From: an uncultured Commensalibacter sp.
GTDB lineage: Bacteria > Pseudomonadota > Alphaproteobacteria > Acetobacterales > Acetobacteraceae
Reading direction: 5' to 3'
Assembly: GCA_945266285.1 (NCBI GenBank)
Contig: CALYOP010000007.1
Span: 83,308-147,307, forward strand
DNA: 64,000 nt
Below are positions 1 through 64,000 of this stretch, piece by piece (the first letter of the stretch is position 1; every line of letters starts with the position of its first letter). The notes under the pieces are model-generated. The model saw only the letters and a program-made list of their open reading frames with translations. It had not been told where the DNA came from and searched no databases. Both the position numbers and the translations under genes were made by a program.

Positions 1-1120
1 TTTTTGCTAAAATGGTTGAGCGCGAATTACGACCAATATGAATCATTTTGGTACCGGTATCGGCTTGCTGATAACCATTGGTTACCGCGACCGAATAAAA
101 TTCACCCACCGATTCTTCACCTTGAAGTACACATGATGGATATTTCCAGGTTATTGCTGATCCTGTTTCCACCTGCGTCCATGAAATATGTGAGCGCGCA
201 CCACGACATGCACCGCGCTTCGTTACAAAATTATAAATACCCCCTTTTCCATTTTTATCGCCTGGATACCAATTCTGAACTGTCGAGTATTTAATAAATG
301 CATCTTCTAAAGCGATAAGTTCAACAACGGCCGCATGCAGTTGATTTTCATCACGTTGTGGCGCAGTACAACCTTCAAGATAAGAAACCGTTGCACGATC
401 ATCAGCAATGATTAACGTCCTTTCAAATTGCCCGGTGTTACGCGCATTAATTCTGAAATAGGTCGATAATTCCATCGGACATTTCACACCCTTAGGCACA
501 TAAACAAAAGAACCATCCGTGAACACCGCTGAATTCAATGCTGCATAAAAATTATCACCTTGTGATACAACACTACCCAAATATTTTTGTATCATTTCGG
601 GATATTGTCGTATTGCTTGAGAGATAGGACAGAAAATCACCCCAGCATCTGCGAGTGTTTTCTTAAATGTCGTCGCAACCGAAACACTATCAAATACAGC
701 GTCAATCGCTACGGGTGGGCGATTTTCATCAACTTCAACACCTGCAAGGATCGCTCTTTCTTTCAGTGGGATACCTAATTTTTCATAAGTCCGTAATAGC
801 TCTGGATCTACTTCATCCAAAGATTTGGGCGCTGTGTTCTTCTTTGGTGCCGCATAATAATGTAAATCTTGAAAATCGATTACAGGATGACGTACCTTAC
901 CCCACATCGGTGGTGTCATTGTTTTCCACAACCGGTAAGCCTTTAACCGCCATTCCAACATCCATTCGGGTTCTTGTTTTTTTTGCGAAATCAGCCGAAT
1001 AATAGATTCACTAAGACCTTTTGGCGCATAATCCATTTCAATATTGGTTTCAAATCCCCATTTATAGGAATCTTCTTCCAATTGTTTTCTTAAAGCCTGA
1101 TCTTGATTACGATCATTCAT
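1..1120 (-). CDS. sufB: Fe-S cluster assembly protein SufB (3' end cut by window edge)
   Basis: SufB is the scaffold subunit of the cytosolic SufBCD complex that builds Fe-S clusters. The frame from the ATG at 1120 stays open for 373 codons to base 1. It is missing from the ORF track because its stop lies outside the window. The translation carries SufB blocks such as [48 protein letters not shown] and [17 protein letters not shown]. The last visible residues are the [11 protein letters not shown] region, so roughly the C-terminal quarter is missing. GGAA lies just before the ATG. Only three bases separate it from the Rrf2 gene upstream, so the two are co-transcribed, and sufC/D/S should follow to the left. 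The plus-strand ORF at 4-294 is its shadow. Confidence 0.96.
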
Positions 1121-1123
1121 ACT

Positions 1124-1621
1124 CTATTCCGCTTCCTGCATAAAACATGTTTCCATCGATTGTTCTGAGGTTGAATTTGAATCAATTCGATCCCCCTCTG
1201 TTTCACTGACTAATTGATTTTCCATTTTATGATTCTTTAAATCGACAAGGCTAATACCACCCAATAAATCCTGAACTTTTTTGCTAATAAATCCCCATTT
1301 TTCAATTAAAGGGCATTTCAACATATCAGCGCGGCAGTGATTTTCATGACAGTCAACAATATTCAAAGGTCCATCGATTACCGTTATTACCTGTGCAATA
1401 GATATCGTCTCTAATGGTAACGTTAAAAAATAACCACTTTTAGGACCACGGCGTGACTGAACAATTTTGCCACGTGTAAGCAATTTCAATATTTTGGCTA
1501 CTGTTGGTTCAGGAATCCCTGTTTCCTGAGCCAAGATAGAGGAGGCGACTGTTTTTTGATGATAATCAAGTTTTATTAAGACAATCATCGCATAATCAGC
1601 CAGCTTAGATATCTTTAACAT
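1124..1621 (-). CDS. Rrf2-family Fe-S regulator of the suf operon (IscR/SufR-like)
   Basis: This is a 165-residue Rrf2-family transcription factor. The N-terminal winged helix (about residues 1-85) includes KISKLADYAMIVL, TGIPEPTVAKILKLL and SRRGPKSGYFL. Three cysteines follow in DCHENHCRADMLKCPL (C-x4-C-x6-C), the place where IscR-type proteins hold a [2Fe-2S] cluster. Spacing is close to but not identical with the E. coli IscR pattern. The C-terminal 35 residues are acidic and polar. It is the first gene of the suf operon, three bases ahead of sufB. By family it should sense Fe-S status and control suf; an inverted repeat in its own promoter fits autoregulation. The exact subfamily is not determined. 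Confidence 0.9.
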   Translation of the reverse strand: MLKISKLADYAMIVLIKLDYHQKTVASSILAQETGIPEPTVAKILKLLTRGKIVQSRRGPKSGYFLTLPLETISIAQVITVIDGPLNIVDCHENHCRADMLKCPLIEKWGFISKKVQDLLGGISLVDLKNHKMENQLVSETEGDRIDSNSTSEQSMETCFMQEAE

Positions 1622-1689
1622 CTATAAAGCCTACTCCTTAAATCCATTGCACATTTAAATTGAACCTATTTCATAAATAAGTTTAAAAA

Positions 1690-1718
1690 TATATAGGACT
1701 TTAGCAGTCCATTTAGAA
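1690..1718 (-). promoter_or_regulatory. Candidate suf promoter with GGACT-n5-AGTCC operator
   Basis: On the minus strand a weak -35 (TTCTAA, 1713-1718) and a -10 (TATATA, 1690-1695) are 17 bp apart upstream of the Rrf2 gene. The spacer contains the perfect inverted repeat GGACT-n5-AGTCC (1696-1710), a position where a bound repressor would block polymerase. Promoter and operator roles are inferred. Confidence 0.4.
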
Positions 1719-1760
1719 GGATTCCAAGTTAAACATCAAATAAATTTGATAAATGAAGGT

Positions 1761-3056
1761 TTATCCAGCTATAGGGCCAAAACAGAAATGTAGGAAAAGA
1801 AACAAAGTTGCTCCTACGATAAATCCGACTATTGTCCCATTTATTCTTACATATTGAAGATCCTTACCAACACGGCATTCAATGCGTGTAATTAAAGAAT
1901 CAGGATCCCAATCCGAAACAACATTCGTAATAAAGTCGCTTAACCAGTTCCGAATATATGGCAAAGATTGTATGGCAACTTTATCAACATTATTTGAGAT
2001 TTTTTGACGGAACAATTGATCATTTTCAAGCTGTTTCGATAAATTAATCAAACCATCTTTAATTAATCCAGCAATCCAGCTTTCATCTTTTTGCATATCC
2101 TCTTCAATTAAATCGCGAATACGATGCCATAAATCACCCCGCCAACCTTTGATACTATCATGCGTAATAATTCCCGTAAGCGTTTCTGCAATACGGTTAC
2201 CCCGACTTGGATCTGCTTCGATTTGATCAATTTCTTCACGAATCCAACGTGTAAAACCTTCACGTAATTCGGAATTATCAGGATCAATGCGATCTAACTC
2301 CTGATTAATAGCGGTTAGAACTTTTGTTGCAATTGAACTTCCAATCATCCAACCTAAAACACGTCCACCCTGCTCTCGGACCCGTTCTTGAATAAGCTGA
2401 CGAAACGTTTCTTCCTTGGCTTTCAAACTATCTTTAAATAAAGCGAGCAAAAAAGAAAGAACTTCTTGGTGATGCCGATTATCAACCATTGCTCTTAATG
2501 CTCGTGCAACAAGCAATGATGCCGATTCACCACTGAATAATCGCGTAAAAAGACGCGTTATAACGGCACTTGCTCTTCCATCTTCCATACGATCAAGCAT
2601 TTTTGGCATCGCGCTAATCAATGCTTTGGTAATCATGTCGATTGTTGCAGGATTGGTAAAATATTTTGCCAAAATGCTAGCAATATCAACACGATGCAGC
2701 ATTTTTTTTACATCGCTTTGTGTAAACACATGATTTGCAACAAAATTACCCAACCCCTTACCTATTCTTTTTTGCTGCATCGGTAAAATCGCGGTATGTG
2801 GTATCGGTATTCCCATAGGATGTCGAAACAAAGCCGTCACTGCAAACCAATCTGCAAGGCCTCCGATAAATCCAGCTTGTGTTCCTGCACGTAAAATATG
2901 AAGCCAGAAATTATCATTGAAATAGCCATAATAAGGTATCAAATAACCAATAATGGTTAATAAACCCATCAAAATAAGTAAAAACGTCGCTATACGACGA
3001 TGACGTATAAACACTTCCCACGCTGGTTGATCAATTTCAGAAATTTTTCGCATCAT
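1761..3056 (-). CDS. DUF445 family inner-membrane protein
   Basis: This is a DUF445 protein of about 431 residues, a family whose biochemical role is not settled. A transmembrane segment near residues 22-45 (FLLILMGLLTIIGYLIPYY) is followed by the family block AGFIGGLADWFAVTALFRHPMG and by IPHTAILPMQQKRIGKGLG. A long amphipathic helical middle region leads to a second hydrophobic segment at the C-terminus (GTIVGFIVGATLFLFLHF). The protein is therefore probably anchored at both ends with a large soluble middle. The ORF-track start at 3062 is a TTG; the ATG at 3056 is preferred, though no strong ribosome site is visible for either. It is transcribed divergently from ppc. Confidence 0.85.
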   Translation of the reverse strand: MMRKISEIDQPAWEVFIRHRRIATFLLILMGLLTIIGYLIPYYGYFNDNFWLHILRAGTQAGFIGGLADWFAVTALFRHPMGIPIPHTAILPMQQKRIGKGLGNFVANHVFTQSDVKKMLHRVDIASILAKYFTNPATIDMITKALISAMPKMLDRMEDGRASAVITRLFTRLFSGESASLLVARALRAMVDNRHHQEVLSFLLALFKDSLKAKEETFRQLIQERVREQGGRVLGWMIGSSIATKVLTAINQELDRIDPDNSELREGFTRWIREEIDQIEADPSRGNRIAETLTGIITHDSIKGWRGDLWHRIRDLIEEDMQKDESWIAGLIKDGLINLSKQLENDQLFRQKISNNVDKVAIQSLPYIRNWLSDFITNVVSDWDPDSLITRIECRVGKDLQYVRINGTIVGFIVGATLFLFLHFCFGPIAG

Positions 3057-3152
3057 GCTCAAACTTTGCGTTTATAAAAATAACGATTATTTTATTTCTC
3101 ACTTGCGATATATAAAAGGAAGTGGATAAGCTCAAAAGGTTCCAAATTTTAA

Positions 3153-5981
3153 ATGAGTTTATTTCCAATGACCAATTCTAATCCTTCTATTTCTCCGCTT
3201 GATTCATTGGTTTCTTTAGCAATCCAGATTTTTTCAAAACAAGATACCGAAAGCACCGGTAACCCTGTTTTAGTTTTAACACAAAAAATTCACAATCGCT
3301 TAAAAACAGGCCGGCTTTCTTTTGAACAATTACAAGAAATTATTCAGAATTTACGCGATTCTGCATTTTTGTCACATGCGCAACATTTACATGATTATGT
3401 TGACGGCACTGAAGAGAAAATTATCGCTGACCGCCTGGATAGTATATCGAAACGAATAATTGAAAAAGCACAAATAAGTAAAAAAACTAAAGATAGCTTT
3501 CAATGCTTCAAAAATATGGTGGAGTCAAAACGCTTTGCGGCTGTCTTTACAGCACATCCAACTTTTGCTTTGGCCAATTCGGTTTATACGGCACTCGCCA
3601 ATATGGCGACCAATCCTATTGCCAATAAAAAAGGCATCCCATTTTTTACATCACATCGTCGCAATGCTCCGCCAACTTTAAATGAAGAACTCCAATTGGC
3701 TATCGAAACAATTGAACGCGGCAGAAATGCATTGGATTTATTAAACCGGCATATTTATTTAAACGCTCGTAAACATTGGCCTGATCAATGGACCAATTTA
3801 TACCCTCAACCCATTATTTTAAGTAGCTGGGTAGGTTATGATACGGATGGAAGAACCGATATCGGTTGGTGGGATAGTCTTCGCATCCGTCTTCAAATGA
3901 AAGCACTTCAACTGAAACGGCTACAAGATCAGCTTAGCCCGATTTATCACGGGGCTGATGAACTTAAAAATAAAATTACACTTGCTTTAAACGCTGTAAG
4001 AAAACAACAAGAAGCTTGCCCTACAGCACCCGATCCTGATAAATTTTCGGCATTCTCGCGCATTTTGATCGAAGGACGTGAAGAAGCCATTCATAATCCT
4101 GAAATGCTGACACCACTATTTGATCAAGCATTGCAGAATATCCCTGAAAATAACAAAATTGATTTATTAATTGCAAAAGCGGGTTTCTTTGCCCATGGGA
4201 TGAGCCTTGCCCATACGCATGTTCGCTTAAATTCCGTGCAGGTTCATAATATGGCACGGCAACGATTGGGAATTGTAAGTAATCCTGAAAACCCATCCCA
4301 TAGCCGTACATTATTTAATACGATTAACGAAGCTTTATATGAAGTTAAACCGGTTCCTGTTGATTTTGGTTCGCTTCTGATGGAACAAGCATCTGCATCG
4401 ACACTGATGATGATGCTAACTCAAATTACAAAACATATCGATAGTTCTACCCCAATCCGTTTTTTAATTGCAGAAACGGAAAGTGGATATACCCTTTTAG
4501 TTGCTCTTTGGTTGGCTCGTTTATTTGACATTGAGGATTTTGTTGAAATATCCCCCTTATTTGAGACCGATGAAGCATTAAGACACGGTGCAAATATTAT
4601 TGAACAAGCTTTACGTTCTCCCCATTGGCGCAATTATTTACGAAAAATCGGTAAACTTTGTTTACAATTTGGTTATTCGGATTCAGGCCGATTTATCGGA
4701 CAAATTGCAGCAACTTATCTCATTGAAAAATTGCGCAACAAAATTGTCAATCTACTTAAGAAATACGACTTAGTTGATGTTCAACTGGTTTTATTTGATA
4801 CCCATGGAGAAAGTATCGGGCGTGGTGGTCATCCATTTCGTCTTGATGACCGGCTAAAATATCTTTCACCACGTGCAACCGAATTACATTTATCCCATGC
4901 AGGAATTCAAACCCGTCAGGAAACAGCATTCCAAGGTGGTGATGGCTATCTTCTTTTTGGTTCGCAAGCTTTAGCCAATGCAACCATCAGTATTATTGCC
5001 AATCATATTTTTGATTTTAGTGAAAATATTGAAGATCCAATCTATCATGCAATGGATTTTAACGCTGATTTCTTCTCGAGTATTGTTGAATCGATGACGG
5101 CCTTGGTCGATGATAAAGGTTATGGTGCTTTATTGAGTGTCTTTGGCCCTGGACTTATTGATCGTACGGGTTCCCGTCCCGCTATTCGTCAAAGCGATAC
5201 AACCGCCACCAGCGCTCGCATTCGCCATCCACGTGAATTACGTGCCATTCCGAACAATGCTATTTTGCAGCAACTTGGCTGGTATGCCAATGTTTTACAG
5301 GGTTTAGGCACAGCCGCAACGGCTCATCCTGATATGTTTGAAGAAATGTTACAAAATAGTCCACGCTTTAAACGCTCATTAGATTTTGTTTATCATGCTT
5401 TAAAACATTCAAATGCTTCTGTATTACGAGCCATTATTTATATGCTGGATCCAGGATTTTGGCTTGATCGTGCTGCATTGGAAAAAGATTCAAATACTCA
5501 AGAATCTTATATAGCGCTTTCCCAAGGATTAAAGCGACTAAATGTATGGTCCAGTACGCAAGCAATGTTCCATCAATTACAAAAAGATCACATTGCTTTG
5601 TTATCGGTTTGGGAAAAAGCTCCAAATATGGAGATAGAAGAAATATTACTTCACGCTTTAAGATTAGTACTAATCGAAGAAATATGGATGCTTTCGACCA
5701 AAATCCCATATTTTTCACCACGCCACGATTTTACTCGTGAAGCACTTGATACCGCTGTTCTTAGTTTAGAGATTCCGACAGCACTTGATTTACTTCTTAA
5801 GGTCTTTCCTCAAGCTCCTGATCATGTACTTGATCTTTATTTTTATGAAACAAAGGGACCACGCCACGAAGGCGCTTATGCAATGGATGATCGAGAGATT
5901 TTTCAACCTATACGAAAGAATTTTAATCTATTACGTGAGATCAGTATCGCCCTTATTCACAAAAGTCATGCCTTTGGTTAA
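3153..5981 (+). CDS. ppc: Divergent phosphoenolpyruvate carboxylase
   Basis: PEP carboxylase makes oxaloacetate from PEP and bicarbonate to refill the TCA cycle. The 942-residue length and motif order fit the family: FTAHPTF (about 131-137, catalytic His), SWVGYDTDGR, IAETESG, ISPLFET, GYSDSGRFIGQ, GESIGRGGHP, TGSRPA and RELRAIP. Several blocks differ from the classical enzyme. The usual GGDRDGNP reads GYDTDGRT, HGRGGS reads DTHGES, and the C-terminus is HAFG rather than RNTG. It therefore belongs to a divergent branch that may differ in catalysis or in aspartate feedback. A second in-frame ATG lies at 3168. The gene stands alone, divergent from the DUF445 gene. Confidence 0.85.
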   Translation: MSLFPMTNSNPSISPLDSLVSLAIQIFSKQDTESTGNPVLVLTQKIHNRLKTGRLSFEQLQEIIQNLRDSAFLSHAQHLHDYVDGTEEKIIADRLDSISKRIIEKAQISKKTKDSFQCFKNMVESKRFAAVFTAHPTFALANSVYTALANMATNPIANKKGIPFFTSHRRNAPPTLNEELQLAIETIERGRNALDLLNRHIYLNARKHWPDQWTNLYPQPIILSSWVGYDTDGRTDIGWWDSLRIRLQMKALQLKRLQDQLSPIYHGADELKNKITLALNAVRKQQEACPTAPDPDKFSAFSRILIEGREEAIHNPEMLTPLFDQALQNIPENNKIDLLIAKAGFFAHGMSLAHTHVRLNSVQVHNMARQRLGIVSNPENPSHSRTLFNTINEALYEVKPVPVDFGSLLMEQASASTLMMMLTQITKHIDSSTPIRFLIAETESGYTLLVALWLARLFDIEDFVEISPLFETDEALRHGANIIEQALRSPHWRNYLRKIGKLCLQFGYSDSGRFIGQIAATYLIEKLRNKIVNLLKKYDLVDVQLVLFDTHGESIGRGGHPFRLDDRLKYLSPRATELHLSHAGIQTRQETAFQGGDGYLLFGSQALANATISIIANHIFDFSENIEDPIYHAMDFNADFFSSIVESMTALVDDKGYGALLSVFGPGLIDRTGSRPAIRQSDTTATSARIRHPRELRAIPNNAILQQLGWYANVLQGLGTAATAHPDMFEEMLQNSPRFKRSLDFVYHALKHSNASVLRAIIYMLDPGFWLDRAALEKDSNTQESYIALSQGLKRLNVWSSTQAMFHQLQKDHIALLSVWEKAPNMEIEEILLHALRLVLIEEIWMLSTKIPYFSPRHDFTREALDTAVLSLEIPTALDLLLKVFPQAPDHVLDLYFYETKGPRHEGAYAMDDREIFQPIRKNFNLLREISIALIHKSHAFG

Positions 5982-6005
5982 CCATTTAACTTATTTTATG
6001 GATTC

Positions 6006-6046
6006 TCCCTTCTGTTACACCACATACTTTTATGAAACAGAAGGGA
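6006..6046. terminator. 11-bp inverted repeat downstream of ppc
   Basis: TCCCTTCTGTT (6006-6016) pairs perfectly with AACAGAAGGGA (6036-6046) across 19 nt. It lies just after the ppc stop and before the next gene. There is no clean T-run after it, so it may be a 3' stabiliser or weak terminator. Confidence 0.5.
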
Positions 6047-6109
6047 ACTTCATTTCCTTATGAACCGTTGTCTAGTTACAGCGTAAAGCGTTATTCGTAA
6101 GGAGAAATT

Positions 6110-6367
6110 ATGCTTACTTTATTATGGGCAGTTATTGTGGGTTTTGTCGTTGGTAGCATTGCAAAATTTATTATGCCAGGTCGACAGCCTGCAGGATTTA
6201 TTGTTACGACATTACTGGGTATTGGCGGATCTGTAATCGGTACTTATTTAGGACAATTATTACATCTTTATCATGATGGTGAAAAAGCAGGATTTATATT
6301 CTCTCTTATCGGTGCGATTATTATTCTTTTTATTTATCAAAAACTATTTCGCGACCCTACACCATAG
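6110..6367 (+). CDS. GlsB/YeaQ/YmgE-type small membrane protein
   Basis: This is an 85-residue, very hydrophobic protein of the transglycosylase-associated (GlsB/YeaQ/YmgE) family. It has three predicted transmembrane segments. The glycine-rich signatures are VGFVVGSIAKFIMPGRQPAG near the start and TTLLGIGGSVIGTYLG in the middle, followed by FSLIGAIIILFIY. AAGGAG lies seven bases before the ATG. Members are often stress-induced, but the molecular role is unknown. It follows ppc after a 128-bp gap and ends just before the fusA terminator, so it is probably its own transcription unit. Confidence 0.88.
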   Translation: MLTLLWAVIVGFVVGSIAKFIMPGRQPAGFIVTTLLGIGGSVIGTYLGQLLHLYHDGEKAGFIFSLIGAIIILFIYQKLFRDPTP

Positions 6368-6391
6368 CTTACGAAATAAGTTAACAAACAT

Positions 6392-6426
6392 AAAAAAGGC
6401 GGTGCCCATTTCTGGACACCGCCTTT
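6392..6426 (-). terminator. Rho-independent terminator of fusA
   Basis: AAAGGCGGTG (6395-6404) and CACCGCCTTT (6417-6426) form a 10-bp stem with a 12-nt loop. On the minus strand the stem runs into six Ts, giving a strong terminator for fusA. In the plus direction the T-run is weaker, but it may also stop transcription from the small membrane-protein gene. Confidence 0.88.
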
Positions 6427-6444
6427 AATTTTAAATGCAATCTT

Positions 6445-8532
6445 TTACGCAGATTTAGCCATAATTTCATCAGCCACATTACGTGGAACTGGATCATAAT
6501 GATGGAACTGCATCGTAAAGGAAGCACGACCTTTGGTTAAAGAGCGCAAATTGGAAATATAACCAAACATTTCTTTCAAAGGCACTAATGCACGAACCAT
6601 GACCGTACTACCAGAAGTTTCCTGGCTTTGGATCATACCACGACGACGGTTCAAGTCACCAACAACGTCACCAACATGATCATTTGGAGTGGTAATTTCC
6701 ACATCCATAATAGGTTCAAGAATAACTGGACCCGCTTTCTTCAAACCTTCACGGAAACATGCTTTACCAGCAATTTCGAAGGCCAGTGATGAAGAGTCAA
6801 CATCATGATATTTACCATCTAACAAGGTAAACTTAAAGTCGACGGTTGGGAATCCAGCCAAAACCCCGGTAGAGGCTTGATTGCGGATACCTTTTTCAAC
6901 TGCAGGAATGTATTCTTTAGGAACAGCACCACCAACAATCTTGTTTTCAAAGATAATGCCTTCATTCCGTTCTACAGGTTCAAAAAGAATCTTAACTTCA
7001 GCAAACTGACCTGCACCACCAGATTGTTTTTTATGCGTATAGGTTTCTGTATGCGCTTGCGTGATTGTTTCACGATAAGCCACCTGAGGTGCACCAATAT
7101 TCGCATCAACATTATATTCACGACGCAGACGGTCGATAATAATGTCAAGGTGCAATTCACCCATACCCGAAAGAATGGTTTGACCTGTTTCCTGATCGGT
7201 TTTCAGCTGCAAAGAAGGATCTTCAGCTGCCAGCTTTTGTAAAGCAATTGTCATTTTTTCAACTGCTTCTTTTGTTTTTGGCTCAACAGAAATATCAATA
7301 ACTGGAACAGGGAAATGCATACGTTCCAAAACAACTGGATCAGCAGGATCGGCCAATGTGTCGCCAGTTTTCGTGTCTTTTAAACCAACGAAAGCAGCGA
7401 TATCCCCAGCATGGACTTCTTTGATTTCAATACGCTTATCCGCATGCATCTGGAAGATACGACCGATACGTTCTTTATGACCTTGTGTTGTATTCAAAAC
7501 GGAATCGCCAGAGCGTAAGATACCGCGATAAACACGAACGAAAGTTAATGTACCGTATTTGTCATTAATGATTTTAAATGCCAATCCTGCAAATTTTCCT
7601 TCTGGATCAACAGGAATAATTGGCAATGAATTTTCATCAACTTCTTCATCTTCAGGAGGTGCAATACGAATACCTTCAACATCATTCGGTGCTGGAAGAT
7701 AATCAATAATAGCATCAAGTAACGGCTGAACACCTTTATTTTTAAATGCAGTTCCGCACAAAACAGGACGGAATTCGCCGGAAATTGTGCCTTTTTTAAT
7801 ACATTTTTTTAAGGTTTCAGTAGAAACTTCACCTTTGTCGAAGTATTCTTCCATCGCAGCATTATCAACTGCTAAAGCGGTATCCAACAGATTTTGACGT
7901 GCTTCTTCGGCTTTTTCTTTCATATCGGCAGGAATTTCTTCGATATGATATTTCGCACCGAGATCATCACCTTCCCAGATAATTGCGTTCATCTCAACAA
8001 GATCAACCACACCTTGGAAATTATCTTCAATACCAATTGGTAACTGCAAAGGAATAGCAACGATATCGAGCTTGTCCTTTAAGGTACTAAAGGCATAATC
8101 AAAATTGGCACCCGTACGATCTAATTTGTTGATAAAGATAATACGTGGAACATTATAACGATCAGCTAAACGCCAATTGGTTTCTGATTGCGGTTGAACA
8201 CCAGCAACGCCTTCAATAATGAAAACAGCGCCATCAAGAACACGCAAGGAACGGTTAACTTCGATGTTAAAATCAATATGACCTGGAGTATCAATGATAT
8301 TGATACGATGTGCTTTCCATTCACAGGTAACAGCAGCAGAAGTAATCGTAATACCTCTTTCGCGTTCCTGTTCCATATAGTCAGTCGTGGTGTTCCCTTC
8401 GTGAACCTCACCAATCTTATGGGAGACACCAGTATAATATAGAATACGTTCAGTTGTCGTCGTTTTACCGGCGTCAATATGCGCAGTAATACCTATATTA
8501 CGGATTTTTGAAAGATCAGACTCGGCAGACAA
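6445..8532 (-). CDS. fusA: Elongation factor G (TTG start)
   Basis: EF-G is the GTPase that drives ribosomal translocation. G motifs are clear: [15 protein letters not shown] (P-loop), RGITITSAA (switch I), DTPGH and NKLDRTGA. Domain IV/V blocks such as [15 protein letters not shown] and [14 protein letters not shown] follow. The ORF track starts at 8577, but that codon is a TTG in a T-rich run with no ribosome site. GGAGG (8541-8545) sits eight bases before another in-frame TTG at 8532, giving [22 protein letters not shown] and a normal length of 695 residues. A 6-bp hairpin (GGTATG/CATACC, 8559-8575) lies just upstream. fusA is not next to rpsL/rpsG here and has its own terminator. Confidence 0.97.
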
Positions 8533-8631
8533 AGGAAAAACCTCCACAAACGATTTGGGGTATGACCTGCATACCAAAAAAATTTCTTAGAACCGCTTCG
8601 ATAATATTCTTGCGGCTTTATAATAATAAAC

Positions 8632-8654
8632 CTCTCTGTAAATAGTACAGAGAG
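8632..8654 (-). terminator. Hairpin after rpmB, probable terminator
   Basis: CTCTCTGTA and TACAGAGAG form a perfect 9-bp stem with a 5-nt loop. Reading leftward it is followed by GTTTATTATTATAAA. It probably ends the rpmB transcript and separates it from the fusA leader. Confidence 0.65.
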
Positions 8655-8701
8655 TGTTTCTAAAAAAACGCGAACGAATGCCTTATGAACCAAAAGGTAG
8701 A

Positions 8702-9004
8702 TTAGGCAGAAGTTGCAACTTTTTTATCTTGAACCCGAAGAATACGGCGTTTAATGGCTAACGCTTCTTCTGGTAATTTACGATTCGGAGTATTTAACAG
8801 GAAATTATCCAATCCCCCATTATGTTCAACAGTACGCAAACCATGTGCTGTTGCACGTAAGCGAACCTGATGTCCTAAAATATCCGACATTAAAGAAGTT
8901 TCTTGCAAGTTTGGCAGGAAACGACGGCGATTTTTATTATTGGCGTGACTGACATTGTTTCCTGTCAGTACACCTTTGCCTGTGATCTGGCAACGGCGAG
9001 ACAT
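8702..9004 (-). CDS. rpmB: 50S ribosomal protein L28
   Basis: L28 is a large-subunit ribosomal protein. The sequence [29 protein letters not shown] is the typical N-terminus. The body continues with [39 protein letters not shown] and ends after 100 residues. The ORF track adds 11 upstream residues, but GAGGA lies before the ATG at 9004 and homologues start there. It lies between the ABC exporter gene and fusA, all on the minus strand, with hairpins on both sides. Confidence 0.96.
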
Positions 9005-9067
9005 TCTTTTATCCTCGGTAAAGAAAAGCCGATACATGGCGCTCGGCGATTTGAAAATATTACTTCG

Positions 9068-9092
9068 CTAATGACTAAAATTTCTTCATTAG
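9068..9092. terminator. Weak inverted repeat between the ABC exporter and rpmB
   Basis: CTAATGA (9068-9074) and TCATTAG (9086-9092) are inverted across 11 nt. GACTAA/TTAGTC in the same stretch also pair. There is no clear T-run, so this may be a weak terminator or an operator for rpmB. Confidence 0.3.
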
Positions 9093-9148
9093 TCAAGATA
9101 CACAGTGCATTTTTACAAAACAAATTTAAAAAAAACAAACAAATATAT

Positions 9149-10984
9149 TTATTTTTTATCCTGTTGCGCTTGTATAGCCCACATATTGGCATACAAACCT
9201 TCTTTTTCAAGAAGGGTTTTATGATTTCCCTGTTCTTTGATCATACCATCAACCATGACTAAAATTCGATCAGAATTGACAATAGTCGATAACCGATGCG
9301 CAATAATCAAAACGGTCCTTCCCATAGACACCATATGTAATGCTTGCTGAATTTCCTGTTCGGTTTGACTATCAAGTGCACTTGTAGCTTCATCCAAAAT
9401 AAGCACTCTTGGATTTTTTAAGATTGCACGCGCAATAGCTACACGCTGTTTTTCGCCTCCAGAAAGTTTTAACCCTCTTTCTCCAACCTTGGTTTGATAA
9501 CCATCGGGTAAGGAAATAATAAAATCATGAATTTGCGCTAATTGAGCTGCTTGATAAATGGCTTCCTTAGATGCCTGTAAATTACCATAAGCAATATTAT
9601 ATTCGATTGTATCATTGAATAGAACGGTATCCTGCGGCACTACGCCTATGGCCCCTCTTAGGTCTTCTTGTCGATAGCTTTGTAAATCATGACCCTCAAT
9701 TAAGATACTTCCCGAAGTAACGTCATAAAATCGGAATAAGAGCCGGCTTAAGGTCGATTTCCCTGCACCTGTAGGACCAACGACAGCGATTTGCTGACCC
9801 GGTTCAGCAATAAAGCTAATACCATGTAATATTTCCCGCTCAGGATTATAAGCAAAATGGACATCCCGAAATTCGATTTTTGCGGGACCAGCTTTGGTCA
9901 GTTGATCTGCCAAAGGTAATGCGTTTTTTTGATCTGGAATTTCTGGAGTTTCCGCCAATAAGGCAAACATATTTTCCAAATCCACAATAGAACGACGTAA
10001 ATTGGAATAGATACTACCCAAGAAATTGAGCGGTTGGTAAAGTTGTATCAAATAAGTATTGATTAATACGAATTTTCCGACTGAAAAAGCACCATTCATA
10101 ATATCTCTTGCAGCCATAAGCATAACGAGCGTCAAAGCAATTGCAATAATAAAGGATTGTCCAAAATTCAGCCCATTTAAACTTAACTGTGTTGTAATCG
10201 AAGCTTTTTCATAACGATGTAAGGCTTCATCATAACGCTTTATTTCGTGCTTTTCGTTACCAAAATATTTGACGGTTTCGTAATTTAAAAGACTATCCAA
10301 AGCTTTGTTATTTGCTTCGTTATTAATGTCATTCATTTTACGGCGGATCTGAATACGCCAAGATGTAAACAGAATCGTAAATAGGAAATAAGCACCAATT
10401 GCTAAACATACCGTCAGGCTATAATACCAATTGTAAAGCTTGGTGATGACTGCAATCACCATAAGCGCTTCAATTAGCGTAGGGATTATATTAAAAATCC
10501 CAATGCGAAAGATAGTTTCCACCCCTTCATTTCCACGCTCTATCGCACGTGTTATTGCTCCAGTTTGACGGTTAAGATGAAATTTGAGCGATAAATGATG
10601 CATATGCTCAAAACAGCGTAATGTGATAATTCGCGTAATCCGACATCGGAGGGGAGCAAATAAGCTATCTTTTAACTCTCCAAAAAAGCTAGAAAGAATA
10701 CGAACACCACCATATGCGATGATTAACCAAAACGGAATCATAGCCATTGCGTGTATTCGGTCTGTGGAAAGCAAATCAACAATTTTGCTATAAAAATACG
10801 GCACACATAATGCCATAACCTTAGCCGTAATCATTGAAATCGTCGCAGCAACCAAACCTATACGCATCTTAGGTTGATTACTCGGCCATAAATAAGACAA
10901 AAGTTCAATAATAGTTGACCATTCGGAACGTTCTGTCCGGTTTTTTGGAAAATCTGAAGATAAAGGTTTTGACATGCGTGTCAT
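9149..10984 (-). CDS. Atm1-type ABC exporter (fused permease-ATPase)
   Basis: This is a 611-residue half-transporter that works as a homodimer in the inner membrane. The N-terminal part holds about six transmembrane helices. It includes the block NNKALDSLLNYETVKYFGNE, a hallmark of the Atm1/HMT1/ABCB7 group that exports glutathione-linked sulfur or metal species. The C-terminal ATPase has Walker A (GPTGAGKST), Q-loop (GVVPQDTVLF), signature (LSGGEKQR), Walker B (VLILDEATSALD) and the switch His (IIAHRLST). Two ATGs (10984 and 10975) are possible starts and neither has a clear ribosome site. It diverges from the Nudix gene. Substrate is inferred from the subfamily; it may support Fe-S or metal homeostasis. 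Confidence 0.92.
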   Translation of the reverse strand: MTRMSKPLSSDFPKNRTERSEWSTIIELLSYLWPSNQPKMRIGLVAATISMITAKVMALCVPYFYSKIVDLLSTDRIHAMAMIPFWLIIAYGGVRILSSFFGELKDSLFAPLRCRITRIITLRCFEHMHHLSLKFHLNRQTGAITRAIERGNEGVETIFRIGIFNIIPTLIEALMVIAVITKLYNWYYSLTVCLAIGAYFLFTILFTSWRIQIRRKMNDINNEANNKALDSLLNYETVKYFGNEKHEIKRYDEALHRYEKASITTQLSLNGLNFGQSFIIAIALTLVMLMAARDIMNGAFSVGKFVLINTYLIQLYQPLNFLGSIYSNLRRSIVDLENMFALLAETPEIPDQKNALPLADQLTKAGPAKIEFRDVHFAYNPEREILHGISFIAEPGQQIAVVGPTGAGKSTLSRLLFRFYDVTSGSILIEGHDLQSYRQEDLRGAIGVVPQDTVLFNDTIEYNIAYGNLQASKEAIYQAAQLAQIHDFIISLPDGYQTKVGERGLKLSGGEKQRVAIARAILKNPRVLILDEATSALDSQTEQEIQQALHMVSMGRTVLIIAHRLSTIVNSDRILVMVDGMIKEQGNHKTLLEKEGLYANMWAIQAQQDKK

Positions 10985-11075
10985 ACGTTATAAAAAATTA
11001 GCATTGAAAAACAACAATTGTTAATATTGAACCTTATAAACTATTTGCCTTAAATCAAATCGAAATGACTATAAT

Positions 11076-11963
11076 ATGATTGATTTTGGCCTTCACATAG
11101 CAGTAAGAGCTTTTATGAACCTGACCGATCCTAAAGTATTATTACGTCACATACAAAATTGTAATTCTGCACAACTTCCTGGTAAATATCACCCTTTCCG
11201 AATTAAAAATAAAATTGTTGGTTGGATTAGTCCGGATATGCTTCCTGTTTTGGAAGATGCCGGGGTTATTCGTGATAAAGATCACTTTGTTACATTAGAT
11301 GTTTCGACATCCCTGCAGGATCTGGGAGAACGGTTAATCAAAAATAAAGCAGTTCAGTCAATGAATGAATTATTTGATGTTTATCCATCTCCACATGAAA
11401 AACCAATTGGACAGATTGATCGTTCGGTTCTTCCTTTATTAGGTTTTATTGGAACTGGAGTTCATTTAAATGGTCTTGTTAAAAAAAGTGATGGAATCTA
11501 TCTATGGGTTGGAAAGCGTTCACCAAATAAACGCCTGGATCCTGGAAAGCTAGATCATATTGTAGCTGGCGGAATTCCCGCAGGATTGGATCACCGAAAA
11601 GCCCTGTTTAAAGAAGCAGAAGAAGAAGCAAGTATTCCAGAAAATCTGATCGAACAGGCACAATATGTCAGCATGATTACCTATTCAATGCAACGTTCTG
11701 AAGGTCTGCGTCGTGATGTATTATATTGCTACGATTTATGGTTGCCCGAAGATTTCCTTCCAACCCCTAATGATGGTGAAGTTGTTGAATTTCGCCTAAT
11801 GAAGTTACAGGATATCTTTGAAAGAGTCTGTTTGACTGATGATGTCAAATTTAATGTCAATTTAGTACTAATTGATTTGTTTTTACGCCAAGGGCTCATC
11901 CCCAAACATTCACCACTTAATCAACAATTAAAGCTGGGTCTAAGAGGAAAATTATTCCCATAA
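11076..11963 (+). CDS. Nudix hydrolase of the DUF4743/Tnr3-like group
   Basis: This is a 295-residue protein with an N-terminal DUF4743-like region (residues 15-125) and a C-terminal Nudix fold. The Nudix box is degenerate: GGIPAGLDHRKALFKEAEEEASI keeps the EAxEE metal-binding acids but has Lys for the usual Arg. This form resembles the Nudix domain of fungal Tnr3 and yeast YJR142W, reported to hydrolyse damaged thiamine diphosphate analogues. That function is only inferred. The start is uncertain: ATG 11076 has no ribosome site, while ATG 11115 (MNLTDPKVLLRHI) follows TAAGAG. It lies divergent from the Atm1-type exporter and upstream of oligopeptidase B. Confidence 0.82.
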   Translation: MIDFGLHIAVRAFMNLTDPKVLLRHIQNCNSAQLPGKYHPFRIKNKIVGWISPDMLPVLEDAGVIRDKDHFVTLDVSTSLQDLGERLIKNKAVQSMNELFDVYPSPHEKPIGQIDRSVLPLLGFIGTGVHLNGLVKKSDGIYLWVGKRSPNKRLDPGKLDHIVAGGIPAGLDHRKALFKEAEEEASIPENLIEQAQYVSMITYSMQRSEGLRRDVLYCYDLWLPEDFLPTPNDGEVVEFRLMKLQDIFERVCLTDDVKFNVNLVLIDLFLRQGLIPKHSPLNQQLKLGLRGKLFP

Positions 11964-12093
11964 TGATGATCGGTAACGTCAAAGTAAAATAGCGTTTCCG
12001 CTTTTAATATAATTTTCTTACATCGTGTATCGCTGCTAATCCGTTCATTCTCGGTAATATTGAATTCATCTTACACATCATAGGATTTCGAAC

Positions 12094-14196
12094 ATGACTA
12101 TCACCCCTCCTATCCCATTGAAAAAACCAAAACAAATAGAACAATTCGGTCATATTCGAATCGATAATTATGCTTGGATGAAAGATGAAAATTGGCAAAA
12201 GGTTCTTCACGATCCATCATTGCTTCAATCCGATATTGCCGAATATTTAAAAGCGGAAAATCAATATACCGAAGCAATGATGAATGGGACTAAAGCGTTA
12301 CAAAATGATTTATTTGAAGCGATGAAAAGTCGCTTAGCTCCAGAAGATAGTAGCCCTCCACAAGAAGATGGAACTTGGCTTTATGCGTCACGTTTTGAGA
12401 AAGACCTGCAATATCGCATTTATTTTCGGATATCACGCGAAACCAATAAAGAAGAAATATTATTGGATATTAATGCTCGTGCAAGACAGTTTGATTACTA
12501 TCAACTCGGTGCAATCGAACATAGTCCAGATCACCGTTTGTTAGCCTATGCTGAAGATACACAAGGTTCTGAAATATGGCGTATCAGTATTAAAGACTTA
12601 GCTACAGGAAAGATTCTCCCACAATATATTTCAGATTGTAATGGTGATTTTACCTTTTCGGGTGATAGTCAATACCTATTCTGGGTTTATAGAGATGAAA
12701 ACGGACGACCTACAAAAATATACCGCAGAAATATTGCAACTGGGCAAGATAAACTCGTTTATCTAGAACAAAATCCTGGTTTTTTTCTTTCGATACAACG
12801 AAGCTTGTCCAATAATTGGCTTTATATAACGGCCAAAGATCATGATACCAGCGAAATCTGGGTTATACCTGCTGCACAACCGACCTTATATCCCATATGT
12901 ATAACCAAACGCGAAAAAGGTGTGATTTATGAGGTTACCGATTGGGATAATCATTTTATTATAAAAACGAATATTGATCGATCCTGTAATTTTAAATTAA
13001 TGCGTGTTGCTATTCCCAGCGTTGATGCACTTACCAAACAGCCCGGTATTTTAAATCGCGAACGCTGGCAAGAATGGATACCATATGATTCTGAAACTTA
13101 TCTTATAGAAATGATTGCGTATCAGAATTATCTGGTTCGATTAGAACGCAACAATGTAAATACGCGAATACAAATTATAGATAAACAAGGAAAAGTTCAG
13201 CTGGTTACCGGTGATGAAGAATCTTATGTTATTTCTTTAGATAGCATTCTTGATCCTGAAACAGATTGGCTTTATTACAGTTATCAATCGCCGACCACCC
13301 CTCGTCAATGGTGGAAATACCATATGAAAACAGGCGAAAAAAAGCTTATTAAAGCGCAACAGATACCCTCTGGTCACGACCCCGATCAATTTTGTACGAA
13401 ACGACTTTTGGCACCAGCATCAGATGGTCAATTAATCCCTATCACGGTTACCTATCATAAAGATACACCACTAGATGGTTCATCCCCCTTATTGCTTTAT
13501 GGTTATGGTTCTTATGGGCATGCAATTGATCCAAATTTTTCAATTATTAATCTAAATTACCTCAAACGGGGTTGGATTTATGCAATTGCACATATCCGAG
13601 GAGGTTCTGAAAAAGGATGGAACTGGTTTTTGTCAGGACGTAAGTTTGAAAAAATCAACAGCTTTATGGATTTTATCGAATGCGCAGAATATCTGCTAAG
13701 CCATCAATATACCCGCGCGGGTCGAATTGTCGCTGATGGACGTTCAGCAGGTGGCATGGTTATGGGGGCAATTACAAATATGCGTCCTGATCTTTTTGCC
13801 GCTATCATTGCTGTGGTACCATTTGTTGACGTCCTGAATACGATGTCAGATGAGACTTTACCATTAACTCCCCCTGAATGGCCTGAATGGGGAAATCCAA
13901 TCCAGGACATGCTGGCCTATACTTATATCGCTTCTTATTCTCCTTATGATAATATTGCGAAAAAAGCTTATCCAGCCATATTAGCTGTTGGTGGCCTTAC
14001 GGATCCGCGTGTCACCTATTGGGAACCCGCAAAATGGATTGCTAAATTACGTGAAAATAACTTTTCACGAAAACCGCAACTATTAAAAATTAATATGGAT
14101 TCTGGTCATGCTGGAACAGCTGGGCGATTTGATTCGTTAAAAGAGGCAGCTTTTATTCAAGCATTCGCTTGTTGGGCTATTGAAACTAACTTTTGA
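12094..14196 (+). CDS. ptrB: Oligopeptidase B (S9A serine peptidase)
   Basis: This 700-residue prolyl-oligopeptidase-family enzyme cleaves short peptides, typically after basic residues. The N-terminal third and middle form the seven-bladed propeller, starting with the family opening PIPLKKPKQIEQFGHIRIDNYAWM. The C-terminal alpha/beta-hydrolase holds YGYGSYG, AHIRGGSEKGWNWF, the nucleophile motif DGRSAGGMVMGA, the Asp in GGLTDPRVTYWEPAKW and the His in DSGHAGTAGRFD. The catalytic triad is complete. AGGA lies eight bases before the ATG. No signal peptide is seen, so it is cytosolic. The permease gene follows after about 30 bp, possibly co-transcribed. Confidence 0.93.
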   Translation: MTITPPIPLKKPKQIEQFGHIRIDNYAWMKDENWQKVLHDPSLLQSDIAEYLKAENQYTEAMMNGTKALQNDLFEAMKSRLAPEDSSPPQEDGTWLYASRFEKDLQYRIYFRISRETNKEEILLDINARARQFDYYQLGAIEHSPDHRLLAYAEDTQGSEIWRISIKDLATGKILPQYISDCNGDFTFSGDSQYLFWVYRDENGRPTKIYRRNIATGQDKLVYLEQNPGFFLSIQRSLSNNWLYITAKDHDTSEIWVIPAAQPTLYPICITKREKGVIYEVTDWDNHFIIKTNIDRSCNFKLMRVAIPSVDALTKQPGILNRERWQEWIPYDSETYLIEMIAYQNYLVRLERNNVNTRIQIIDKQGKVQLVTGDEESYVISLDSILDPETDWLYYSYQSPTTPRQWWKYHMKTGEKKLIKAQQIPSGHDPDQFCTKRLLAPASDGQLIPITVTYHKDTPLDGSSPLLLYGYGSYGHAIDPNFSIINLNYLKRGWIYAIAHIRGGSEKGWNWFLSGRKFEKINSFMDFIECAEYLLSHQYTRAGRIVADGRSAGGMVMGAITNMRPDLFAAIIAVVPFVDVLNTMSDETLPLTPPEWPEWGNPIQDMLAYTYIASYSPYDNIAKKAYPAILAVGGLTDPRVTYWEPAKWIAKLRENNFSRKPQLLKINMDSGHAGTAGRFDSLKEAAFIQAFACWAIETNF

Positions 14197-14229
14197 ACTT
14201 AACGATTCCTTACATTTGTGAAATACAGC

Positions 14230-15342
14230 ATGTCTGATCAAATACAGAAAACCCCCCTTCCTTCTCGTCAGTTTAGCTTGACAGAACGTATCCATAATCA
14301 ACGTATCGCACAGATATGTCTTTCCATTATTTTATTGTTATTCGGCCTTTATACCATCAAGGCATTTTTAATCGCCTTGTTATGGGGCCTGATTTTTGCC
14401 ATTGCAAGCTGGCCGCTTTATTTAAAGATTCGTCGTAAATGGCCACTGCAAAAATATAGTTTTTTATTACCCTTACTTTTTTCGTTCATTATTGTGCTTG
14501 TCTTCATGTTGCCCCTTAGCATTATTGTGGCCGAAGCCAGTAAGGATTTTGAGGTTCTATTAAACTGGGTTACACAAGCCAGTCATTCTGGATTGCCTCC
14601 GCCTGACTGGTTGCAAAATATCCCTTTTGAAAAAGATAAAGTTATTCATTGGTGGGACCAAAATTTATCAAATCCAGAATCAGCCTCTGCATTATTATCG
14701 AACTTGCAATTAAAACATGGGATTTACTTAACCCAAAAAATTGGTTCTCAGCTTCTACATCGTGGAATTCTGTTTATCTTTTCGATTTTAACGTTATTTT
14801 TCTTATTCAAGGATGGCGACAGTTTTATCGAACAATGTCTTAGAGGATCACGCCGTCTATTTGGCAAACAAGGTGAAAATATCGCACAACAGATGATTGC
14901 TTCCGTTCATGGAACACTTTCTGGATTGGTGCTTGTAGGATTAGGCCAAGGGTTTCTTTTGGGTATTCTCTACACTATTTGTGGAACTCCACATGCCGCT
15001 ATGTTTGGTTTATTTACGGCTATAGCTGCAATGATTCCTTTTTGTCCCATTATAGCAATTGGAATTGTAACGCTGGTTACTTTAACTCAAGTTTCATCAA
15101 TAGCCGCACTCGTAATCTTGGTTGTTGGTGCTATTGTTGTATTTGTTGCCGATCATTTTATTCGTCCAGCCTTAATTGGTGGATCAACTGAATTACCCTT
15201 TATCTGGGTATTAGTAAGTATTTTAGGCGGCGTTGAAACATGGGGAATTATTGGTCTATTTATAGGACCAGCCATTATGTCAGCTATTATTATGTTATGG
15301 AATAATTGGACAAAAAATCCGAAATTCAGTAACGAATCTTAA
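14230..15342 (+). CDS. AI-2E/PerM family permease
   Basis: This is a membrane protein of about 370 residues in the AI-2E transporter (PerM/TqsA) family. Hydrophobic segments fill residues 30-115 and 180-360. Family signatures include the ILTLFFLFKDGD block before a short amphipathic linker, and GTLSGLVLVGLGQGFLLGILYTICG, GLFTAIAAMIPF and FVADHFIRPALIGGS. The substrate cannot be told from sequence. Known relatives include autoinducer-2 exporters and Na+/H+ antiporters. The ORF track starts at a GTG (14218); the ATG at 14230 (MSDQIQKTP) is preferred. The gene ends just before the convergent tRNA-Pro. Confidence 0.88.
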   Translation: MSDQIQKTPLPSRQFSLTERIHNQRIAQICLSIILLLFGLYTIKAFLIALLWGLIFAIASWPLYLKIRRKWPLQKYSFLLPLLFSFIIVLVFMLPLSIIVAEASKDFEVLLNWVTQASHSGLPPPDWLQNIPFEKDKVIHWWDQNLSNPESASALLSNLQLKHGIYLTQKIGSQLLHRGILFIFSILTLFFLFKDGDSFIEQCLRGSRRLFGKQGENIAQQMIASVHGTLSGLVLVGLGQGFLLGILYTICGTPHAAMFGLFTAIAAMIPFCPIIAIGIVTLVTLTQVSSIAALVILVVGAIVVFVADHFIRPALIGGSTELPFIWVLVSILGGVETWGIIGLFIGPAIMSAIIMLWNNWTKNPKFSNES

Positions 15343-15350
15343 ATTCGATA

Positions 15351-15424
15351 TCGGGCAGGCGGGATTCGAACCCACGACCCCCAGTCCCCCAGACTGATGC
15401 GCTACCAGGCTGCGCTACTGCCCG
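15351..15424 (-). tRNA. tRNA-Pro (GGG anticodon)
   Basis: The minus strand folds into a full cloverleaf. The acceptor stem is CGGGCAG/CTGCCCG with discriminator A. The D-arm is AGCGCAGCCTGGTAGCGC and the T-arm contains GGTTCGAATCC. The anticodon stem TCAGT/ACTGG encloses a loop with anticodon GGG, which reads CCC. The 3' CCA is not encoded. Confidence 0.97.
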
Positions 15425-15440
15425 TTTTTCGGATAAAGAG

Positions 15441-15469
15441 GCTATAGCAGCCTATTACTTAATGATCAA
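15441..15469 (-). promoter_or_regulatory. Candidate sigma-70 promoter of tRNA-Pro
   Basis: On the minus strand TTGATC (15464-15469) and TATAGC (15441-15446) are 17 bp apart. This would place the transcript start about ten bases before the tRNA 5' end. Confidence 0.55.
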
Positions 15470-15475
15470 CAAAAA

Positions 15476-16060
15476 TTAAGAAGAAACCAGCAATTTTCTT
15501 AGTTCTTGCAATTCCGATAAAATCGTTTGCAAAGATTCAGTCAGAAAAACCGTTTTTTTCTGTAATCTCTCAAGTTCTGAACAATTATCACCTATATTCA
15601 AAACGTTATTGTCATCGAGTTTTGCTACAGATTCCGAAGATTCTGATTCTTGAGCAACTGATTGTTCATCTGCTGCTACACTAGTTTTTGCAGGTTTCGG
15701 CTCTTCAAATCTTGAGGCATCCTCTTCTAATAAACGCTGAACGCCTCTAATCGTATAGCCTTCAACATATAACAAATTCGATATATGTTTAAGAATAGCA
15801 ATGTCTTCGCTACGATAATAACGCCGTCCGCCACTACGTTTAACAGGTTGCACTTGTGGGAAACGTGTTTCCCAAAAACGCAAGACATGTTGCGGAACAT
15901 GAATTTCATCCGCAACTTCACTGATTGTTCTAAACGCATTCGGCGCTTTTTTTACTGCTCCATCTTCAGAACCTATAAAATCGTCAAGATTATCATCCAT
16001 AATCGAATCATCTTGAGATTCCAATTGGTTAGAAGCATTTGGCGATTTTATATCTGACAT
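15476..16060 (-). CDS. MerR-family transcriptional regulator
   Basis: This is a 194-residue protein with a MerR-type DNA-binding domain at about residues 43-112: [48 protein letters not shown]. An acidic 40-residue N-terminal tail precedes it. After the helix-turn-helix comes a low-complexity linker and a short C-terminal coiled coil ([29 protein letters not shown]) likely to mediate dimerisation. It has no metal- or drug-binding domain. Its ATG shares one base with the ihfA stop (TAATG), so the two are translationally coupled. This ihfA-merR pairing recurs in alphaproteobacteria. The target genes are unknown. Confidence 0.88.
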
Positions 16061-16377
16061 TATTTAGCCTTTATGGAAGACTTCCGGTTCATGGTTTTGT
16101 TAATACGCTGTTTTAACATTTGACTCGGTCGAAAAGCAAGTACAAGCCTTGGTTCAATTACAACCTCTTTTCCTGTTTTAGGATTCCTGCCAATACGACT
16201 ACCTTTTCTACGAACAGAAAAAGTTCCAAAACCGCTAATCTTAACCGTTTCTTTATTTTCCAACGTATGGACAATTTTTCCTATAACTTCTTCAAGCAAG
16301 GCAGCAGATTCACTGCGTGATAACCCTACTTGGCTATATAATTTTTCCGTTAAACCGGCACGCGTTAAAGTTTGCAT
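16060..16377 (-). CDS. ihfA: Integration host factor alpha subunit
   Basis: IHF alpha pairs with IHF beta to bend DNA in transcription, replication and recombination. The 105-residue sequence has the HU/IHF fold with [49 protein letters not shown] and the arm [23 protein letters not shown]. The basic C-terminal tail ([13 protein letters not shown]) is slightly longer than in E. coli. It sits downstream of fabH with a 142-bp gap that may hold its own promoter, and overlaps merR by one base. Confidence 0.94.
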
Positions 16378-16519
16378 ATAAAATAATCACAATATTTTAG
16401 AGTTTTTAATTATTAGGTTAGCATTACCAAGGTTTTAATAAATGCTTCTAACTCTTTTATCTTAAAAGATTTTTCAAAACCAACTTTTTTCACTAAAATG
16501 TTTGTGAACTGGAAAAAAT

Positions 16520-17485
16520 TTACAAGCGGAATATTGAAGAACCCCAGCTTAATCCACCACCAAGTGCTTCAATAACAACCAAATCTCCTAATTGGATACG
16601 ACCATCTCTTATGGCCTCATTCATCGCTAATGGTATCGAAGCAGCCGAAGTATTAGCATGACGATCAACCGTTACAACGACTTGATTAGCCGGAAGATTT
16701 AATTTTTTACCCATACCATTAATAATCCGAAGATTTGCTTGATGTGGCACCAACCAATCAATGTCCTCATGACTGAGATTATGAGCACTTAAGGCTTCTT
16801 CAACAGTTTCAGAAAGTTTGGTTACGGCATGACGGAAAACTTCTTTTCCATTCATTCGTAAAAAACACCCCTCATTACCTATAGATGGAATGCCTTCAAC
16901 AAATAATAAATCGCTATATTGCCCATCCGTATGCAGATGAACACTTAATACCCCATTTCCGTCATCTTGATCATGCGCAGTCATTAGGACAGCACCGGCA
17001 CCATCACCAAAAAGAACACAAGTCCGCCGATCATTCCAATCCATAATGCGAGAATAAACTTCGCTACCGATTAGCAATATATTCTTGGCCTGTCCCATCT
17101 GAATAAAATTATTGGCAACTGACAAAGCAAATACAAAACCTGCACAAGCTGAAGAAACATCGAAAGCAAATGCTTTTTCGATTCCCAATTCACGTTGAAC
17201 CATAACGGCTGTTGAAGGGAAAACTTTATCAGGAGTACAAGTTGCAACGATAATCGCGTCGACTTCATTGGCGGAAATTTTAGCATATTCCAAAGCCTGC
17301 TTTGCAGCTTGAACCGCCATGAAAGTACAACTTTCTTTTTCATTCGCAATATGACGTTGACAAATTCCCGTTCGTTCACGAATCCATGCGTCAGAAGTTT
17401 CCACTTGCAACGAGAGCTCGTCATTGGTGACAACACGTTCAGGCAGATAACCACCAAATCCAATGAAACGTGAGCGACGTTGCAT
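16520..17485 (-). CDS. fabH: 3-oxoacyl-ACP synthase III
   Basis: FabH (KAS III) condenses acetyl-CoA with malonyl-ACP to start fatty-acid synthesis. The 321-residue thiolase-fold protein carries the catalytic triad: Cys in SSACAGF (about 112), His in WLVPHQANLRI and Asn in DRHANTSAASIPLA. It also has the N-terminal GFGGYLPERVVTNDEL and the C-terminal EALGGGLSWGSSIFRL. AGGAT precedes the ATG. It follows plsX by 41 bp in the conserved order rpmF-plsX-fabH, so fatty-acid and phospholipid initiation are transcribed together. Confidence 0.97.
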   Translation of the reverse strand: MQRRSRFIGFGGYLPERVVTNDELSLQVETSDAWIRERTGICQRHIANEKESCTFMAVQAAKQALEYAKISANEVDAIIVATCTPDKVFPSTAVMVQRELGIEKAFAFDVSSACAGFVFALSVANNFIQMGQAKNILLIGSEVYSRIMDWNDRRTCVLFGDGAGAVLMTAHDQDDGNGVLSVHLHTDGQYSDLLFVEGIPSIGNEGCFLRMNGKEVFRHAVTKLSETVEEALSAHNLSHEDIDWLVPHQANLRIINGMGKKLNLPANQVVVTVDRHANTSAASIPLAMNEAIRDGRIQLGDLVVIEALGGGLSWGSSIFRL

Positions 17486-17526
17486 GATATATCCTATTCA
17501 ATACTCAAATTAAAAATTATGGTGAT

Positions 17527-18600
17527 CTATTTATTTTTGGTCATATTAGAGATGTGATCTAAGTCAACCTGTGACAAGCCCTTCAGGATTTCATCATAGA
17601 AACCGTGTTGGATCATATCCATAGCGACATCAATCGCATAAGCAAAACTTTCGGCGTCTGCACCGCCATGCGATTTGACGACTACTCCATTTAAACCAAC
17701 AAAAACAGCCCCATTATAGCGTCCAGGATCAAGCCATTCCCGCATACGTTCCAGACCAGGCCGCACGAGAAGGTAACCTAATTTACCGCGTAATCCAGAA
17801 CTATAGACCTGTTTCAAAAGGTGAAAAACTAATCGAAATGCGCCCTCACCTGTTTTTAAAGCGACATTTCCGGTAAATCCATCCGTCACAACGACATCAG
17901 TCGTCCCGGCGGTTATGTCATAACCTTCGATAAAACCATAAAACTGTTTTGAAAGCGGACTTTGTTTTAATATATCAGAAGCTTGACGCAGTCGTTCGTC
18001 GCCTTTTAGCTCTTCTGAACCAACATTAAGCAAACCTATTGATGGGTTTGGTAATCCTAATACTGCTTTTGCAAAGGCATGACCCATTATAGCAAATTCG
18101 ACAAGGTTTCTGGAATCACAGGCAACATTAGCCCCAAGATCCAGCATAATAATGTCACCTTTGGCGGTCGGACTAATCGCAGCCATAGCCGGTCTAGTAA
18201 TGCCTGGCATGGTTTTTACGATGATCTTCGCCAATGCCAACATGGCACCGCTATTTCCAGCAGAAATAACCCCTTTAGCCTCTTTACGCGAAACGCTTTC
18301 CATAGCCATGCGTAAAGAAGAATCACGCAGTTTTAAAGCAGCCGTTGGCTTCATATCCATAGGAACATAAATTTCGGTATGTCTTATGGTACAAATTGCT
18401 GCTGCGCGGGGATGTTTATCTAAAAGAGGCTTGATTTTACTGTTATCACCAATCAGTAAAATTTTTGCTTGTGGGTGTCTTAATGCCGTAATATCCAGAC
18501 CTTTGATAACAATGTCGGGCGCCTTATCGCCTCCCATTGCATCAACAACAAGGTCATAATTATCGGATTGTGATATAGAATTATTTACTGTTTCACTCAT
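17527..18600 (-). CDS. plsX: Phosphate acyltransferase PlsX
   Basis: PlsX converts acyl-ACP to acyl-phosphate, the donor for glycerol-3-phosphate acylation by PlsY. The 357-residue protein has the family opening LVVDAMGGDKAPDIVIKGLD and continues with GVISAGNSGAMLALAKI, LDLGANVAC, LLNVGSEELKGD, VVTDGFTGNVALKTGEGAF and GLNGVVVKSHGGADAESF. It is a peripheral membrane enzyme by family. The order rpmF-plsX-fabH is conserved across proteobacteria. The C-terminus is a little longer than in E. coli. Confidence 0.97.
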   Translation of the reverse strand: MSETVNNSISQSDNYDLVVDAMGGDKAPDIVIKGLDITALRHPQAKILLIGDNSKIKPLLDKHPRAAAICTIRHTEIYVPMDMKPTAALKLRDSSLRMAMESVSRKEAKGVISAGNSGAMLALAKIIVKTMPGITRPAMAAISPTAKGDIIMLDLGANVACDSRNLVEFAIMGHAFAKAVLGLPNPSIGLLNVGSEELKGDERLRQASDILKQSPLSKQFYGFIEGYDITAGTTDVVVTDGFTGNVALKTGEGAFRLVFHLLKQVYSSGLRGKLGYLLVRPGLERMREWLDPGRYNGAVFVGLNGVVVKSHGGADAESFAYAIDVAMDMIQHGFYDEILKGLSQVDLDHISNMTKNK

Positions 18601-18713
18601 AGAACCCGTTTTAACCTGTAAAGAGATCTGACAGCCATCATTTCAGCATTTAAACAAAGAAAATTTAAGTCACAAAAACTTTTTCAATTCTCTTCACAGG
18701 AAGCCCCTATATT

Positions 18714-18914
18714 CTAGATGCGAACAGAGACTTTCAGTGCTTTTTCAGCTACGACTTCGCGTCCATCATAATGTCCGCAATGACTGCATACGTGATGGGG
18801 ACGTTTAAGTTCACCACAATTTGCACATTCTGCATAAGCCTCGCTCCGCAAGGCATGATGACTACGCCGCATACCACGACGGGACGGCGATGTTTTTCTC
18901 TTAGGAACAGCCAT
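18714..18914 (-). CDS. rpmF: 50S ribosomal protein L32
   Basis: L32 is a 66-residue large-subunit protein. It opens with [22 protein letters not shown], typical of the family. It has two Cys pairs, CANC and CSHC, forming a zinc ribbon. AGGAGAG lies just before the ATG. It heads the plsX-fabH cluster, downstream of the DUF177 gene after about 196 bp. Confidence 0.97.
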
Positions 18915-18970
18915 AGGTCTCTCCTGATTTTCCTAAAGACTGGTACAGCAGCAAGCTGCCTTTCCATACA

Positions 18971-19011
18971 ATCTGTTAAAATATTAAATTAAGGCGTGCT
19001 TATTAACAGAT
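18971..19011. promoter_or_regulatory. Inverted repeat between DUF177 and rpmF
   Basis: ATCTGTTAA (18971-18979) is inverted as TTAACAGAT (19003-19011) across 23 nt. A further TCTGTTAAAAT copy lies near 19035. The gap between DUF177 and rpmF (18915-19110) holds no gene. The repeat could be a terminator stem or a regulatory site in the rpmF leader. Confidence 0.3.
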
Positions 19012-19110
19012 AGTTTTCTTAAAGGCAAGCAAACTCTGTTAAAATTCTCAATAATCCCCTGTTTAATGGAAGGTAATTAAATCAAAGTGCATAGATTTGT
19101 CAATTAATTC

Positions 19111-19641
19111 TTACGTTTTTTTGCTTTTAAGACTTTTTAATACAGCAAAAGGATTAGTTTCTTTCGATTGAGTTTTTGGCAAATCATCTTCGTTCAGAAT
19201 CAAGGGATGCGATGCACCTTCTTTATGTGGATAAGCATCAAGACTGAGGAATAGTTGTTCGGATGTAACCTCACCTAAATCAATCGAATCACCCTCATAA
19301 GGAATTTCATCGGGTTCATCAATTTCTTCTATAGAAGACTTAATTTTATCCGCAGGAATAAATTTTAATTCAAAGCTTTCCTGAATTGCTGATGGAAAAT
19401 CCTCTAATGAAACAACACAATTCTGCATAACCAATGCTTTCAACTTGCCTATAGCGCGGATTTCATTCCGATGCATCAGTGTTAAATCATAATGACATTT
19501 CAATTCCATAATTTGGGGCAAGTGAAACCTTTTTGCCAGATCAGCGCATTCTTTTTCATTTGCTTCAATTTCAATAGAAAAATTCCTGTTTTTAATTTGA
19601 CTTAAATTAATTTTTCGGGAAAACTCGGAACGATTTATCAT
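19111..19641 (-). CDS. DUF177 (YceD-like) protein
   Basis: This is a DUF177 protein of about 177 residues, nearly always found just before rpmF. In E. coli the relative YceD is linked to 23S rRNA accumulation. The body runs from SEFSRKINLSQI through an acidic C-terminal half that ends NPFAVLKSLKSKKT, a usual family ending. The ORF-track start at 19707 adds 22 unlikely residues. The ATG at 19641 (MINRSEFSRKI) has GGAA upstream and gives a normal length. It is divergent from bamE, a common alphaproteobacterial arrangement. Confidence 0.85.
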   Translation of the reverse strand: MINRSEFSRKINLSQIKNRNFSIEIEANEKECADLAKRFHLPQIMELKCHYDLTLMHRNEIRAIGKLKALVMQNCVVSLEDFPSAIQESFELKFIPADKIKSSIEEIDEPDEIPYEGDSIDLGEVTSEQLFLSLDAYPHKEGASHPLILNEDDLPKTQSKETNPFAVLKSLKSKKT

Positions 19642-19774
19642 TTTTACGTTTCCATATATATTTTTGTTGCAGTTTTGGTTAAACTGCAATAGGCATTTTG
19701 AATGCATAACGCATTAATATTAATATTGTCTGTTATCGTTCTAAATAACATGGTTTGAGGGATATCTATCGACT

Positions 19775-20407
19775 ATGAACCCAAGCTTGAATCATAAACC
19801 TCTTGTCACTCCATTAACGAGCTTGCAATCCACATTTGCGCTTACTCGTAAAAAAAGCAATTTTTTTTGCATGGCTTCTCTTTTAAGCTGTGGGATATTA
19901 TTGTCCGCTTGTTCGTTTTTTTCAACGCCACCACAACCGCGTGGTGCTTTTATTGAAAAAGAAGACTGGCAGGATTTAAAAGTCGGTAGCAGTAGCAAAA
20001 GTGATGCTCAAGATCTTTTAGGTTCCCCAACAACGTTTGCAACTTTTGATCCCAATAGCTGGATTTATATTTCTATGCAAACACGAACCGTCCCTTTGAC
20101 CTATCCTGGCGTGCGCAAGCAACAAGTATTGGTTTTGAATTTTGATCAATCTGGTGTTTTACAACAGATCCAAGAACTGAATAAAAAAGATGCTAAACCA
20201 GTACGGATGATTTCTTCGATTACCCCTACTCCAGGAAGCAAAACCAACTTTTTCCAACAGCTCTTGGGTAATATTGGACAATATTCTCCTTTAAGTGCGA
20301 TGGGTATGGGAAGTACCTTTGGACCCTCTGGCTCTTCTGGTGGTCCATTCAGTAATAATCCTATTGGAAGTGGCCCCGGAAGTTCGGGCAATGCTTTAGG
20401 TAACTAA
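19775..20407 (+). CDS. bamE: Outer-membrane assembly lipoprotein BamE (SmpA/OmlA)
   Basis: BamE is a lipoprotein of the BAM complex that inserts outer-membrane beta-barrels. The 210-residue protein has a lipobox LLSAC at Cys46. The SmpA/OmlA domain (about 58-140) includes EDWQDLKVGSSSKSDAQDLLGSPT, a Trp-Ile-Tyr strand and VLVLNFDQSGVLQQI. The C-terminal 35 residues are Gly/Ser/Pro-rich and probably disordered. The signal region is long from M1; an internal Met33 just before LLSCGILLSAC could also be the start, but the basic RKK stretch lies before it and GAGGGA lies upstream of M1. Confidence 0.85.
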   Translation: MNPSLNHKPLVTPLTSLQSTFALTRKKSNFFCMASLLSCGILLSACSFFSTPPQPRGAFIEKEDWQDLKVGSSSKSDAQDLLGSPTTFATFDPNSWIYISMQTRTVPLTYPGVRKQQVLVLNFDQSGVLQQIQELNKKDAKPVRMISSITPTPGSKTNFFQQLLGNIGQYSPLSAMGMGSTFGPSGSSGGPFSNNPIGSGPGSSGNALGN

Positions 20408-20474
20408 AGCATTTTGTAATATAAAATAATCTTTTATATTCAATAGATTATAGAGCATATTTTGATTAATATAT

Positions 20475-20507
20475 TTACTGCAAATAGGTTTGACTTGTTT
20501 GCAGTAA
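20475..20507. terminator. Hairpin downstream of bamE
   Basis: TTACTGCAAA and TTTGCAGTAA form a perfect 10-bp stem with a 13-nt loop, between the convergent bamE and histidine kinase genes. It is followed by an AT-rich run and probably acts as a terminator. Confidence 0.55.
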
Positions 20508-20515
20508 TAAAATTA

Positions 20516-20546
20516 TAAGCTCTAATTTTTCAGTCTTTAGAGCTTA
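20516..20546. terminator. Second hairpin, bidirectional terminator candidate
   Basis: TAAGCTCTAA (20516-20525) and TTAGAGCTTA (20537-20546) form a 10-bp stem with an 11-nt loop containing five Ts. On the minus strand it is followed by TAATTTTATT. With the hairpin 9 bp to its left it separates bamE from the convergent kinase operon. Confidence 0.55.
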
Positions 20547-20589
20547 ATTAAAATTGGCTTTCTTTTGATACCCAATCAACCCGAATAAT

Positions 20590-21996
20590 TTAATCTGGTA
20601 GAAATATAACCACTCTCAATCCACCGAGTGGGCTAGTATTTAACTTAATTTCTCCACCGTGTGCTTCGATAATATCTCTGGCTATTGCTAAACCGAGTCC
20701 TGTACCCTTTTTTGCATTTCCTGTTTCAAACGCATTAAAGAGTTTCTCACGCTTTTCAACTGCTATTCCTGGCCCATTATCGTCAATGGTAATCGTGATA
20801 CCATGTGTACGTCGGCTGGCATTTAATGAAATAGCACCTCCATAACGGCGTGCATTATCTAATATATTGTTTAATACACGCCTTATACCACCAGCTCTTA
20901 CTACGATATCGGGCAAATTTGCGGCAATAGAAACAGAAATAAATTCTGTACCGGCACGTTTAGCCGCTGCAACTGCATCTTCGATTAATTGAATCATATC
21001 GGTGGTTTTAGGTTCTTCGATTCCCTCACCCCTGGCAAAGGCCAAATATCCTTCGATCATTTGTGCCATTTCTTCAGTATCCGCAATGATATCGTGAATA
21101 TCGGGAGCAACTTCTTCTGCGTTGATAATTCCTTTTTGCGGAAGCATCGCTAAACTTAAACGTATCCTTGTAAGTGGTGTTCGTAAATCATGAGAAACGC
21201 TGGCAAGAATAACGGTTCTTTGTCGTATAAAACGCAGAATTCGATCGCGCATTAAATTAAAAGCTGAAGCTGCTTTTTTAATTTCCTTAGCACCGACAGG
21301 CCATAATGGGCCGGGATCTCTTCCTTTTCCAAAAAGCTCTACCGCATTCGAAAGACGTCGAATTGCTTTTACCTGAATCCATACAAACAACGCGGCAATT
21401 GTAAACAATAATAATGCACTTCCTACGACCCACCCTACAAAAAGCCATAATGATCCAGCCCCCAGCCGTTTTCGAGTGGTGCTAATTCGTAGCGTAACGT
21501 CATTCATCTCTACATAAATTGTAACTTTTTCTACATCACTCACCCAATCAACATAAAAAGGATAACCCAAACGATCGCTTAGGGTTCGATCGAGAATCTC
21601 ATCAACAGGACCAATGATATTGTGCCGCTGTTTTTTAATGAGATCTGGTTTATCTTTATGCCAACTGACATCCAGTTGAAGAAAATTTTGCACCTGATTT
21701 ACAATATCACGGCGCTCTCGATCCGATTTTACCTGAGCAAACCGATCAACCGTATAGGATATCTCGCCAGAAATCATATCTGTTAACCGTCGTGAAACGA
21801 TATTCAGAAATGTGCCATAAAAAAGTTCGAGTGAAATTGCCTGAGTAAAAAGTAAAGGAATCAATATGATCAGCAAAGATCGACCAAACATAGAACGGGG
21901 TAATACACGCCGTATTATACGATCCCATAGATGTTGTCTTTTTTGAGAAGGCTCCGTTTTAGTGGTTGCCTGCGGTTGAGGAAATGGTTCTGGCAA
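20590..21996 (-). CDS. Sensor histidine kinase (EnvZ-like)
   Basis: This is a 468-residue membrane kinase. Transmembrane segments lie near residues 37-62 (SLLIILIPLLFTQAIS) and 190-215 (LWLFVGWVVGSALLLFTIA), with a periplasmic loop of about 125 residues between them. HAMP and HisKA follow (ASVSHDLRTPLTRIRLSLAML). The ATPase domain has NILDNARRYG (N box), DNGPGIA and GTGLGLAIARDIIEAHGG. The start is a TTG at 21996 with AGGAAG four bases before it. It is the third gene of a MarR-regulator-kinase operon, 19 bp after the response regulator, its likely phospho-partner. The signal sensed is unknown. Confidence 0.9.
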   Translation of the reverse strand: MPEPFPQPQATTKTEPSQKRQHLWDRIIRRVLPRSMFGRSLLIILIPLLFTQAISLELFYGTFLNIVSRRLTDMISGEISYTVDRFAQVKSDRERRDIVNQVQNFLQLDVSWHKDKPDLIKKQRHNIIGPVDEILDRTLSDRLGYPFYVDWVSDVEKVTIYVEMNDVTLRISTTRKRLGAGSLWLFVGWVVGSALLLFTIAALFVWIQVKAIRRLSNAVELFGKGRDPGPLWPVGAKEIKKAASAFNLMRDRILRFIRQRTVILASVSHDLRTPLTRIRLSLAMLPQKGIINAEEVAPDIHDIIADTEEMAQMIEGYLAFARGEGIEEPKTTDMIQLIEDAVAAAKRAGTEFISVSIAANLPDIVVRAGGIRRVLNNILDNARRYGGAISLNASRRTHGITITIDDNGPGIAVEKREKLFNAFETGNAKKGTGLGLAIARDIIEAHGGEIKLNTSPLGGLRVVIFLPD

Positions 21997-22015
21997 GCTT
22001 CTTCCTATCGCTGAA

Positions 22016-22738
22016 TTAGTAACCTGGTTTTAATACGTAACCACGACCTCTTACCGTATGTAAGAAGCGCGGTTGTTTTGGGTCATTTTCAATACGACGC
22101 CTTAAACGGGTAACCTGAACATCAACTGCTCGTTCACCAATTTCTTCAACACCTGTATTCTGAGCAATATCTTCACGTGACAAAATCTCATTAGGACGCC
22201 TTGCCAAAACGGTAAGTAACGCGATTTCCCCTCCAGTAAGATGAATGATCCCCTCTTTTCCACTCAATAACCCTCTGACGGGGTCAAATTCCAATTCACC
22301 TAGCTTTACTACGCGTAAATTATCAGTTGGAGAAGGCGGTTTTAAACGTCTTAACTGCGCTTTAAGCCGTAACAGTAATTCTTTTGGTTCAAAAGGTTTT
22401 CCTAAATAATCATCGGCCCCCGCCTCTAACCCCGCAATGCGATCTTCTGGCTCTCCACGTGCTGTTAACAGAATAATGGGTAGATCCTTACCTTCTTCTC
22501 GCAAAGCATAGGTCAATTCCACGCCATCCTCTCCAGGCATACAAACATCAAGAACAATAGCATCAGGTTGCAAAAATTTGAGCATATCTCTGGCTTCTTT
22601 GGCTGATTCTGCGCTGCTGATGCGGAAACCATTTTCACATAAATAACGTTTTAAGAGTTTGCGTAATCTTTCATCATCATCCACGACCAAAATATGAAGC
22701 GGTTTTTCGTCATCTGGACGATCTTTGCTTTCTTCCAT
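22016..22738 (-). CDS. OmpR-family response regulator (PetR-like)
   Basis: This is a 240-residue response regulator. The receiver domain (15-130) has the acidic pair in LVVDDDERLRKLL, the phosphorylated Asp in DAIVLDVCMPGEDG and the Lys in YLGKPFEPKEL. A winged-helix OmpR/PhoB domain follows, with ILSREDIAQNTG, VDVQVTRLRRRIENDPKQPRFLHTVRGRGYVL. Five bases separate it from the MarR gene upstream, and the kinase follows directly. In Rhodobacter the pair petP (MarR) and petR (regulator) has this layout next to cytochrome bc1 genes. Orthology is likely but the regulon here is not shown. Confidence 0.93.
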   Translation of the reverse strand: MEESKDRPDDEKPLHILVVDDDERLRKLLKRYLCENGFRISSAESAKEARDMLKFLQPDAIVLDVCMPGEDGVELTYALREEGKDLPIILLTARGEPEDRIAGLEAGADDYLGKPFEPKELLLRLKAQLRRLKPPSPTDNLRVVKLGELEFDPVRGLLSGKEGIIHLTGGEIALLTVLARRPNEILSREDIAQNTGVEEIGERAVDVQVTRLRRRIENDPKQPRFLHTVRGRGYVLKPGY

Positions 22739-22743
22739 AATTA

Positions 22744-23280
22744 CTATCCTTTATTTGGTTTAGATGATGATCGATTTTCTAATAAATATTTGGCCTCTTG
22801 ACTGAGCATAGCGTGAAGAACTCTTTGAAAACCCTCTACTGATTGTTGATCTCCCGTTTCACGGAAGGCACGAACAAATTGTTTACGTTGTAATTGGAAA
22901 AGTTCGTCTTCTAAACGCTCTCCCTCTGCGGTTAAACAAAGCTCGCGTTTTCTACGATCCGTTTTTGACTGTTTATATTGAACATAACGATATCGTATTA
23001 CATCTTTCATAACACGTGCTAAACTTTGTTTAGTAATTCCTAATAAATTACGTAATTCTCCAACGGTGAGATCAGGATGATGTTTGATAAATTTTAGCAA
23101 ACGGTGATGGGCATGACCGAGATGATGCTTTTTCAATATTGGTTTAATCATATTATGATTTTCGCACCATACAAAAAAGAACATATCCTGCATAAAGCGG
23201 ATTTGCTCTTCTCGTAAAAATAAAAGCTGTTCTCCCGGTTTATAGATCGGAGAATCCCTAAAAAACGATTGTTGAGACAA
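22744..23280 (-). CDS. MarR-family regulator (PetP-like)
   Basis: This is a 178-residue MarR-type winged-helix protein. The DNA-binding core is LTVGELRNLLGITKQSLARVMKDVIRYRYVQYKQSKTDRRKRELCLTAEGE (about 85-140). Helices at both ends should form the dimer interface. The start codon is a TTG at 23280, preceded by GGGGGTG at close spacing; no in-frame ATG lies near. It heads the operon with the response regulator and histidine kinase. By analogy with Rhodobacter PetP it may work with the response regulator. Ligand and targets are unknown. Confidence 0.87.
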   Translation of the reverse strand: MSQQSFFRDSPIYKPGEQLLFLREEQIRFMQDMFFFVWCENHNMIKPILKKHHLGHAHHRLLKFIKHHPDLTVGELRNLLGITKQSLARVMKDVIRYRYVQYKQSKTDRRKRELCLTAEGERLEDELFQLQRKQFVRAFRETGDQQSVEGFQRVLHAMLSQEAKYLLENRSSSKPNKG

Positions 23281-23479
23281 AACACCCCCATTTTGTCAAT
23301 ATTTTCTTCTAACTATATAAAATAAATCTACTTTCTGCCAGAATTTCGAGTGATAATATTTGAAAGAAGCTTGTCAAAAGCAAATGAATGCGCTAAATCA
23401 TCCTACTCGTTGAATAAATATGATTCCTCTATTTGGAGTCGTAGTGTCTTTATTTTGCATTATAGGAGATAGCAACCAA

Positions 23480-23683
23480 GTGCAGGTTCTGGTTAGAGAT
23501 AATAATATTGATCAAGCATTAAAAGCTTTAAAAAAGAAAATGCAACGCGAAGGTGTTTTCCGTGAAATGAAACTCCGTCGCCATTACGAAAAACCTTCTG
23601 AACGTCGTGCTCGTGAATCCGCCGAAGCTGTTAGACGCGCTCGCAAAATGGAACGTAAACGTTTAGAACGTGAAGGCTTCTAA
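23480..23683 (+). CDS. rpsU: 30S ribosomal protein S21 (GTG start)
   Basis: S21 helps the 30S subunit initiate translation. The 67-residue sequence from [21 protein letters not shown] to [12 protein letters not shown] matches alphaproteobacterial S21 closely. The ORF track starts 20 residues earlier with a hydrophobic extension not seen in the family. The proper start is the GTG at 23480, with AGGAG 11 bases upstream. It stands alone, divergent from the MarR operon, with two hairpins downstream. Confidence 0.93.
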
Positions 23684-23684
23684 T

Positions 23685-23705
23685 AAACCTCTATCATAGA
23701 GGTTT
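23685..23705 (+). terminator. Hairpin right after rpsU
   Basis: AAACCTCTA and TAGAGGTTT form a 9-bp stem with a 3-nt loop, beginning two bases after the rpsU stop codon. It is followed by CTGCATTATT rather than a pure T-run. Confidence 0.65.
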
Positions 23706-23818
23706 CTGCATTATTCCAAGTTTTATTGTTTTAATTATACAAAAGACATTTTGATAAGGGTTTTACCTAAAAATGTCGTTTCCGAAAGTAGTGTGATTTC
23801 CAGACCGCATAAATTGCT

Positions 23819-23846
23819 TGAACCCTTTGACAATTCAAAGGGTTCA
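23819..23846. terminator. Convergent terminator between rpsU and leuB
   Basis: TGAACCCTTTGA and TCAAAGGGTTCA form a perfect 12-bp stem with a 4-nt loop. On the plus strand it is followed by TTCTTTATAT. It lies 14 bp from the leuB stop and probably serves both directions. Confidence 0.75.
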
Positions 23847-23859
23847 TTCTTTATATGAA

Positions 23860-24966
23860 CTATTGATTATTTAATTCTTCTAAAACGGCTTGTCCCATTT
23901 CACTGGTACCAACCAGTTTCTTTCCTGGACCCATAATGTCAGGGGTTCTTAAACCGTTAACCAAGACCTGCTTACAAGCATCGATAATTTTTGCTGCAAC
24001 CACGTCCTCCCCAAAAGAATAACGCAATAACATTGCCAAAGAAAGAATCTGAGCTAAGGGATTGGCTTTGTTTTGTCCAGCAATATCGGGTGCACTACCA
24101 TGAATTGGTTCATAAAGCGCAGGAATTACTCCATTATCACCCCGTTTACCTAAAGTCGCTGAAGGCAACATACCAAGACTTCCGGTTAACATTGCTGCCA
24201 AATCCGACAGAATATCTCCAAAAAGATTACTGGTTAAGATAATATCAAACTGTAAAGGACGACGAACCAATTGCATCGCGCAATTATCTGCCAACATATG
24301 AGATAATTCCACATCGGGATAATCACGCTTTTGAATTTCTGTGACCACTTCTTTCCAAAGTAAACCACTTTCCATTACATTTGATTTATCGACAGAACAA
24401 ACTTTATTCTTTCTTTGACGTGCCAAATCAAAAGCAACACGGGCAATACGTTCGATTTCAACACTTGTGTAAACTTCGGTATTAATCCCTTTTCGGGTTC
24501 CATCCGGTAAATTTTCAATACCTCTTGGACTTCCAAAATATACACCGCCCGTACTTTCCCGAACAATCATTAAATCAAGACCTTTAATGATATCAGGTTT
24601 CACCGTACTTGCATCAATCAAAGGATCAAATACGGTAGCAGCACGCAAATTGGCGAACAAACCCATTTCTTTGCGTAAACCAATAATTCCTAATTCAGGA
24701 CGTTTGTCAAAACCAACTTTATCCCACTTAGGACCTCCAACAGCACCAAACAAAACCGCATCCGCTTGTTTAGCTTTTTCTATAACGGTGTCTGTTAATG
24801 GAATGCCGTGTTGATCAATAGAAGCACCGCCAACCAGATCCTCATCAATCTTAAAAGAGAGGTTAGAATGATTTTCAACCCATTTAAGAAGATTAATAGC
24901 CTGTGCTGTTACTTCAGGGCCAATACCGTCGCCTGGTAATACCAGCAACTTCTTTTCTGTTTTCAT
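23860..24966 (-). CDS. leuB: 3-isopropylmalate dehydrogenase
   Basis: LeuB oxidises and decarboxylates 3-isopropylmalate in leucine synthesis, using NAD+. The 368-residue sequence has LPGDGIGPEV at the start, GAVGGPKWD, LRAATVFDPL, the substrate motif VRESTGGVYFGSPRG, DKSNVMESGLLWKEV, NLFGDILSDLAAMLTGSLGMLPSA and EPIHGSAPDIAGQNKANP. AGGAG lies seven bases before the ATG. It is the last gene of leuC-leuD-leuB, 31 bp after leuD. Confidence 0.97.
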   Translation of the reverse strand: MKTEKKLLVLPGDGIGPEVTAQAINLLKWVENHSNLSFKIDEDLVGGASIDQHGIPLTDTVIEKAKQADAVLFGAVGGPKWDKVGFDKRPELGIIGLRKEMGLFANLRAATVFDPLIDASTVKPDIIKGLDLMIVRESTGGVYFGSPRGIENLPDGTRKGINTEVYTSVEIERIARVAFDLARQRKNKVCSVDKSNVMESGLLWKEVVTEIQKRDYPDVELSHMLADNCAMQLVRRPLQFDIILTSNLFGDILSDLAAMLTGSLGMLPSATLGKRGDNGVIPALYEPIHGSAPDIAGQNKANPLAQILSLAMLLRYSFGEDVVAAKIIDACKQVLVNGLRTPDIMGPGKKLVGTSEMGQAVLEELNNQ

Positions 24967-24997
24967 TCCACCACTCCTGATTGATTTATTTTAAAAT

Positions 24998-25633
24998 TTA
25001 CGGATTTAATTCTTTAGATTGTATTGATGGGAACCAAGGCTGATTTTCTTTACGTTTTTCCTCAAATTGATCAATTTCTTTGACGTATTGTAAAGTCTGC
25101 GCAATATCGTCCATTCCATCCAGCAATAACTGTTTGCGCAATGGATCAACATCAAAATCTATTGTTTCACCATTTGGCCTAATAATTTGTTGCTTTTTTA
25201 AATCAATTGTAATTCGGGCATTTGCACCTAATTTGCAATCTTCAACCAACTGGTCACAAATTGCTCTTGGAAGAACAATCGGTAGGATTCCATTTTTAAA
25301 AGAATTATTGAAGAAAATATCAGCAAAGGAAGGCGCAATAACACAGCGGATTCCCATATCCAGCAAAGCCCAAGGCGCATGTTCCCGAGAAGATCCACAG
25401 CCAAAATTTTCGTAAGTAATTAAGATCTGTGCATGACGATAAGGTTCACGGTTTAAAATAAAATCTTTATTTTCATTACCGTTTTCATCATAGCGTTGCG
25501 CATAAAAAGCGAACTTTCCCAACCCACTTCTTTGAATCGTTTTCAAAAATCGTGCAGGGATAATCTTATCCGTATCGATATTGGCTTCAAGTAAAGGAGC
25601 AGCTATGGCAGACAAAATATCGAATTTTTCCAT
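24998..25633 (-). CDS. leuD: 3-isopropylmalate dehydratase small subunit
   Basis: LeuD is the small subunit of isopropylmalate isomerase, acting with LeuC. The 211-residue sequence has APLLEANIDTDKIIPARFLKT, the swivelling-domain signature NFGCGSSREHAPWALLDMGIRCVIAPSFADIF and the FKNGILPI block. The GGGAGATG ribosome site lies inside the end of leuC. One base separates the leuC stop from its ATG region, so the two subunits are made together. Confidence 0.97.
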   Translation of the reverse strand: MEKFDILSAIAAPLLEANIDTDKIIPARFLKTIQRSGLGKFAFYAQRYDENGNENKDFILNREPYRHAQILITYENFGCGSSREHAPWALLDMGIRCVIAPSFADIFFNNSFKNGILPIVLPRAICDQLVEDCKLGANARITIDLKKQQIIRPNGETIDFDVDPLRKQLLLDGMDDIAQTLQYVKEIDQFEEKRKENQPWFPSIQSKELNP

Positions 25634-25634
25634 T

Positions 25635-27038
25635 TTACATCATCTCCCTTACATCCGTTAATTCACCTTTAATCGCTGCAGCAGCTGCCATTGCAGGTGA
25701 AACCAAATGAGTACGACTATCGGGTCCTTGGCGACCTTCAAAATTACGATTAGATGTTGATGCACATCTTTGACCTGGCTGCAAACGATCAGGATTCATG
25801 GCCAAACACATTGAACATCCAGCTTCACGCCATTCAAAGCCGGCCTCTTTAAAAATTTTATCCAATCCCTCTGCTTCGGCTTGCTTTTTAATGAGACCTG
25901 ATCCTGGCACAACCAAAGCCCATACATGATCAGCAACTTTACGACCTTTAGCAATCTGTGCAGCTATTCTTAAATCCTCAATACGACTATTAGTACAAGA
26001 ACCAATAAAAATTGCGTCGATTTTGACACCCTTAATCGGTTGGCCGGGCTTTAACCCCATATATTCAAGCATACGCTGCTTACGTTTACGTTGTGATTCA
26101 TCAGCGATTTCAGCAGGATCAGGAACCTTTCCAGTAATGGGGATGACATCTTCTGGGCTATTACCCCAAGTAATCATTGGTTCGAGATCATTAATATTAA
26201 TTTGAACAACCCGATCATAATGTGCACCTTCATCCGTTGCTAAAGTCCGCCAATAAGCAACTGCCTGTTCAAAATCTTTAGCTTTTGGTGCAAAGGGGCG
26301 TCCTTTTATATATTCAAAAGTAATTTCATCAGGTGCCACTAAACCCGCTCTGGCACCGGCCTCAATCGCCATATTACACAAAGTCATACGACCGGCCATA
26401 TCCATATTACGAACTACAGAACCCGTAAATTCAATAACATGCCCCGTTCCGCCCGCAGTTCCAATTTTACCAATAACGGCCAGAATAATATCTTTTGCCG
26501 TGATGCCGACTTTTGGTGTTCCTTCGATTTCTATCTTTAAATTCTTTGCTGGTTTTTGAAGCAAAGTCTGCGTCGCCATAACATGTTCGACTTCCGAAGT
26601 CCCAATACCAAAAGCCAAGGCCCCTAACGCACCATGCGTTGATGTATGACTATCACCACAAACAATTGTCATACCCGGCAAGGATACCCCTTGTTCAGGA
26701 CCCACAACATGGACAATTCCTTGTTTATCTGAAAGTAAAGGGATGAAAGGAACATCAAATTCCTTAACATTACGTTGCAAAGCTTCGATTTGCTGACGAC
26801 TCTGCTCTTCAGCAATGGGTTGGTCTCTATCCGTTGTTGGCACATTATGATCAATAACAGCCAACGTCGCTTCGGGATGACGTAACCGACGATGAGACAT
26901 ACGCAATCCTTCAAAAGCTTGAGGACTGGTAACTTCATGCACAAGGTGCCGATCAATGTAAAGAACGGATGTGCCATTGGGCAATTTTTCAACAACGTGG
27001 CTATCCCACAATTTGTCAAATAAGGTACGCGCTTTCAT
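25635..27038 (-). CDS. leuC: 3-isopropylmalate dehydratase large subunit
   Basis: LeuC is the aconitase-type catalytic subunit that isomerises 2- to 3-isopropylmalate. The 467-residue protein has [41 protein letters not shown], the first cluster Cys in [12 protein letters not shown] and the other two in [11 protein letters not shown], which together bind [4Fe-4S]. AGGAAAAG precedes the ATG. It begins about 20 nt after a strong rplS terminator, so it has almost no room for an independent promoter beyond that hairpin. Confidence 0.97.
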
Positions 27039-27057
27039 GATCTTTTCCTATATACAT

Positions 27058-27108
27058 AAAAAAACCTCTAATTGATTTTATCATTATTATAAAAAATCAA
27101 TCAGAGGT
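27058..27108 (-). terminator. Terminator of the ffh-rplS operon, containing a TATAAT
   Basis: ACCTCT-x-ATTGATTTT pairs with AAAATCAAT-x-AGAGGT (27064-27108, one A/C mismatch). On the minus strand it runs into seven Ts. This is a strong terminator between rplS and leuC. The loop holds a perfect TATAAT on the minus strand (27086-27091), but no good -35 is present at 16-18 bp. It may be attenuating rather than absolute. Confidence 0.8.
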
Positions 27109-27117
27109 AATATTTTT

Positions 27118-27519
27118 TTAACCTTCTTGGCTGGTATTTTGCTCAGTAGTTTTTTGCGTATCGCGAGCACGCTCAGCAATACGTGCTGACTTACCACGAC
27201 GACCGCGCAGATAATATAATTTTGCACGACGAACATCACCGTGACGAACGACGGTAATACCAGCGATGGTTGGAGAATATAATGGGAAAACACGTTCCAC
27301 ACCTTCTCCATTAGAAATTTTGCGAACTGTGAAATTGCTGTTCAAGCCTTTGTTTGAACGTGCAATTACAACCCCTTCATAGGCCTGAATACGCTTACGT
27401 TCACCTTCAACAACGCGAACATCAACACGAACGGTATCACCAGCCATAAAATCAGGAACAGCTCGTTCCGCTGTCAGGCGAGCAATTTCTTCTGCCTCAT
27501 ATTTTTGAATAGTGTCCAT
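27118..27519 (-). CDS. rplS: 50S ribosomal protein L19
   Basis: L19 sits at the interface of the two ribosomal subunits. The 133-residue sequence carries [54 protein letters not shown] and [18 protein letters not shown]. The C-terminal extension ([19 protein letters not shown]) is polar. It follows trmD by 35 bp and closes the ffh-rpsP-rimM-trmD-rplS operon. Confidence 0.97.
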
Positions 27520-27554
27520 TTAACCCTTATCCCTTTATAGTAATAAAAATATAA

Positions 27555-28307
27555 TTAAGCTTTACCTTGGCAAGTCGCATCCGAATCTAAATGAGAATGA
27601 TCGTTTTCGATATGAAGCCGATTTTGATAAGCATGCCATAAATCTGGACGACGCTGACGTGTAATAATTTCAGCCTGATCCTGACGCCATTTTGCAATTG
27701 CTGCATGATGTCCAGACAATAAAACATCTGGCACGGCATGATCATTCCATATCGCTGGTTTGGTATAATGCGGATATTCCAAAAGCCCATTTGAAAAACT
27801 TTCTTCATCAGCACTTTGATCTGAACCCATCACACCAGGCAATAAACGGATACAGGAATCCATTAAAACCAATGCGGCTGGTTCTCCACCCGATAACACA
27901 TAATCACCAATTGAGACTTCTTCGATTTGACGATTTTCTAAAAACCGTTCATCGACCCCTTCATAGCGACCGCAAATCAGATATATCCCTTTTCCTGAAG
28001 CAAAACGTACAACATCACTTTGTTGCAATAACCGACCTCTTGGAGACAAATAAAGAACCGGCCGTTCATCATCGGACAAAGTATCATTAAGTGCGGTATC
28101 CAAAACATCTGGACGAATAACCATCCCTGCACCACCACCAAAAGGGGTATCATCAACAGCCAAATGGCGGCCTAGACCATAATTACGCAAAGCATGCGTT
28201 TTTAAAGTCCAGCTTTGTTCCTTCAAAGCACGTCCTGCTAAGGACATACCAAGAAATCCAGGAAACATTTCAGGAAATAAAGTTAGAACATCAACTTGCC
28301 AACTCAT
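27555..28307 (-). CDS. trmD: tRNA (guanine-37-N1)-methyltransferase
   Basis: TrmD methylates G37 of tRNAs that read CNN and related codons and prevents frameshifting. The 250-residue protein has the SPOUT trefoil-knot motifs [24 protein letters not shown] and [21 protein letters not shown], and the N-terminal [24 protein letters not shown]. Its first four bases overlap the end of rimM (ATGA-type), so the two are coupled. It should act on the tRNA-Pro and tRNA-Leu of this window. Confidence 0.97.
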
Positions 28308-28864
28308 GATATTCCCCGATGTTTTGACGGTAAACGGGTCTCAATCTCTTCAGGAAGACTAATACCAACCCAACCGGCATCAATTTCAATGATCGGAACG
28401 CATAATTTGGTAAAAGGTATATAAACCTTATGTCCTGCCATTGTGCCCGTTGTTTGTTCGATTTCCAAACTACTTCCTGCTCCATAATCATGGATCGAAA
28501 GAATTTTTCCAAAAGATTCAAATTGATTATCCTCTGATTTGACTTTGGCTTGCAAACCTATCAAATCAACCAGATAAAATTCGTCCTCTTCTTCTTTAGG
28601 GAAACGATCTCTGGGTACAAATAGCTTCCGATTGGTCAATTTTTCAACAGAATTACGGTTATCTAAAGCCTTGCCATTTTGATTGATCAAAATAGCAACC
28701 TGATCACCACACCAATCAAGCGTCCAATGATCGCCGCAATCGTCTATCAATTCACCATATTGATTTAAATCTTCTGGATTTTGCGTGTGACTAAAAACAC
28801 GAACCTGACCACGTATACCGTGCGGTCGTCCAATAGTCCCCACATGAACCAGTTGATTTTTCAT
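28304..28864 (-). CDS. rimM: Ribosome maturation factor RimM
   Basis: RimM binds S19 and helps mature the 30S head. The 186-residue protein has the N-terminal beta-barrel [22 protein letters not shown] and a PRC-barrel-like C-terminal half with [32 protein letters not shown] and [17 protein letters not shown]. It overlaps trmD by four bases and lies 31 bp downstream of rpsP. Confidence 0.94.
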
Positions 28865-28895
28865 GGTTGGATACGCCTCTTGCCTTTACCGTCAC

Positions 28896-29273
28896 TTACG
28901 CAGCAGGTGCTTCTTCTTTGCTTTCAGCAGCTTTTACTTTAGCTTCAGCAGCGGCAGCAGCACGTTCCTGAGCTTTTTTCTTTGGTGCAGACTGCTTAGG
29001 CTGTTCGTTATAAGCAAATTTTTTGGTAATACCAGCTTGACCTAAAAAGCGAGCAACACGGTCGGTTGGCAAAGCCCCTTTGGACAACCAATGGGTAATC
29101 TTTTCTTGAACCAGACGAATGCGATCGTCATGATCAGCAGGCAGCATAGGGTTGTAAGAACCCACTTTTTCAATAAAACGTCCATCCCGTGGGGCACGAC
29201 TATCAGCAACAACAATGTGATAGTAAGGATGTTTTTTAGCCCCGGCACGGGACAAACGAATTTTAAGGCTCAT
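28896..29273 (-). CDS. rpsP: 30S ribosomal protein S16
   Basis: S16 is needed for 30S assembly. The 125-residue protein starts [42 protein letters not shown] and contains [16 protein letters not shown]. After the core, residues 90-125 form an Ala/Lys/Glu-rich tail ([20 protein letters not shown]) often seen in alphaproteobacteria. The ORF track adds 20 residues; the ATG at 29273 has GGAG upstream and matches family starts. It lies between ffh and rimM. Confidence 0.96.
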
Positions 29274-29313
29274 TGGCACTTCACTCCAGATATATAGCCA
29301 CAAAACAAAGGAA

Positions 29314-30702
29314 TTAACGCAACATCCCACCACCTGGTGGCGGATTCATTCCTTTCGGTAAAATTGCGGATAACCCCTGACGCATCAATCCTTTGACACC
29401 CAGTTTGTTAAGCCGCTTCATCATAGAGGCCATTTCATTAAACTGTTTCAACAGTTTATTAACCTCCTGAACTGTACTCCCCGACCCTGCTGCAATTCTC
29501 TTTTTACGAGAAGCTTTAATAATATCAGGATTTCTACGTTCCGCTTTCGTCATCGAAGAAATGATCGCCTGATGTCGTTTAAGGATCGAAGTATCTATTT
29601 CTTTGTCACCTAATTTTTCTTTAATTTTTCCCATACCCGGTAACATATCCATGATACCTGATATGGAACCCATTTTATTGATCTGGTTAATCTGTGCTGA
29701 ATAATCGTTTAAATCGAACTTGCCCTTAAGCATTTTTTTGGCAAGTCGTTCATTTTCTTCAACATCCAGTGTTTCTGTCGCTTTTTCAACCAGACCGGCA
29801 ATATCACCAAGTCCCAGAATACGGCTAGCAACGCGTTCAGGATGGAATTCCTGCAATGCATCAACTTTTTCGCCGACACCAACCAATTTAATTGGTGCAC
29901 CGGTTATCGCACGCATCGACAATGCCGCACCACCCCGTGCATCACCATCCATTCGTGTCATTACCACACCGGTAATTCCGATTTTCTCATTAAAGATTTT
30001 GGCAGTATGCACTGCATCCTGCCCCGTCATAGCGTCGACAACCAGTAAAGTTTCAACAGGATGAACCAGATCACGGATATTTTCGACTTCTGCCATCAAG
30101 GTATCATCAATAGAAAGCCGACCGGCCGTATCTAGAATAACGATATCATAACCTTGATTACGTCCCACTTCCATGGCACGCTTGGCAATATCAACGGGGT
30201 TTTGTCCTTGTACAACTGGTAAAGATGCAACATTTATCTGATTAGCCAGTTGTTCCAATTGTAATTGCGCAGCCGGACGATACGTATCCAAACTGGCCAA
30301 TAATATCTTTTTATGTTCACGACGGGAAAGAAATGCAGCAATCTTGGCAGAAGTCGTCGTTTTACCTGAACCTTGCAAACCAACCATCAAATACGGAATA
30401 GGTGGCACCGCATTTAACGTTAAAGGAACAACCCCTGCACCACCTAGTGATTCAATCAATGCATCATTGACCACTTTAGCAACGGCTTGACCGGGAGAGA
30501 TATTATGTAAGACCTCTTGTCCGACGGCTTTTTCCTGAACACGTTTGACAAAATCTTTAACTACCGGCAAAGCCACATCAGCATCCAGCATCGCCAGACG
30601 AACTTCACGCATTGCTTCTTGCACATCAGCTTCAGAAAGCGCACCACGCTTTGAAAGCCCGTCAAAAACACCCGATAGTTTTCCTGATAACCGGTCAAAC
30701 AC
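29314..30702 (-). CDS. ffh: Signal recognition particle protein Ffh
   Basis: Ffh binds 4.5S RNA and signal peptides and delivers ribosomes to FtsY. The 462-residue protein has the N domain (1-90) and the G domain with [47 protein letters not shown] and [26 protein letters not shown]. The Met-rich M domain follows, with [18 protein letters not shown] and [22 protein letters not shown]. It is the first gene of the rpsP-rimM-trmD-rplS operon. No SRP RNA gene is seen nearby. Confidence 0.97.
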
Positions 30703-30724
30703 GTTCTTTTACCTTATCTCTTTC

Positions 30725-30767
30725 CAAAAAATAACGCGTCACTGCGCGAGCCTTCGCGGGGTGACGT
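30725..30767 (-). terminator. Terminator between the Spy-like gene and ffh
   Basis: GTCAC-n2-CGCGA pairs with TCGCG-n2-GTGAC around a 4-nt loop on the minus strand (30737-30766), and TTATTTTTT follows. It should end the LTXXQ-protein transcript before ffh. The ffh promoter must lie between here and 30702, or within the hairpin region. Confidence 0.7.
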
Positions 30768-30854
30768 TTCTTATCTTTGCTAAGCAAGATACCCTCATTC
30801 CTTCACTTATGTCAAGCAAATGAATTAATAAGGGTTTTAATATAAATAATTTAT

Positions 30855-31421
30855 TTATTCAGCAGGAGGAGGCGGTGGTGGTGGTTCATCACCTGGTGCT
30901 GGGGGTCTTGGTGCTTCACCAGCTTCTTTTAAAAGATTATCAATCTTGGAACGAAGTTCTTTTCTTTTGCCATAAGTTTGTTCAACTGCTTTAAGCTGAT
31001 CTGCGGTTAAAAGATTACGAACGGATAAAGCCGCAGTTACTTCTGCATTATGGATCGCTTTATGCGCTGCTTCTTCCTTAGCGAATAATGGTTGTAAAGT
31101 TTCTTGAGTTACTTTTTTGCTGGATGCAAGCAAATCCATGACTTGTTCATGGGTTTGTCTGATGACAGCATGTTGCGCTACAACTTCTTGACGTGTTTTT
31201 TGTGCTAAATCACGGATTTTTTGACGCTGTTCTTTCGTCAGATTTGCATTTGCGAAAATATCCCCCATCGGTCCAAGACCTAGAACACGATGATGTGGCC
31301 CCGGTGGGAAAGGTTTATCCATACACTGCGCAGGATCTGGTTGTGCCATAGCGGGAAGCGCTGTACCCATAAGCAAGCCGGTTGTAAACATCATTGATGT
31401 AAATAGTTTTTGCCGGATCAT
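30855..31421 (-). CDS. Spy/CpxP-like (LTXXQ) periplasmic protein with proline-rich tail
   Basis: This is a 188-residue exported protein. The signal peptide is MIRQKLFTSMMFTTGLLMGTALPAMA, cleaved before QPDP. The mature part is mainly helical and has two LTXXQ motifs, LTKEQ and LTADQ, as in Spy/CpxP periplasmic chaperones. It ends in a Pro-rich tail (APGDEPPPPPPPAE). The start is the ATG at 31421 with GGAG upstream, not the TTG in the ORF track. A second LTXXQ gene lies 650 bp upstream on the same strand, so the pair may be old duplicates. A chaperone or envelope-stress role is inferred from the family. Confidence 0.82.
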   Translation of the reverse strand: MIRQKLFTSMMFTTGLLMGTALPAMAQPDPAQCMDKPFPPGPHHRVLGLGPMGDIFANANLTKEQRQKIRDLAQKTRQEVVAQHAVIRQTHEQVMDLLASSKKVTQETLQPLFAKEEAAHKAIHNAEVTAALSVRNLLTADQLKAVEQTYGKRKELRSKIDNLLKEAGEAPRPPAPGDEPPPPPPPAE

Positions 31422-31433
31422 TTTAAACTCCAA

Positions 31434-32004
31434 TTAATTTGAGTAACTTTCAGAAATGTTATACTAAATAATACAGTATGGAAATAAAATAATTTCCTGT
31501 CGTGCGTTTGCATTATGATTCTTTTAATAACAAATCGATTTGATCGAACTTATTAATAAATATATGAATCACTTTATCTTTTTTAACATTTATTTCATGG
31601 TTTAAAATTAATTCGATATTAAAATACCTATTATTTCCAGAACAACATCGTTTTCGATCTAATTTTTGAAATTTGGCAAGTAATAGGCGTCCGCAATATC
31701 TTGTCAAATTAATGGAATTTTTTTATTTTACAGTAAAGAAAACTCCATTTAATATATCAATATAGCTTCAATAATATATTTTTATCTATGCATTTTTTGA
31801 TCAGCATTATCATTTAGTAAATATTTTTGCTTTGATAAAATCATTTATTTTTTTAATGTTAATCCTATAACCTACAATAAGCATACAAATTTTCACCTAG
31901 ATTAATTGCAGCTATAGATTTAGTTATTTTATGGCTAATTTCATTCCACATATTTTATAAACAATTGTAGCAATCGCTAAAATCGACTTTTTATTTGAAA
32001 TAAT
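31434..32004. other. 570-bp AT-rich gap with no convincing gene
   Basis: This stretch between the two LTXXQ genes holds no ORF with a plausible start and ribosome site. A near-perfect inverted repeat, AATGGA-x-TTTT with AAAA-x-TCCATT, lies at 31711-31749. The promoter of the downstream LTXXQ gene must lie near 31434-31500. It may be a gene remnant; a minus-strand 64-codon ORF here (31513-31707) was not accepted. Confidence 0.4.
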
Positions 32005-32031
32005 AAAGCTCCAATATTTTATTGGAGCTTT
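32005..32031 (-). terminator. Terminator of the upstream LTXXQ gene
   Basis: AAAGCTCCAATA and TATTGGAGCTTT form a perfect 12-bp stem with a 3-nt loop, 42 bp after the stop of the gene at 32073. Reading leftward it continues ATTATTTC. Confidence 0.8.
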
Positions 32032-32072
32032 ACATTAATATCTAGGTATAATTTATTATGAATAATTTTAAA

Positions 32073-32567
32073 TTATTTATGTTCAGCAGCTTTTTTCTGT
32101 AATTGTTTCAAAACATCAAGCTGTTTTTCTCTAGCCATTTTTTGTTGTTCATATTCTTGACGTAATTTTTTAAGCTGATCTGGCGTTAAGATATCACGCA
32201 TTCCCATAAAGAGCTTAACTTGAGCATTTTTCATGCTTTGTTGAAGCGCAGAATCCTCCTCTATAATAGGTTTCAGCGTTTCTTCAGTTACATTACCTTC
32301 TGAAGTTAACGCATCCATTAACTTATTTTGGATTTCAAGAGCTTTTTCACGTTGCGGGGCTACTTCAGAAACCATATTCATCATAAGTTGGGCAAATTTT
32401 GACTTTTGATCTGGAGTCAAAGCCAAACTTTTGAACATAGCACTCATGGAACCCATATCACCCATTGAGACCTGATGCGCAGCAGGTTGTGCCATTGCAG
32501 GCATTCCTGCATTGACACTTAAACCAGCAATAACAGCGATTGGCATAATCCAACTTTTTTTGAACAT
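32073..32567 (-). CDS. Spy/CpxP-like (LTXXQ) periplasmic protein
   Basis: This is a 164-residue exported protein. The signal peptide MFKKSWIMPIAVIAGLSVNAGMPAMA ends before QPAAH. The mature part is Met-rich at first (MGDMGSMSAMF) and then helical, with LTPDQ at two places (about residues 51 and 128), the Spy/CpxP hallmark. The C-terminus is strongly charged (EQQKMAREKQLDVLKQLQKKAAEHK). GGAG lies six bases before the ATG. It shares layout and signal-peptide style with the LTXXQ gene downstream but lacks its proline tail. The Met/His content might suggest metal binding, which is only a guess. Confidence 0.82.
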   Translation of the reverse strand: MFKKSWIMPIAVIAGLSVNAGMPAMAQPAAHQVSMGDMGSMSAMFKSLALTPDQKSKFAQLMMNMVSEVAPQREKALEIQNKLMDALTSEGNVTEETLKPIIEEDSALQQSMKNAQVKLFMGMRDILTPDQLKKLRQEYEQQKMAREKQLDVLKQLQKKAAEHK

Positions 32568-32717
32568 TTAAAACTCCAAATATAATAATATATGTTTCAA
32601 CACTGCATTTATTAACATATTTTATCAATATGGAGAATATTTAAATTATCAGATAATAAAAATGCTTTCGCAAAGAAATACTTAACAAATCACGCAATCA
32701 TTTTTCGAAACCATATA

Positions 32718-34091
32718 CTAAGCCTTTTTCTGCGCATATGGGTTTTTGCTTGTTCTTAATTGCAAACGAATCGGTGTTCCTGGCATATCAAAAGCTGCTC
32801 TTAAACTATTTACAAGGTAACGTTGATAATCTGCTGGCAAACGTTCTGTTCTTGTACCAAAAAGAATAAAAGTCGGAGGCCGTGCTTTAACTTGAGTAAT
32901 ATAGCGCAATTTTAAACGACGTCCGTCAACCAATGGTGGCGGATGGCGAGCTAACGTCTCTTCAAACCAGCGATTTAATTCCCCAGTAGGAATTCGGTAA
33001 TTCCAGACCTCATAGGCTTTTCGCACCGCAGGAAGCAATTTTTTAACATTGGATCCCGTTAAAGCCGAAAATGAAACAACAGGAATACCACTCATTTGTG
33101 ATAAAGAGGTTTCGATACGATCAGCAATTTGTTGTCTTGCGGCATTACGATCTTCAAGAAGGTCCCACTTATTCAGAGCCAAAACACAGCATCGCCCTTC
33201 CCTCTCAATTAACCGGGCAATTTGTAAATCCTGTTCATGAACACCTAATTGAGCATCTATGACCAAAACAACGACCTCGGCCATTTTCAATGCTTCAATC
33301 GTAGCCGAAACCGACATTTTTTCAAGCGAGGCATCAATACGGGCTTTTTTTCTTAATCCGGCAGTATCAACCAGCTCTACCGTACCTTGCTCATCCTGTA
33401 ATAAAACCGTAATCGTATCACGCGTAAGCCCTGCTTCAGGACCTGTAATAACACGTTTCTCACCCAATAACTGATTAATTAACGTGGATTTTCCTGCATT
33501 TGGACGGCCTACAATAGCCAATTTTAAATAATCAGGTTTCTCTTCTTCTTCATCTTGGGAAGCAGCTTGTTTTATCTCAGACGGCAAAGTTTCCAATATA
33601 ACATCAATCAGATATTGGATACCTTCTCCATGTTCTGCTGAAACAGGCACCGGTTCACCAAGCCCAAGACTATAGGTTTCCAAAGCAGCAATATTACCAC
33701 TATGACCTTCGGCCTTATTCGCAACAAGGATAATAGGACGCCCCTGTTTACGTAACCACGCTGCAAAATGTTCATCAACAGGTGTTAACCCAGAACGCAC
33801 ATCAACACAAAATAATACGATATCAGCATCATGTACTGCCATTTCAGAAGATATCCGCATTCGTCCTGATAAAGTTTCTGGATCCTCTTCTTCCCATCCA
33901 GCTGTATCCATTAAACGAATTGGTATATCCCTTAATAAGATATCTACCGATTTTCGATCACGGGTTACTCCTGGATGATCACTTACCAAAGCGTAACGTC
34001 GGCCAGCCAAACGGTTAAAAAGTGTTGACTTTCCAACATTCGGCCGTCCAGCTATAACAATTACAGGCATAGTTTTTGAAAGAGAAGACAC
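32718..34091 (-). CDS. der: Ribosome assembly GTPase Der (GTG start)
   Basis: Der (EngA) is a double GTPase needed for 50S assembly. The 457-residue protein has two G domains. The first has AGRPNVGKSTLFNRL, DTAGW and NKAEG; the second has VGRPNAGKSTLINQL, DTAGLRKKARI and NKWDLLED. A KH-like C-terminal domain follows (RRLKLRYITQVKARPPTFILF). The first codon is a GTG at 34091 with GGAA upstream; a later ATG at 34070 (MPVIVIAGRPN) would trim only seven residues. Eight bases separate it from bamB, so the YfgM-like gene, bamB and der form one operon, a common order. Confidence 0.95.
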   Translation of the reverse strand: MSSLSKTMPVIVIAGRPNVGKSTLFNRLAGRRYALVSDHPGVTRDRKSVDILLRDIPIRLMDTAGWEEEDPETLSGRMRISSEMAVHDADIVLFCVDVRSGLTPVDEHFAAWLRKQGRPIILVANKAEGHSGNIAALETYSLGLGEPVPVSAEHGEGIQYLIDVILETLPSEIKQAASQDEEEEKPDYLKLAIVGRPNAGKSTLINQLLGEKRVITGPEAGLTRDTITVLLQDEQGTVELVDTAGLRKKARIDASLEKMSVSATIEALKMAEVVVLVIDAQLGVHEQDLQIARLIEREGRCCVLALNKWDLLEDRNAARQQIADRIETSLSQMSGIPVVSFSALTGSNVKKLLPAVRKAYEVWNYRIPTGELNRWFEETLARHPPPLVDGRRLKLRYITQVKARPPTFILFGTRTERLPADYQRYLVNSLRAAFDMPGTPIRLQLRTSKNPYAQKKA

Positions 34092-34099
34092 GCGTTTTC

Positions 34100-35476
34100 C
34101 TATCCGAAAGCTGTCAGAGTGCCGTCTTGTCCAACAACCAGCATCTGTTTTCTAACGATAATGGGCGATAAAGCAGGTGTAATGCCCGTTCTTGTTACAT
34201 TTGTAATCTTACCATTGGCTGGGTCAATAGCCACAATACCCATCGGTGCAAAATTACTGATACAAATTAATCGTCCACCACCTAATATAGGACCATACCA
34301 AGCAATTGGGTCTTTATCATTTTCAGCATCTTTAAACCGTCTTAATTGCGTAACCCAACGCACATGTCCCGTAATGCGATCCAGGCAAGCCAATTGCTGA
34401 TCTAGCGATAACATATATAGCCAATCGCCAACCACAACCATCGTATTTTGTCCAGCAACTTCACGTTCCCATATACGACGACCAGAACGGACATCCAAAG
34501 CAACAAGCACTGAACCTAGACTAATTGCATAAACAGTACCATTAACAATAACGGGTAATGCGCTGACAGCGGAAAAATCTGTAGCAGAATCACGTGCACT
34601 GCGGCCTAATGTATCGACCCATATGGCTTCACCGGTTTCCGCTCGAAGCGCAACCAAATCTCCAGAACCGAAGCCAGCAACCAAAATTCCATTTAAATAG
34701 GCTGGAGCTGGCAAACCAAATATTTTAGTTCCAACGGCACCCGCTTGATAAGACCATAATTGTTCTCCTGTTTTGGTATCTAAACAGTAGAAGTTTCCTA
34801 CTAATGTACCAAAATAAAGACGATCACCAACAATAGTTGGTGCAGAACGACCGGAACTTCCGATACTAACCCGCCAAATAATTTTACCCGAATCTTTTTC
34901 TACTTTTAAAGTCTCGCCTGCACCATCAACAATATATAATGCTTCTTCAGTAAGGCCGAGCCCACCACCCAAATTACTGGATCGTGATTTTTTATTATTC
35001 GGATTCATACGCCACAGCTGTCTTCTGGTTCGCCAGTCAAAAGCTGTAACATATCCTTGGGCATCCATTGTAAAAATACGATCACCTTCGATCACTGGGG
35101 TCGAATCAATGATACCTCTCCCCTTGGAACCGAGTGATATATAAGAAAGAATACTGGGTTCTGAAATTCCAGCCCCAATATTACAATCCCACAATTTTCT
35201 TAGACCGCCCATTGCACAGTGAATAGATTCATGGCTGGGAACACGTCCTTCCATCATCCAATTATTTTCAATAACCGGATCTGGAATAGTAATTAAGGTT
35301 TGATCGTCATGATCAACCATCAAACCTGCACTTGTATTTAAAACTTCTTTACGGGTTCCAACTAAAATTGGTTTATGATCTTTTCGACCACATGCAGCCA
35401 AGACGGCCGCTGCCCCCGTGGATAATAAAACTGATCGACGAGATATTTTATTTTTTATTGGCAATTGTATAGTCAT
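34100..35476 (-). CDS. bamB: Outer-membrane assembly factor BamB (PQQ-repeat lipoprotein)
   Basis: BamB is the beta-propeller lipoprotein of the BAM complex. The 458-residue protein starts with a basic region and SRRSVLLSTGAAAVLAAC, with a lipobox Cys at 29. The SRR-x-x-L pattern resembles a twin-arginine signal, so it may be a Tat-exported lipoprotein. The rest is made of repeated propeller blades such as GKIIWRVSIGSSGRSAPTIVGDRLYFGT and GEAIWVDTLGRSA. It overlaps the YfgM-like gene by four bases and sits eight bases ahead of der. The BamB call is preferred over a PQQ dehydrogenase because of length and context. Confidence 0.87.
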   Translation of the reverse strand: MTIQLPIKNKISRRSVLLSTGAAAVLAACGRKDHKPILVGTRKEVLNTSAGLMVDHDDQTLITIPDPVIENNWMMEGRVPSHESIHCAMGGLRKLWDCNIGAGISEPSILSYISLGSKGRGIIDSTPVIEGDRIFTMDAQGYVTAFDWRTRRQLWRMNPNNKKSRSSNLGGGLGLTEEALYIVDGAGETLKVEKDSGKIIWRVSIGSSGRSAPTIVGDRLYFGTLVGNFYCLDTKTGEQLWSYQAGAVGTKIFGLPAPAYLNGILVAGFGSGDLVALRAETGEAIWVDTLGRSARDSATDFSAVSALPVIVNGTVYAISLGSVLVALDVRSGRRIWEREVAGQNTMVVVGDWLYMLSLDQQLACLDRITGHVRWVTQLRRFKDAENDKDPIAWYGPILGGGRLICISNFAPMGIVAIDPANGKITNVTRTGITPALSPIIVRKQMLVVGQDGTLTAFG

Positions 35477-36162
35477 TGATCTGCCTTATTTTCTGCAATC
35501 GCTTGTAACATAAAATTCGCACGACGTTTAACGCCACTTGGTGCCTTGTTATCTTGAACAAGTTGGGCAAAAATTTTACGTGCCTCGATATTTTTTCCAA
35601 CTCTTATATCCAATAAAGCCTCGGCTTCTTGTACCAAAGCATGCCATGGATTATTTTCAGCATTTAAAACGGCCAATCGTGAACGCAACTGGGCTGGATC
35701 GCCTTGATCAAGATGACTTTGAACCCATAATAACGATGCCAGTGAACGGTAAATTGGATCGGCTCTGGAATCGGATTGGATTGATTCCCAAATTTGCGAT
35801 GCTGTTTTAATATCCCCTTTGTCAACTGCAAGTCCTGCTTCTTGTAGATGTGCTAAAGTTCGAATGGATTCAGGAGAATGTTCGGAAATTTCTTTATATT
35901 GTTGGATCGCTTTTTGTCTGACATCCGAGGATATGTCTCCACCAGCTTGCGGTGCAGCCATTTGCATTGTTTGTAAATAGGCAATTGAGGCTTTTTCTGT
36001 TGCCAAATATTGTTGCCATTTCCAAAAACGCCACCCACCAAATATAGCAAGCACAACAATCAGCATCACGGCTGCAGCAATTGAATGCCTTCGAATTAAA
36101 CTTTTCAGACGTTCTGCCCGTCTTTCCGAATCAAGTTCTTTTAGTAAATCTGAGTCAGACAA
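35473..36162 (-). CDS. YfgM-like tetratricopeptide membrane protein (TTG start)
   Basis: This is a 229-residue protein with a short cytosolic N-terminus, one transmembrane helix (AAAVMLIVVLAIFGGWRFW, about 29-47) and a periplasmic helical domain of TPR-like repeats. It fits the YfgM/Tol-Pal-type TPR family that assists envelope protein traffic near SecYEG. The start is a TTG at 36162; GGGGAG lies nine bases upstream. Its end overlaps bamB by four bases, and the YfgM-BamB-Der order matches E. coli, which supports the identity. Confidence 0.85.
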   Translation of the reverse strand: MSDSDLLKELDSERRAERLKSLIRRHSIAAAVMLIVVLAIFGGWRFWKWQQYLATEKASIAYLQTMQMAAPQAGGDISSDVRQKAIQQYKEISEHSPESIRTLAHLQEAGLAVDKGDIKTASQIWESIQSDSRADPIYRSLASLLWVQSHLDQGDPAQLRSRLAVLNAENNPWHALVQEAEALLDIRVGKNIEARKIFAQLVQDNKAPSGVKRRANFMLQAIAENKADQ

Positions 36163-36273
36163 CTGATTGTACTCCCCTCGTTGTCGCTATCCAGCAATAT
36201 AAAGATTACTATAAATAAATTTCATTAAACATCCTTTTACAAAATAACCACATTCTTAATATTTGAACATTAT

Positions 36274-36675
36274 TTAGTTTTTAGATGCTGCTTTTAATTT
36301 TTTAGCTGCAGTTTTTAATTCGGTATCAATTTTGTTAAAATTACCAGAAATACGGTTATGTACTTCAACACTAACCTTTTGGTATACTTCCATTTCGCTT
36401 TTGGCTTTTTGGCTAATCACTGCCTGTTTTTGATTAGATTGCTTAACAACACAGGCATAATACGTCCGCGCAGCTTTTTCATAAGCTTTAAAACGATCAA
36501 CACTCGCATTATAATTTTCAACACTCGATACATTGATTGCTGGTGCTTTGGGTTCTCCCCCACAATTAGGTTCCCACCCTTGTGCTTGTACGCCAGTCTC
36601 AGCAATCATACCCATAGAAAACAAAGCACCCAATCCAAGTATTTTACGCCAAGATTTTTGTGTTAAATGAATCAT
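36274..36675 (-). CDS. Small secreted protein of unknown function
   Basis: I do not recognise this 133-residue protein. It has a signal peptide (KILGLGALFSMGMIAETGVQA, cleavage near residue 31) and a mature part of about 100 residues. Two cysteines (NCGG near 38 and YYACVV near 74) could form a disulfide in the periplasm. The C-terminal half is a likely amphipathic helix rich in Lys, Ser and Val. GAGGAT lies just before the ATG. It sits between the YfgM-like gene and dihydroorotase on the same strand, 111 bp from the former. It is probably a real, lineage-specific gene. Confidence 0.75.
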   Translation of the reverse strand: MIHLTQKSWRKILGLGALFSMGMIAETGVQAQGWEPNCGGEPKAPAINVSSVENYNASVDRFKAYEKAARTYYACVVKQSNQKQAVISQKAKSEMEVYQKVSVEVHNRISGNFNKIDTELKTAAKKLKAASKN

Positions 36676-36705
36676 TTTATCCTCAGTATTATAAAAAGCC
36701 TGTAT

Positions 36706-38025
36706 CTAGTGCTGAAAATGAACCAATCGTCCAGCTGGAGCATTTTGAATTTCATTTTCTTGCATCACAATTTTCCCATCAACGATTGTTGCAATCGGCC
36801 AACCTTGAACTTGCATTCCATCATATGGTGTCCATCCAGCTGGCGTCGCAATCCAATCATTTGTAATATATCGTTTGGTTTTCATATCTACTAGTGTAAA
36901 ATCAGCATCATAACCGACTTGTAAACGTCCTTTCATGGGCATGTGATAAATTCGTGCAGGGCCTGCAGCCATTAAATCAACCAGACGCGTCAAGGAAAGG
37001 CGTTCTTTGTTTACGTGATCCAGCATTAACGGCAATAATGTTTGTACTCCTGGCATACCAGAAGGACAGCATAACCAAGGTTTCGCTTTTTCATCAGAAC
37101 CATGTGGAGCATGATCTGAAGAAATGACGTCCACCATTCCATTTTGTACAGCTTTCCAACACGCCTCGAAGTGACGTTGATCTCGGATAGGCGGATTCAT
37201 CACGGCTCTTCCTTGTAGCCGTTCATAACATTCAGGTGCGATTTGTGTTAGGTGATTTCCTAAAACTTCTATTGTTGCAATATTTTTATAATCCAACAAC
37301 CATTCTAACTCTTCCTGGGTTGTTGTATGTAAAATATGAGCTGGACGATTAGTTTTATTTGCTAGATGAACAATACGACGTGTACCAAGAAACGCGCATT
37401 CTTCATCACGCCATAAACGGTGATTGGCATAAAGCATTCCTTCACAAAATAACTTTTTGCGATCTCGTAAACGATATTCATCTTCAGCATGATAACAAAT
37501 GCGGCGACTTCCAGAAAGCATAATACGTTCGAGACTCGCATCATCTTCAACCATCAAAGATCCCGTTGAGGAGCCTGCATAAACCTTAATCGCGCAAACG
37601 CCTTCCTGTCGTTCAAGCATACCTAGTTGGTCGGTATTTTCTCGGGTTGCACCGATGTAAAAACCGAAATTCACATAACTATGTTGCGGTGCATATTCTT
37701 GTTTCCAACGCAGCATTTTTAAATCGGTCAAAGGTGGTGATGTATTCGGCATATCAAAAACCGTTGTAATGCCACCTAAAGCAGCAGCCTTGGTCCCGGT
37801 TTCAATCGTTTCTACGGCTGAATTTCCAGGATCGCGAAAATGAACATGACAATCCATCATTCCTGGCAATACATAAAGACCTAAAGCATCAATTTCTTGA
37901 TCGGCATCATCCTGAGCCGTTACTGTCAAAGATAAAATCCGACCGTGATGAACGCCAATATTGGCCGGTTCTATTCCCCAAGGAAAAACACAATTCCCAT
38001 TGCGAATTATCAGATCATAATGCAT
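36706..38025 (-). CDS. pyrC: Dihydroorotase
   Basis: Dihydroorotase closes the pyrimidine ring to dihydroorotate. The 439-residue amidohydrolase has the metal-binding DCHVHFRDPG, the carboxylated Lys in AIKVYAGSS, His ligands in CYHAED and HILHTTT, and the Asp in SSDHAPH. The C-terminal barrel edge reads GRLQVGYDADFTLVDM. It is the type I (PyrC/AllB-like) form. Allantoinase is possible, but the DPG and SSTGSLM regions favour dihydroorotase. It is 23 bp downstream of asnB, so it may be read from the same transcript. Confidence 0.88.
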   Translation of the reverse strand: MHYDLIIRNGNCVFPWGIEPANIGVHHGRILSLTVTAQDDADQEIDALGLYVLPGMMDCHVHFRDPGNSAVETIETGTKAAALGGITTVFDMPNTSPPLTDLKMLRWKQEYAPQHSYVNFGFYIGATRENTDQLGMLERQEGVCAIKVYAGSSTGSLMVEDDASLERIMLSGSRRICYHAEDEYRLRDRKKLFCEGMLYANHRLWRDEECAFLGTRRIVHLANKTNRPAHILHTTTQEELEWLLDYKNIATIEVLGNHLTQIAPECYERLQGRAVMNPPIRDQRHFEACWKAVQNGMVDVISSDHAPHGSDEKAKPWLCCPSGMPGVQTLLPLMLDHVNKERLSLTRLVDLMAAGPARIYHMPMKGRLQVGYDADFTLVDMKTKRYITNDWIATPAGWTPYDGMQVQGWPIATIVDGKIVMQENEIQNAPAGRLVHFQH

Positions 38026-38048
38026 TTAATATCGCTTTCTATTTCTTT

Positions 38049-39818
38049 TTAATCAGCCAAAACTTCAAAAACATCACCATCGGTTGCTTTTCCTACAACA
38101 TGAATTTGATGCCACAAAGCATAAAAAAGTAAAGTCCATGCAGCATGGCGTTCTCTGCGTCCTGAAGCCTTTTGGAATAATGGTAAAACCTTTTCAGGAA
38201 AAGCGATTTCTTTGATACCTTCTTGCTTTGCTATTAATGGTGCTAACTGTTCAGCTTTTTGTTCAATCCAATTCCCAATTGGTACGGTAAACCCTTTTTT
38301 GGCCATAAAAGGATTGGCTTGCGGCATTTCTTTTTGCAACCATTGTCTTAACAACCATTTCCCCTTGCGATCCCGGATTTTTAAGTTATCGGGTAACTGA
38401 CCTGCAATCTGTGCAACGGATTTATCTAAAAATGGAACGCGTCCTTCAACACCATGCACCATCAAACAACGATCAAGTTTAATCATCAAATCATTTGGCA
38501 GCCAACTTGCGATATCAATGGCTTGTGCTTGTTTAAATGCAGAAAAACCAGCATTAATGTTTTTTTCTAATTGAGCAATTTCCTGTCGCCATGGATTGGA
38601 AGAGGGTCGAAGAATATCAATTCCGTCAAAATTTCCACGTTTATAAAGTTTACGCCCACCTAACCACCATGGCTTTTGCGCTTTGCGATAACGACCATAG
38701 CCACCGAAAAGCTCATCTCCACCTTCACCAGACAAAATAACTTTAACGCTCTTACTTGCTTCCTGTGCCAAAAGCCAAGTTGGAATAATTGCATAATCAG
38801 CTACAGGATCATCCATACAAGCAATAATTTTAGGGAGGTTTTGCCAAACCATTTTTTCATTAATTGACAAAATATGATGCTCTGCCCCAACTGCTTCGGC
38901 CATTGCCTTAGCCTGTTCTGTTTCATCTGCTACAATGTCTTGTTTTCCATCCACTGTAAAAGATGCCGTCCAAGCCTTGATTCGTTTTTTCTGACCAAGC
39001 CTTTGCATCATTCTAAGAATAACGGTGCTATCAATACCACTTGATAGGAATAATCCAAAGGGAACGTCCGAACGTTCGTGAACCGATACGCTATCTTCCA
39101 ATGTCTGATCTAATTTTGCGATGGCTTCTTGCTCCGATAGTTCTTTAATGCTTTCTTCTTGATAAGGATTAATTTGTTGACGGTTTACAATTTTACCATC
39201 AATGACTTCAATTGTTTCTCCGGGTAATAAACGGGAGATTCCTTGAAATATCGTTTTTTGACCAGAAATAAACTGTAGTTGCAGTAATTGATCTAAAGCG
39301 GGTTGATGAATAACGGGATTAATTAAACCGGTTGCAAATAGTGCTGAAATTTCAGAAGCATATATTAAACCTTGTTCAAGTTCTGCATAATATAAAGGTT
39401 TTATTCCAAAAGGATCACGGCTCAAAACTTGCTTTTTATGCAGGCGATCGAACAAAGCAATCGCATACATCCCTCTTAGTGAATTGGGATAATTTTCTTT
39501 CTCTTTATTCCAAAGCGGTAAAATTGCTTCACAATCACTATGGGTTTGAAATGGATAATGTGCGAATTCTTTGCGTAAAACCGGATCATTATAAATTTCT
39601 CCATTGGCAATGACTGCCAATCCATCGCCATAAAGCGGCTGTTGACCGGTTTTTAAATCGATAATTGATAAACGTGAATGTAATAAAATTTGTTGTTGGT
39701 CAATTAATTGTCCTTGACCATCTGGGCCACGATGCGCAATTGCCGAAAGCATATTTTGACATTGCTGCAATGTTAATGTTTGATGTTTAGCCAGACAGGC
39801 CCCTGCTATTCCGCACAT
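38049..39818 (-). CDS. asnB: Asparagine synthetase (glutamine-hydrolysing)
   Basis: AsnB makes asparagine from aspartate, glutamine and ATP. The 589-residue protein begins MCGIAGACLAKH, with Cys2 as the glutaminase nucleophile, and has SRLSIIDLKTGQQPLYGDGLAVIANGEIYND and DPFGIKPLYY. The synthetase half has the PP-loop FLSSGIDSTVIL, LSGEGGDELFGGYGRYR and VEGRVPFLD. AGGAAAA precedes the ATG, directly abutting the glycosyltransferase stop. Placement beside two sugar transferases suggests a paralogue that amidates an envelope glycan precursor, but a metabolic role is equally possible. Confidence 0.92.
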   Translation of the reverse strand: MCGIAGACLAKHQTLTLQQCQNMLSAIAHRGPDGQGQLIDQQQILLHSRLSIIDLKTGQQPLYGDGLAVIANGEIYNDPVLRKEFAHYPFQTHSDCEAILPLWNKEKENYPNSLRGMYAIALFDRLHKKQVLSRDPFGIKPLYYAELEQGLIYASEISALFATGLINPVIHQPALDQLLQLQFISGQKTIFQGISRLLPGETIEVIDGKIVNRQQINPYQEESIKELSEQEAIAKLDQTLEDSVSVHERSDVPFGLFLSSGIDSTVILRMMQRLGQKKRIKAWTASFTVDGKQDIVADETEQAKAMAEAVGAEHHILSINEKMVWQNLPKIIACMDDPVADYAIIPTWLLAQEASKSVKVILSGEGGDELFGGYGRYRKAQKPWWLGGRKLYKRGNFDGIDILRPSSNPWRQEIAQLEKNINAGFSAFKQAQAIDIASWLPNDLMIKLDRCLMVHGVEGRVPFLDKSVAQIAGQLPDNLKIRDRKGKWLLRQWLQKEMPQANPFMAKKGFTVPIGNWIEQKAEQLAPLIAKQEGIKEIAFPEKVLPLFQKASGRRERHAAWTLLFYALWHQIHVVGKATDGDVFEVLAD

Positions 39819-40862
39819 TTAGATTTTCCTTACTTGAGAAAGAAAGTCTAACCACTTGTTCAAAACAATATTTTTACAATATTCATTTTCGAATTTTTTT
39901 CGACCCGCAAGACGTATCTTATCTGCAAAATCTTTATCGTCTAAAACTTTGTTTATGGCTTCAGCTATTGCCGAAACATCTTCCATTGGCGTTAATAAAC
40001 CGTCTTCCTGATTGGCAATCAATTCCATAGGCCCCTGAGATGCCATTGCGACAACTGGACGTTTAGCCGCAAAACCTTCTAATACCACATTTCCTAAGGG
40101 TTCATGACGCGAAGAACAGATCAAAATATCACTAGCCGCAAGAACGGAGGAAATATCTTCAATCCAACCCGGCATATGAACACGTTCCGTTAAATTTAAA
40201 ATACGGATAATTTTTTCAAGATTTTCACGTTCCGGTCCTTCACCTGCAATAAGTAAATGAGCATTCTTTACATGACTCATGGCTTTGATTAACACATCAA
40301 AACCTTTATTGGGGTGTAACCTTCCCAAAGCCAGGAGAAAGGGTTTATCTTTTGGAATAAAATCTGGTTTTTTTGGCGTTACCTGTGGAAATTCACGCGC
40401 AAAATTAGGGACATAATGCACACGATCTTTTGGCCATCCCTGTTCAATAAGCCATTGGACTATTCCGTGTGTATTCCCTACTAGATGATCGCAATTTTTA
40501 TAATATTTCAGATCATAAAAACCGCCTAAACGTCCAACAGAAATCCAATCGCCCTTCGGCATAAAAGATGCCGCTCGATTCATCCAGGCAATTGCAACAT
40601 TTGGTGCAAATTTTTCTAATGACTGCCGCATTTCCTTATGCGTTCGCCAATCAAGAAAGCCACCGAAAGGTAGCATTATCGGTGATAGACCCGCCGCTTT
40701 AAGTTTCTTCTTTCGTTCTTCATTGTTACGAATAATCGGTAATATCGATAACCCTTGCTGATGCTGTGCTATACATAAGCGTTCATAAAATAATTCTGCT
40801 CCACCATGTGCAGCACCTGCCATAACATGTGCTATCTTTAAGGGCGATGAAGAATGATCCAT
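39819..40862 (-). CDS. Glycosyltransferase, GT4 family
   Basis: This is a 347-residue GT-B glycosyltransferase of the GT4 group. It has an N-terminal Rossmann half with KIAHVMAGAAHGGAELFYERL and a C-terminal half with LALGRLHPNKGFDVLIKAM, AGEGPERENLEKII and the nucleotide-sugar motif SRHEPLGNVVLEGFAAKRPVVA. The sugar and acceptor cannot be told. It lies between a GT9 heptosyltransferase-like gene and asnB, in an envelope-sugar cluster. AGGA lies eight bases before the ATG. Confidence 0.88.
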   Translation of the reverse strand: MDHSSSPLKIAHVMAGAAHGGAELFYERLCIAQHQQGLSILPIIRNNEERKKKLKAAGLSPIMLPFGGFLDWRTHKEMRQSLEKFAPNVAIAWMNRAASFMPKGDWISVGRLGGFYDLKYYKNCDHLVGNTHGIVQWLIEQGWPKDRVHYVPNFAREFPQVTPKKPDFIPKDKPFLLALGRLHPNKGFDVLIKAMSHVKNAHLLIAGEGPERENLEKIIRILNLTERVHMPGWIEDISSVLAASDILICSSRHEPLGNVVLEGFAAKRPVVAMASQGPMELIANQEDGLLTPMEDVSAIAEAINKVLDDKDFADKIRLAGRKKFENEYCKNIVLNKWLDFLSQVRKI

Positions 40863-40905
40863 TAAATAATCCTTTGGTAATCGGCCAAAATTACAAGCAA
40901 TCTTA

Positions 40906-41814
40906 TTAGAAAAACAAACCCTGACAAGATTGAAATACCTTTTCTACTGTTAGCGCTGAAATTGGGGCTTCCCCTTCAGGTCCAGGGGCAATAACAGCAC
41001 GTGTTTTTTTCCCAACGGGCGCATATTCGATAACACGGCTTGGGCCAAATAATCCCAATGTCGGAACATTTGCAGCAGCAGATAAATGCATTAATCCGGA
41101 ATCATTTCCTATAAATCCTTGGCATCGTTGCAAAAGTGACGTTACTTCAGATAAAGAAAACCGTCCGCCAACATCAATCACAGGCAAATCAGCATGCAAA
41201 AGCGGAGATGCCATTGCATATTCTTTTTCACCTGGGCCATAAAAAACAGCAAATTGTAATTTTGAATTAATAGATAGGAATTGCTTTGCTAAATTTATAA
41301 AATTTCCAGCCGGCCATATTTTTCCGTCCCAATTAGCCGTTGGTGCAAAAGCAATATAGGAATCTTTTGGTAAATATTCCAAAGCTTTTTGATCATCTTT
41401 GGGATTTGTCCAAACGACAGGTAAAGGAAGCATATCTAATTTGAAAGCTCTTGCCAAATAATGCGTTCGATGTTCTGCAAAGCGTCCTCCACGAACCATC
41501 TGACGTTTACGTGCCCATAATAAATAAGAAATACAAGATCCACGCAAATCGATAATCCGATCCCATGGCTGACCGATGCATGCTCTCCATAAATCAAACC
41601 AATGCCGATCATAAGAGCGCTTTTCCATAACTAACGTTCTTTTACGTTGGGGCATATGTTCAAATAATCCAGCTGCCACAGGGCCACAAGCTATGGTAAA
41701 TTGTGCTTGGGAATTTTGTTGAATGAAATAATTTAATATTCCCGTTGATAAAACGGCATCTCCCAATCGGGTCGATGTAATAAACAAAATATTTTTTGAT
41801 TTGAAAAACATCAT
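40906..41814 (-). CDS. Glycosyltransferase, GT9 (heptosyltransferase-like)
   Basis: This is a 302-residue GT-B protein of the lipopolysaccharide heptosyltransferase family. It opens with ILFITSTRLGDAVLSTGILNYF and has APTANWDGKIWPAGNFINLA and the C-terminal signature GFIGNDSGLMHLSAAANVPTLGLFGPS. It is shorter than WaaC/WaaF. It lies ahead of the GT4 enzyme and asnB and is divergent from hisI by only 69 bp. A role in LPS core or another surface glycan is likely. Confidence 0.88.
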   Translation of the reverse strand: MMFFKSKNILFITSTRLGDAVLSTGILNYFIQQNSQAQFTIACGPVAAGLFEHMPQRKRTLVMEKRSYDRHWFDLWRACIGQPWDRIIDLRGSCISYLLWARKRQMVRGGRFAEHRTHYLARAFKLDMLPLPVVWTNPKDDQKALEYLPKDSYIAFAPTANWDGKIWPAGNFINLAKQFLSINSKLQFAVFYGPGEKEYAMASPLLHADLPVIDVGGRFSLSEVTSLLQRCQGFIGNDSGLMHLSAAANVPTLGLFGPSRVIEYAPVGKKTRAVIAPGPEGEAPISALTVEKVFQSCQGLFF

Positions 41815-41883
41815 TCAGGTTTAATGATCGGTGTTAATAGTGCATATATAGTCAAGATTTTGTAGAAATTATAGGTTAAAGCA

Positions 41884-42282
41884 ATGACAGTCTCGAATAT
41901 AGAGGATTTTATTCATTTAATGAAATTTAATGAACAAGGGTTAATTTCTGCCATTGCTCAACAATATGATACGAATGAAGTTCTTATGATGGCCTGGATG
42001 AATCAAGAAGCCATTCGTGAAACCCTTGTAACACAGCAAGTATGTTATTTTTCGCGTAGCCGCAATCGTTTGTGGCGCAAAGGCGAAACATCGGGTCAGG
42101 TTCAAAAATTACATGAAATGCGCCTGGATTGTGACGGTGATTGTCTTTTGTTACTTGTCGATCAAAAAGGCGTTGCATGCCATACAGGAAGAAGAAGTTG
42201 TTTTTACCGTGCATGGCAGAACAATGACATCGTTGAGATTAGCCAACCTTTAATTGATCCCAATGAACTTTATCATCATTGA
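41884..42282 (+). CDS. hisI: Phosphoribosyl-AMP cyclohydrolase
   Basis: HisI opens the adenine ring of phosphoribosyl-AMP in histidine synthesis. The 132-residue monofunctional protein has EVLMMAWMNQEAIRETL, CYFSRSRNRLWRKGETSGQVQKL, the metal-binding DCDGDCLLLLVDQKGVACHTGRRSCFYR and a short tail. It lacks the HisE domain fused in enterics. AGGTTAAAG lies before the ATG. It is directly followed by lpxB, whose start is 12 bp after its stop. Confidence 0.95.
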   Translation: MTVSNIEDFIHLMKFNEQGLISAIAQQYDTNEVLMMAWMNQEAIRETLVTQQVCYFSRSRNRLWRKGETSGQVQKLHEMRLDCDGDCLLLLVDQKGVACHTGRRSCFYRAWQNNDIVEISQPLIDPNELYHH

Positions 42283-42294
42283 TTGGTTAAATTT

Positions 42295-43455
42295 ATGATT
42301 TCATCACCTCAATCGCGCATTATTTGGTTACTTGCTGGAGAAACCAGTGGTGATGAAATTGGAGCACGATTAATCCAAGCATTAAAACGGCATGACCCTT
42401 CTATTCGTTTTATTGGGGTTGGTGGTCCGCGTATGCGAGAAAACGGGATGGAAATACTTTTTCCGATGCACGATCTTGCTGTAATGGGTTTGGTTGAAGT
42501 ATTGCCAAAAATCCGGTTTCTTTCCAAAAGATTAAATCAGACGATTGAGCATATCGAACAAACACGCCCCAATGCTATTGTGACCATTGATAGTCCTGGC
42601 TTTTCACTACGCTTACTAAAACGTATCCAAAATCTTGGAATTCCTCGTATTCATTATGTTGCTCCACAAGTTTGGGCATGGCATGAAAATCGCGTAAAAA
42701 AATTTCCTGGCCGTTGGGAAAAGCTTTTATGTTTATTACCTTTTGAGGAAGAATTTTTCCGTCGGCATAATCTTGATAGTGATTTTGTTGGGCACCCAAT
42801 TCTTGAATCCCAAGCAAACCAAGGGGATGCAAATCTTTTTCGAAAACGGCATCAAATTGCGCAAAATGCACCAATATTATTATTAATGCCCGGTAGTCGT
42901 CGTTCAGAACTTCCAAAGTTAATGCCGATATTCCGAAAAACACTCAAATTATTAAAACAGAAAATTCCTAATATTGTTGCCGTTATTCCGGCTTCGCCAA
43001 TATCTGCGCATCATATTCAAAAACGAATTCAAAATTGGCCGGTTAAACCTTTAATTATTAATAATATTTCTGAAAAACATGATGCCTATGCTGCCGCTGG
43101 TGCTGCATTAACAAAATCGGGAACAACAACTTTGGAATTAGCCTTGGCCAAAGTTCCAATGGCCGTAACCTATCGTGTCAATCCATTGACTGCTTTTATT
43201 GCCCGTCGAATGATTAAGGTTCCGTGTGTCGCTATGGTTAATTTATTGGCACAACGTGAAATTGTTCCTGAATTGCTTCAGGAAAATTGTCGGCCTGATA
43301 AACTCGCTCAAACTGCGATCAAACTTTTAACAAATCCGGAAATTGCTGTAAATCAACGCGCTGAATTTGAAATTATTCTTCATCAGCTATTGCCCAAAAA
43401 CGGTAAAGTACCTTCCGATGCAGCAGCAGAAGAAATTTTAAAGCTTATTGCTTAA
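42295..43455 (+). CDS. lpxB: Lipid-A-disaccharide synthase
   Basis: LpxB joins UDP-diacylglucosamine and lipid X to form the lipid A disaccharide at the inner face of the membrane. The 386-residue protein has WLLAGETSGDEIGARLI, FIGVGGPRM, DLAVMGLVEVLPK, TIDSPGFSLRL, HYVAPQVWAW, CLLPFEEEFF, VGHP, LLLMPGSRRSE and TKSGTTTLELAL. The ORF-track TTG at 42283 is less likely than the ATG at 42295. The stop overlaps the convergent cytochrome c gene by four bases. Confidence 0.94.
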   Translation: MISSPQSRIIWLLAGETSGDEIGARLIQALKRHDPSIRFIGVGGPRMRENGMEILFPMHDLAVMGLVEVLPKIRFLSKRLNQTIEHIEQTRPNAIVTIDSPGFSLRLLKRIQNLGIPRIHYVAPQVWAWHENRVKKFPGRWEKLLCLLPFEEEFFRRHNLDSDFVGHPILESQANQGDANLFRKRHQIAQNAPILLLMPGSRRSELPKLMPIFRKTLKLLKQKIPNIVAVIPASPISAHHIQKRIQNWPVKPLIINNISEKHDAYAAAGAALTKSGTTTLELALAKVPMAVTYRVNPLTAFIARRMIKVPCVAMVNLLAQREIVPELLQENCRPDKLAQTAIKLLTNPEIAVNQRAEFEIILHQLLPKNGKVPSDAAAEEILKLIA

Positions 43456-44747
43456 TTGGATTGAGATTTCATAAATAACTCATAACCATGTGGTTCCGTT
43501 CGTTGATCTTTGACCTGCTCTGCAGTGACATGGCCATTGCGGTTACCAAAATGAGCAATAACGAAATTAGCAATATCAGCAATATCCTGATCACTTAAGC
43601 TATCACGAAAAGCAGGCATTGCTACCTTTCCCAATGGATCATTTTCAATAGATGAACCATCCAGAATAGTTCTTACCAGGTTTTTCCCTGTTGTCATTGT
43701 CGCTGTTCTCGAACCCCACAAACTAGCATAATCAGATTGGCGGCCTAATCCATTTGTAAGATGACAACTTCCGCAATTTCCAGCAAATAAACGACTGCCA
43801 TGACTACGGCTTGGTTCTACATTCTTCAATTCTTCTGCATTGACCATAGAAGCTTCCTCTCCTTTTTCTTGAGGAGGAATAGAACGCAAATAAACAACCA
43901 TAGATCGTATATCATTATCGGTTAAATATCGAAGACTATGCCCAACCATCTCCGCCATAGGACCAGTTGCAGCACCATGTCCTTCGGTATAACCCGTTTT
44001 TAAATATTGCTCGAGTGCTTGGTCACTCCATGCGCCGATACCCGTATCCGTATCACTGGAGATATTATAAGCTTCCCAGTTTTCAAATTTATAACCTGAA
44101 TATGCCTGTTTTTCAGAATGCGCATTCGACCAGTTCAAGGGACTATGACAATAAGCACAATGACCAGGCCCTTGGACGAGAAATTTTCCGCGGTTCCATT
44201 CTTTGCTTTGTGTATTATCATTTTCAAAACGACGATTAGAACTATTGATCCAATTCCAAAAAGCAACATTTCCCCTTATATTATAAGGAAATGCCATATC
44301 TCTCTTTGGCACAACATTATGAATGGGTTTTTGCTGATCTAAATAAATCTTTATCGCCAGAATATCGTCACGATTCATTAACGTATAAGCATAATAAGGC
44401 ATTACGGGATAAAGATGTTTGCCTTTATGTCCAATTCCTTTTTGTAATGCCGTAACAAATTCATCATTGGTGTAATTTCCAATACCCGTTTTCTGATCTG
44501 GGGTAATATTCGAAGAATAAACGATTCCCTTTTTTTCCATAAAAAAAGGTCGTCCACCCGCCAAGAATTTGCCATTCGGTTTCGTATGGCAGGTCTCACA
44601 TCCTGAAATATGAAAAAGATATTCCCCTTTTTGTAAAATATCATTCTTCTTAATATCAGCATTATTCACTACCGATGATTCAGCATTTGCTGAACATGAC
44701 CATAAACTTATTATTCCAACACAAATCATTTTAACAAAATTTGACAT
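43452..44747 (-). CDS. Three-haem cytochrome c subunit of a molybdenum dehydrogenase
   Basis: This is a 431-residue exported cytochrome c with three haem motifs: CETCH, CAYCH and CGSCH, spaced along the chain like the cytochrome subunits of acetic-acid-bacterial alcohol and aldehyde dehydrogenases. The signal peptide MSNFVKMICVGIISLWSCSANA suggests the ATG at 44747; the ORF-track start at 44783 adds a non-signal extension. Partner Met ligands lie in the PAFRDSLSDQDI block. It is the last gene of the 2Fe-2S / molybdopterin / cytochrome c operon and should pass electrons to ubiquinone or the respiratory chain on the outer face of the inner membrane. Confidence 0.9.
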   Translation of the reverse strand: MSNFVKMICVGIISLWSCSANAESSVVNNADIKKNDILQKGEYLFHISGCETCHTKPNGKFLAGGRPFFMEKKGIVYSSNITPDQKTGIGNYTNDEFVTALQKGIGHKGKHLYPVMPYYAYTLMNRDDILAIKIYLDQQKPIHNVVPKRDMAFPYNIRGNVAFWNWINSSNRRFENDNTQSKEWNRGKFLVQGPGHCAYCHSPLNWSNAHSEKQAYSGYKFENWEAYNISSDTDTGIGAWSDQALEQYLKTGYTEGHGAATGPMAEMVGHSLRYLTDNDIRSMVVYLRSIPPQEKGEEASMVNAEELKNVEPSRSHGSRLFAGNCGSCHLTNGLGRQSDYASLWGSRTATMTTGKNLVRTILDGSSIENDPLGKVAMPAFRDSLSDQDIADIANFVIAHFGNRNGHVTAEQVKDQRTEPHGYELFMKSQSN

Positions 44748-44798
44748 GACCTTATGCGGGTCCTTTTTTAAAATATCAGCCATATCAAATGTCCATTG

Positions 44799-46955
44799 TT
44801 AATTTTTGATGTTGGATACAAGCGGTAAAGATCGATAACGTTTATGCGTTATGGCTGCCAATGCATTAGCCAAAGCAGGCGCTGCGGCAATTGTTCCTAA
44901 TTCTCCAATACCGCCCGGTTGGTTTTTCCCTTGATTAGAAGAATTCTGTATAATTTTTACTTCAATAACAGGTGCTTCATTCATTCGTATGACCCGATAT
45001 TGATTAAAATTGCGTTGGACGATTTTACCGTTTTGTAACTTTGCTTCATTATAAAGTGCTGTACTAAGACCAAATATTAAACCACTTTCAATTTGTGTAC
45101 AAACTTGATCTGGATTAACTGCAAAACCACAATCAATCGCTGCAAATACACGGTGAAGACGTATAACATCGGTTGTTGTAATTTCTGCTTCAACAATAAC
45201 CGCCAGATAACTATCAAAAACATGAATAAATGCAACACCTTGCGCAATCGATTTTGTCTGTTTTTGTCCCCAGTTAGCCATTTGAGAGACCGATTGCAAA
45301 ACGGCTTTAGCTTCAGCATTATCCCCTAATAATTGATTGCGAAAAACAATAGGGTCTTTTTTTTGCTTTTCAGCTAATTCATCAATAAAACATTCGAATG
45401 CAAACAGATTTCGCGTTGCTTCTTGACCATGCCACCATCCCGGGACAATAGAAGGAATATCGCATTTTGTATAATTGATTTGATAAAAAGGAAATTGATA
45501 GGAAGCATCTTTTAATCCCAAAACCATGTTAGAATAATCTGATTTTTTTTCTTCCCCTTCCCAATAATCAACGTGATCTGGGCCCACAATATGATGAAAC
45601 AAAGCTATAATATTTCCTGCTTTGTCCCATCCGGCTTCAAGATAATCGACATAGGCTGGTCTAAGGTGATCCTGTGCAAAATCTTCTTCACGAGACCATA
45701 TTACTTTTAAAGGATAATTCACCTGTTTTGCGAATTGAACCGCCTCGATGATATAGTCCTCTTCCATTCTTCTGCCAAAACTACCACCAACATATTGATT
45801 ATAAACTATAATTTTTTCTTTTGGTAATCCTAAAAGTTGCGCTATCTGATCTCTTATCCATAATGGTATTTGTGTACCCGTCCAGATTTCACACTGATCG
45901 TTTTGAACATAAACCGTGCAGTTCAAAGGTTCCATAGCAGCATGTGTCAATAAAGGTTGTTGATAAACGCCTTTGTGACGTTGCACTGCTTTGCTAAACA
46001 CGGTTTCCATATCATCATTACTATTTTTAAATAGTGTTTCACCTGCCTGTTTCATTGCAAGATGAAGCTGATGATTAATATGATTATTATTGGATTGTGG
46101 ATTATCATTATAATCCCAATCACCTATTAAAAATTGAAGCCCTTTATTTGCAGCCCAGTAATGATCGGCTACGACACAACATGAGTGTTCAAGATAAAGA
46201 ACATCGGTAACATTTTTTACTTTTTTAGTCTGGGCATCATCAATATTTTTTAATTTTCCACCCATAACAGGACTAGCATGAACTAAACCAATTTTCATAT
46301 TGGGAATTTTGATATCTATCCCATAAATGGCCTGACCATTAATTTTTTCCATGGTATCCAAACGTGGTTGGGTTTTACCGATCAGTTTAAATTCAGATAC
46401 ATCTTTAAGTTTTGTTTGTTCAGGAACAGGTATCTTAACAGCATCTAAAACAAGCTGTCCGTAGCTTAAACTTTCACCTTGCGGGCCATAAACTTTACCG
46501 GCCTCCGTCCGACAACTTTCAATACTCAGATTCCATAATTTGCTTGCGGATTCTAAAAACATTATTCGCGCAGATGCGCCAGCATCCCGCAATGGCAACC
46601 ATGCTTTGCCGGTTGAATAACTACCCAGCGTAAGTTGTGTTCTATCTTGCGGCATTATATAGGCTATATCAGGTAAGGATGCTTTAACTTTAACCTGTTC
46701 CAATCGGACATCCAATTCTTCTGCCAGAAGCATCGCAGCAGCCGTATATATACCCTGCCCACATTCAAGAAAGGGAATTTTCAGAACAATTAAATCGTTA
46801 TCATAAACCTCAATATAGGCGTTTAACGGTACAGAATTATGTTTGTTATCCCGATTATTAACCGTATTTCCCTTTGTAAAATTGGGTTTTAATCCAAATC
46901 CAAGAATAAAAGCGCCACCTGCAGAAAGAAAAGCCCGGCGTGATAAAGAATTCAT
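44799..46955 (-). CDS. Molybdopterin subunit of an aldehyde-dehydrogenase-type oxidoreductase
   Basis: This is a 718-residue xanthine-oxidase-family large subunit. It opens with a twin-arginine signal (LSRRAFLSAGGAFILGF), so it acts in the periplasm. Cofactor-binding blocks include ECGQGIYTAAAMLLAEELDV, TQIPLWIRDQIAQLLGL, YNQYVGGSFGRRMEEDYI, GWWHGQEATRNLFAFECFIDELA, RVFAAIDCGFAVNPDQV and the C-terminal NQPGGIGELGTIAAAPALANA with the likely catalytic Glu. The operon fits membrane-bound aldehyde dehydrogenase (AldH/F/G) of acetic acid bacteria. An isoquinoline-1-oxidoreductase-type substrate cannot be excluded. It overlaps the 2Fe-2S gene by four bases. Confidence 0.9.
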   Translation of the reverse strand: MNSLSRRAFLSAGGAFILGFGLKPNFTKGNTVNNRDNKHNSVPLNAYIEVYDNDLIVLKIPFLECGQGIYTAAAMLLAEELDVRLEQVKVKASLPDIAYIMPQDRTQLTLGSYSTGKAWLPLRDAGASARIMFLESASKLWNLSIESCRTEAGKVYGPQGESLSYGQLVLDAVKIPVPEQTKLKDVSEFKLIGKTQPRLDTMEKINGQAIYGIDIKIPNMKIGLVHASPVMGGKLKNIDDAQTKKVKNVTDVLYLEHSCCVVADHYWAANKGLQFLIGDWDYNDNPQSNNNHINHQLHLAMKQAGETLFKNSNDDMETVFSKAVQRHKGVYQQPLLTHAAMEPLNCTVYVQNDQCEIWTGTQIPLWIRDQIAQLLGLPKEKIIVYNQYVGGSFGRRMEEDYIIEAVQFAKQVNYPLKVIWSREEDFAQDHLRPAYVDYLEAGWDKAGNIIALFHHIVGPDHVDYWEGEEKKSDYSNMVLGLKDASYQFPFYQINYTKCDIPSIVPGWWHGQEATRNLFAFECFIDELAEKQKKDPIVFRNQLLGDNAEAKAVLQSVSQMANWGQKQTKSIAQGVAFIHVFDSYLAVIVEAEITTTDVIRLHRVFAAIDCGFAVNPDQVCTQIESGLIFGLSTALYNEAKLQNGKIVQRNFNQYRVIRMNEAPVIEVKIIQNSSNQGKNQPGGIGELGTIAAAPALANALAAITHKRYRSLPLVSNIKN

Positions 46956-47413
46956 TCTTCAACCTCACCCGCAGCGTCTTTAATTGCTTCTTTTACCCGT
47001 TGATACGTACCACAGCGGCAAATATGACCAGACATTTCCCGTTCAATTTCTTCATTACTTGGGTTTTCATTTTTCTTTAATAATGAAATCGCAGTCATAA
47101 TCTGTCCAGGTTGACAGTATCCACATTGGGTTGGTTGATGGGTTATCCATGCATCTAATATTTTTTGAGCAATAGGATCATCAGCTATTCCTTCAATGGT
47201 AATGACTGATCGTTCACCAATTAATCCCACGGGTAGATTACAAGATCTTACAGCCTCACCATCCAGATGTACGGTACACGCACCACATTCTCCAATTCCG
47301 CAACCATATTTTGTCCCCATTAATCCCAAAACATCGCGTAAAACCCAAAGTAAAGGCATATCTTCGGGAACATCAACCTTTATAATCTTATGATTTATAT
47401 TTAACGTTAACAT
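46952..47413 (-). CDS. 2Fe-2S subunit of the molybdenum dehydrogenase
   Basis: This is a 153-residue small subunit with two [2Fe-2S] clusters. The plant-type site is YGCGIGECGACTVHLDGEAVRSC and the second is TQCGYCQPGQIM followed by HICRCGTYQRV. It has no signal of its own and is probably carried out with the Tat-signalled large subunit. It is the first gene of the operon and overlaps the molybdopterin subunit by four bases (ATGA). Electrons would flow from molybdopterin through these clusters to the three-haem cytochrome c. Confidence 0.93.
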   Translation of the reverse strand: MLTLNINHKIIKVDVPEDMPLLWVLRDVLGLMGTKYGCGIGECGACTVHLDGEAVRSCNLPVGLIGERSVITIEGIADDPIAQKILDAWITHQPTQCGYCQPGQIMTAISLLKKNENPSNEEIEREMSGHICRCGTYQRVKEAIKDAAGEVEE

Positions 47414-47427
47414 GCCATTCTGATCAA

Positions 47428-50106
47428 TTAATTCTGGTGCTGATAATCTGTTGATGCTTGATTATCAGCTTCTTCTTTTTCATTTTGGGTTGGATCCTCA
47501 GAAGATTCAAATTTTTCATCCTCATTCCCTTCCAACGGTTTTTCTTCTTCATCGGCATCTATAATACTGCTTGTTAAAGCAGGAGGCACGTATGAGATAA
47601 GTGGAATAACTTTTGGAGGGTCCTGACGATTTCTCGCTGCATCTAGCTGTTCCAGATTATAACGAACAATAGGATATTCTTGAACCAGACGACGGAACGT
47701 CGCTACGGTCATAGTCAACAAATAGCCAAAACGTGTTGCTCTTAGTGTCGATGAGACTCTTTTTTTATGAAGCGCTTCCTCAAGACCCAAAACATCCCCA
47801 GGCCCATAAATCACCTCACGATTGCCATTATGCGTCTCAAACAATCCGCTGCTCACAAAGTAAACCATTTTTACTTTTTGACCACGTTTGTAGATATTTT
47901 CACCAGGAGCAACAAAATAAATCGACATTGCCATACTTAAATCATAAAGCACTGCTTGTGGAATATCTCTTAGTGAAGCCAATTCTTTTACACGATTTTC
48001 AATGCCACTTTTCAGATTGAATTTTAAACGCCGGTTATAACGTTGGAAACGTTTATCAACCGCTCTAACCAATTCCTGATATAATTCTTCACTAATTAAG
48101 GATTCAGATTGCAATTCTTCATATGCATCGCTTTCCATCCTTAAGGTCATTAATTGTAATAATCGCGCTTCTAATGCCTCGATATACCCTTGATAATGCA
48201 TTCGCATTGTTTCTAATACGTCGTCTAATAAACGATTTCGTCTATCAAGAACTTCAGAAACAATCTCAGCGATACGCGTGCCCAAAGTTGGTTCTATGCG
48301 GCGTTTCATAAAACGGGACAAAGAAATAGAAACAAAGCGAGAAACCATAAGAATCTCAAAGCGCTCCATCATACAATACATCAATGGACGATCAATATGT
48401 AACCAATGATGTATTAGCTGCGCTGCCCTAAACCGCCACGAAGGATAAAGCCTTCTATTCATTGCTTTAACGTAGCCATAGCGCCCTTCTTGCCACGCTC
48501 CATCAATAGTCGCTTCTGCAGACCGTAACAAGGTTTCCATCACGCCGCGCGGCAAACCTTGCATTCGGAATAGATCCAATAAAATTGAACGTTCTTGAGC
48601 AGCAACGGTAATCAAAGCCAAGGTTACTCTTTGCCGATCACCCAAAGCCGTATCAAAATCATTGGCATCCTGCTCCGTTTCGATACGTTTATCTAAATCT
48701 TCGATAATGTAACGCGTAATATCATTTGAAAACCCGAATTCACTGGCAACACGTCTTATACGATCTTTAACGCTTCTCAGTCCAATACCCAAGACCTGAT
48801 GTCTTACAGCTTGGTCAATAGGTGTTAATTGATCCAATTTAAAAAATACAACAACCGATCTTAAAGTCGTTCCATTAACCAATAAGGTAATTAAAACGAA
48901 ACCTGTCGCAATAATACCAACATAATGCGAAACCTGTGTTGAAACCAGTTCGTTTTCCGTTACGGCCAGCGCCAATGCTAAGGTAATAGCACCTCGTAAA
49001 CCGCCCCAAACCATCGTAACTTTAAAAGGCGTTGGTATCGGCAAAGATAATCGTGTTGCTGATAAAATCGGTAACATACCAAACACAACGATTGCTCTGG
49101 CCAGCAAACCTGCCACAGTTGCTATTAATATCAGAACGCAATCCCATTTGGTCATACCCACCAACAAACGAGGAACCAACATAGATGCTAAAACAAACAG
49201 TAAGGAACCTGCCCAAAATATAATTTGCTGCCATAGCTCGTTTAAAAAACGCCAATTTTGCGGTCTAAAAGTTGAAGGTCCATATGCTGACAAGGTCAAT
49301 CCTGCCGCAGCTGAAGCCACAACACCTGATACGCCGATTAATTCATCACAAACAATATAGGATACATAAGGCAATGAAACGGTAAGCGTAATTTCTGCTG
49401 CCCTTGCAGAGCCAAGATTTACAATCATCCATAATGCAAGCCTTGCAAAGATATACCCCATGAGCATAGCGCCTGCAAAAGAGCCCAAAATAGTAATTGA
49501 TGAATGTAAGAAATGGATTTGTTTACCGGCAATAATTGCCGTTAAAAATGTTGAAAAGATCGAAATTGCCGCCGCATCGTTTAATAATGCTTCCCCTTCA
49601 ATCAAACGGGTTAATCGCGTTGCCGCTCCAATTTCTCGGAAAATCCCAGCCACAGCCGAAGGATCAGTCGTCGCCACAATAGCACCAACCAAAAGACAAA
49701 CCTCAAGTGGCATATCACCAGAAAAAGGATATAGCGCAAAACCAATAGTCGCTGTTGATACTACTACGGCTACGATAGCAAGTAATAATACCGTCCCCGA
49801 ATCATGTAACAAACGTCTAACATCAATAGCCAAAGCCGCCTGAAAAACGAGAATAGGCAAAAAGATTAACAAAAAAGCTTCACTACTGATTGGAAAGTCC
49901 AAAAGCGCTTCTGCAGCCGTATCAAACATATGAATATGCGTACTGCGCAGAACGAGATCTGCTGAACCACCCAAGACAATACCAACCAATGCCAACAAAA
50001 CGGTTTCAGACAATTCCAAACGTTTTGCTAGCGGTTGAATAGCGCTAACGATAATCAATAGTATAGCTATGGCTAAAAGAACAGTCGCCAGACCTGTTAC
50101 TGGCAT
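47428..50106 (-). CDS. CPA1 Na+/H+ antiporter with C-terminal cyclic-nucleotide-type domain
   Basis: This is an 892-residue antiporter. Residues 1-430 hold about twelve membrane helices with CPA1 signatures GAIVATTDPSAVAGIF and IEGEALLNDAAAISIF (ion-binding Asp) and MVWGGLRGAITLALAL. A long helical cytosolic region follows (430-740). A cNMP-binding-type domain (about 745-860) contains YFVAPGENIYKRGQKVKMVYFVSSG and YGPGDVLGLEEALHKKRVSSTLRA. The last 40 residues are acidic. GGAG lies before the ATG. The layout recalls plant SOS1-type exchangers. It exports Na+ or tunes pH; the ligand is unknown. Confidence 0.9.
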   Translation of the reverse strand: MPVTGLATVLLAIAILLIIVSAIQPLAKRLELSETVLLALVGIVLGGSADLVLRSTHIHMFDTAAEALLDFPISSEAFLLIFLPILVFQAALAIDVRRLLHDSGTVLLLAIVAVVVSTATIGFALYPFSGDMPLEVCLLVGAIVATTDPSAVAGIFREIGAATRLTRLIEGEALLNDAAAISIFSTFLTAIIAGKQIHFLHSSITILGSFAGAMLMGYIFARLALWMIVNLGSARAAEITLTVSLPYVSYIVCDELIGVSGVVASAAAGLTLSAYGPSTFRPQNWRFLNELWQQIIFWAGSLLFVLASMLVPRLLVGMTKWDCVLILIATVAGLLARAIVVFGMLPILSATRLSLPIPTPFKVTMVWGGLRGAITLALALAVTENELVSTQVSHYVGIIATGFVLITLLVNGTTLRSVVVFFKLDQLTPIDQAVRHQVLGIGLRSVKDRIRRVASEFGFSNDITRYIIEDLDKRIETEQDANDFDTALGDRQRVTLALITVAAQERSILLDLFRMQGLPRGVMETLLRSAEATIDGAWQEGRYGYVKAMNRRLYPSWRFRAAQLIHHWLHIDRPLMYCMMERFEILMVSRFVSISLSRFMKRRIEPTLGTRIAEIVSEVLDRRNRLLDDVLETMRMHYQGYIEALEARLLQLMTLRMESDAYEELQSESLISEELYQELVRAVDKRFQRYNRRLKFNLKSGIENRVKELASLRDIPQAVLYDLSMAMSIYFVAPGENIYKRGQKVKMVYFVSSGLFETHNGNREVIYGPGDVLGLEEALHKKRVSSTLRATRFGYLLTMTVATFRRLVQEYPIVRYNLEQLDAARNRQDPPKVIPLISYVPPALTSSIIDADEEEKPLEGNEDEKFESSEDPTQNEKEEADNQASTDYQHQN

Positions 50107-50269
50107 ATTCGGTTATCTCCACTCATTGATGATGTCATAACTTTTCTTTATCAGCAGGGAAATAACCAATCCAGAGATAATGGCTTTGTATAATCAATTC
50201 AAATTTTCCGCTGGGTGACAAAGTCATATCATTGACCACATTTATAGCAGAAAAAACTTTTTTGGGTGA

Positions 50270-50310
50270 AAAAAACAAAGAAGCAAACTTACAAAATGTA
50301 AATTTGCTTC
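50270..50310 (-). terminator. Terminator of gltB
   Basis: GAAGCAAA-x-TTACA pairs with TGTAA-x-TTTGCTTC around a 3-nt loop (50280-50310, one mismatch). On the minus strand it runs into TTTGTTTTTTT. It lies 26 bp after the gltB stop and separates gltDB from the antiporter gene. The rest of the 229-bp gap holds no gene. Confidence 0.85.
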
Positions 50311-50335
50311 CTTGGACTAATAAATCAAAATAATA

Positions 50336-53300
50336 TCAAGCACTTTTTTTCAAAACCGAAGTTTCGATATTAATCCCCTGCACTTTGGCATATTCTTTTG
50401 GAACAACATGCCAGAAATGAGGCAAAGCCGTTTGCCAATCATGTAACAGAAAAGAAGCATAACGGCTTTCTGTTTCCTGAACATGGATTTGAATTTGTGC
50501 TTTTAATATTGCTTCCCATTTCGGATCAGTAATTCGCTGCCATAGAAGTGTATCTGGATTAACTTTATTTTCGAATTGACCTTTAGGATCATAAACAAAA
50601 GCCATACCGCCTGTAAAACCGGCACCGAAATTACTGCCAATTTCACCCAAAACGATTACAACACCACCGGTCATATATTCGCAACCATTTGAACCACATC
50701 CCTCAACAACCGCTGTGGCACCAGAATTACGAACCGCAAATCGTTCACCCACACAACCTGCAGCATATAAATATCCTGAAGTTGCTCCATAAAGAACCGT
50801 ATTTCCAATAATCATGTTTTGATTGGAAATAAGACGTGTTTCGGGTGTTTGACGAACGATAATGGTTGCCCCTGATAAACCTTTACCAACATAATCATTA
50901 GCATCGCCAAAAATTTCGAGCTTAAGACCTTGTACCGCAAATGCACCTAAGGATTGACCAGCAGAACCACTCAGACGAACCGTAAGATGACCAGGAGCAA
51001 GTCCCTTCATTCCAAAACGTCGGACAATCATAGAAGATATTCGCGTCCCAATTGCACGATGCGTATTTTGTATATTATAGCGGAGTTGCATTTTTTCACC
51101 ATGTTCAAACAAAGGGTGGGCATCCACGATCATTTGAGCATCAAGTGTTTCTGGAACTTCATTACGTCCTTTACGGGTACAATATCCAGCATAAGCTCCG
51201 GAATCAACTCTGGCCAACAAGGAATTTAAATCAAGATCGTCCAGAAAAGAAGCACCACGTAATACCTGCCGTAGTAAATCGGTGCGCCCGATAATTTCAT
51301 TCAAAGAAGAAAATCCTAAAGAAGCAAGAATATTACGTGCATCTTCAGCAATAAAGGAGAATAAGTTAATAACGCGTTCAGCACTTCCTTCAAATTTAGC
51401 ACGCAAATCTTCGTCCTGAGTACAAACTCCTACAGGACAAGTATTGGAATGACACTGACGCACCATGATACATCCCATAGCAATCAAACTAAGCGTTCCA
51501 ATGCCGAATTCTTCGGCACCTAACATGGCTGCTATAATGACGTCTCTTCCGGTTTTAATTCCACCATCGACCCGTAAGGTTACACGATGCCGTAAACGAT
51601 TTAACATTAAAACCTGATGCGCTTCGGCCAACCCCATTTCCCATGGCATTCCACCATACTTAATCGAAGTCAGTGGCGAAGCTCCTGTTCCTCCATTATG
51701 ACCCGAAATCAAAATAGTATCGGCATTTGCCTTGGCAACCCCAGCAGCGATAGTACCAATTCCAGATGATGCAACCAACTTAACAGCAACCGTTGCTTCA
51801 GGATTGATTTGTTTCAAATCGTAAATAAGCTGGGCCAAATCTTCGATTGAATAAATATCATGATGTGGCGGTGGTGAAATCAAACTTACCCCTGGCACTG
51901 CATGACGCAATTTGCCGATTAATTGAGTAACTTTAAAACCTGGAAGCTGTCCTCCTTCACCGGGTTTGGCCCCTTGCGCAATTTTAATTTCAATTTCTTT
52001 GCAGTTATTTAAATACTCCGCCGTTACACCAAACCTTCCTGAAGCAATCTGTTTAATTGCTGAAGAGGCATTATCACCATTAGCACGCGGTTTATAACGT
52101 TCAGGATCTTCACCGCCTTCACCAGAATCAGAACGTGCCCCTATTCGATTCATAGCAATAGACAAAGTCTCATGCGCTTCTGGACTTAAAGCGCCCAAAG
52201 AAATTCCAGGAGATACCAATCGCTTTCTTAATTGCGTAATACTTTCGACAGATTCGACAGGAATAGGTTTATTCGTGTGTTGAAAATCTAATAAATCTCG
52301 AAGCGCTATTGGCGGTTGTTTACGAACCGCATCAACATATTGTTGATAAAGTGACCAACTATCTTTTTCGACAGCTTTTTGAATCAGTTTGATAATATTT
52401 CCACTTAATGCGTGTGTTTCTCCTTTACCACGCCATTTATATAATCCTCCGATTGGAAGCATTTTGATATTAGGATTCCATGCCTGTTCATGAAATGCGC
52501 TAATATTTCGTGCTATTCCTGATAAACCAATCCCAGAAATACGCGATTGCATACCGGGAAAGAATTCCGCAACCAAAGCACGCGATAAACCGATTGCTTC
52601 AAAATTATAACCACCCCGATAAGAAGCTATAATAGAAATACCCATTTTGGACATGATCTTTAGCAAGCCTTTATCAACCGCTTTGCGATAACGTTCAACA
52701 GCTTCTTCAAGTCCAATCTTGCCGAATAAACCTTTTTTATGACGCTCTGCGATGCTTTCTTGAGCAAGATAGGCATTTACCGTAGTCGCTCCAACGCCGA
52801 TTAAAACCGCTATAGAATGCACATCCAGACTATCAGCAGAACGTACATTCACAGATGTAAATGTCCGTAAAGAACGTTTAACCAGATGTGTATGTACAGC
52901 AGCTGTCGCCAAAACCATTGGAATTTGGGCATTATCAATGGATTGATGTTCATCCGTTAAAAACACATGCGTACAACCACCGCGAACGGCTTCTTCTGCT
53001 TCACGACAAATTCGAGCAATTGCTTGACGTAATCCTTTTTCCTTTTCTTTAACTAAAAAGGTACAATCAATTGTACAACCACTTTTGCCACAAAAATCCT
53101 GTAAAGCCTTAAACTCACTATTCGTTAAAACTGGACTAGGCAATTGAAGCATCTGGCATTGTTCGGATGTCTGATCAAGAATATTTCCCAAATTGCCAAG
53201 ACGTGTGCTCAAGGTCATCACTTGCGTTTCACGCAAACTGTCAATTGGAGGATTCGTAACTTGGCTAAAACGTTGCCTAAAGAAATGCGACAATCCTCGA

Positions 53301-54895
53301 TAACGTTCGCTCAAAACAGCAAGCGGTGTATCATCCCCCATTGAACCAATTGGTTCTTGTGCGTTTTCAACCATTGGCTGTAAAATGGTTTCGAGATCTT
53401 CAATGGTAATTCCAACTGCAAGCTGTCTTCTACGCAATTCATCGGCAGGATAAACAGGTGCTTCCGTATCATGATGCCGAACGATTGAACTAATCTGCTG
53501 CGTGAGTTTTACCCAATCACTATAATCATGTTTATCAACCAGCAGTTCAGTAATTTCGCCTGGTTTATATAGCCGGCAGGTTTCCATATCAAATCCAACC
53601 GTTTCTCCAGGACCCAACCGACCTTTTTCAAGAATCTCGTGCTCTGGGATTCTTACCATGCCCGTTTCAGAACCAAGTATCATTAGATTTTGCGTCGTAA
53701 TTGTATAACGCATTGGACGTAAACCATTTCGGTCAAGACCTGCAATCACCCAACGACCATCCGTCCCACAAATTGCCGCAGGTCCATCCCAAGGTTCCAT
53801 CACCGCATTGCAGTAGCTATACATATCCTTTACTTTTTTAGGGATATTGCTCCGCATATCAATAAAGGGTGGGATCATTAACGCTTTGACTGCTGGAGCA
53901 GAACGTCCAGCAAAAGTCAACAATTCAAAAACATTATCCAAAGCCGCCGTATCTGATCCATTAAATTGGATAACCGGTTTTAAATCGGACATATAAGCAT
54001 CAAGATCTGGATGAGACAAACGGGTTTCATGGCTTTTCATCCAGTTAATATTACCGGATAACGTATTAATTTCCCCATTATGGGCCAATTTACGGAAAGG
54101 TTGGGCTAATTTCCATGTTGGAAATGTATTGGTTGAATAACGCTGATGATAAATTACAAAACGACTGACAAAACGTTCATCCAGCAAATCAGGGTAAAAA
54201 TCCGATACATGTTCCGCCAGAAACATCCCTTTATAAACTACGGAACGACAAGATAAAGAACAGATATAAAGATCAACATGGTTTTCAATCGCCTGTTTTT
54301 CGATACGACGACGAATGATATAAAGATTGCGTTCAAACCGCTCTTCAGAATGATTATGGCTATTACTTATTAATATTTGTTCGATTTCTGGACGAGTGGC
54401 ATTGGCTTTTTCACCAATACAATCCGTATTGATTGGAACCTGGCGCCATCCATAAATTTGATAACCAAAATTAAGGATTTCTGTTTCAATAATTTGACGA
54501 CAACGTTCTTGGCTGGTTAAATCATTTTTAGGTAAAAAAACCATACCAACAGCCAAGCCACCTTCTTTTGCATGTTGATGACCGCTGTGAATGGATTGCA
54601 GAAAAAATTCTTGTGAAATTTCAAGATGTATTCCTGCACCATCTCCTGTTTTACCATCCGCATCAACAGCACCACGATGCCAAAGTGCTCTTAAAGCAGT
54701 TAAACCGGCTTCTACAACATCGCGGCGTTTCTTTCCGTCAAGCGCCAGGACAAATCCAACACCACAAGCATCATGTTCTTGGTCTGGTGAATAAATTCCC
54801 TCAAGCGCTTTAACATTTTTATTCCAATTTTTTACAAAAGTTTCGCCGTTGGTTTCATCTTCTAACAAAGAAGTCATTTTTTCTAAATTATCCAT
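50336..54895 (-). CDS. gltB: Glutamate synthase large subunit
   Basis: GltB makes glutamate from glutamine and 2-oxoglutarate. The protein of about 1,519 residues is processed to leave an N-terminal Cys (HDACGVGFVLALDGKKRRD). Its glutaminase half has HRGAVDADGKTGDGAGIH and RYSTNTFPTWKLAQPFRKLAHNGEINT. The synthase half binds FMN and a 3Fe-4S cluster (MVRQCHSNTCPVGVC) and has ISGHNGGTGASPLTSIKYGGMPWEMGLAEAHQVL. The C-terminal beta-helix is also present. The ORF-track start at 54934 would overlap gltD by 35 bp; the ATG at 54895, four bases after the gltD stop, is preferred. Confidence 0.97.
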   Translation of the reverse strand: MDNLEKMTSLLEDETNGETFVKNWNKNVKALEGIYSPDQEHDACGVGFVLALDGKKRRDVVEAGLTALRALWHRGAVDADGKTGDGAGIHLEISQEFFLQSIHSGHQHAKEGGLAVGMVFLPKNDLTSQERCRQIIETEILNFGYQIYGWRQVPINTDCIGEKANATRPEIEQILISNSHNHSEERFERNLYIIRRRIEKQAIENHVDLYICSLSCRSVVYKGMFLAEHVSDFYPDLLDERFVSRFVIYHQRYSTNTFPTWKLAQPFRKLAHNGEINTLSGNINWMKSHETRLSHPDLDAYMSDLKPVIQFNGSDTAALDNVFELLTFAGRSAPAVKALMIPPFIDMRSNIPKKVKDMYSYCNAVMEPWDGPAAICGTDGRWVIAGLDRNGLRPMRYTITTQNLMILGSETGMVRIPEHEILEKGRLGPGETVGFDMETCRLYKPGEITELLVDKHDYSDWVKLTQQISSIVRHHDTEAPVYPADELRRRQLAVGITIEDLETILQPMVENAQEPIGSMGDDTPLAVLSERYRGLSHFFRQRFSQVTNPPIDSLRETQVMTLSTRLGNLGNILDQTSEQCQMLQLPSPVLTNSEFKALQDFCGKSGCTIDCTFLVKEKEKGLRQAIARICREAEEAVRGGCTHVFLTDEHQSIDNAQIPMVLATAAVHTHLVKRSLRTFTSVNVRSADSLDVHSIAVLIGVGATTVNAYLAQESIAERHKKGLFGKIGLEEAVERYRKAVDKGLLKIMSKMGISIIASYRGGYNFEAIGLSRALVAEFFPGMQSRISGIGLSGIARNISAFHEQAWNPNIKMLPIGGLYKWRGKGETHALSGNIIKLIQKAVEKDSWSLYQQYVDAVRKQPPIALRDLLDFQHTNKPIPVESVESITQLRKRLVSPGISLGALSPEAHETLSIAMNRIGARSDSGEGGEDPERYKPRANGDNASSAIKQIASGRFGVTAEYLNNCKEIEIKIAQGAKPGEGGQLPGFKVTQLIGKLRHAVPGVSLISPPPHHDIYSIEDLAQLIYDLKQINPEATVAVKLVASSGIGTIAAGVAKANADTILISGHNGGTGASPLTSIKYGGMPWEMGLAEAHQVLMLNRLRHRVTLRVDGGIKTGRDVIIAAMLGAEEFGIGTLSLIAMGCIMVRQCHSNTCPVGVCTQDEDLRAKFEGSAERVINLFSFIAEDARNILASLGFSSLNEIIGRTDLLRQVLRGASFLDDLDLNSLLARVDSGAYAGYCTRKGRNEVPETLDAQMIVDAHPLFEHGEKMQLRYNIQNTHRAIGTRISSMIVRRFGMKGLAPGHLTVRLSGSAGQSLGAFAVQGLKLEIFGDANDYVGKGLSGATIIVRQTPETRLISNQNMIIGNTVLYGATSGYLYAAGCVGERFAVRNSGATAVVEGCGSNGCEYMTGGVVIVLGEIGSNFGAGFTGGMAFVYDPKGQFENKVNPDTLLWQRITDPKWEAILKAQIQIHVQETESRYASFLLHDWQTALPHFWHVVPKEYAKVQGINIETSVLKKSA

Positions 54896-54899
54896 GGGC

Positions 54900-56366
54900 T
54901 TATACGACTTTCTCTTTTGTATTTTTTTCTTCAACAGAATGCTTTTCTTTTTGACTTAAATAGCGATCAATCTGATGCGCAGCCTCTCGTCCATCACGAA
55001 TAGCCCAGACCACGAGGCTTGCCCCACGAACGATATCCCCACCGGCATAAACGCCATCCAGACTGGTCGAAAAAGTTTTTTTATCGATTTTTATAGTTCC
55101 AGAAGGTGATAATTTTAAACTGGGTTCATTCCATAATTGGGGCAAAGGTTCTGGATCAAATCCAAAAGCTTTGATCACCATATCGGCGGGTAATGTAAAT
55201 AAACTATCTGATAATAATTTAACGGTTTGGCGCCCACTTGCATCAGGAAGCCCAAGCTCTGTTCGGATGGCTAGAATAGAATTAACTTTTTCAGTCCCGA
55301 TAAATGCCTCAGGTGCAGCTTGCCAGATAAATTCAACCCCTTCTTCTTCGGCATTTTTTACCTCACGCATCGAACCGGGCATATTATATTTATCACGCCG
55401 ATAAAGACATTTAACCGATTTTGCACCTTGTCGAATGGCAGTACGCAAGCAATCCATTGCCGTATCACCACCGCCGACGACAATGATATCTTTGTCCTTG
55501 GCATTAAACATAGGATCAGGTGAAGAATTACCAGATTGAATGGCTTTGTTTGAAGCCACCAAATAATCAAGAGCCTGAATAACACCATTCAGATTCGTTC
55601 CAGGAACTGTAACATCTTTTTTCTTATAAACACCCGTTGCCAAAAAAATAGCATCGTGCAGTTTGCGTAGATTGGCAAATGATAAGGTATGTTTAGAGTC
55701 CTGATCGCTGATCGATATTCCGAAATGAAAGATAATACCCGATTTTTCAAGCCATTCTTGTCGACGGGCTATGGTTTCTTTTTCGAGTTTGAAGGTCGGA
55801 ATACCATATGTCAGCAATCCTCCCGCACGATCGTAACGATCATAAATGTGAACTTGATAACCTTTTTGTCTTAAAATACCCGCAGCAGCCATTCCACATG
55901 GCCCCGAACCAATTATTCCAATTGATTGCTTTTTTTCAATAATGGGCACAATCGGTTGAACCCAACCTTTTTCAAATGCGGTATCAGTAATAAAGGATTC
56001 CACAGCACCAATCGTCACACTATGAAAATCCGCTTCGATAACACAATTCCCTTCACAAAGCCGATCCTGTGGGCAAATTCTACCGCAAATTTCTGGAAAG
56101 CTATTTGTAGAGGAGGATAAATTATAAGCTTCCTCCAACCGATCTTCTGCCGTCAGTTTTAACCAATCAGGAATATAATTCTGCAGTGGACAATTAACGG
56201 AACAAAACGGAACGCCACACTGTGAACAGCGTGATGCTTGTTCTTGCGCTCTGTCCAAAGAAAAACGGCGATAAATTTCTGCAAAATCTAATTTCCGCTG
56301 GGATGCAGGGCGTTTATCAGGCTGATGCTGTTCTACAGCGATAAATTTTAACATTTTGTTGGACAT
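54900..56366 (-). CDS. gltD: Glutamate synthase small subunit
   Basis: GltD takes electrons from NADPH through FAD and Fe-S centres to GltB. The 488-residue protein has two N-terminal Cys clusters (RCSQCGVPFCSVNCPLQNYIP and CGRICPQDRLCEGNC). It also has the FAD site IGIIGSGPCGMAAAGILRQKGY, the NADPH site IVVGGGDTAMDCLRTAIRQGA and the C-terminal GVYAGGDIVRGASLVVWAIRDGREAA. The ORF track begins at a TTG (56393). The ATG at 56366 fits better but has no ribosome site, and a 12-bp GTAC-centred dyad ends exactly before it. It is the first gene of the gltD-gltB operon. Confidence 0.96.
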   Translation of the reverse strand: MSNKMLKFIAVEQHQPDKRPASQRKLDFAEIYRRFSLDRAQEQASRCSQCGVPFCSVNCPLQNYIPDWLKLTAEDRLEEAYNLSSSTNSFPEICGRICPQDRLCEGNCVIEADFHSVTIGAVESFITDTAFEKGWVQPIVPIIEKKQSIGIIGSGPCGMAAAGILRQKGYQVHIYDRYDRAGGLLTYGIPTFKLEKETIARRQEWLEKSGIIFHFGISISDQDSKHTLSFANLRKLHDAIFLATGVYKKKDVTVPGTNLNGVIQALDYLVASNKAIQSGNSSPDPMFNAKDKDIIVVGGGDTAMDCLRTAIRQGAKSVKCLYRRDKYNMPGSMREVKNAEEEGVEFIWQAAPEAFIGTEKVNSILAIRTELGLPDASGRQTVKLLSDSLFTLPADMVIKAFGFDPEPLPQLWNEPSLKLSPSGTIKIDKKTFSTSLDGVYAGGDIVRGASLVVWAIRDGREAAHQIDRYLSQKEKHSVEEKNTKEKVV

Positions 56367-56450
56367 GATAGTACCATCGTGTAAAGGCGACAAAAAAAGA
56401 TGGTACTATCGCTACACTATATAACAACAATAAAAAAGACAGTACTGCTG
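56367..56450 (-). promoter_or_regulatory. gltDB promoter region with three GTAC-centred dyads
   Basis: Three near-palindromic sites lie ahead of gltD: GATAGTACCATC (56367-56378), GATGGTACTATC (56399-56410, the exact inverted copy of the first) and GACAGTACTGCT (56438-56449). The first two are 32 bp apart (about three helical turns). A -10-like TATAGT (minus strand, 56416-56421) lies between the second and third, so the sites cover the -35, the start point and the start codon. The first two can also fold into a 12-bp stem with a 20-nt loop. No Shine-Dalgarno is visible. The operator-array reading is inference. Confidence 0.55.
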
Positions 56451-56480
56451 ACCTATGTCTAATTTATTGATTTTTCGAGA

Positions 56481-57431
56481 TTAAACAGGAGCATTTTCAA
56501 AATCATCTGCAGGTCTATAAGCAAATAAAAACTCAGGAGCCAGCATTTCAATCGACATTGGTTTTATTCCCAAATTATCAAAATCATTGACGCCATTATT
56601 CAAAACGCAATCGTTATTCATCATATTTAATAACGAGGCATTCATGAAGGATCCTGGCAGATTCTGTAATATTTTGGCCATTATTGTCATTAAACCAGCC
56701 GGAAAAGCACAAGGGATTGTATTTTGGTGTAACCATTTAATCATCCAGCTGATTAATTCATGGTTTGTATAAACTTCTGGTCCTGCAATTTCGTAACTGT
56801 GGCCATTTGTATCTGCAAGATTAATGATACGAATAACCGCATCCGCAATATCGCCAACGTAAACAGGTTGAAGCCTTACATTGGATTTATAAACCAACAT
56901 GATGGATAAGGCTTTAATTTGTCGGGCTAATACATTTAAAAAATGATCGTCAATTCCAAAGGGAATAGTATGGCGTATAATCGTAGCGGCTGGAAAAAAT
57001 TTTTTGACTTCATTTTCTCCTATTTTTCTGGACTGTAAGAATAGAGAATTACTATTTTCATCAGTACCAACAGTCGAAAGATGAATTAATTTCTTCACCC
57101 CTGCTGCTGCACAAAGCCGCGCAACGCGCCCAGCTCCATCGACATTAAGTCTATTTAACTCCGGTTTTTTGTGACTAAATTGTTTGCGCGAAGCATTAAC
57201 AACAATTTCAGCCCCTTCAACCGCACGAGTCACAGTTTCTTCTTTTGTAACCGAACTATAAAGGGGAACCATCTGGCCCACATCCCCCATTGTACGAAGA
57301 CTAACGGTTAATGCTGGTGAAGGAACAGAAACTCTAACAACATATCCTTGCTTTAAAAGTCGTGAAACAATATAACGTCCAACAAATCCTGTACCACCAA
57401 AAACGGTTGCGACATTTCTTATTTTACTCAT
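56481..57431 (-). CDS. NDUFA9-like NAD(P)-binding protein (complex I assembly type)
   Basis: This is a 316-residue atypical short-chain dehydrogenase-fold protein. It has the Rossmann start VATVFGGTGFVGRYIVSRLL, VVNASRKQF, LIHLSTVGTDENS and VQPVYVGDIADAVIRIIN, the pattern of the NDUFA9/39-kDa complex I subunit family. In alphaproteobacteria these proteins are linked to NADH dehydrogenase. The active-site Tyr-x3-Lys is not obvious, typical for the atypical group, so it may bind NADPH without catalysis. AGGAGG lies eight bases before the ATG. It is followed by the gltD promoter and preceded by tRNA-Leu on the other strand. Confidence 0.85.
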   Translation of the reverse strand: MSKIRNVATVFGGTGFVGRYIVSRLLKQGYVVRVSVPSPALTVSLRTMGDVGQMVPLYSSVTKEETVTRAVEGAEIVVNASRKQFSHKKPELNRLNVDGAGRVARLCAAAGVKKLIHLSTVGTDENSNSLFLQSRKIGENEVKKFFPAATIIRHTIPFGIDDHFLNVLARQIKALSIMLVYKSNVRLQPVYVGDIADAVIRIINLADTNGHSYEIAGPEVYTNHELISWMIKWLHQNTIPCAFPAGLMTIMAKILQNLPGSFMNASLLNMMNNDCVLNNGVNDFDNLGIKPMSIEMLAPEFLFAYRPADDFENAPV

Positions 57432-57529
57432 ATGTAAATCCTCCTTTTAGCACCTAACCTTTTTACAAAATTAACAAAAAGCCAAATAACTTTATCCTGT
57501 ATAAAAAATCATAAATCGCTAAAAAATTA

Positions 57530-57558
57530 TTGACCTAACTCTGCAAGAAAGGTAGATA
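57530..57558 (+). promoter_or_regulatory. Sigma-70 promoter of tRNA-Leu
   Basis: TTGACC (57530-57535) and TAGATA (57553-57558) are exactly 17 bp apart. The start would fall about 30 bases before the tRNA 5' end. Confidence 0.7.
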
Positions 57559-57597
57559 CGCTTGTGAAAGCGCATATAGGTTTTCTTTTGTTATAGC

Positions 57598-57681
57598 GCC
57601 CAAATGGCGGAATTGGTAGACGCGCAGGTTTCAGGTACCTGTGACCGCAAGGTCGTGGAAGTTCGAGTCTTCTTTTGGGCA
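57598..57681 (+). tRNA. tRNA-Leu (CAG anticodon)
   Basis: This is an 84-nt cloverleaf with a long variable arm. The acceptor stem is GCCCAAA/TTTGGGC with discriminator A. The anticodon stem is CAGGT/ACCTG with a TTCAGGT loop, giving anticodon CAG, which reads CUG. The variable arm is formed by TGACCGCAAGGTCG. The T-arm contains AGTTCGAGTCT. The 3' CCA is not encoded. Confidence 0.97.
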
Positions 57682-58107
57682 TTTCAAATCTATTGTTATA
57701 ATTTAGCGTTTTTGAAAATTATTAGATTTAGAATGTCTCCCTACATATAAAAACATCGATGTTAATCATTATTAAAATTTAATTCTATACTTTAACCAAT
57801 TTATTGATTGTTATCGTAACATTCTTTTTCTCTGTGCAACCAATATTATATATTTTTAGAAAGTGTTTATACTTTTATATAAGTATAATGATTATTTAAA
57901 TTTACAATGCTTCCTTTACTTTTAAATATTTTTATTAATTTTTTAGACAAAATTATTAACTAATTAAGCTAAGATACGCATACAACCAAGTAATTAGATT
58001 TTATCTATCCTTCTGAATTAATTTATTTTTTTATAATTCTAATATAAAAACTATATTCGATCTCATTTAGATACATTTTCGTAACAAAATATTTCAGAAA
58101 AAATAAA
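57682..58107 (+). promoter_or_regulatory. Long AT-rich region upstream of the TonB receptor, with dyads
   Basis: This 426-bp gap holds no gene. At 57868-57887 TATACTT and AAGTATA form a 7-6-7 inverted repeat. It overlaps a perfect TATAAT (57884-57889) and an 11-bp odd palindrome ATAATGATTAT (57885-57895) that resembles the core of Fur-type boxes. This would suit iron-regulated control of the receptor, but no good -35 is visible and the region is so AT-rich that chance palindromes are expected. Confidence 0.35.
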
Positions 58108-60276
58108 ATGAAAAAAATAAAATATATTGTCTCTTTGCTTACTTTAATGCCTTTTCAGTTAAAAGCTCAGACAACAGCTTCTACTGAAAAATCTGGAGAT
58201 AATACTGAAAATATTATTGTTACCGGTCAAAGACAAGCCCAAGGGTCGGCAGCAGTTATGAGCGTTCCAAAAGTTGATTTGGGACCTTTAGGAAACTTAA
58301 ATGCTGAAGATGCTCCTTTTTCTATTTTTTCCGTATCGCATGATACAATTGTGAATCAGCAGGCTAGAAATGTTAATGATTTAATGAAATATATGCCTTC
58401 TGTTCAACTTGAGGTCCGTGGAACAGCAGGAATGTCCCGACCGCAATCCCGTGGTTTTGAAGGGGATGTTACCGCTAATAGTCGTATGGACGGATTAAAC
58501 ATTACGACAACAACCCCCTATCCTGCTGAAATGTTCGAAAATTTACAATTACTGAACGGATTAGCAGGTGCAATGTATGGACCGCAAAATCCTGCTGGAA
58601 TTTTTAGTTACCAATTAAAGCGTCCCACGGATCGACGCATGGAAAATCTTGCTATTTATTATGATTCCGAAGGAACGGTTAACGAACATACGGATATTGC
58701 TGGAAGATTAGGAAAAAATAATTGGTTTGGTTACCGACTTAATCTTTTGCATGGTGATGGTACTGCTTTTGTAGATCATAGCTGGATTCGTAGAAATTTA
58801 GTCAGCGGTGATTTTGATATCCGTCTTTCATCCAAAACAGTTATCGAATTGGATGCAAGTCATTATACCTATGATGAAAGAGGAACCCCCGCTACTTTTT
58901 CTTATAATAATGCTATACAACTTCCGTCTACTCCCGATACAAGCAAACCTTATCTTGGTCAAAGATATGCAGGTTTTAACACGGAAACCAATAGTTTTTT
59001 AGGAAAAATTAAACATCAGTTTAATAAAAACTGGCGATTAACTGCTGGTGGCCTTTATCAAGACGCAGTTCGCAAAATGTTTAATAATAATAATTTGATC
59101 ATTAATAATCACGGCGATTACCAACAAAGTATTGTTGCTGCGGGACAAGCAAATGATTTCCAAGTTGGAAGTAATTTTGCTTATATTAACGGCACGGTAC
59201 ATACCGATTTTATTAAACATGATCTGATATTAGGTACAAATGGTTATATCCGTGGCAATTATAATCCAACACATACGGAAAATATTACACTAGGCACAAG
59301 TAATATCCACCATCCGCAAGCTTTTCCAGGCTATCAACCTCACGGTTGGGGACGCTATCAATCTGGACTTACGCAACAACAAGCTTTGATTGCTGGAGAC
59401 ACCATTCATTTCAATAAACAATGGGCTATTATGAGCGTTTTTAGTTGGAGTTGGCTCAGTAGCGATAGTTGGAACATAAAAGGACAAAAAAAATCTCATG
59501 ATTCCAGAGAAGCCGCTTTTAGTCCTACAACCAGTTTAATTTATCATCCGCTTGAAAATCATACGGCTTATTTTACATGGGCAAAAAGCCTCCAAGCTGG
59601 TGATACAGCACCTGCAACAGGTGTAACCAATCCCAACCAAATCATGGCTCCTTATCGTAGTGAAGAATTTGAGATTGGTTATAAAGTCAAATTTAATCAA
59701 ATTTATTTAAATGTGGCTGCTTTCCGTATGACACGCCCTTATGCCTTTACTGATCCAAAGACATCAACTTTTTCAGTTGCAGGTGAGCAAAGAAACTACG
59801 GTATCGAATTCCAAGCCTCAGGACAAATTAATGATAATTTGTCAATCCTTGGCGGCGTAACCTGGTTAGATGCACAATTGGGAAAAACGGGAACTGAGGC
59901 GACTTCTCATAAACAAATCGTTGGTGTTCCCCCTGTGCAAGCAAACTTATTGATAGATTATCGTTTGCCGTTTAAGCATAACCAATTGTTCTATGGAATA
60001 GCATTAAATGTCAATCTACATTATACTGATCGACGCGCTGCCAATAACTATAATACCACTTTTGCAAATGGATATTTTACTACAGACCTTGGGTTACGCT
60101 ACCCATTCCGTGTCTATGAAACACCTTTAGCTGCGCGATTCAATGTCAATAACGTTACGAATAAACATTATTGGCAATCCATTTATCCCAACTCTATAAA
60201 TGGTGGGACAGCAAATAATAGTGCTTATGCAGGACTTCCAAGAACTTATCAGTTTTCGCTTGAAGTTAATTTTTAA
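58108..60276 (+). CDS. TonB-dependent siderophore-type outer-membrane receptor
   Basis: This 722-residue receptor has a signal peptide (KYIVSLLTLMPFQLKA, cleaved before QTTA) and a TonB box region ENIIVTGQR. The plug domain (about 65-195) contains VNDLMKYMPSVQ, RGFEGDVTANSRMDGLN and YGPQNPAGIFSYQLKRP. A 22-strand barrel ends in the aromatic SLEVNF required for assembly. Motifs fit FhuA/FoxA-type siderophore receptors. The substrate is unknown. No TonB/ExbBD genes are in the window. It begins an AT-rich accessory region. Confidence 0.9.
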   Translation: MKKIKYIVSLLTLMPFQLKAQTTASTEKSGDNTENIIVTGQRQAQGSAAVMSVPKVDLGPLGNLNAEDAPFSIFSVSHDTIVNQQARNVNDLMKYMPSVQLEVRGTAGMSRPQSRGFEGDVTANSRMDGLNITTTTPYPAEMFENLQLLNGLAGAMYGPQNPAGIFSYQLKRPTDRRMENLAIYYDSEGTVNEHTDIAGRLGKNNWFGYRLNLLHGDGTAFVDHSWIRRNLVSGDFDIRLSSKTVIELDASHYTYDERGTPATFSYNNAIQLPSTPDTSKPYLGQRYAGFNTETNSFLGKIKHQFNKNWRLTAGGLYQDAVRKMFNNNNLIINNHGDYQQSIVAAGQANDFQVGSNFAYINGTVHTDFIKHDLILGTNGYIRGNYNPTHTENITLGTSNIHHPQAFPGYQPHGWGRYQSGLTQQQALIAGDTIHFNKQWAIMSVFSWSWLSSDSWNIKGQKKSHDSREAAFSPTTSLIYHPLENHTAYFTWAKSLQAGDTAPATGVTNPNQIMAPYRSEEFEIGYKVKFNQIYLNVAAFRMTRPYAFTDPKTSTFSVAGEQRNYGIEFQASGQINDNLSILGGVTWLDAQLGKTGTEATSHKQIVGVPPVQANLLIDYRLPFKHNQLFYGIALNVNLHYTDRRAANNYNTTFANGYFTTDLGLRYPFRVYETPLAARFNVNNVTNKHYWQSIYPNSINGGTANNSAYAGLPRTYQFSLEVNF

Positions 60277-60312
60277 AAATGGTGGATTGGTAAAAATATC
60301 TAGAAAATTATA

Positions 60313-60342
60313 GATAATTATCGGTGATCTATCACAATTATC
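60313..60342 (+). terminator. Bulged hairpin after the TonB receptor
   Basis: GATAATT and AATTATC pair around an inner GTGA/TCAC stem, with a 4-nt bulge. It lies 37 bp after the receptor stop. No strong T-run follows, so it is a weak terminator candidate. The rest of the gap to 60537 holds no clear gene. Confidence 0.35.
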
Positions 60343-60537
60343 CATTAAACATCAAAACATAAATCGGTATTTATTTTTCTGCTATATCTTGTATGAAACA
60401 AATCATTTAAGAAGAGTCATTTTGCTTATGCAAATAATATATTGATGAAGTCATTTGAAGAAACTTGAAAAATTTATTATTTTGTTAATATAATCAATCA
60501 GTTCTATAAACCACGATTTATTCAAGCGAGAAAAAAT

Positions 60538-60651
60538 ATGGATGATATGTCGACCGAAGAAATAGATCAAAGTGATGAAAAACAAAGCACCGTTCAATCT
60601 ACCTATACAGAAACATATACTGAACAGAGCGAGGATAAAAAACATATTTGA
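60538..60651 (+). other. Probable true N-terminal segment of the SGNH hydrolase, out of frame
   Basis: An ATG at 60538 opens a 37-codon frame (MDDMSTEEIDQSDEKQ...) that is acidic and Thr/Glu/Ser-rich, then stops at TGA 60649. If one A were absent from the A6 run at 60637-60642 the frame would continue straight into NIFDLESIKQ of the hydrolase ORF. Its composition matches the hydrolase linker, unlike the basic N-terminus in the ORF-track frame. Either a sequencing or real indel, or slippage at the A6 run, would join them. Confidence 0.6.
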
Positions 60652-61972
60652 TCTTGAATCGATAAAACAAATCGCTACCCAGGAAAGTAATACTTCTCCT
60701 CTTGAACCGCTATCCTATACGCACGAACATGAATTGGAAAAAAATGTCGGTGCGTCTATGACAACAGAAACATCTGTTGTTCAAGAAAACACTGTCGAAG
60801 CAACAGAAATCGATTCAACGCCTCAAGATCCGGCCCTTGTTAGCGACGATAAAACGGCCTATCTCAAAGGGAGAACCATATCTTTCATTGGTGACAGTAT
60901 AACAACTTTTGCAGGATATAATACTGAAGGTAATGTAACTTATTACCCTGCTTATGATCTTCAGAATGTAAATCAAACTTGGTGGCAACAACTTGTTGAG
61001 AAAACGGGAGCTAAGTTATTAACAAATGATTCTTATTCCGGCTCATGCATAGCACGTCTTAATGAAGGTAATTTGCAAACGCGTTTGAATGTTATCGACC
61101 CGCAAACAGATTTATGTCTCGTGATGATGGGTGCAAACGATACAACGGTCCAAATCCCACTTGGTAATTTTGATCCAACAGCTTCTCAAGATACTTCTAC
61201 CTTTTATGGAGGGTTATGTAACGCTGTAACCAATCTTGCTAAAAATTATCCGAATACGAAATTTGTTTGGATTACTCCTTATCATTTCTTTAACAATATT
61301 GCCCCTCAAATATCTAAAAAAGCAAAAACCAAACGCGTAAGAGATCTTAATTTTCGGTATTCAAATCGGATATCTCGAGATTACAACAATTATACCTTAA
61401 TTGATCAAAGTGCATGGCAAGGTAAACAAATTCATCAAATTGGAATTATTACCAATACAGATGCAAATGTTGGTAATGTAAGAGTCATGTTAACGACCAA
61501 CCCTAATAGTGATGATTTTAAGATTATCAAAAAAAAAGATATTTTTACGATGACTGGGGTCTGGTGGTATAATCTAGGCTGGGATGTAGGACCTAATGAA
61601 TATCTATCAATTCAACCTATAAAGAATAATCCTTTACCAGGAGCTTTCACTTATTGTGAAGCGCCATCACAATCAGGCAATTTTTATTTCTATAATAATG
61701 AAACAGCCAGCTGGCAAACAAGTCAGGGCGATCTCAATATCGGAATCTCAATTAATACAGAACGTATGGCTAATCAAAAACCAAATCCTTACACAGATGC
61801 AATGGTAAAAGTATTGGATCATTATGGTATTGATTACATTGATCTTAGAAATCTTGATATAACTGAAGAAAATCAACATTCCTATTTTGGAGATGGAATT
61901 CATCCCAATGCCGCTGGAGCAGCTTTGATTTTCGAATATATTTATAAAGTATTAAAAGATAAAATCCGATAA
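60572..61972 (+). CDS. SGNH/GDSL hydrolase with inserted domain
   Basis: This is a 466-residue ORF with a GDSL-type esterase domain starting near residue 100. Block I is SFIGDSITTFAGY (Ser), block II lies in SYSGSCIARL, block III is MMGANDTT (Asn) and block V is GDGIHPNAAGAALI (Asp and His), so the catalytic set is complete. About 150 residues between blocks III and V form an added region rich in Trp, Asn and Tyr. Residues 30-95 are an acidic Thr/Glu/Ser linker. No signal peptide is seen. The GTG/ATG starts (60572/60575) lack a ribosome site, and the true N-terminus may lie in another frame from 60538. Substrate is unknown; sugar or peptidoglycan O-acyl esters are possible. Confidence 0.8.
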   Translation: MMKNKAPFNLPIQKHILNRARIKNIFDLESIKQIATQESNTSPLEPLSYTHEHELEKNVGASMTTETSVVQENTVEATEIDSTPQDPALVSDDKTAYLKGRTISFIGDSITTFAGYNTEGNVTYYPAYDLQNVNQTWWQQLVEKTGAKLLTNDSYSGSCIARLNEGNLQTRLNVIDPQTDLCLVMMGANDTTVQIPLGNFDPTASQDTSTFYGGLCNAVTNLAKNYPNTKFVWITPYHFFNNIAPQISKKAKTKRVRDLNFRYSNRISRDYNNYTLIDQSAWQGKQIHQIGIITNTDANVGNVRVMLTTNPNSDDFKIIKKKDIFTMTGVWWYNLGWDVGPNEYLSIQPIKNNPLPGAFTYCEAPSQSGNFYFYNNETASWQTSQGDLNIGISINTERMANQKPNPYTDAMVKVLDHYGIDYIDLRNLDITEENQHSYFGDGIHPNAAGAALIFEYIYKVLKDKIR

Positions 61973-62024
61973 TATTTTAATAACAAAACGTTATATAATA
62001 GATTCGTTTTAAATTATTTAGATG

Positions 62025-62072
62025 GATAGCCAATAATGAAAATTGGATTAATTATTGGCTATCAAGTTTTTT
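62025..62072 (+). terminator. Strong terminator after the SGNH hydrolase
   Basis: GATAGCCAATAAT (62025-62037) and ATTATTGGCTATC (62051-62063) form a perfect 13-bp stem with a 13-nt loop, followed three bases later by six Ts. Confidence 0.85.
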
Positions 62073-62406
62073 GATTACGTAAATTCATTTTATTTTTAAA
62101 ATAACACGCATTTTCGATCATCTTTTTTGTTCAATTTATTGTTATCTAATAATATTTAAAAAAATTAGGCATTGCAGAATATTGCAATTTCATACAAATT
62201 TCGATATTCTAAACGTTAACAATTATTAACATTTTAACTTTTATTTAGGTGATTAAAATAACATATTTTAGGAGTATCCTACGATTTTCTTTGATGCCCA
62301 TTTAAGAATATAAACTGAATCAAACTTTATCATTTCATTAACAATTTTATTGAGATATATATCTTCAATTATTTAATTACAGACGTCATTGGTATAGGAA
62401 AGTGAA
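62073..62406 (+). promoter_or_regulatory. Intergenic region upstream of the repeat protein
   Basis: This is a 334-bp very AT-rich gap with no ORF. It holds several AACATTTTAACTT-type runs near 62220-62240 and a small TAGGA-GTA-TCCTA dyad (62269-62281). The promoter of the repeat-protein gene must lie here, but I cannot choose a -35/-10 pair. Confidence 0.35.
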
Positions 62407-64000
62407 ATGTCGCTTTTCCAATTTATTTTCCATAATTTGTCATCTTTATATATAATATTCACAGCGATATTATGTGTTGGATTGGCAGCTATGTTTTCTT
62501 ATTTTCTAACGTTTAAAAAAGATAAAAAAACGAATCAATTGGCTTCTTCTGTTGATTCTAAAACAGAAATTACGTCCAAAGATCATAGCCCTCAAAATAA
62601 CAAAAAAGAGCTATCCGATCTCTTCCTTGATTCAACGGATGATCGAGAAGAATCGCTCGGCACATCTATTCTTTACCAGAAACAACCTAACGAAGAAGCA
62701 ACACCGACCCCTTCATCAGAAGAAAAAAACCTAATTCATTCGTCAGATAATTATGCAGAACAAAACGTTGATTCTGAAATAACTGATTCTAAAACATCCA
62801 TTGCTCCAGACACAACAATCCTAGAAGAGCATAATGAAACCAAACCGGTTGAAGAAACACCAGTTATTAATACAACTACGGAAAATCATACTGTCGTTAT
62901 TGATGAATCCAAAGAAAATGAAAACGTAAGTAATTCTAATACGGACAAAGAAGCGCCATTTAGCACTTCTATTCTTCACCAAAATCACCCAATCGAGGAA
63001 AACGTATCCTCACCCCTATCGAATGAAAATAACCCGTTGCATTCGTCCGATTATTCAGAACAAAATATCAATTCTCAAGCAACCATTTCTGAAACATCCG
63101 TTCCTCCAGACACAACAATCCTAGAAGAGCATAACGAAACTGAACCGGTTGAAGAAACGCCAGTTATTAACACAACTATGGAAAATCATACTGTCGTTAT
63201 TGATGAATCCAAAGAAAACGAAAACGTAAGTAATTCTAATACGGACAAAGAAGCGCCATTTAGCACTTCTATTCTTCACCAAAATCACCCAACCGAGGAA
63301 AACATATCCTTATCCCTATCAAATGAAAATAACCTTTTTTATTCGTCCAATTATTCAGAACAAAATATCAATTCTCAAGCAACCACTTCTGAAACATCCA
63401 TTTCTCCAGACACAACAACTCTAGAAGAGCATAATGAAACCAAACCGGTTGAAGAAACATCAATTATTAACAAAATTACGAAAGATCATACCTTAGTTAA
63501 AGATCATACCTTAGTTATTGATAAAGCTAAAAAAAATATTGCAAGTTCAAATATTCATATTTATGAAGAAACAAACAAATTTAATAAATCTGTTCAAGAT
63601 GAAAGCGATGATATAAATCATCAAAAAGAAAACTCATTAACTGAACAATCTATAAAAACAGAAACTGCGCCATCGCATTCTAAAGAAATGCTCAATAAGG
63701 ATCAGGAATCAATGAATATATTCGAAGACCTACAGAATGAAAATGAATCAGAAATAGATGATGAAATGGAAGGGATTTCTACAATCCTTTATCAAGCACC
63801 AATAATTTCAACTTCTGAATCAGAAACAAAAACTGAGGTCAAAGAAGTCCCTAAACCCATTGAACCAGAACCTGTTATTAAACCAACAGAACCAAAACCT
63901 GTTCCTCAACCAAAAGAACCAGAACCTGCTCCTCAACCAAAAGAACCAGAACCTGCTCCTCAACCAAAAGAGCCAGAACCTGCTCCTCAACCAAAAGAGC
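62407..64000 (+). CDS. Membrane-anchored acidic repeat protein (3' end cut by window edge)
   Basis: I do not recognise this protein, which the ORF track omits because it has no stop. GGAAAG lies four bases before the ATG at 62407 and the frame stays open for 531 codons. Residues 4-37 form one hydrophobic segment (SLYIIFTAILCVGLAAMFSY), followed by a positive KKDKK. This suggests a single anchor with the body on one side, probably cytosolic by the positive-inside rule. The rest looks disordered and is rich in Glu, Ser, Thr and Asn. Three long tandem repeats of about 100 residues cover 85-370, then a unique stretch, then PKEPEPAPQ nonapeptides. A short motif, (G/S)TSILxQ, recurs four times. ZipA-, TonB- or FtsN-like scaffolds have similar layout, but nothing shows homology. 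Confidence 0.85.
   Translation, partial: MSLFQFIFHNLSSLYIIFTAILCVGLAAMFSYFLTFKKDKKTNQLASSVDSKTEITSKDHSPQNNKKELSDLFLDSTDDREESLGTSILYQKQPNEEATPTPSSEEKNLIHSSDNYAEQNVDSEITDSKTSIAPDTTILEEHNETKPVEETPVINTTTENHTVVIDESKENENVSNSNTDKEAPFSTSILHQNHPIEENVSSPLSNENNPLHSSDYSEQNINSQATISETSVPPDTTILEEHNETEPVEETPVINTTMENHTVVIDESKENENVSNSNTDKEAPFSTSILHQNHPTEENISLSLSNENNLFYSSNYSEQNINSQATTSETSISPDTTTLEEHNETKPVEETSIINKITKDHTLVKDHTLVIDKAKKNIASSNIHIYEETNKFNKSVQDESDDINHQKENSLTEQSIKTETAPSHSKEMLNKDQESMNIFEDLQNENESEIDDEMEGISTILYQAPIISTSESETKTEVKEVPKPIEPEPVIKPTEPKPVPQPKEPEPAPQPKEPEPAPQPKEPEPAPQPKE
62659..63520 (+). repeat. Tandem coding repeats of about 300 bp
   Basis: Unit 1 (62659-62961, 303 bp), unit 2 (62962-63261, 300 bp) and a third, diverging unit (63262 to about 63520) lie in frame. 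The junction block ATTAGCACTTCTATTCTTCACC recurs exactly 300 bp apart (62960 and 63260). Over 100 bp around it are almost identical between units 1-2 and 2-3. Differences are concentrated in the early part of each unit. Identity at synonymous sites points to recent duplication or ongoing conversion. Confidence 0.9.
63883..64000 (+). repeat. 27-bp proline-rich coding repeats
   Basis: Units start at 63883, 63910, 63937, 63964 and 63991 (partial), each coding for the nonapeptide PKEPEPAPQ; the first is the variant PTEPKPVPQ. The array continues past the window edge, so copy number is unknown. Such arrays commonly vary between strains. Confidence 0.92.

Follow-up and report, generated by a model that had tools for sequence, protein, structure and literature searches.

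A palindrome conserved before gltD in Alphaproteobacteria as a candidate MarR operator, beside a probable species-specific leader hairpin

The gltD promoter of an uncultured Commensalibacter sp. raises the question of which of its inverted repeats act as DNA and which as RNA, and of which regulator would read them. The gene encodes the small subunit of glutamate synthase, the principal route by which ammonia reaches amino acids when nitrogen is limiting. The original prediction, made on the window (the whole 64,000-nucleotide stretch that was analysed), was of three GTAC-centred dyads over the gltD promoter and start codon, forming either an operator array for an unknown nitrogen regulator or an RNA hairpin that hides the start. 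The features discussed below are collected in Table 1.

Table 1. Positions of the promoter, leader and gene features in the window.
Feature	Position	Strand	Basis or remark
27-bp palindromic candidate operator before gltD	56432..56458	-	core GTCAGCAGTACTGTC 56438-56452, axis 56445; contains the third dyad
Putative -35, CTGTCT	56437..56442	-	within right half of operator; 17 bp from -10
Putative -10, TAGTGT	56414..56419	-	+26 to +31 from operator axis
Estimated transcription start	56407..56409	-	inside upstream 12-mer; 7-8 nt after putative -10
Hairpin 5' arm, GATAGTACCATC on - strand	56399..56410	-	inverted-repeat search and RNA fold
Hairpin 3' arm, GATGGTACTATC on - strand	56367..56378	-	last base directly before AUG; inverted-repeat search and RNA fold
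gltD, glutamate synthase small subunit, target gene	54900..56366	-	TIGR01318 above cut-off, Fer4_20, Pyr_redox_2
gltB, large subunit, downstream of gltD	50336..54934	-	ORF limits, true start may be inside; annotated from sequence
NDUFA9-like NAD(P)-binding protein gene, upstream of gltD	56481..57431	-	Pfam Epimerase/3Beta_HSD/NAD_binding_10
MarR-family regulator, proposed operator binder	22744..23280	-	MarR_2 above Pfam cut-off; AlphaFold2 MarR fold
OmpR-type response regulator, next after marR, same strand	22016..22738	-	profile matches
EnvZ-type histidine kinase, next gene, same strand	20590..21996	-	profile matches

The two exact 12-mers were confirmed by a sequence check: GATAGTACCATC (56367-56378) is the exact reverse complement of GATGGTACTATC (56399-56410), at 32 bp from start to start with 20 bp between them. 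The gltD ATG (56366-56364) is, as predicted, not preceded by a Shine-Dalgarno sequence. A scan of the 2.16-Mb genome, which the original prediction had suggested, found exact copies of GATRGTACYATC in the gltD pair alone. With 2 mismatches allowed, the 12-mer pattern occurs 7 times in the window against 4.6 expected. Since this count is near background, the exact pair is notable, yet it is not a genome-wide motif. In the 64 kb, 5 perfect inverted repeats have arms of 12 bp or longer and a loop of no more than 60, compared with 0-2 in simulated sequence. Perfect 13-bp inverted repeats also occur at 62025-62063 and 32004-32032; both are intergenic and probably terminators.

On the minus strand the gltD leader reads ...TAGGTCAGCAGTACTGTCTTTTTTATTGTTGTTATATAGTGTAGCGATAGTACCATCTTTTTTTGTCGCCTTTACACGATGGTACTATCATG, and its RNA has the potential to form a 12-bp hairpin that begins close to the 5' end of the mRNA and reaches the base preceding the gltD AUG. 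Folding of the 12-mer stretch gave z = -2.8, with 1/200 shuffles as good. The leader matched no Rfam family (one chance match only), and a search of a plasmid collection returned no match. Most likely, the exact 12-mers are not operators but pair with each other in an RNA hairpin beside the start codon that is specific to this species.

The gltD upstream regions of eight genomes of the same genus were compared with this leader. Their alignment lacks the upstream 12-mer in all eight, and the start-proximal arm is partly kept, aligning with GATGGTAMTATT / GATGGTAMTATTATG in four congeners and with a variant in a fifth. The conservation of the dyads expected among relatives holds for the third site but not for the two exact 12-mers, which are not kept as DNA. 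The best-kept leader block is GGTCAGYAKTACTGTCTTTT. The congener leaders contain a segment, UUAGGURUAAU, able to pair with the start-codon sequence AUUAUGCCUAA, and in several of them an inner stem contains the Shine-Dalgarno sequence. Pairing between leader and start region reached p <= 0.05 against shuffles in 6/7 distinct congener leaders, compared with 3/74 outside the genus, and 84% of the cells of the congener structure are paired versus 25-47% when it is slid. RNAalifold identified no pair in the leader stem with changes on both sides; compensatory changes are few, and covariation is weak. In the window species, the 12-bp hairpin, which is unique to the species, replaces the congener pairing and ends one base before the AUG. 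As a computed pairing potential, leader/start-codon pairing is kept within the genus under other letters. The hairpin alternative fits the exact pair and gains some comparative support in the genus, although the covariation behind it is weak.

The pair could also be a neutral by-product without a regulatory role, left by a template switch that recently duplicated part of the leader in inverted orientation; this reading bears on the hairpin alone and is compatible with a MarR operator, and we place it at somewhat less than an even chance. The reverse complement of the upstream arm plus loop carries GTAAAGGC(GA) and GATGGTACTAT, the Shine-Dalgarno and pre-start sequence of the congeners. Because the upstream half resembles inverted congener pre-start sequence in this way, the hairpin may plausibly have arisen by template switching, and it may be of recent origin or neutral. 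Local alignment to the congener pre-start sequence gave p = 0.001 for L004, 0.02-0.03 for three others and 0.4 for L008. However, the match is in part a consequence of the reverse complementarity of the arms, p = 0.005 was also obtained with L012, from an unrelated genus, and the congeners have a differently spelled pairing of leader and start.

The third site, GACAGTACTGCT (56438-56449), is real, but it is symmetrical about base 56445, off the middle of its GTAC. On the minus strand it forms the core of GGTCAGCAGTACTGTC, and it belongs to a palindrome of 27 bp whose sequence is different from that of the 12-mers. A position weight matrix (PWM) built from 79 gltD upstream regions gave the consensus wwATAGGTCAGTAATACTGACCTAww, and the palindrome lies 50-150 bp upstream of gltD across Alphaproteobacteria. 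In the 64-kb window the outer site is the best match, with a score of 27.9, followed by 13.9. A PWM trained on 24 Acetobacteraceae sites only was applied to 25 other upstream regions, of which 22, including SAR11, Thalassospira and Rhodobacterales, passed against shuffles; the register of the training sites was taken from the full PWM, making this a hold-out of letters and not of register. Six of seven SAR11 gltD regions score at least 20. A 2-mismatch operator scan of small genomes remained at background level and gave no second clear target in the window's genome. On this pattern of conservation, the outer site is a predicted regulator-binding site common to Alphaproteobacteria, SAR11 included.

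The palindrome also helps to place the promoter. In most congeners the spacing between the palindrome axis and a -10-like hexamer is constant, with 17 bp to the putative -35; the hexamer reads TAGAAT, TAGCAT, TAACAT or TAGGAT there (TAnnnT-like). From the placement of -35 and -10 relative to the palindrome, we infer a start near 56407-56409. The NDUFA9-like gene is kept upstream of gltD in Acetobacteraceae, and no regulator gene adjoins gltD, the neighbours being the NDUFA9-like gene or uppP. A GACTCGC/ACTCGC block, a GANTC methylation-type site in several gltD regions, lies about +24 to +30 from the axis in L017, L026, L027, L028, L076, L101 and L106. Other groups carry CTGGTAAT at this place. 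In non-Acetobacter groups the conserved block, CTGG or GACTCGC, lies ~25-28 bp downstream of the axis. The block downstream of the axis is possibly a -35 or a methylation-sensitive element.

A class-wide scan points to the genes that accompany the palindrome. Near-consensus copies with at most 2 mismatches were computed for 385 alphaproteobacterial genomes and found in 61, compared with ~19 for the reversed control. About 50 of the 67 palindromes examined precede one of a few genes: gltD/gltB (22), ior, encoding indolepyruvate ferredoxin oxidoreductase (21), marR/ilvE (5) and a lysE-type exporter (2). The palindrome is present in the marR-ilvE gap, also in SAR11. When the gltD-derived PWM was run on 60 further marR promoters, the best site fell between -160 and +60 of marR in 60/60, and 54/60 sites exceeded the 99% null; part of this autoregulatory signal is coding, since the palindrome overlaps the start codon at many marR genes. 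In L271 and L272, both of one genus, an amino-acid exporter gene of the LysE family has the palindrome 18-23 bp upstream.

One palindrome of the class scan preceded a MarR-family gene, and the orthologs of its protein include the one encoded at 22744-23280 in the window. The latter contains a MarR winged-helix domain (PF12802, 40.3 bits, cut-off 27); its AlphaFold2 model (mean pLDDT 85) has the MarR fold, with the best PDB matches all from the MarR family. It scores below the cut-off of every NCBIfam equivalog. Across 12 diverse orthologs, the residues TKQS..R of the recognition helix do not vary. An ortholog is present in 9/9 genomes of the genus and in 6/7 SAR11 genomes. Across the class, this MarR occurs in 57/61 palindrome-positive genomes versus 150/324 others (Fisher p = 4e-13), a comparison in which genome size and kinship are uncorrected confounders; no MarR was detected in four of the palindrome-positive genomes, and L068 and L071 have MarR present and the gltD site absent. 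The "unknown nitrogen regulator" of the original prediction is thereby narrowed to this little-studied MarR-family candidate.

In many genomes marR and ilvE are divergently transcribed, and ompR-envZ comes after marR. Most Alphaproteobacteria have the divergent arrangement, unlike this genus, in which marR-ompR-envZ lies directly downstream of leuB (leuC, leuD and leuB upstream; window 20590-24966, minus strand). No palindrome was found at marR itself in the window's genome or its congeners, where gltD is the only clear target seen. Because marR there lacks a palindrome of its own, the MarR-operator link in this genus rests on orthology. The order of marR and an OmpR-type response regulator gene at the window locus is of the PetP/PetR type; the name "PetP-like" used for the window MarR refers to this gene order. 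A search for a MarR-gltBD-ilvE link returned nothing relevant among openly licensed papers, and the regulon may still be described elsewhere.

It is conceivable, though unlikely, that a different regulator of nitrogen or amino-acid metabolism (Lrp/AsnC, an LsrB/VtlR-type LysR, NtrC or NtrX) binds the palindrome and that marR is just one more target. Such regulators do control gltBD elsewhere, as NtrC does in some alphaproteobacteria (PMC5343134), and in one family (L131, L262, L263 and L264) the palindrome separates ior from a divergently oriented gene for an LsrB-related LysR, which is 76-79% identical within the group. Against Lrp/AsnC as the universal binder, PF01037 is absent from all seven SAR11 genomes, some of which are partial single-cell genomes, and six of these have the clear gltD site described above. 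An LsrB/VtlR-type LysR was rejected for this genus, as the eight congeners hold at best paralogs of ~27% identity. The window's genome itself has an LsrB-type LysR (G000:C4:43523-44407; 42% identity to the L131 protein), which is absent from the eight congeners. The LsrB box (TGCA-N6-GCAT) and the NtrC box (TGC-N11-GCA) (PMC10746234) also differ from the palindrome. IscR was considered as well, gltB being up in a Caulobacter iscR mutant (PMC11475020); its published motifs, compared by eye, do not resemble the palindrome.

That all three dyads form one operator array for a single regulator, suggested by the presence of three sites with GTAC within 84 bp of promoter sequence and by 12-mer arms that are also near-direct repeats (10/12), is very improbable: one candidate operator stands, the third site with a PWM score of 28, whereas the 12-mers score 1 and below -15, and the upstream 12-mer is missing in all congeners and has no further copy in the genome.

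We propose, with a probability of about 0.7, that the outer dyad serves as operator for a PetP-like MarR dimer controlling gltBD and that the 12-mers are the arms of a 5' leader hairpin abutting the AUG. The dimer, encoded with ompR-envZ, would bind the outer site and thereby control gltBD. In other Alphaproteobacteria, the same MarR would also control ior, ilvE, lysE-type genes and its own gene. As the operator overlaps the putative -35 here, a bound dimer may compete with or contact RNA polymerase. Our guess, held slightly more firmly than its opposite, is repression released by an amino-acid-related ligand. The hairpin, with which the gltD mRNA would begin, would abut the AUG and probably lower or condition translation initiation, while in the congeners the UUAGGURUAAU/AUUAUGCCUAA pairing would mask the AUG.

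The window MarR and its orthologs resemble the repressors MarR, MepR, CouR, FabT and HpaR in their winged-helix fold, the promoter-overlapping palindrome and, outside this genus, a site in the promoter of marR itself. They differ from these repressors in the invariant TKQS..R helix, the operator wwATAGGTCA-N7-TGACCTAww and the targets gltBD/ior/ilvE. PetP/PetR of Rhodobacter capsulatus is alike in gene order, an OmpR-type response regulator being encoded after a MarR-type protein; we know of no gltBD regulon for PetP. Lrp controls gltBD in E. coli and GltC regulates it in B. subtilis; these and the alphaproteobacterial NtrC likewise act on glutamate synthase transcription, but regulator family and operator differ. 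Start-masking leader hairpins, such as RNA thermometers and translational operators, share with the gltD leader a stem that adjoins or covers the start codon and the lack of a free Shine-Dalgarno sequence; in contrast to them, this leader has no Rfam match and is confined to one genus.

The interest of the locus lies in the class-wide conservation of the operator and its tie to a MarR regulator. The control of glutamate synthase is poorly known in alphaproteobacteria with few regulators, SAR11 above all, and a conserved operator with a named candidate gene gives a directly testable regulon hypothesis. This MarR, usually divergent from ilvE and upstream of ompR-envZ, has probably long regulated glutamate synthase, ilvE and indolepyruvate oxidoreductase throughout the class, and it would be among the few nitrogen-assimilation transcription factors of SAR11.
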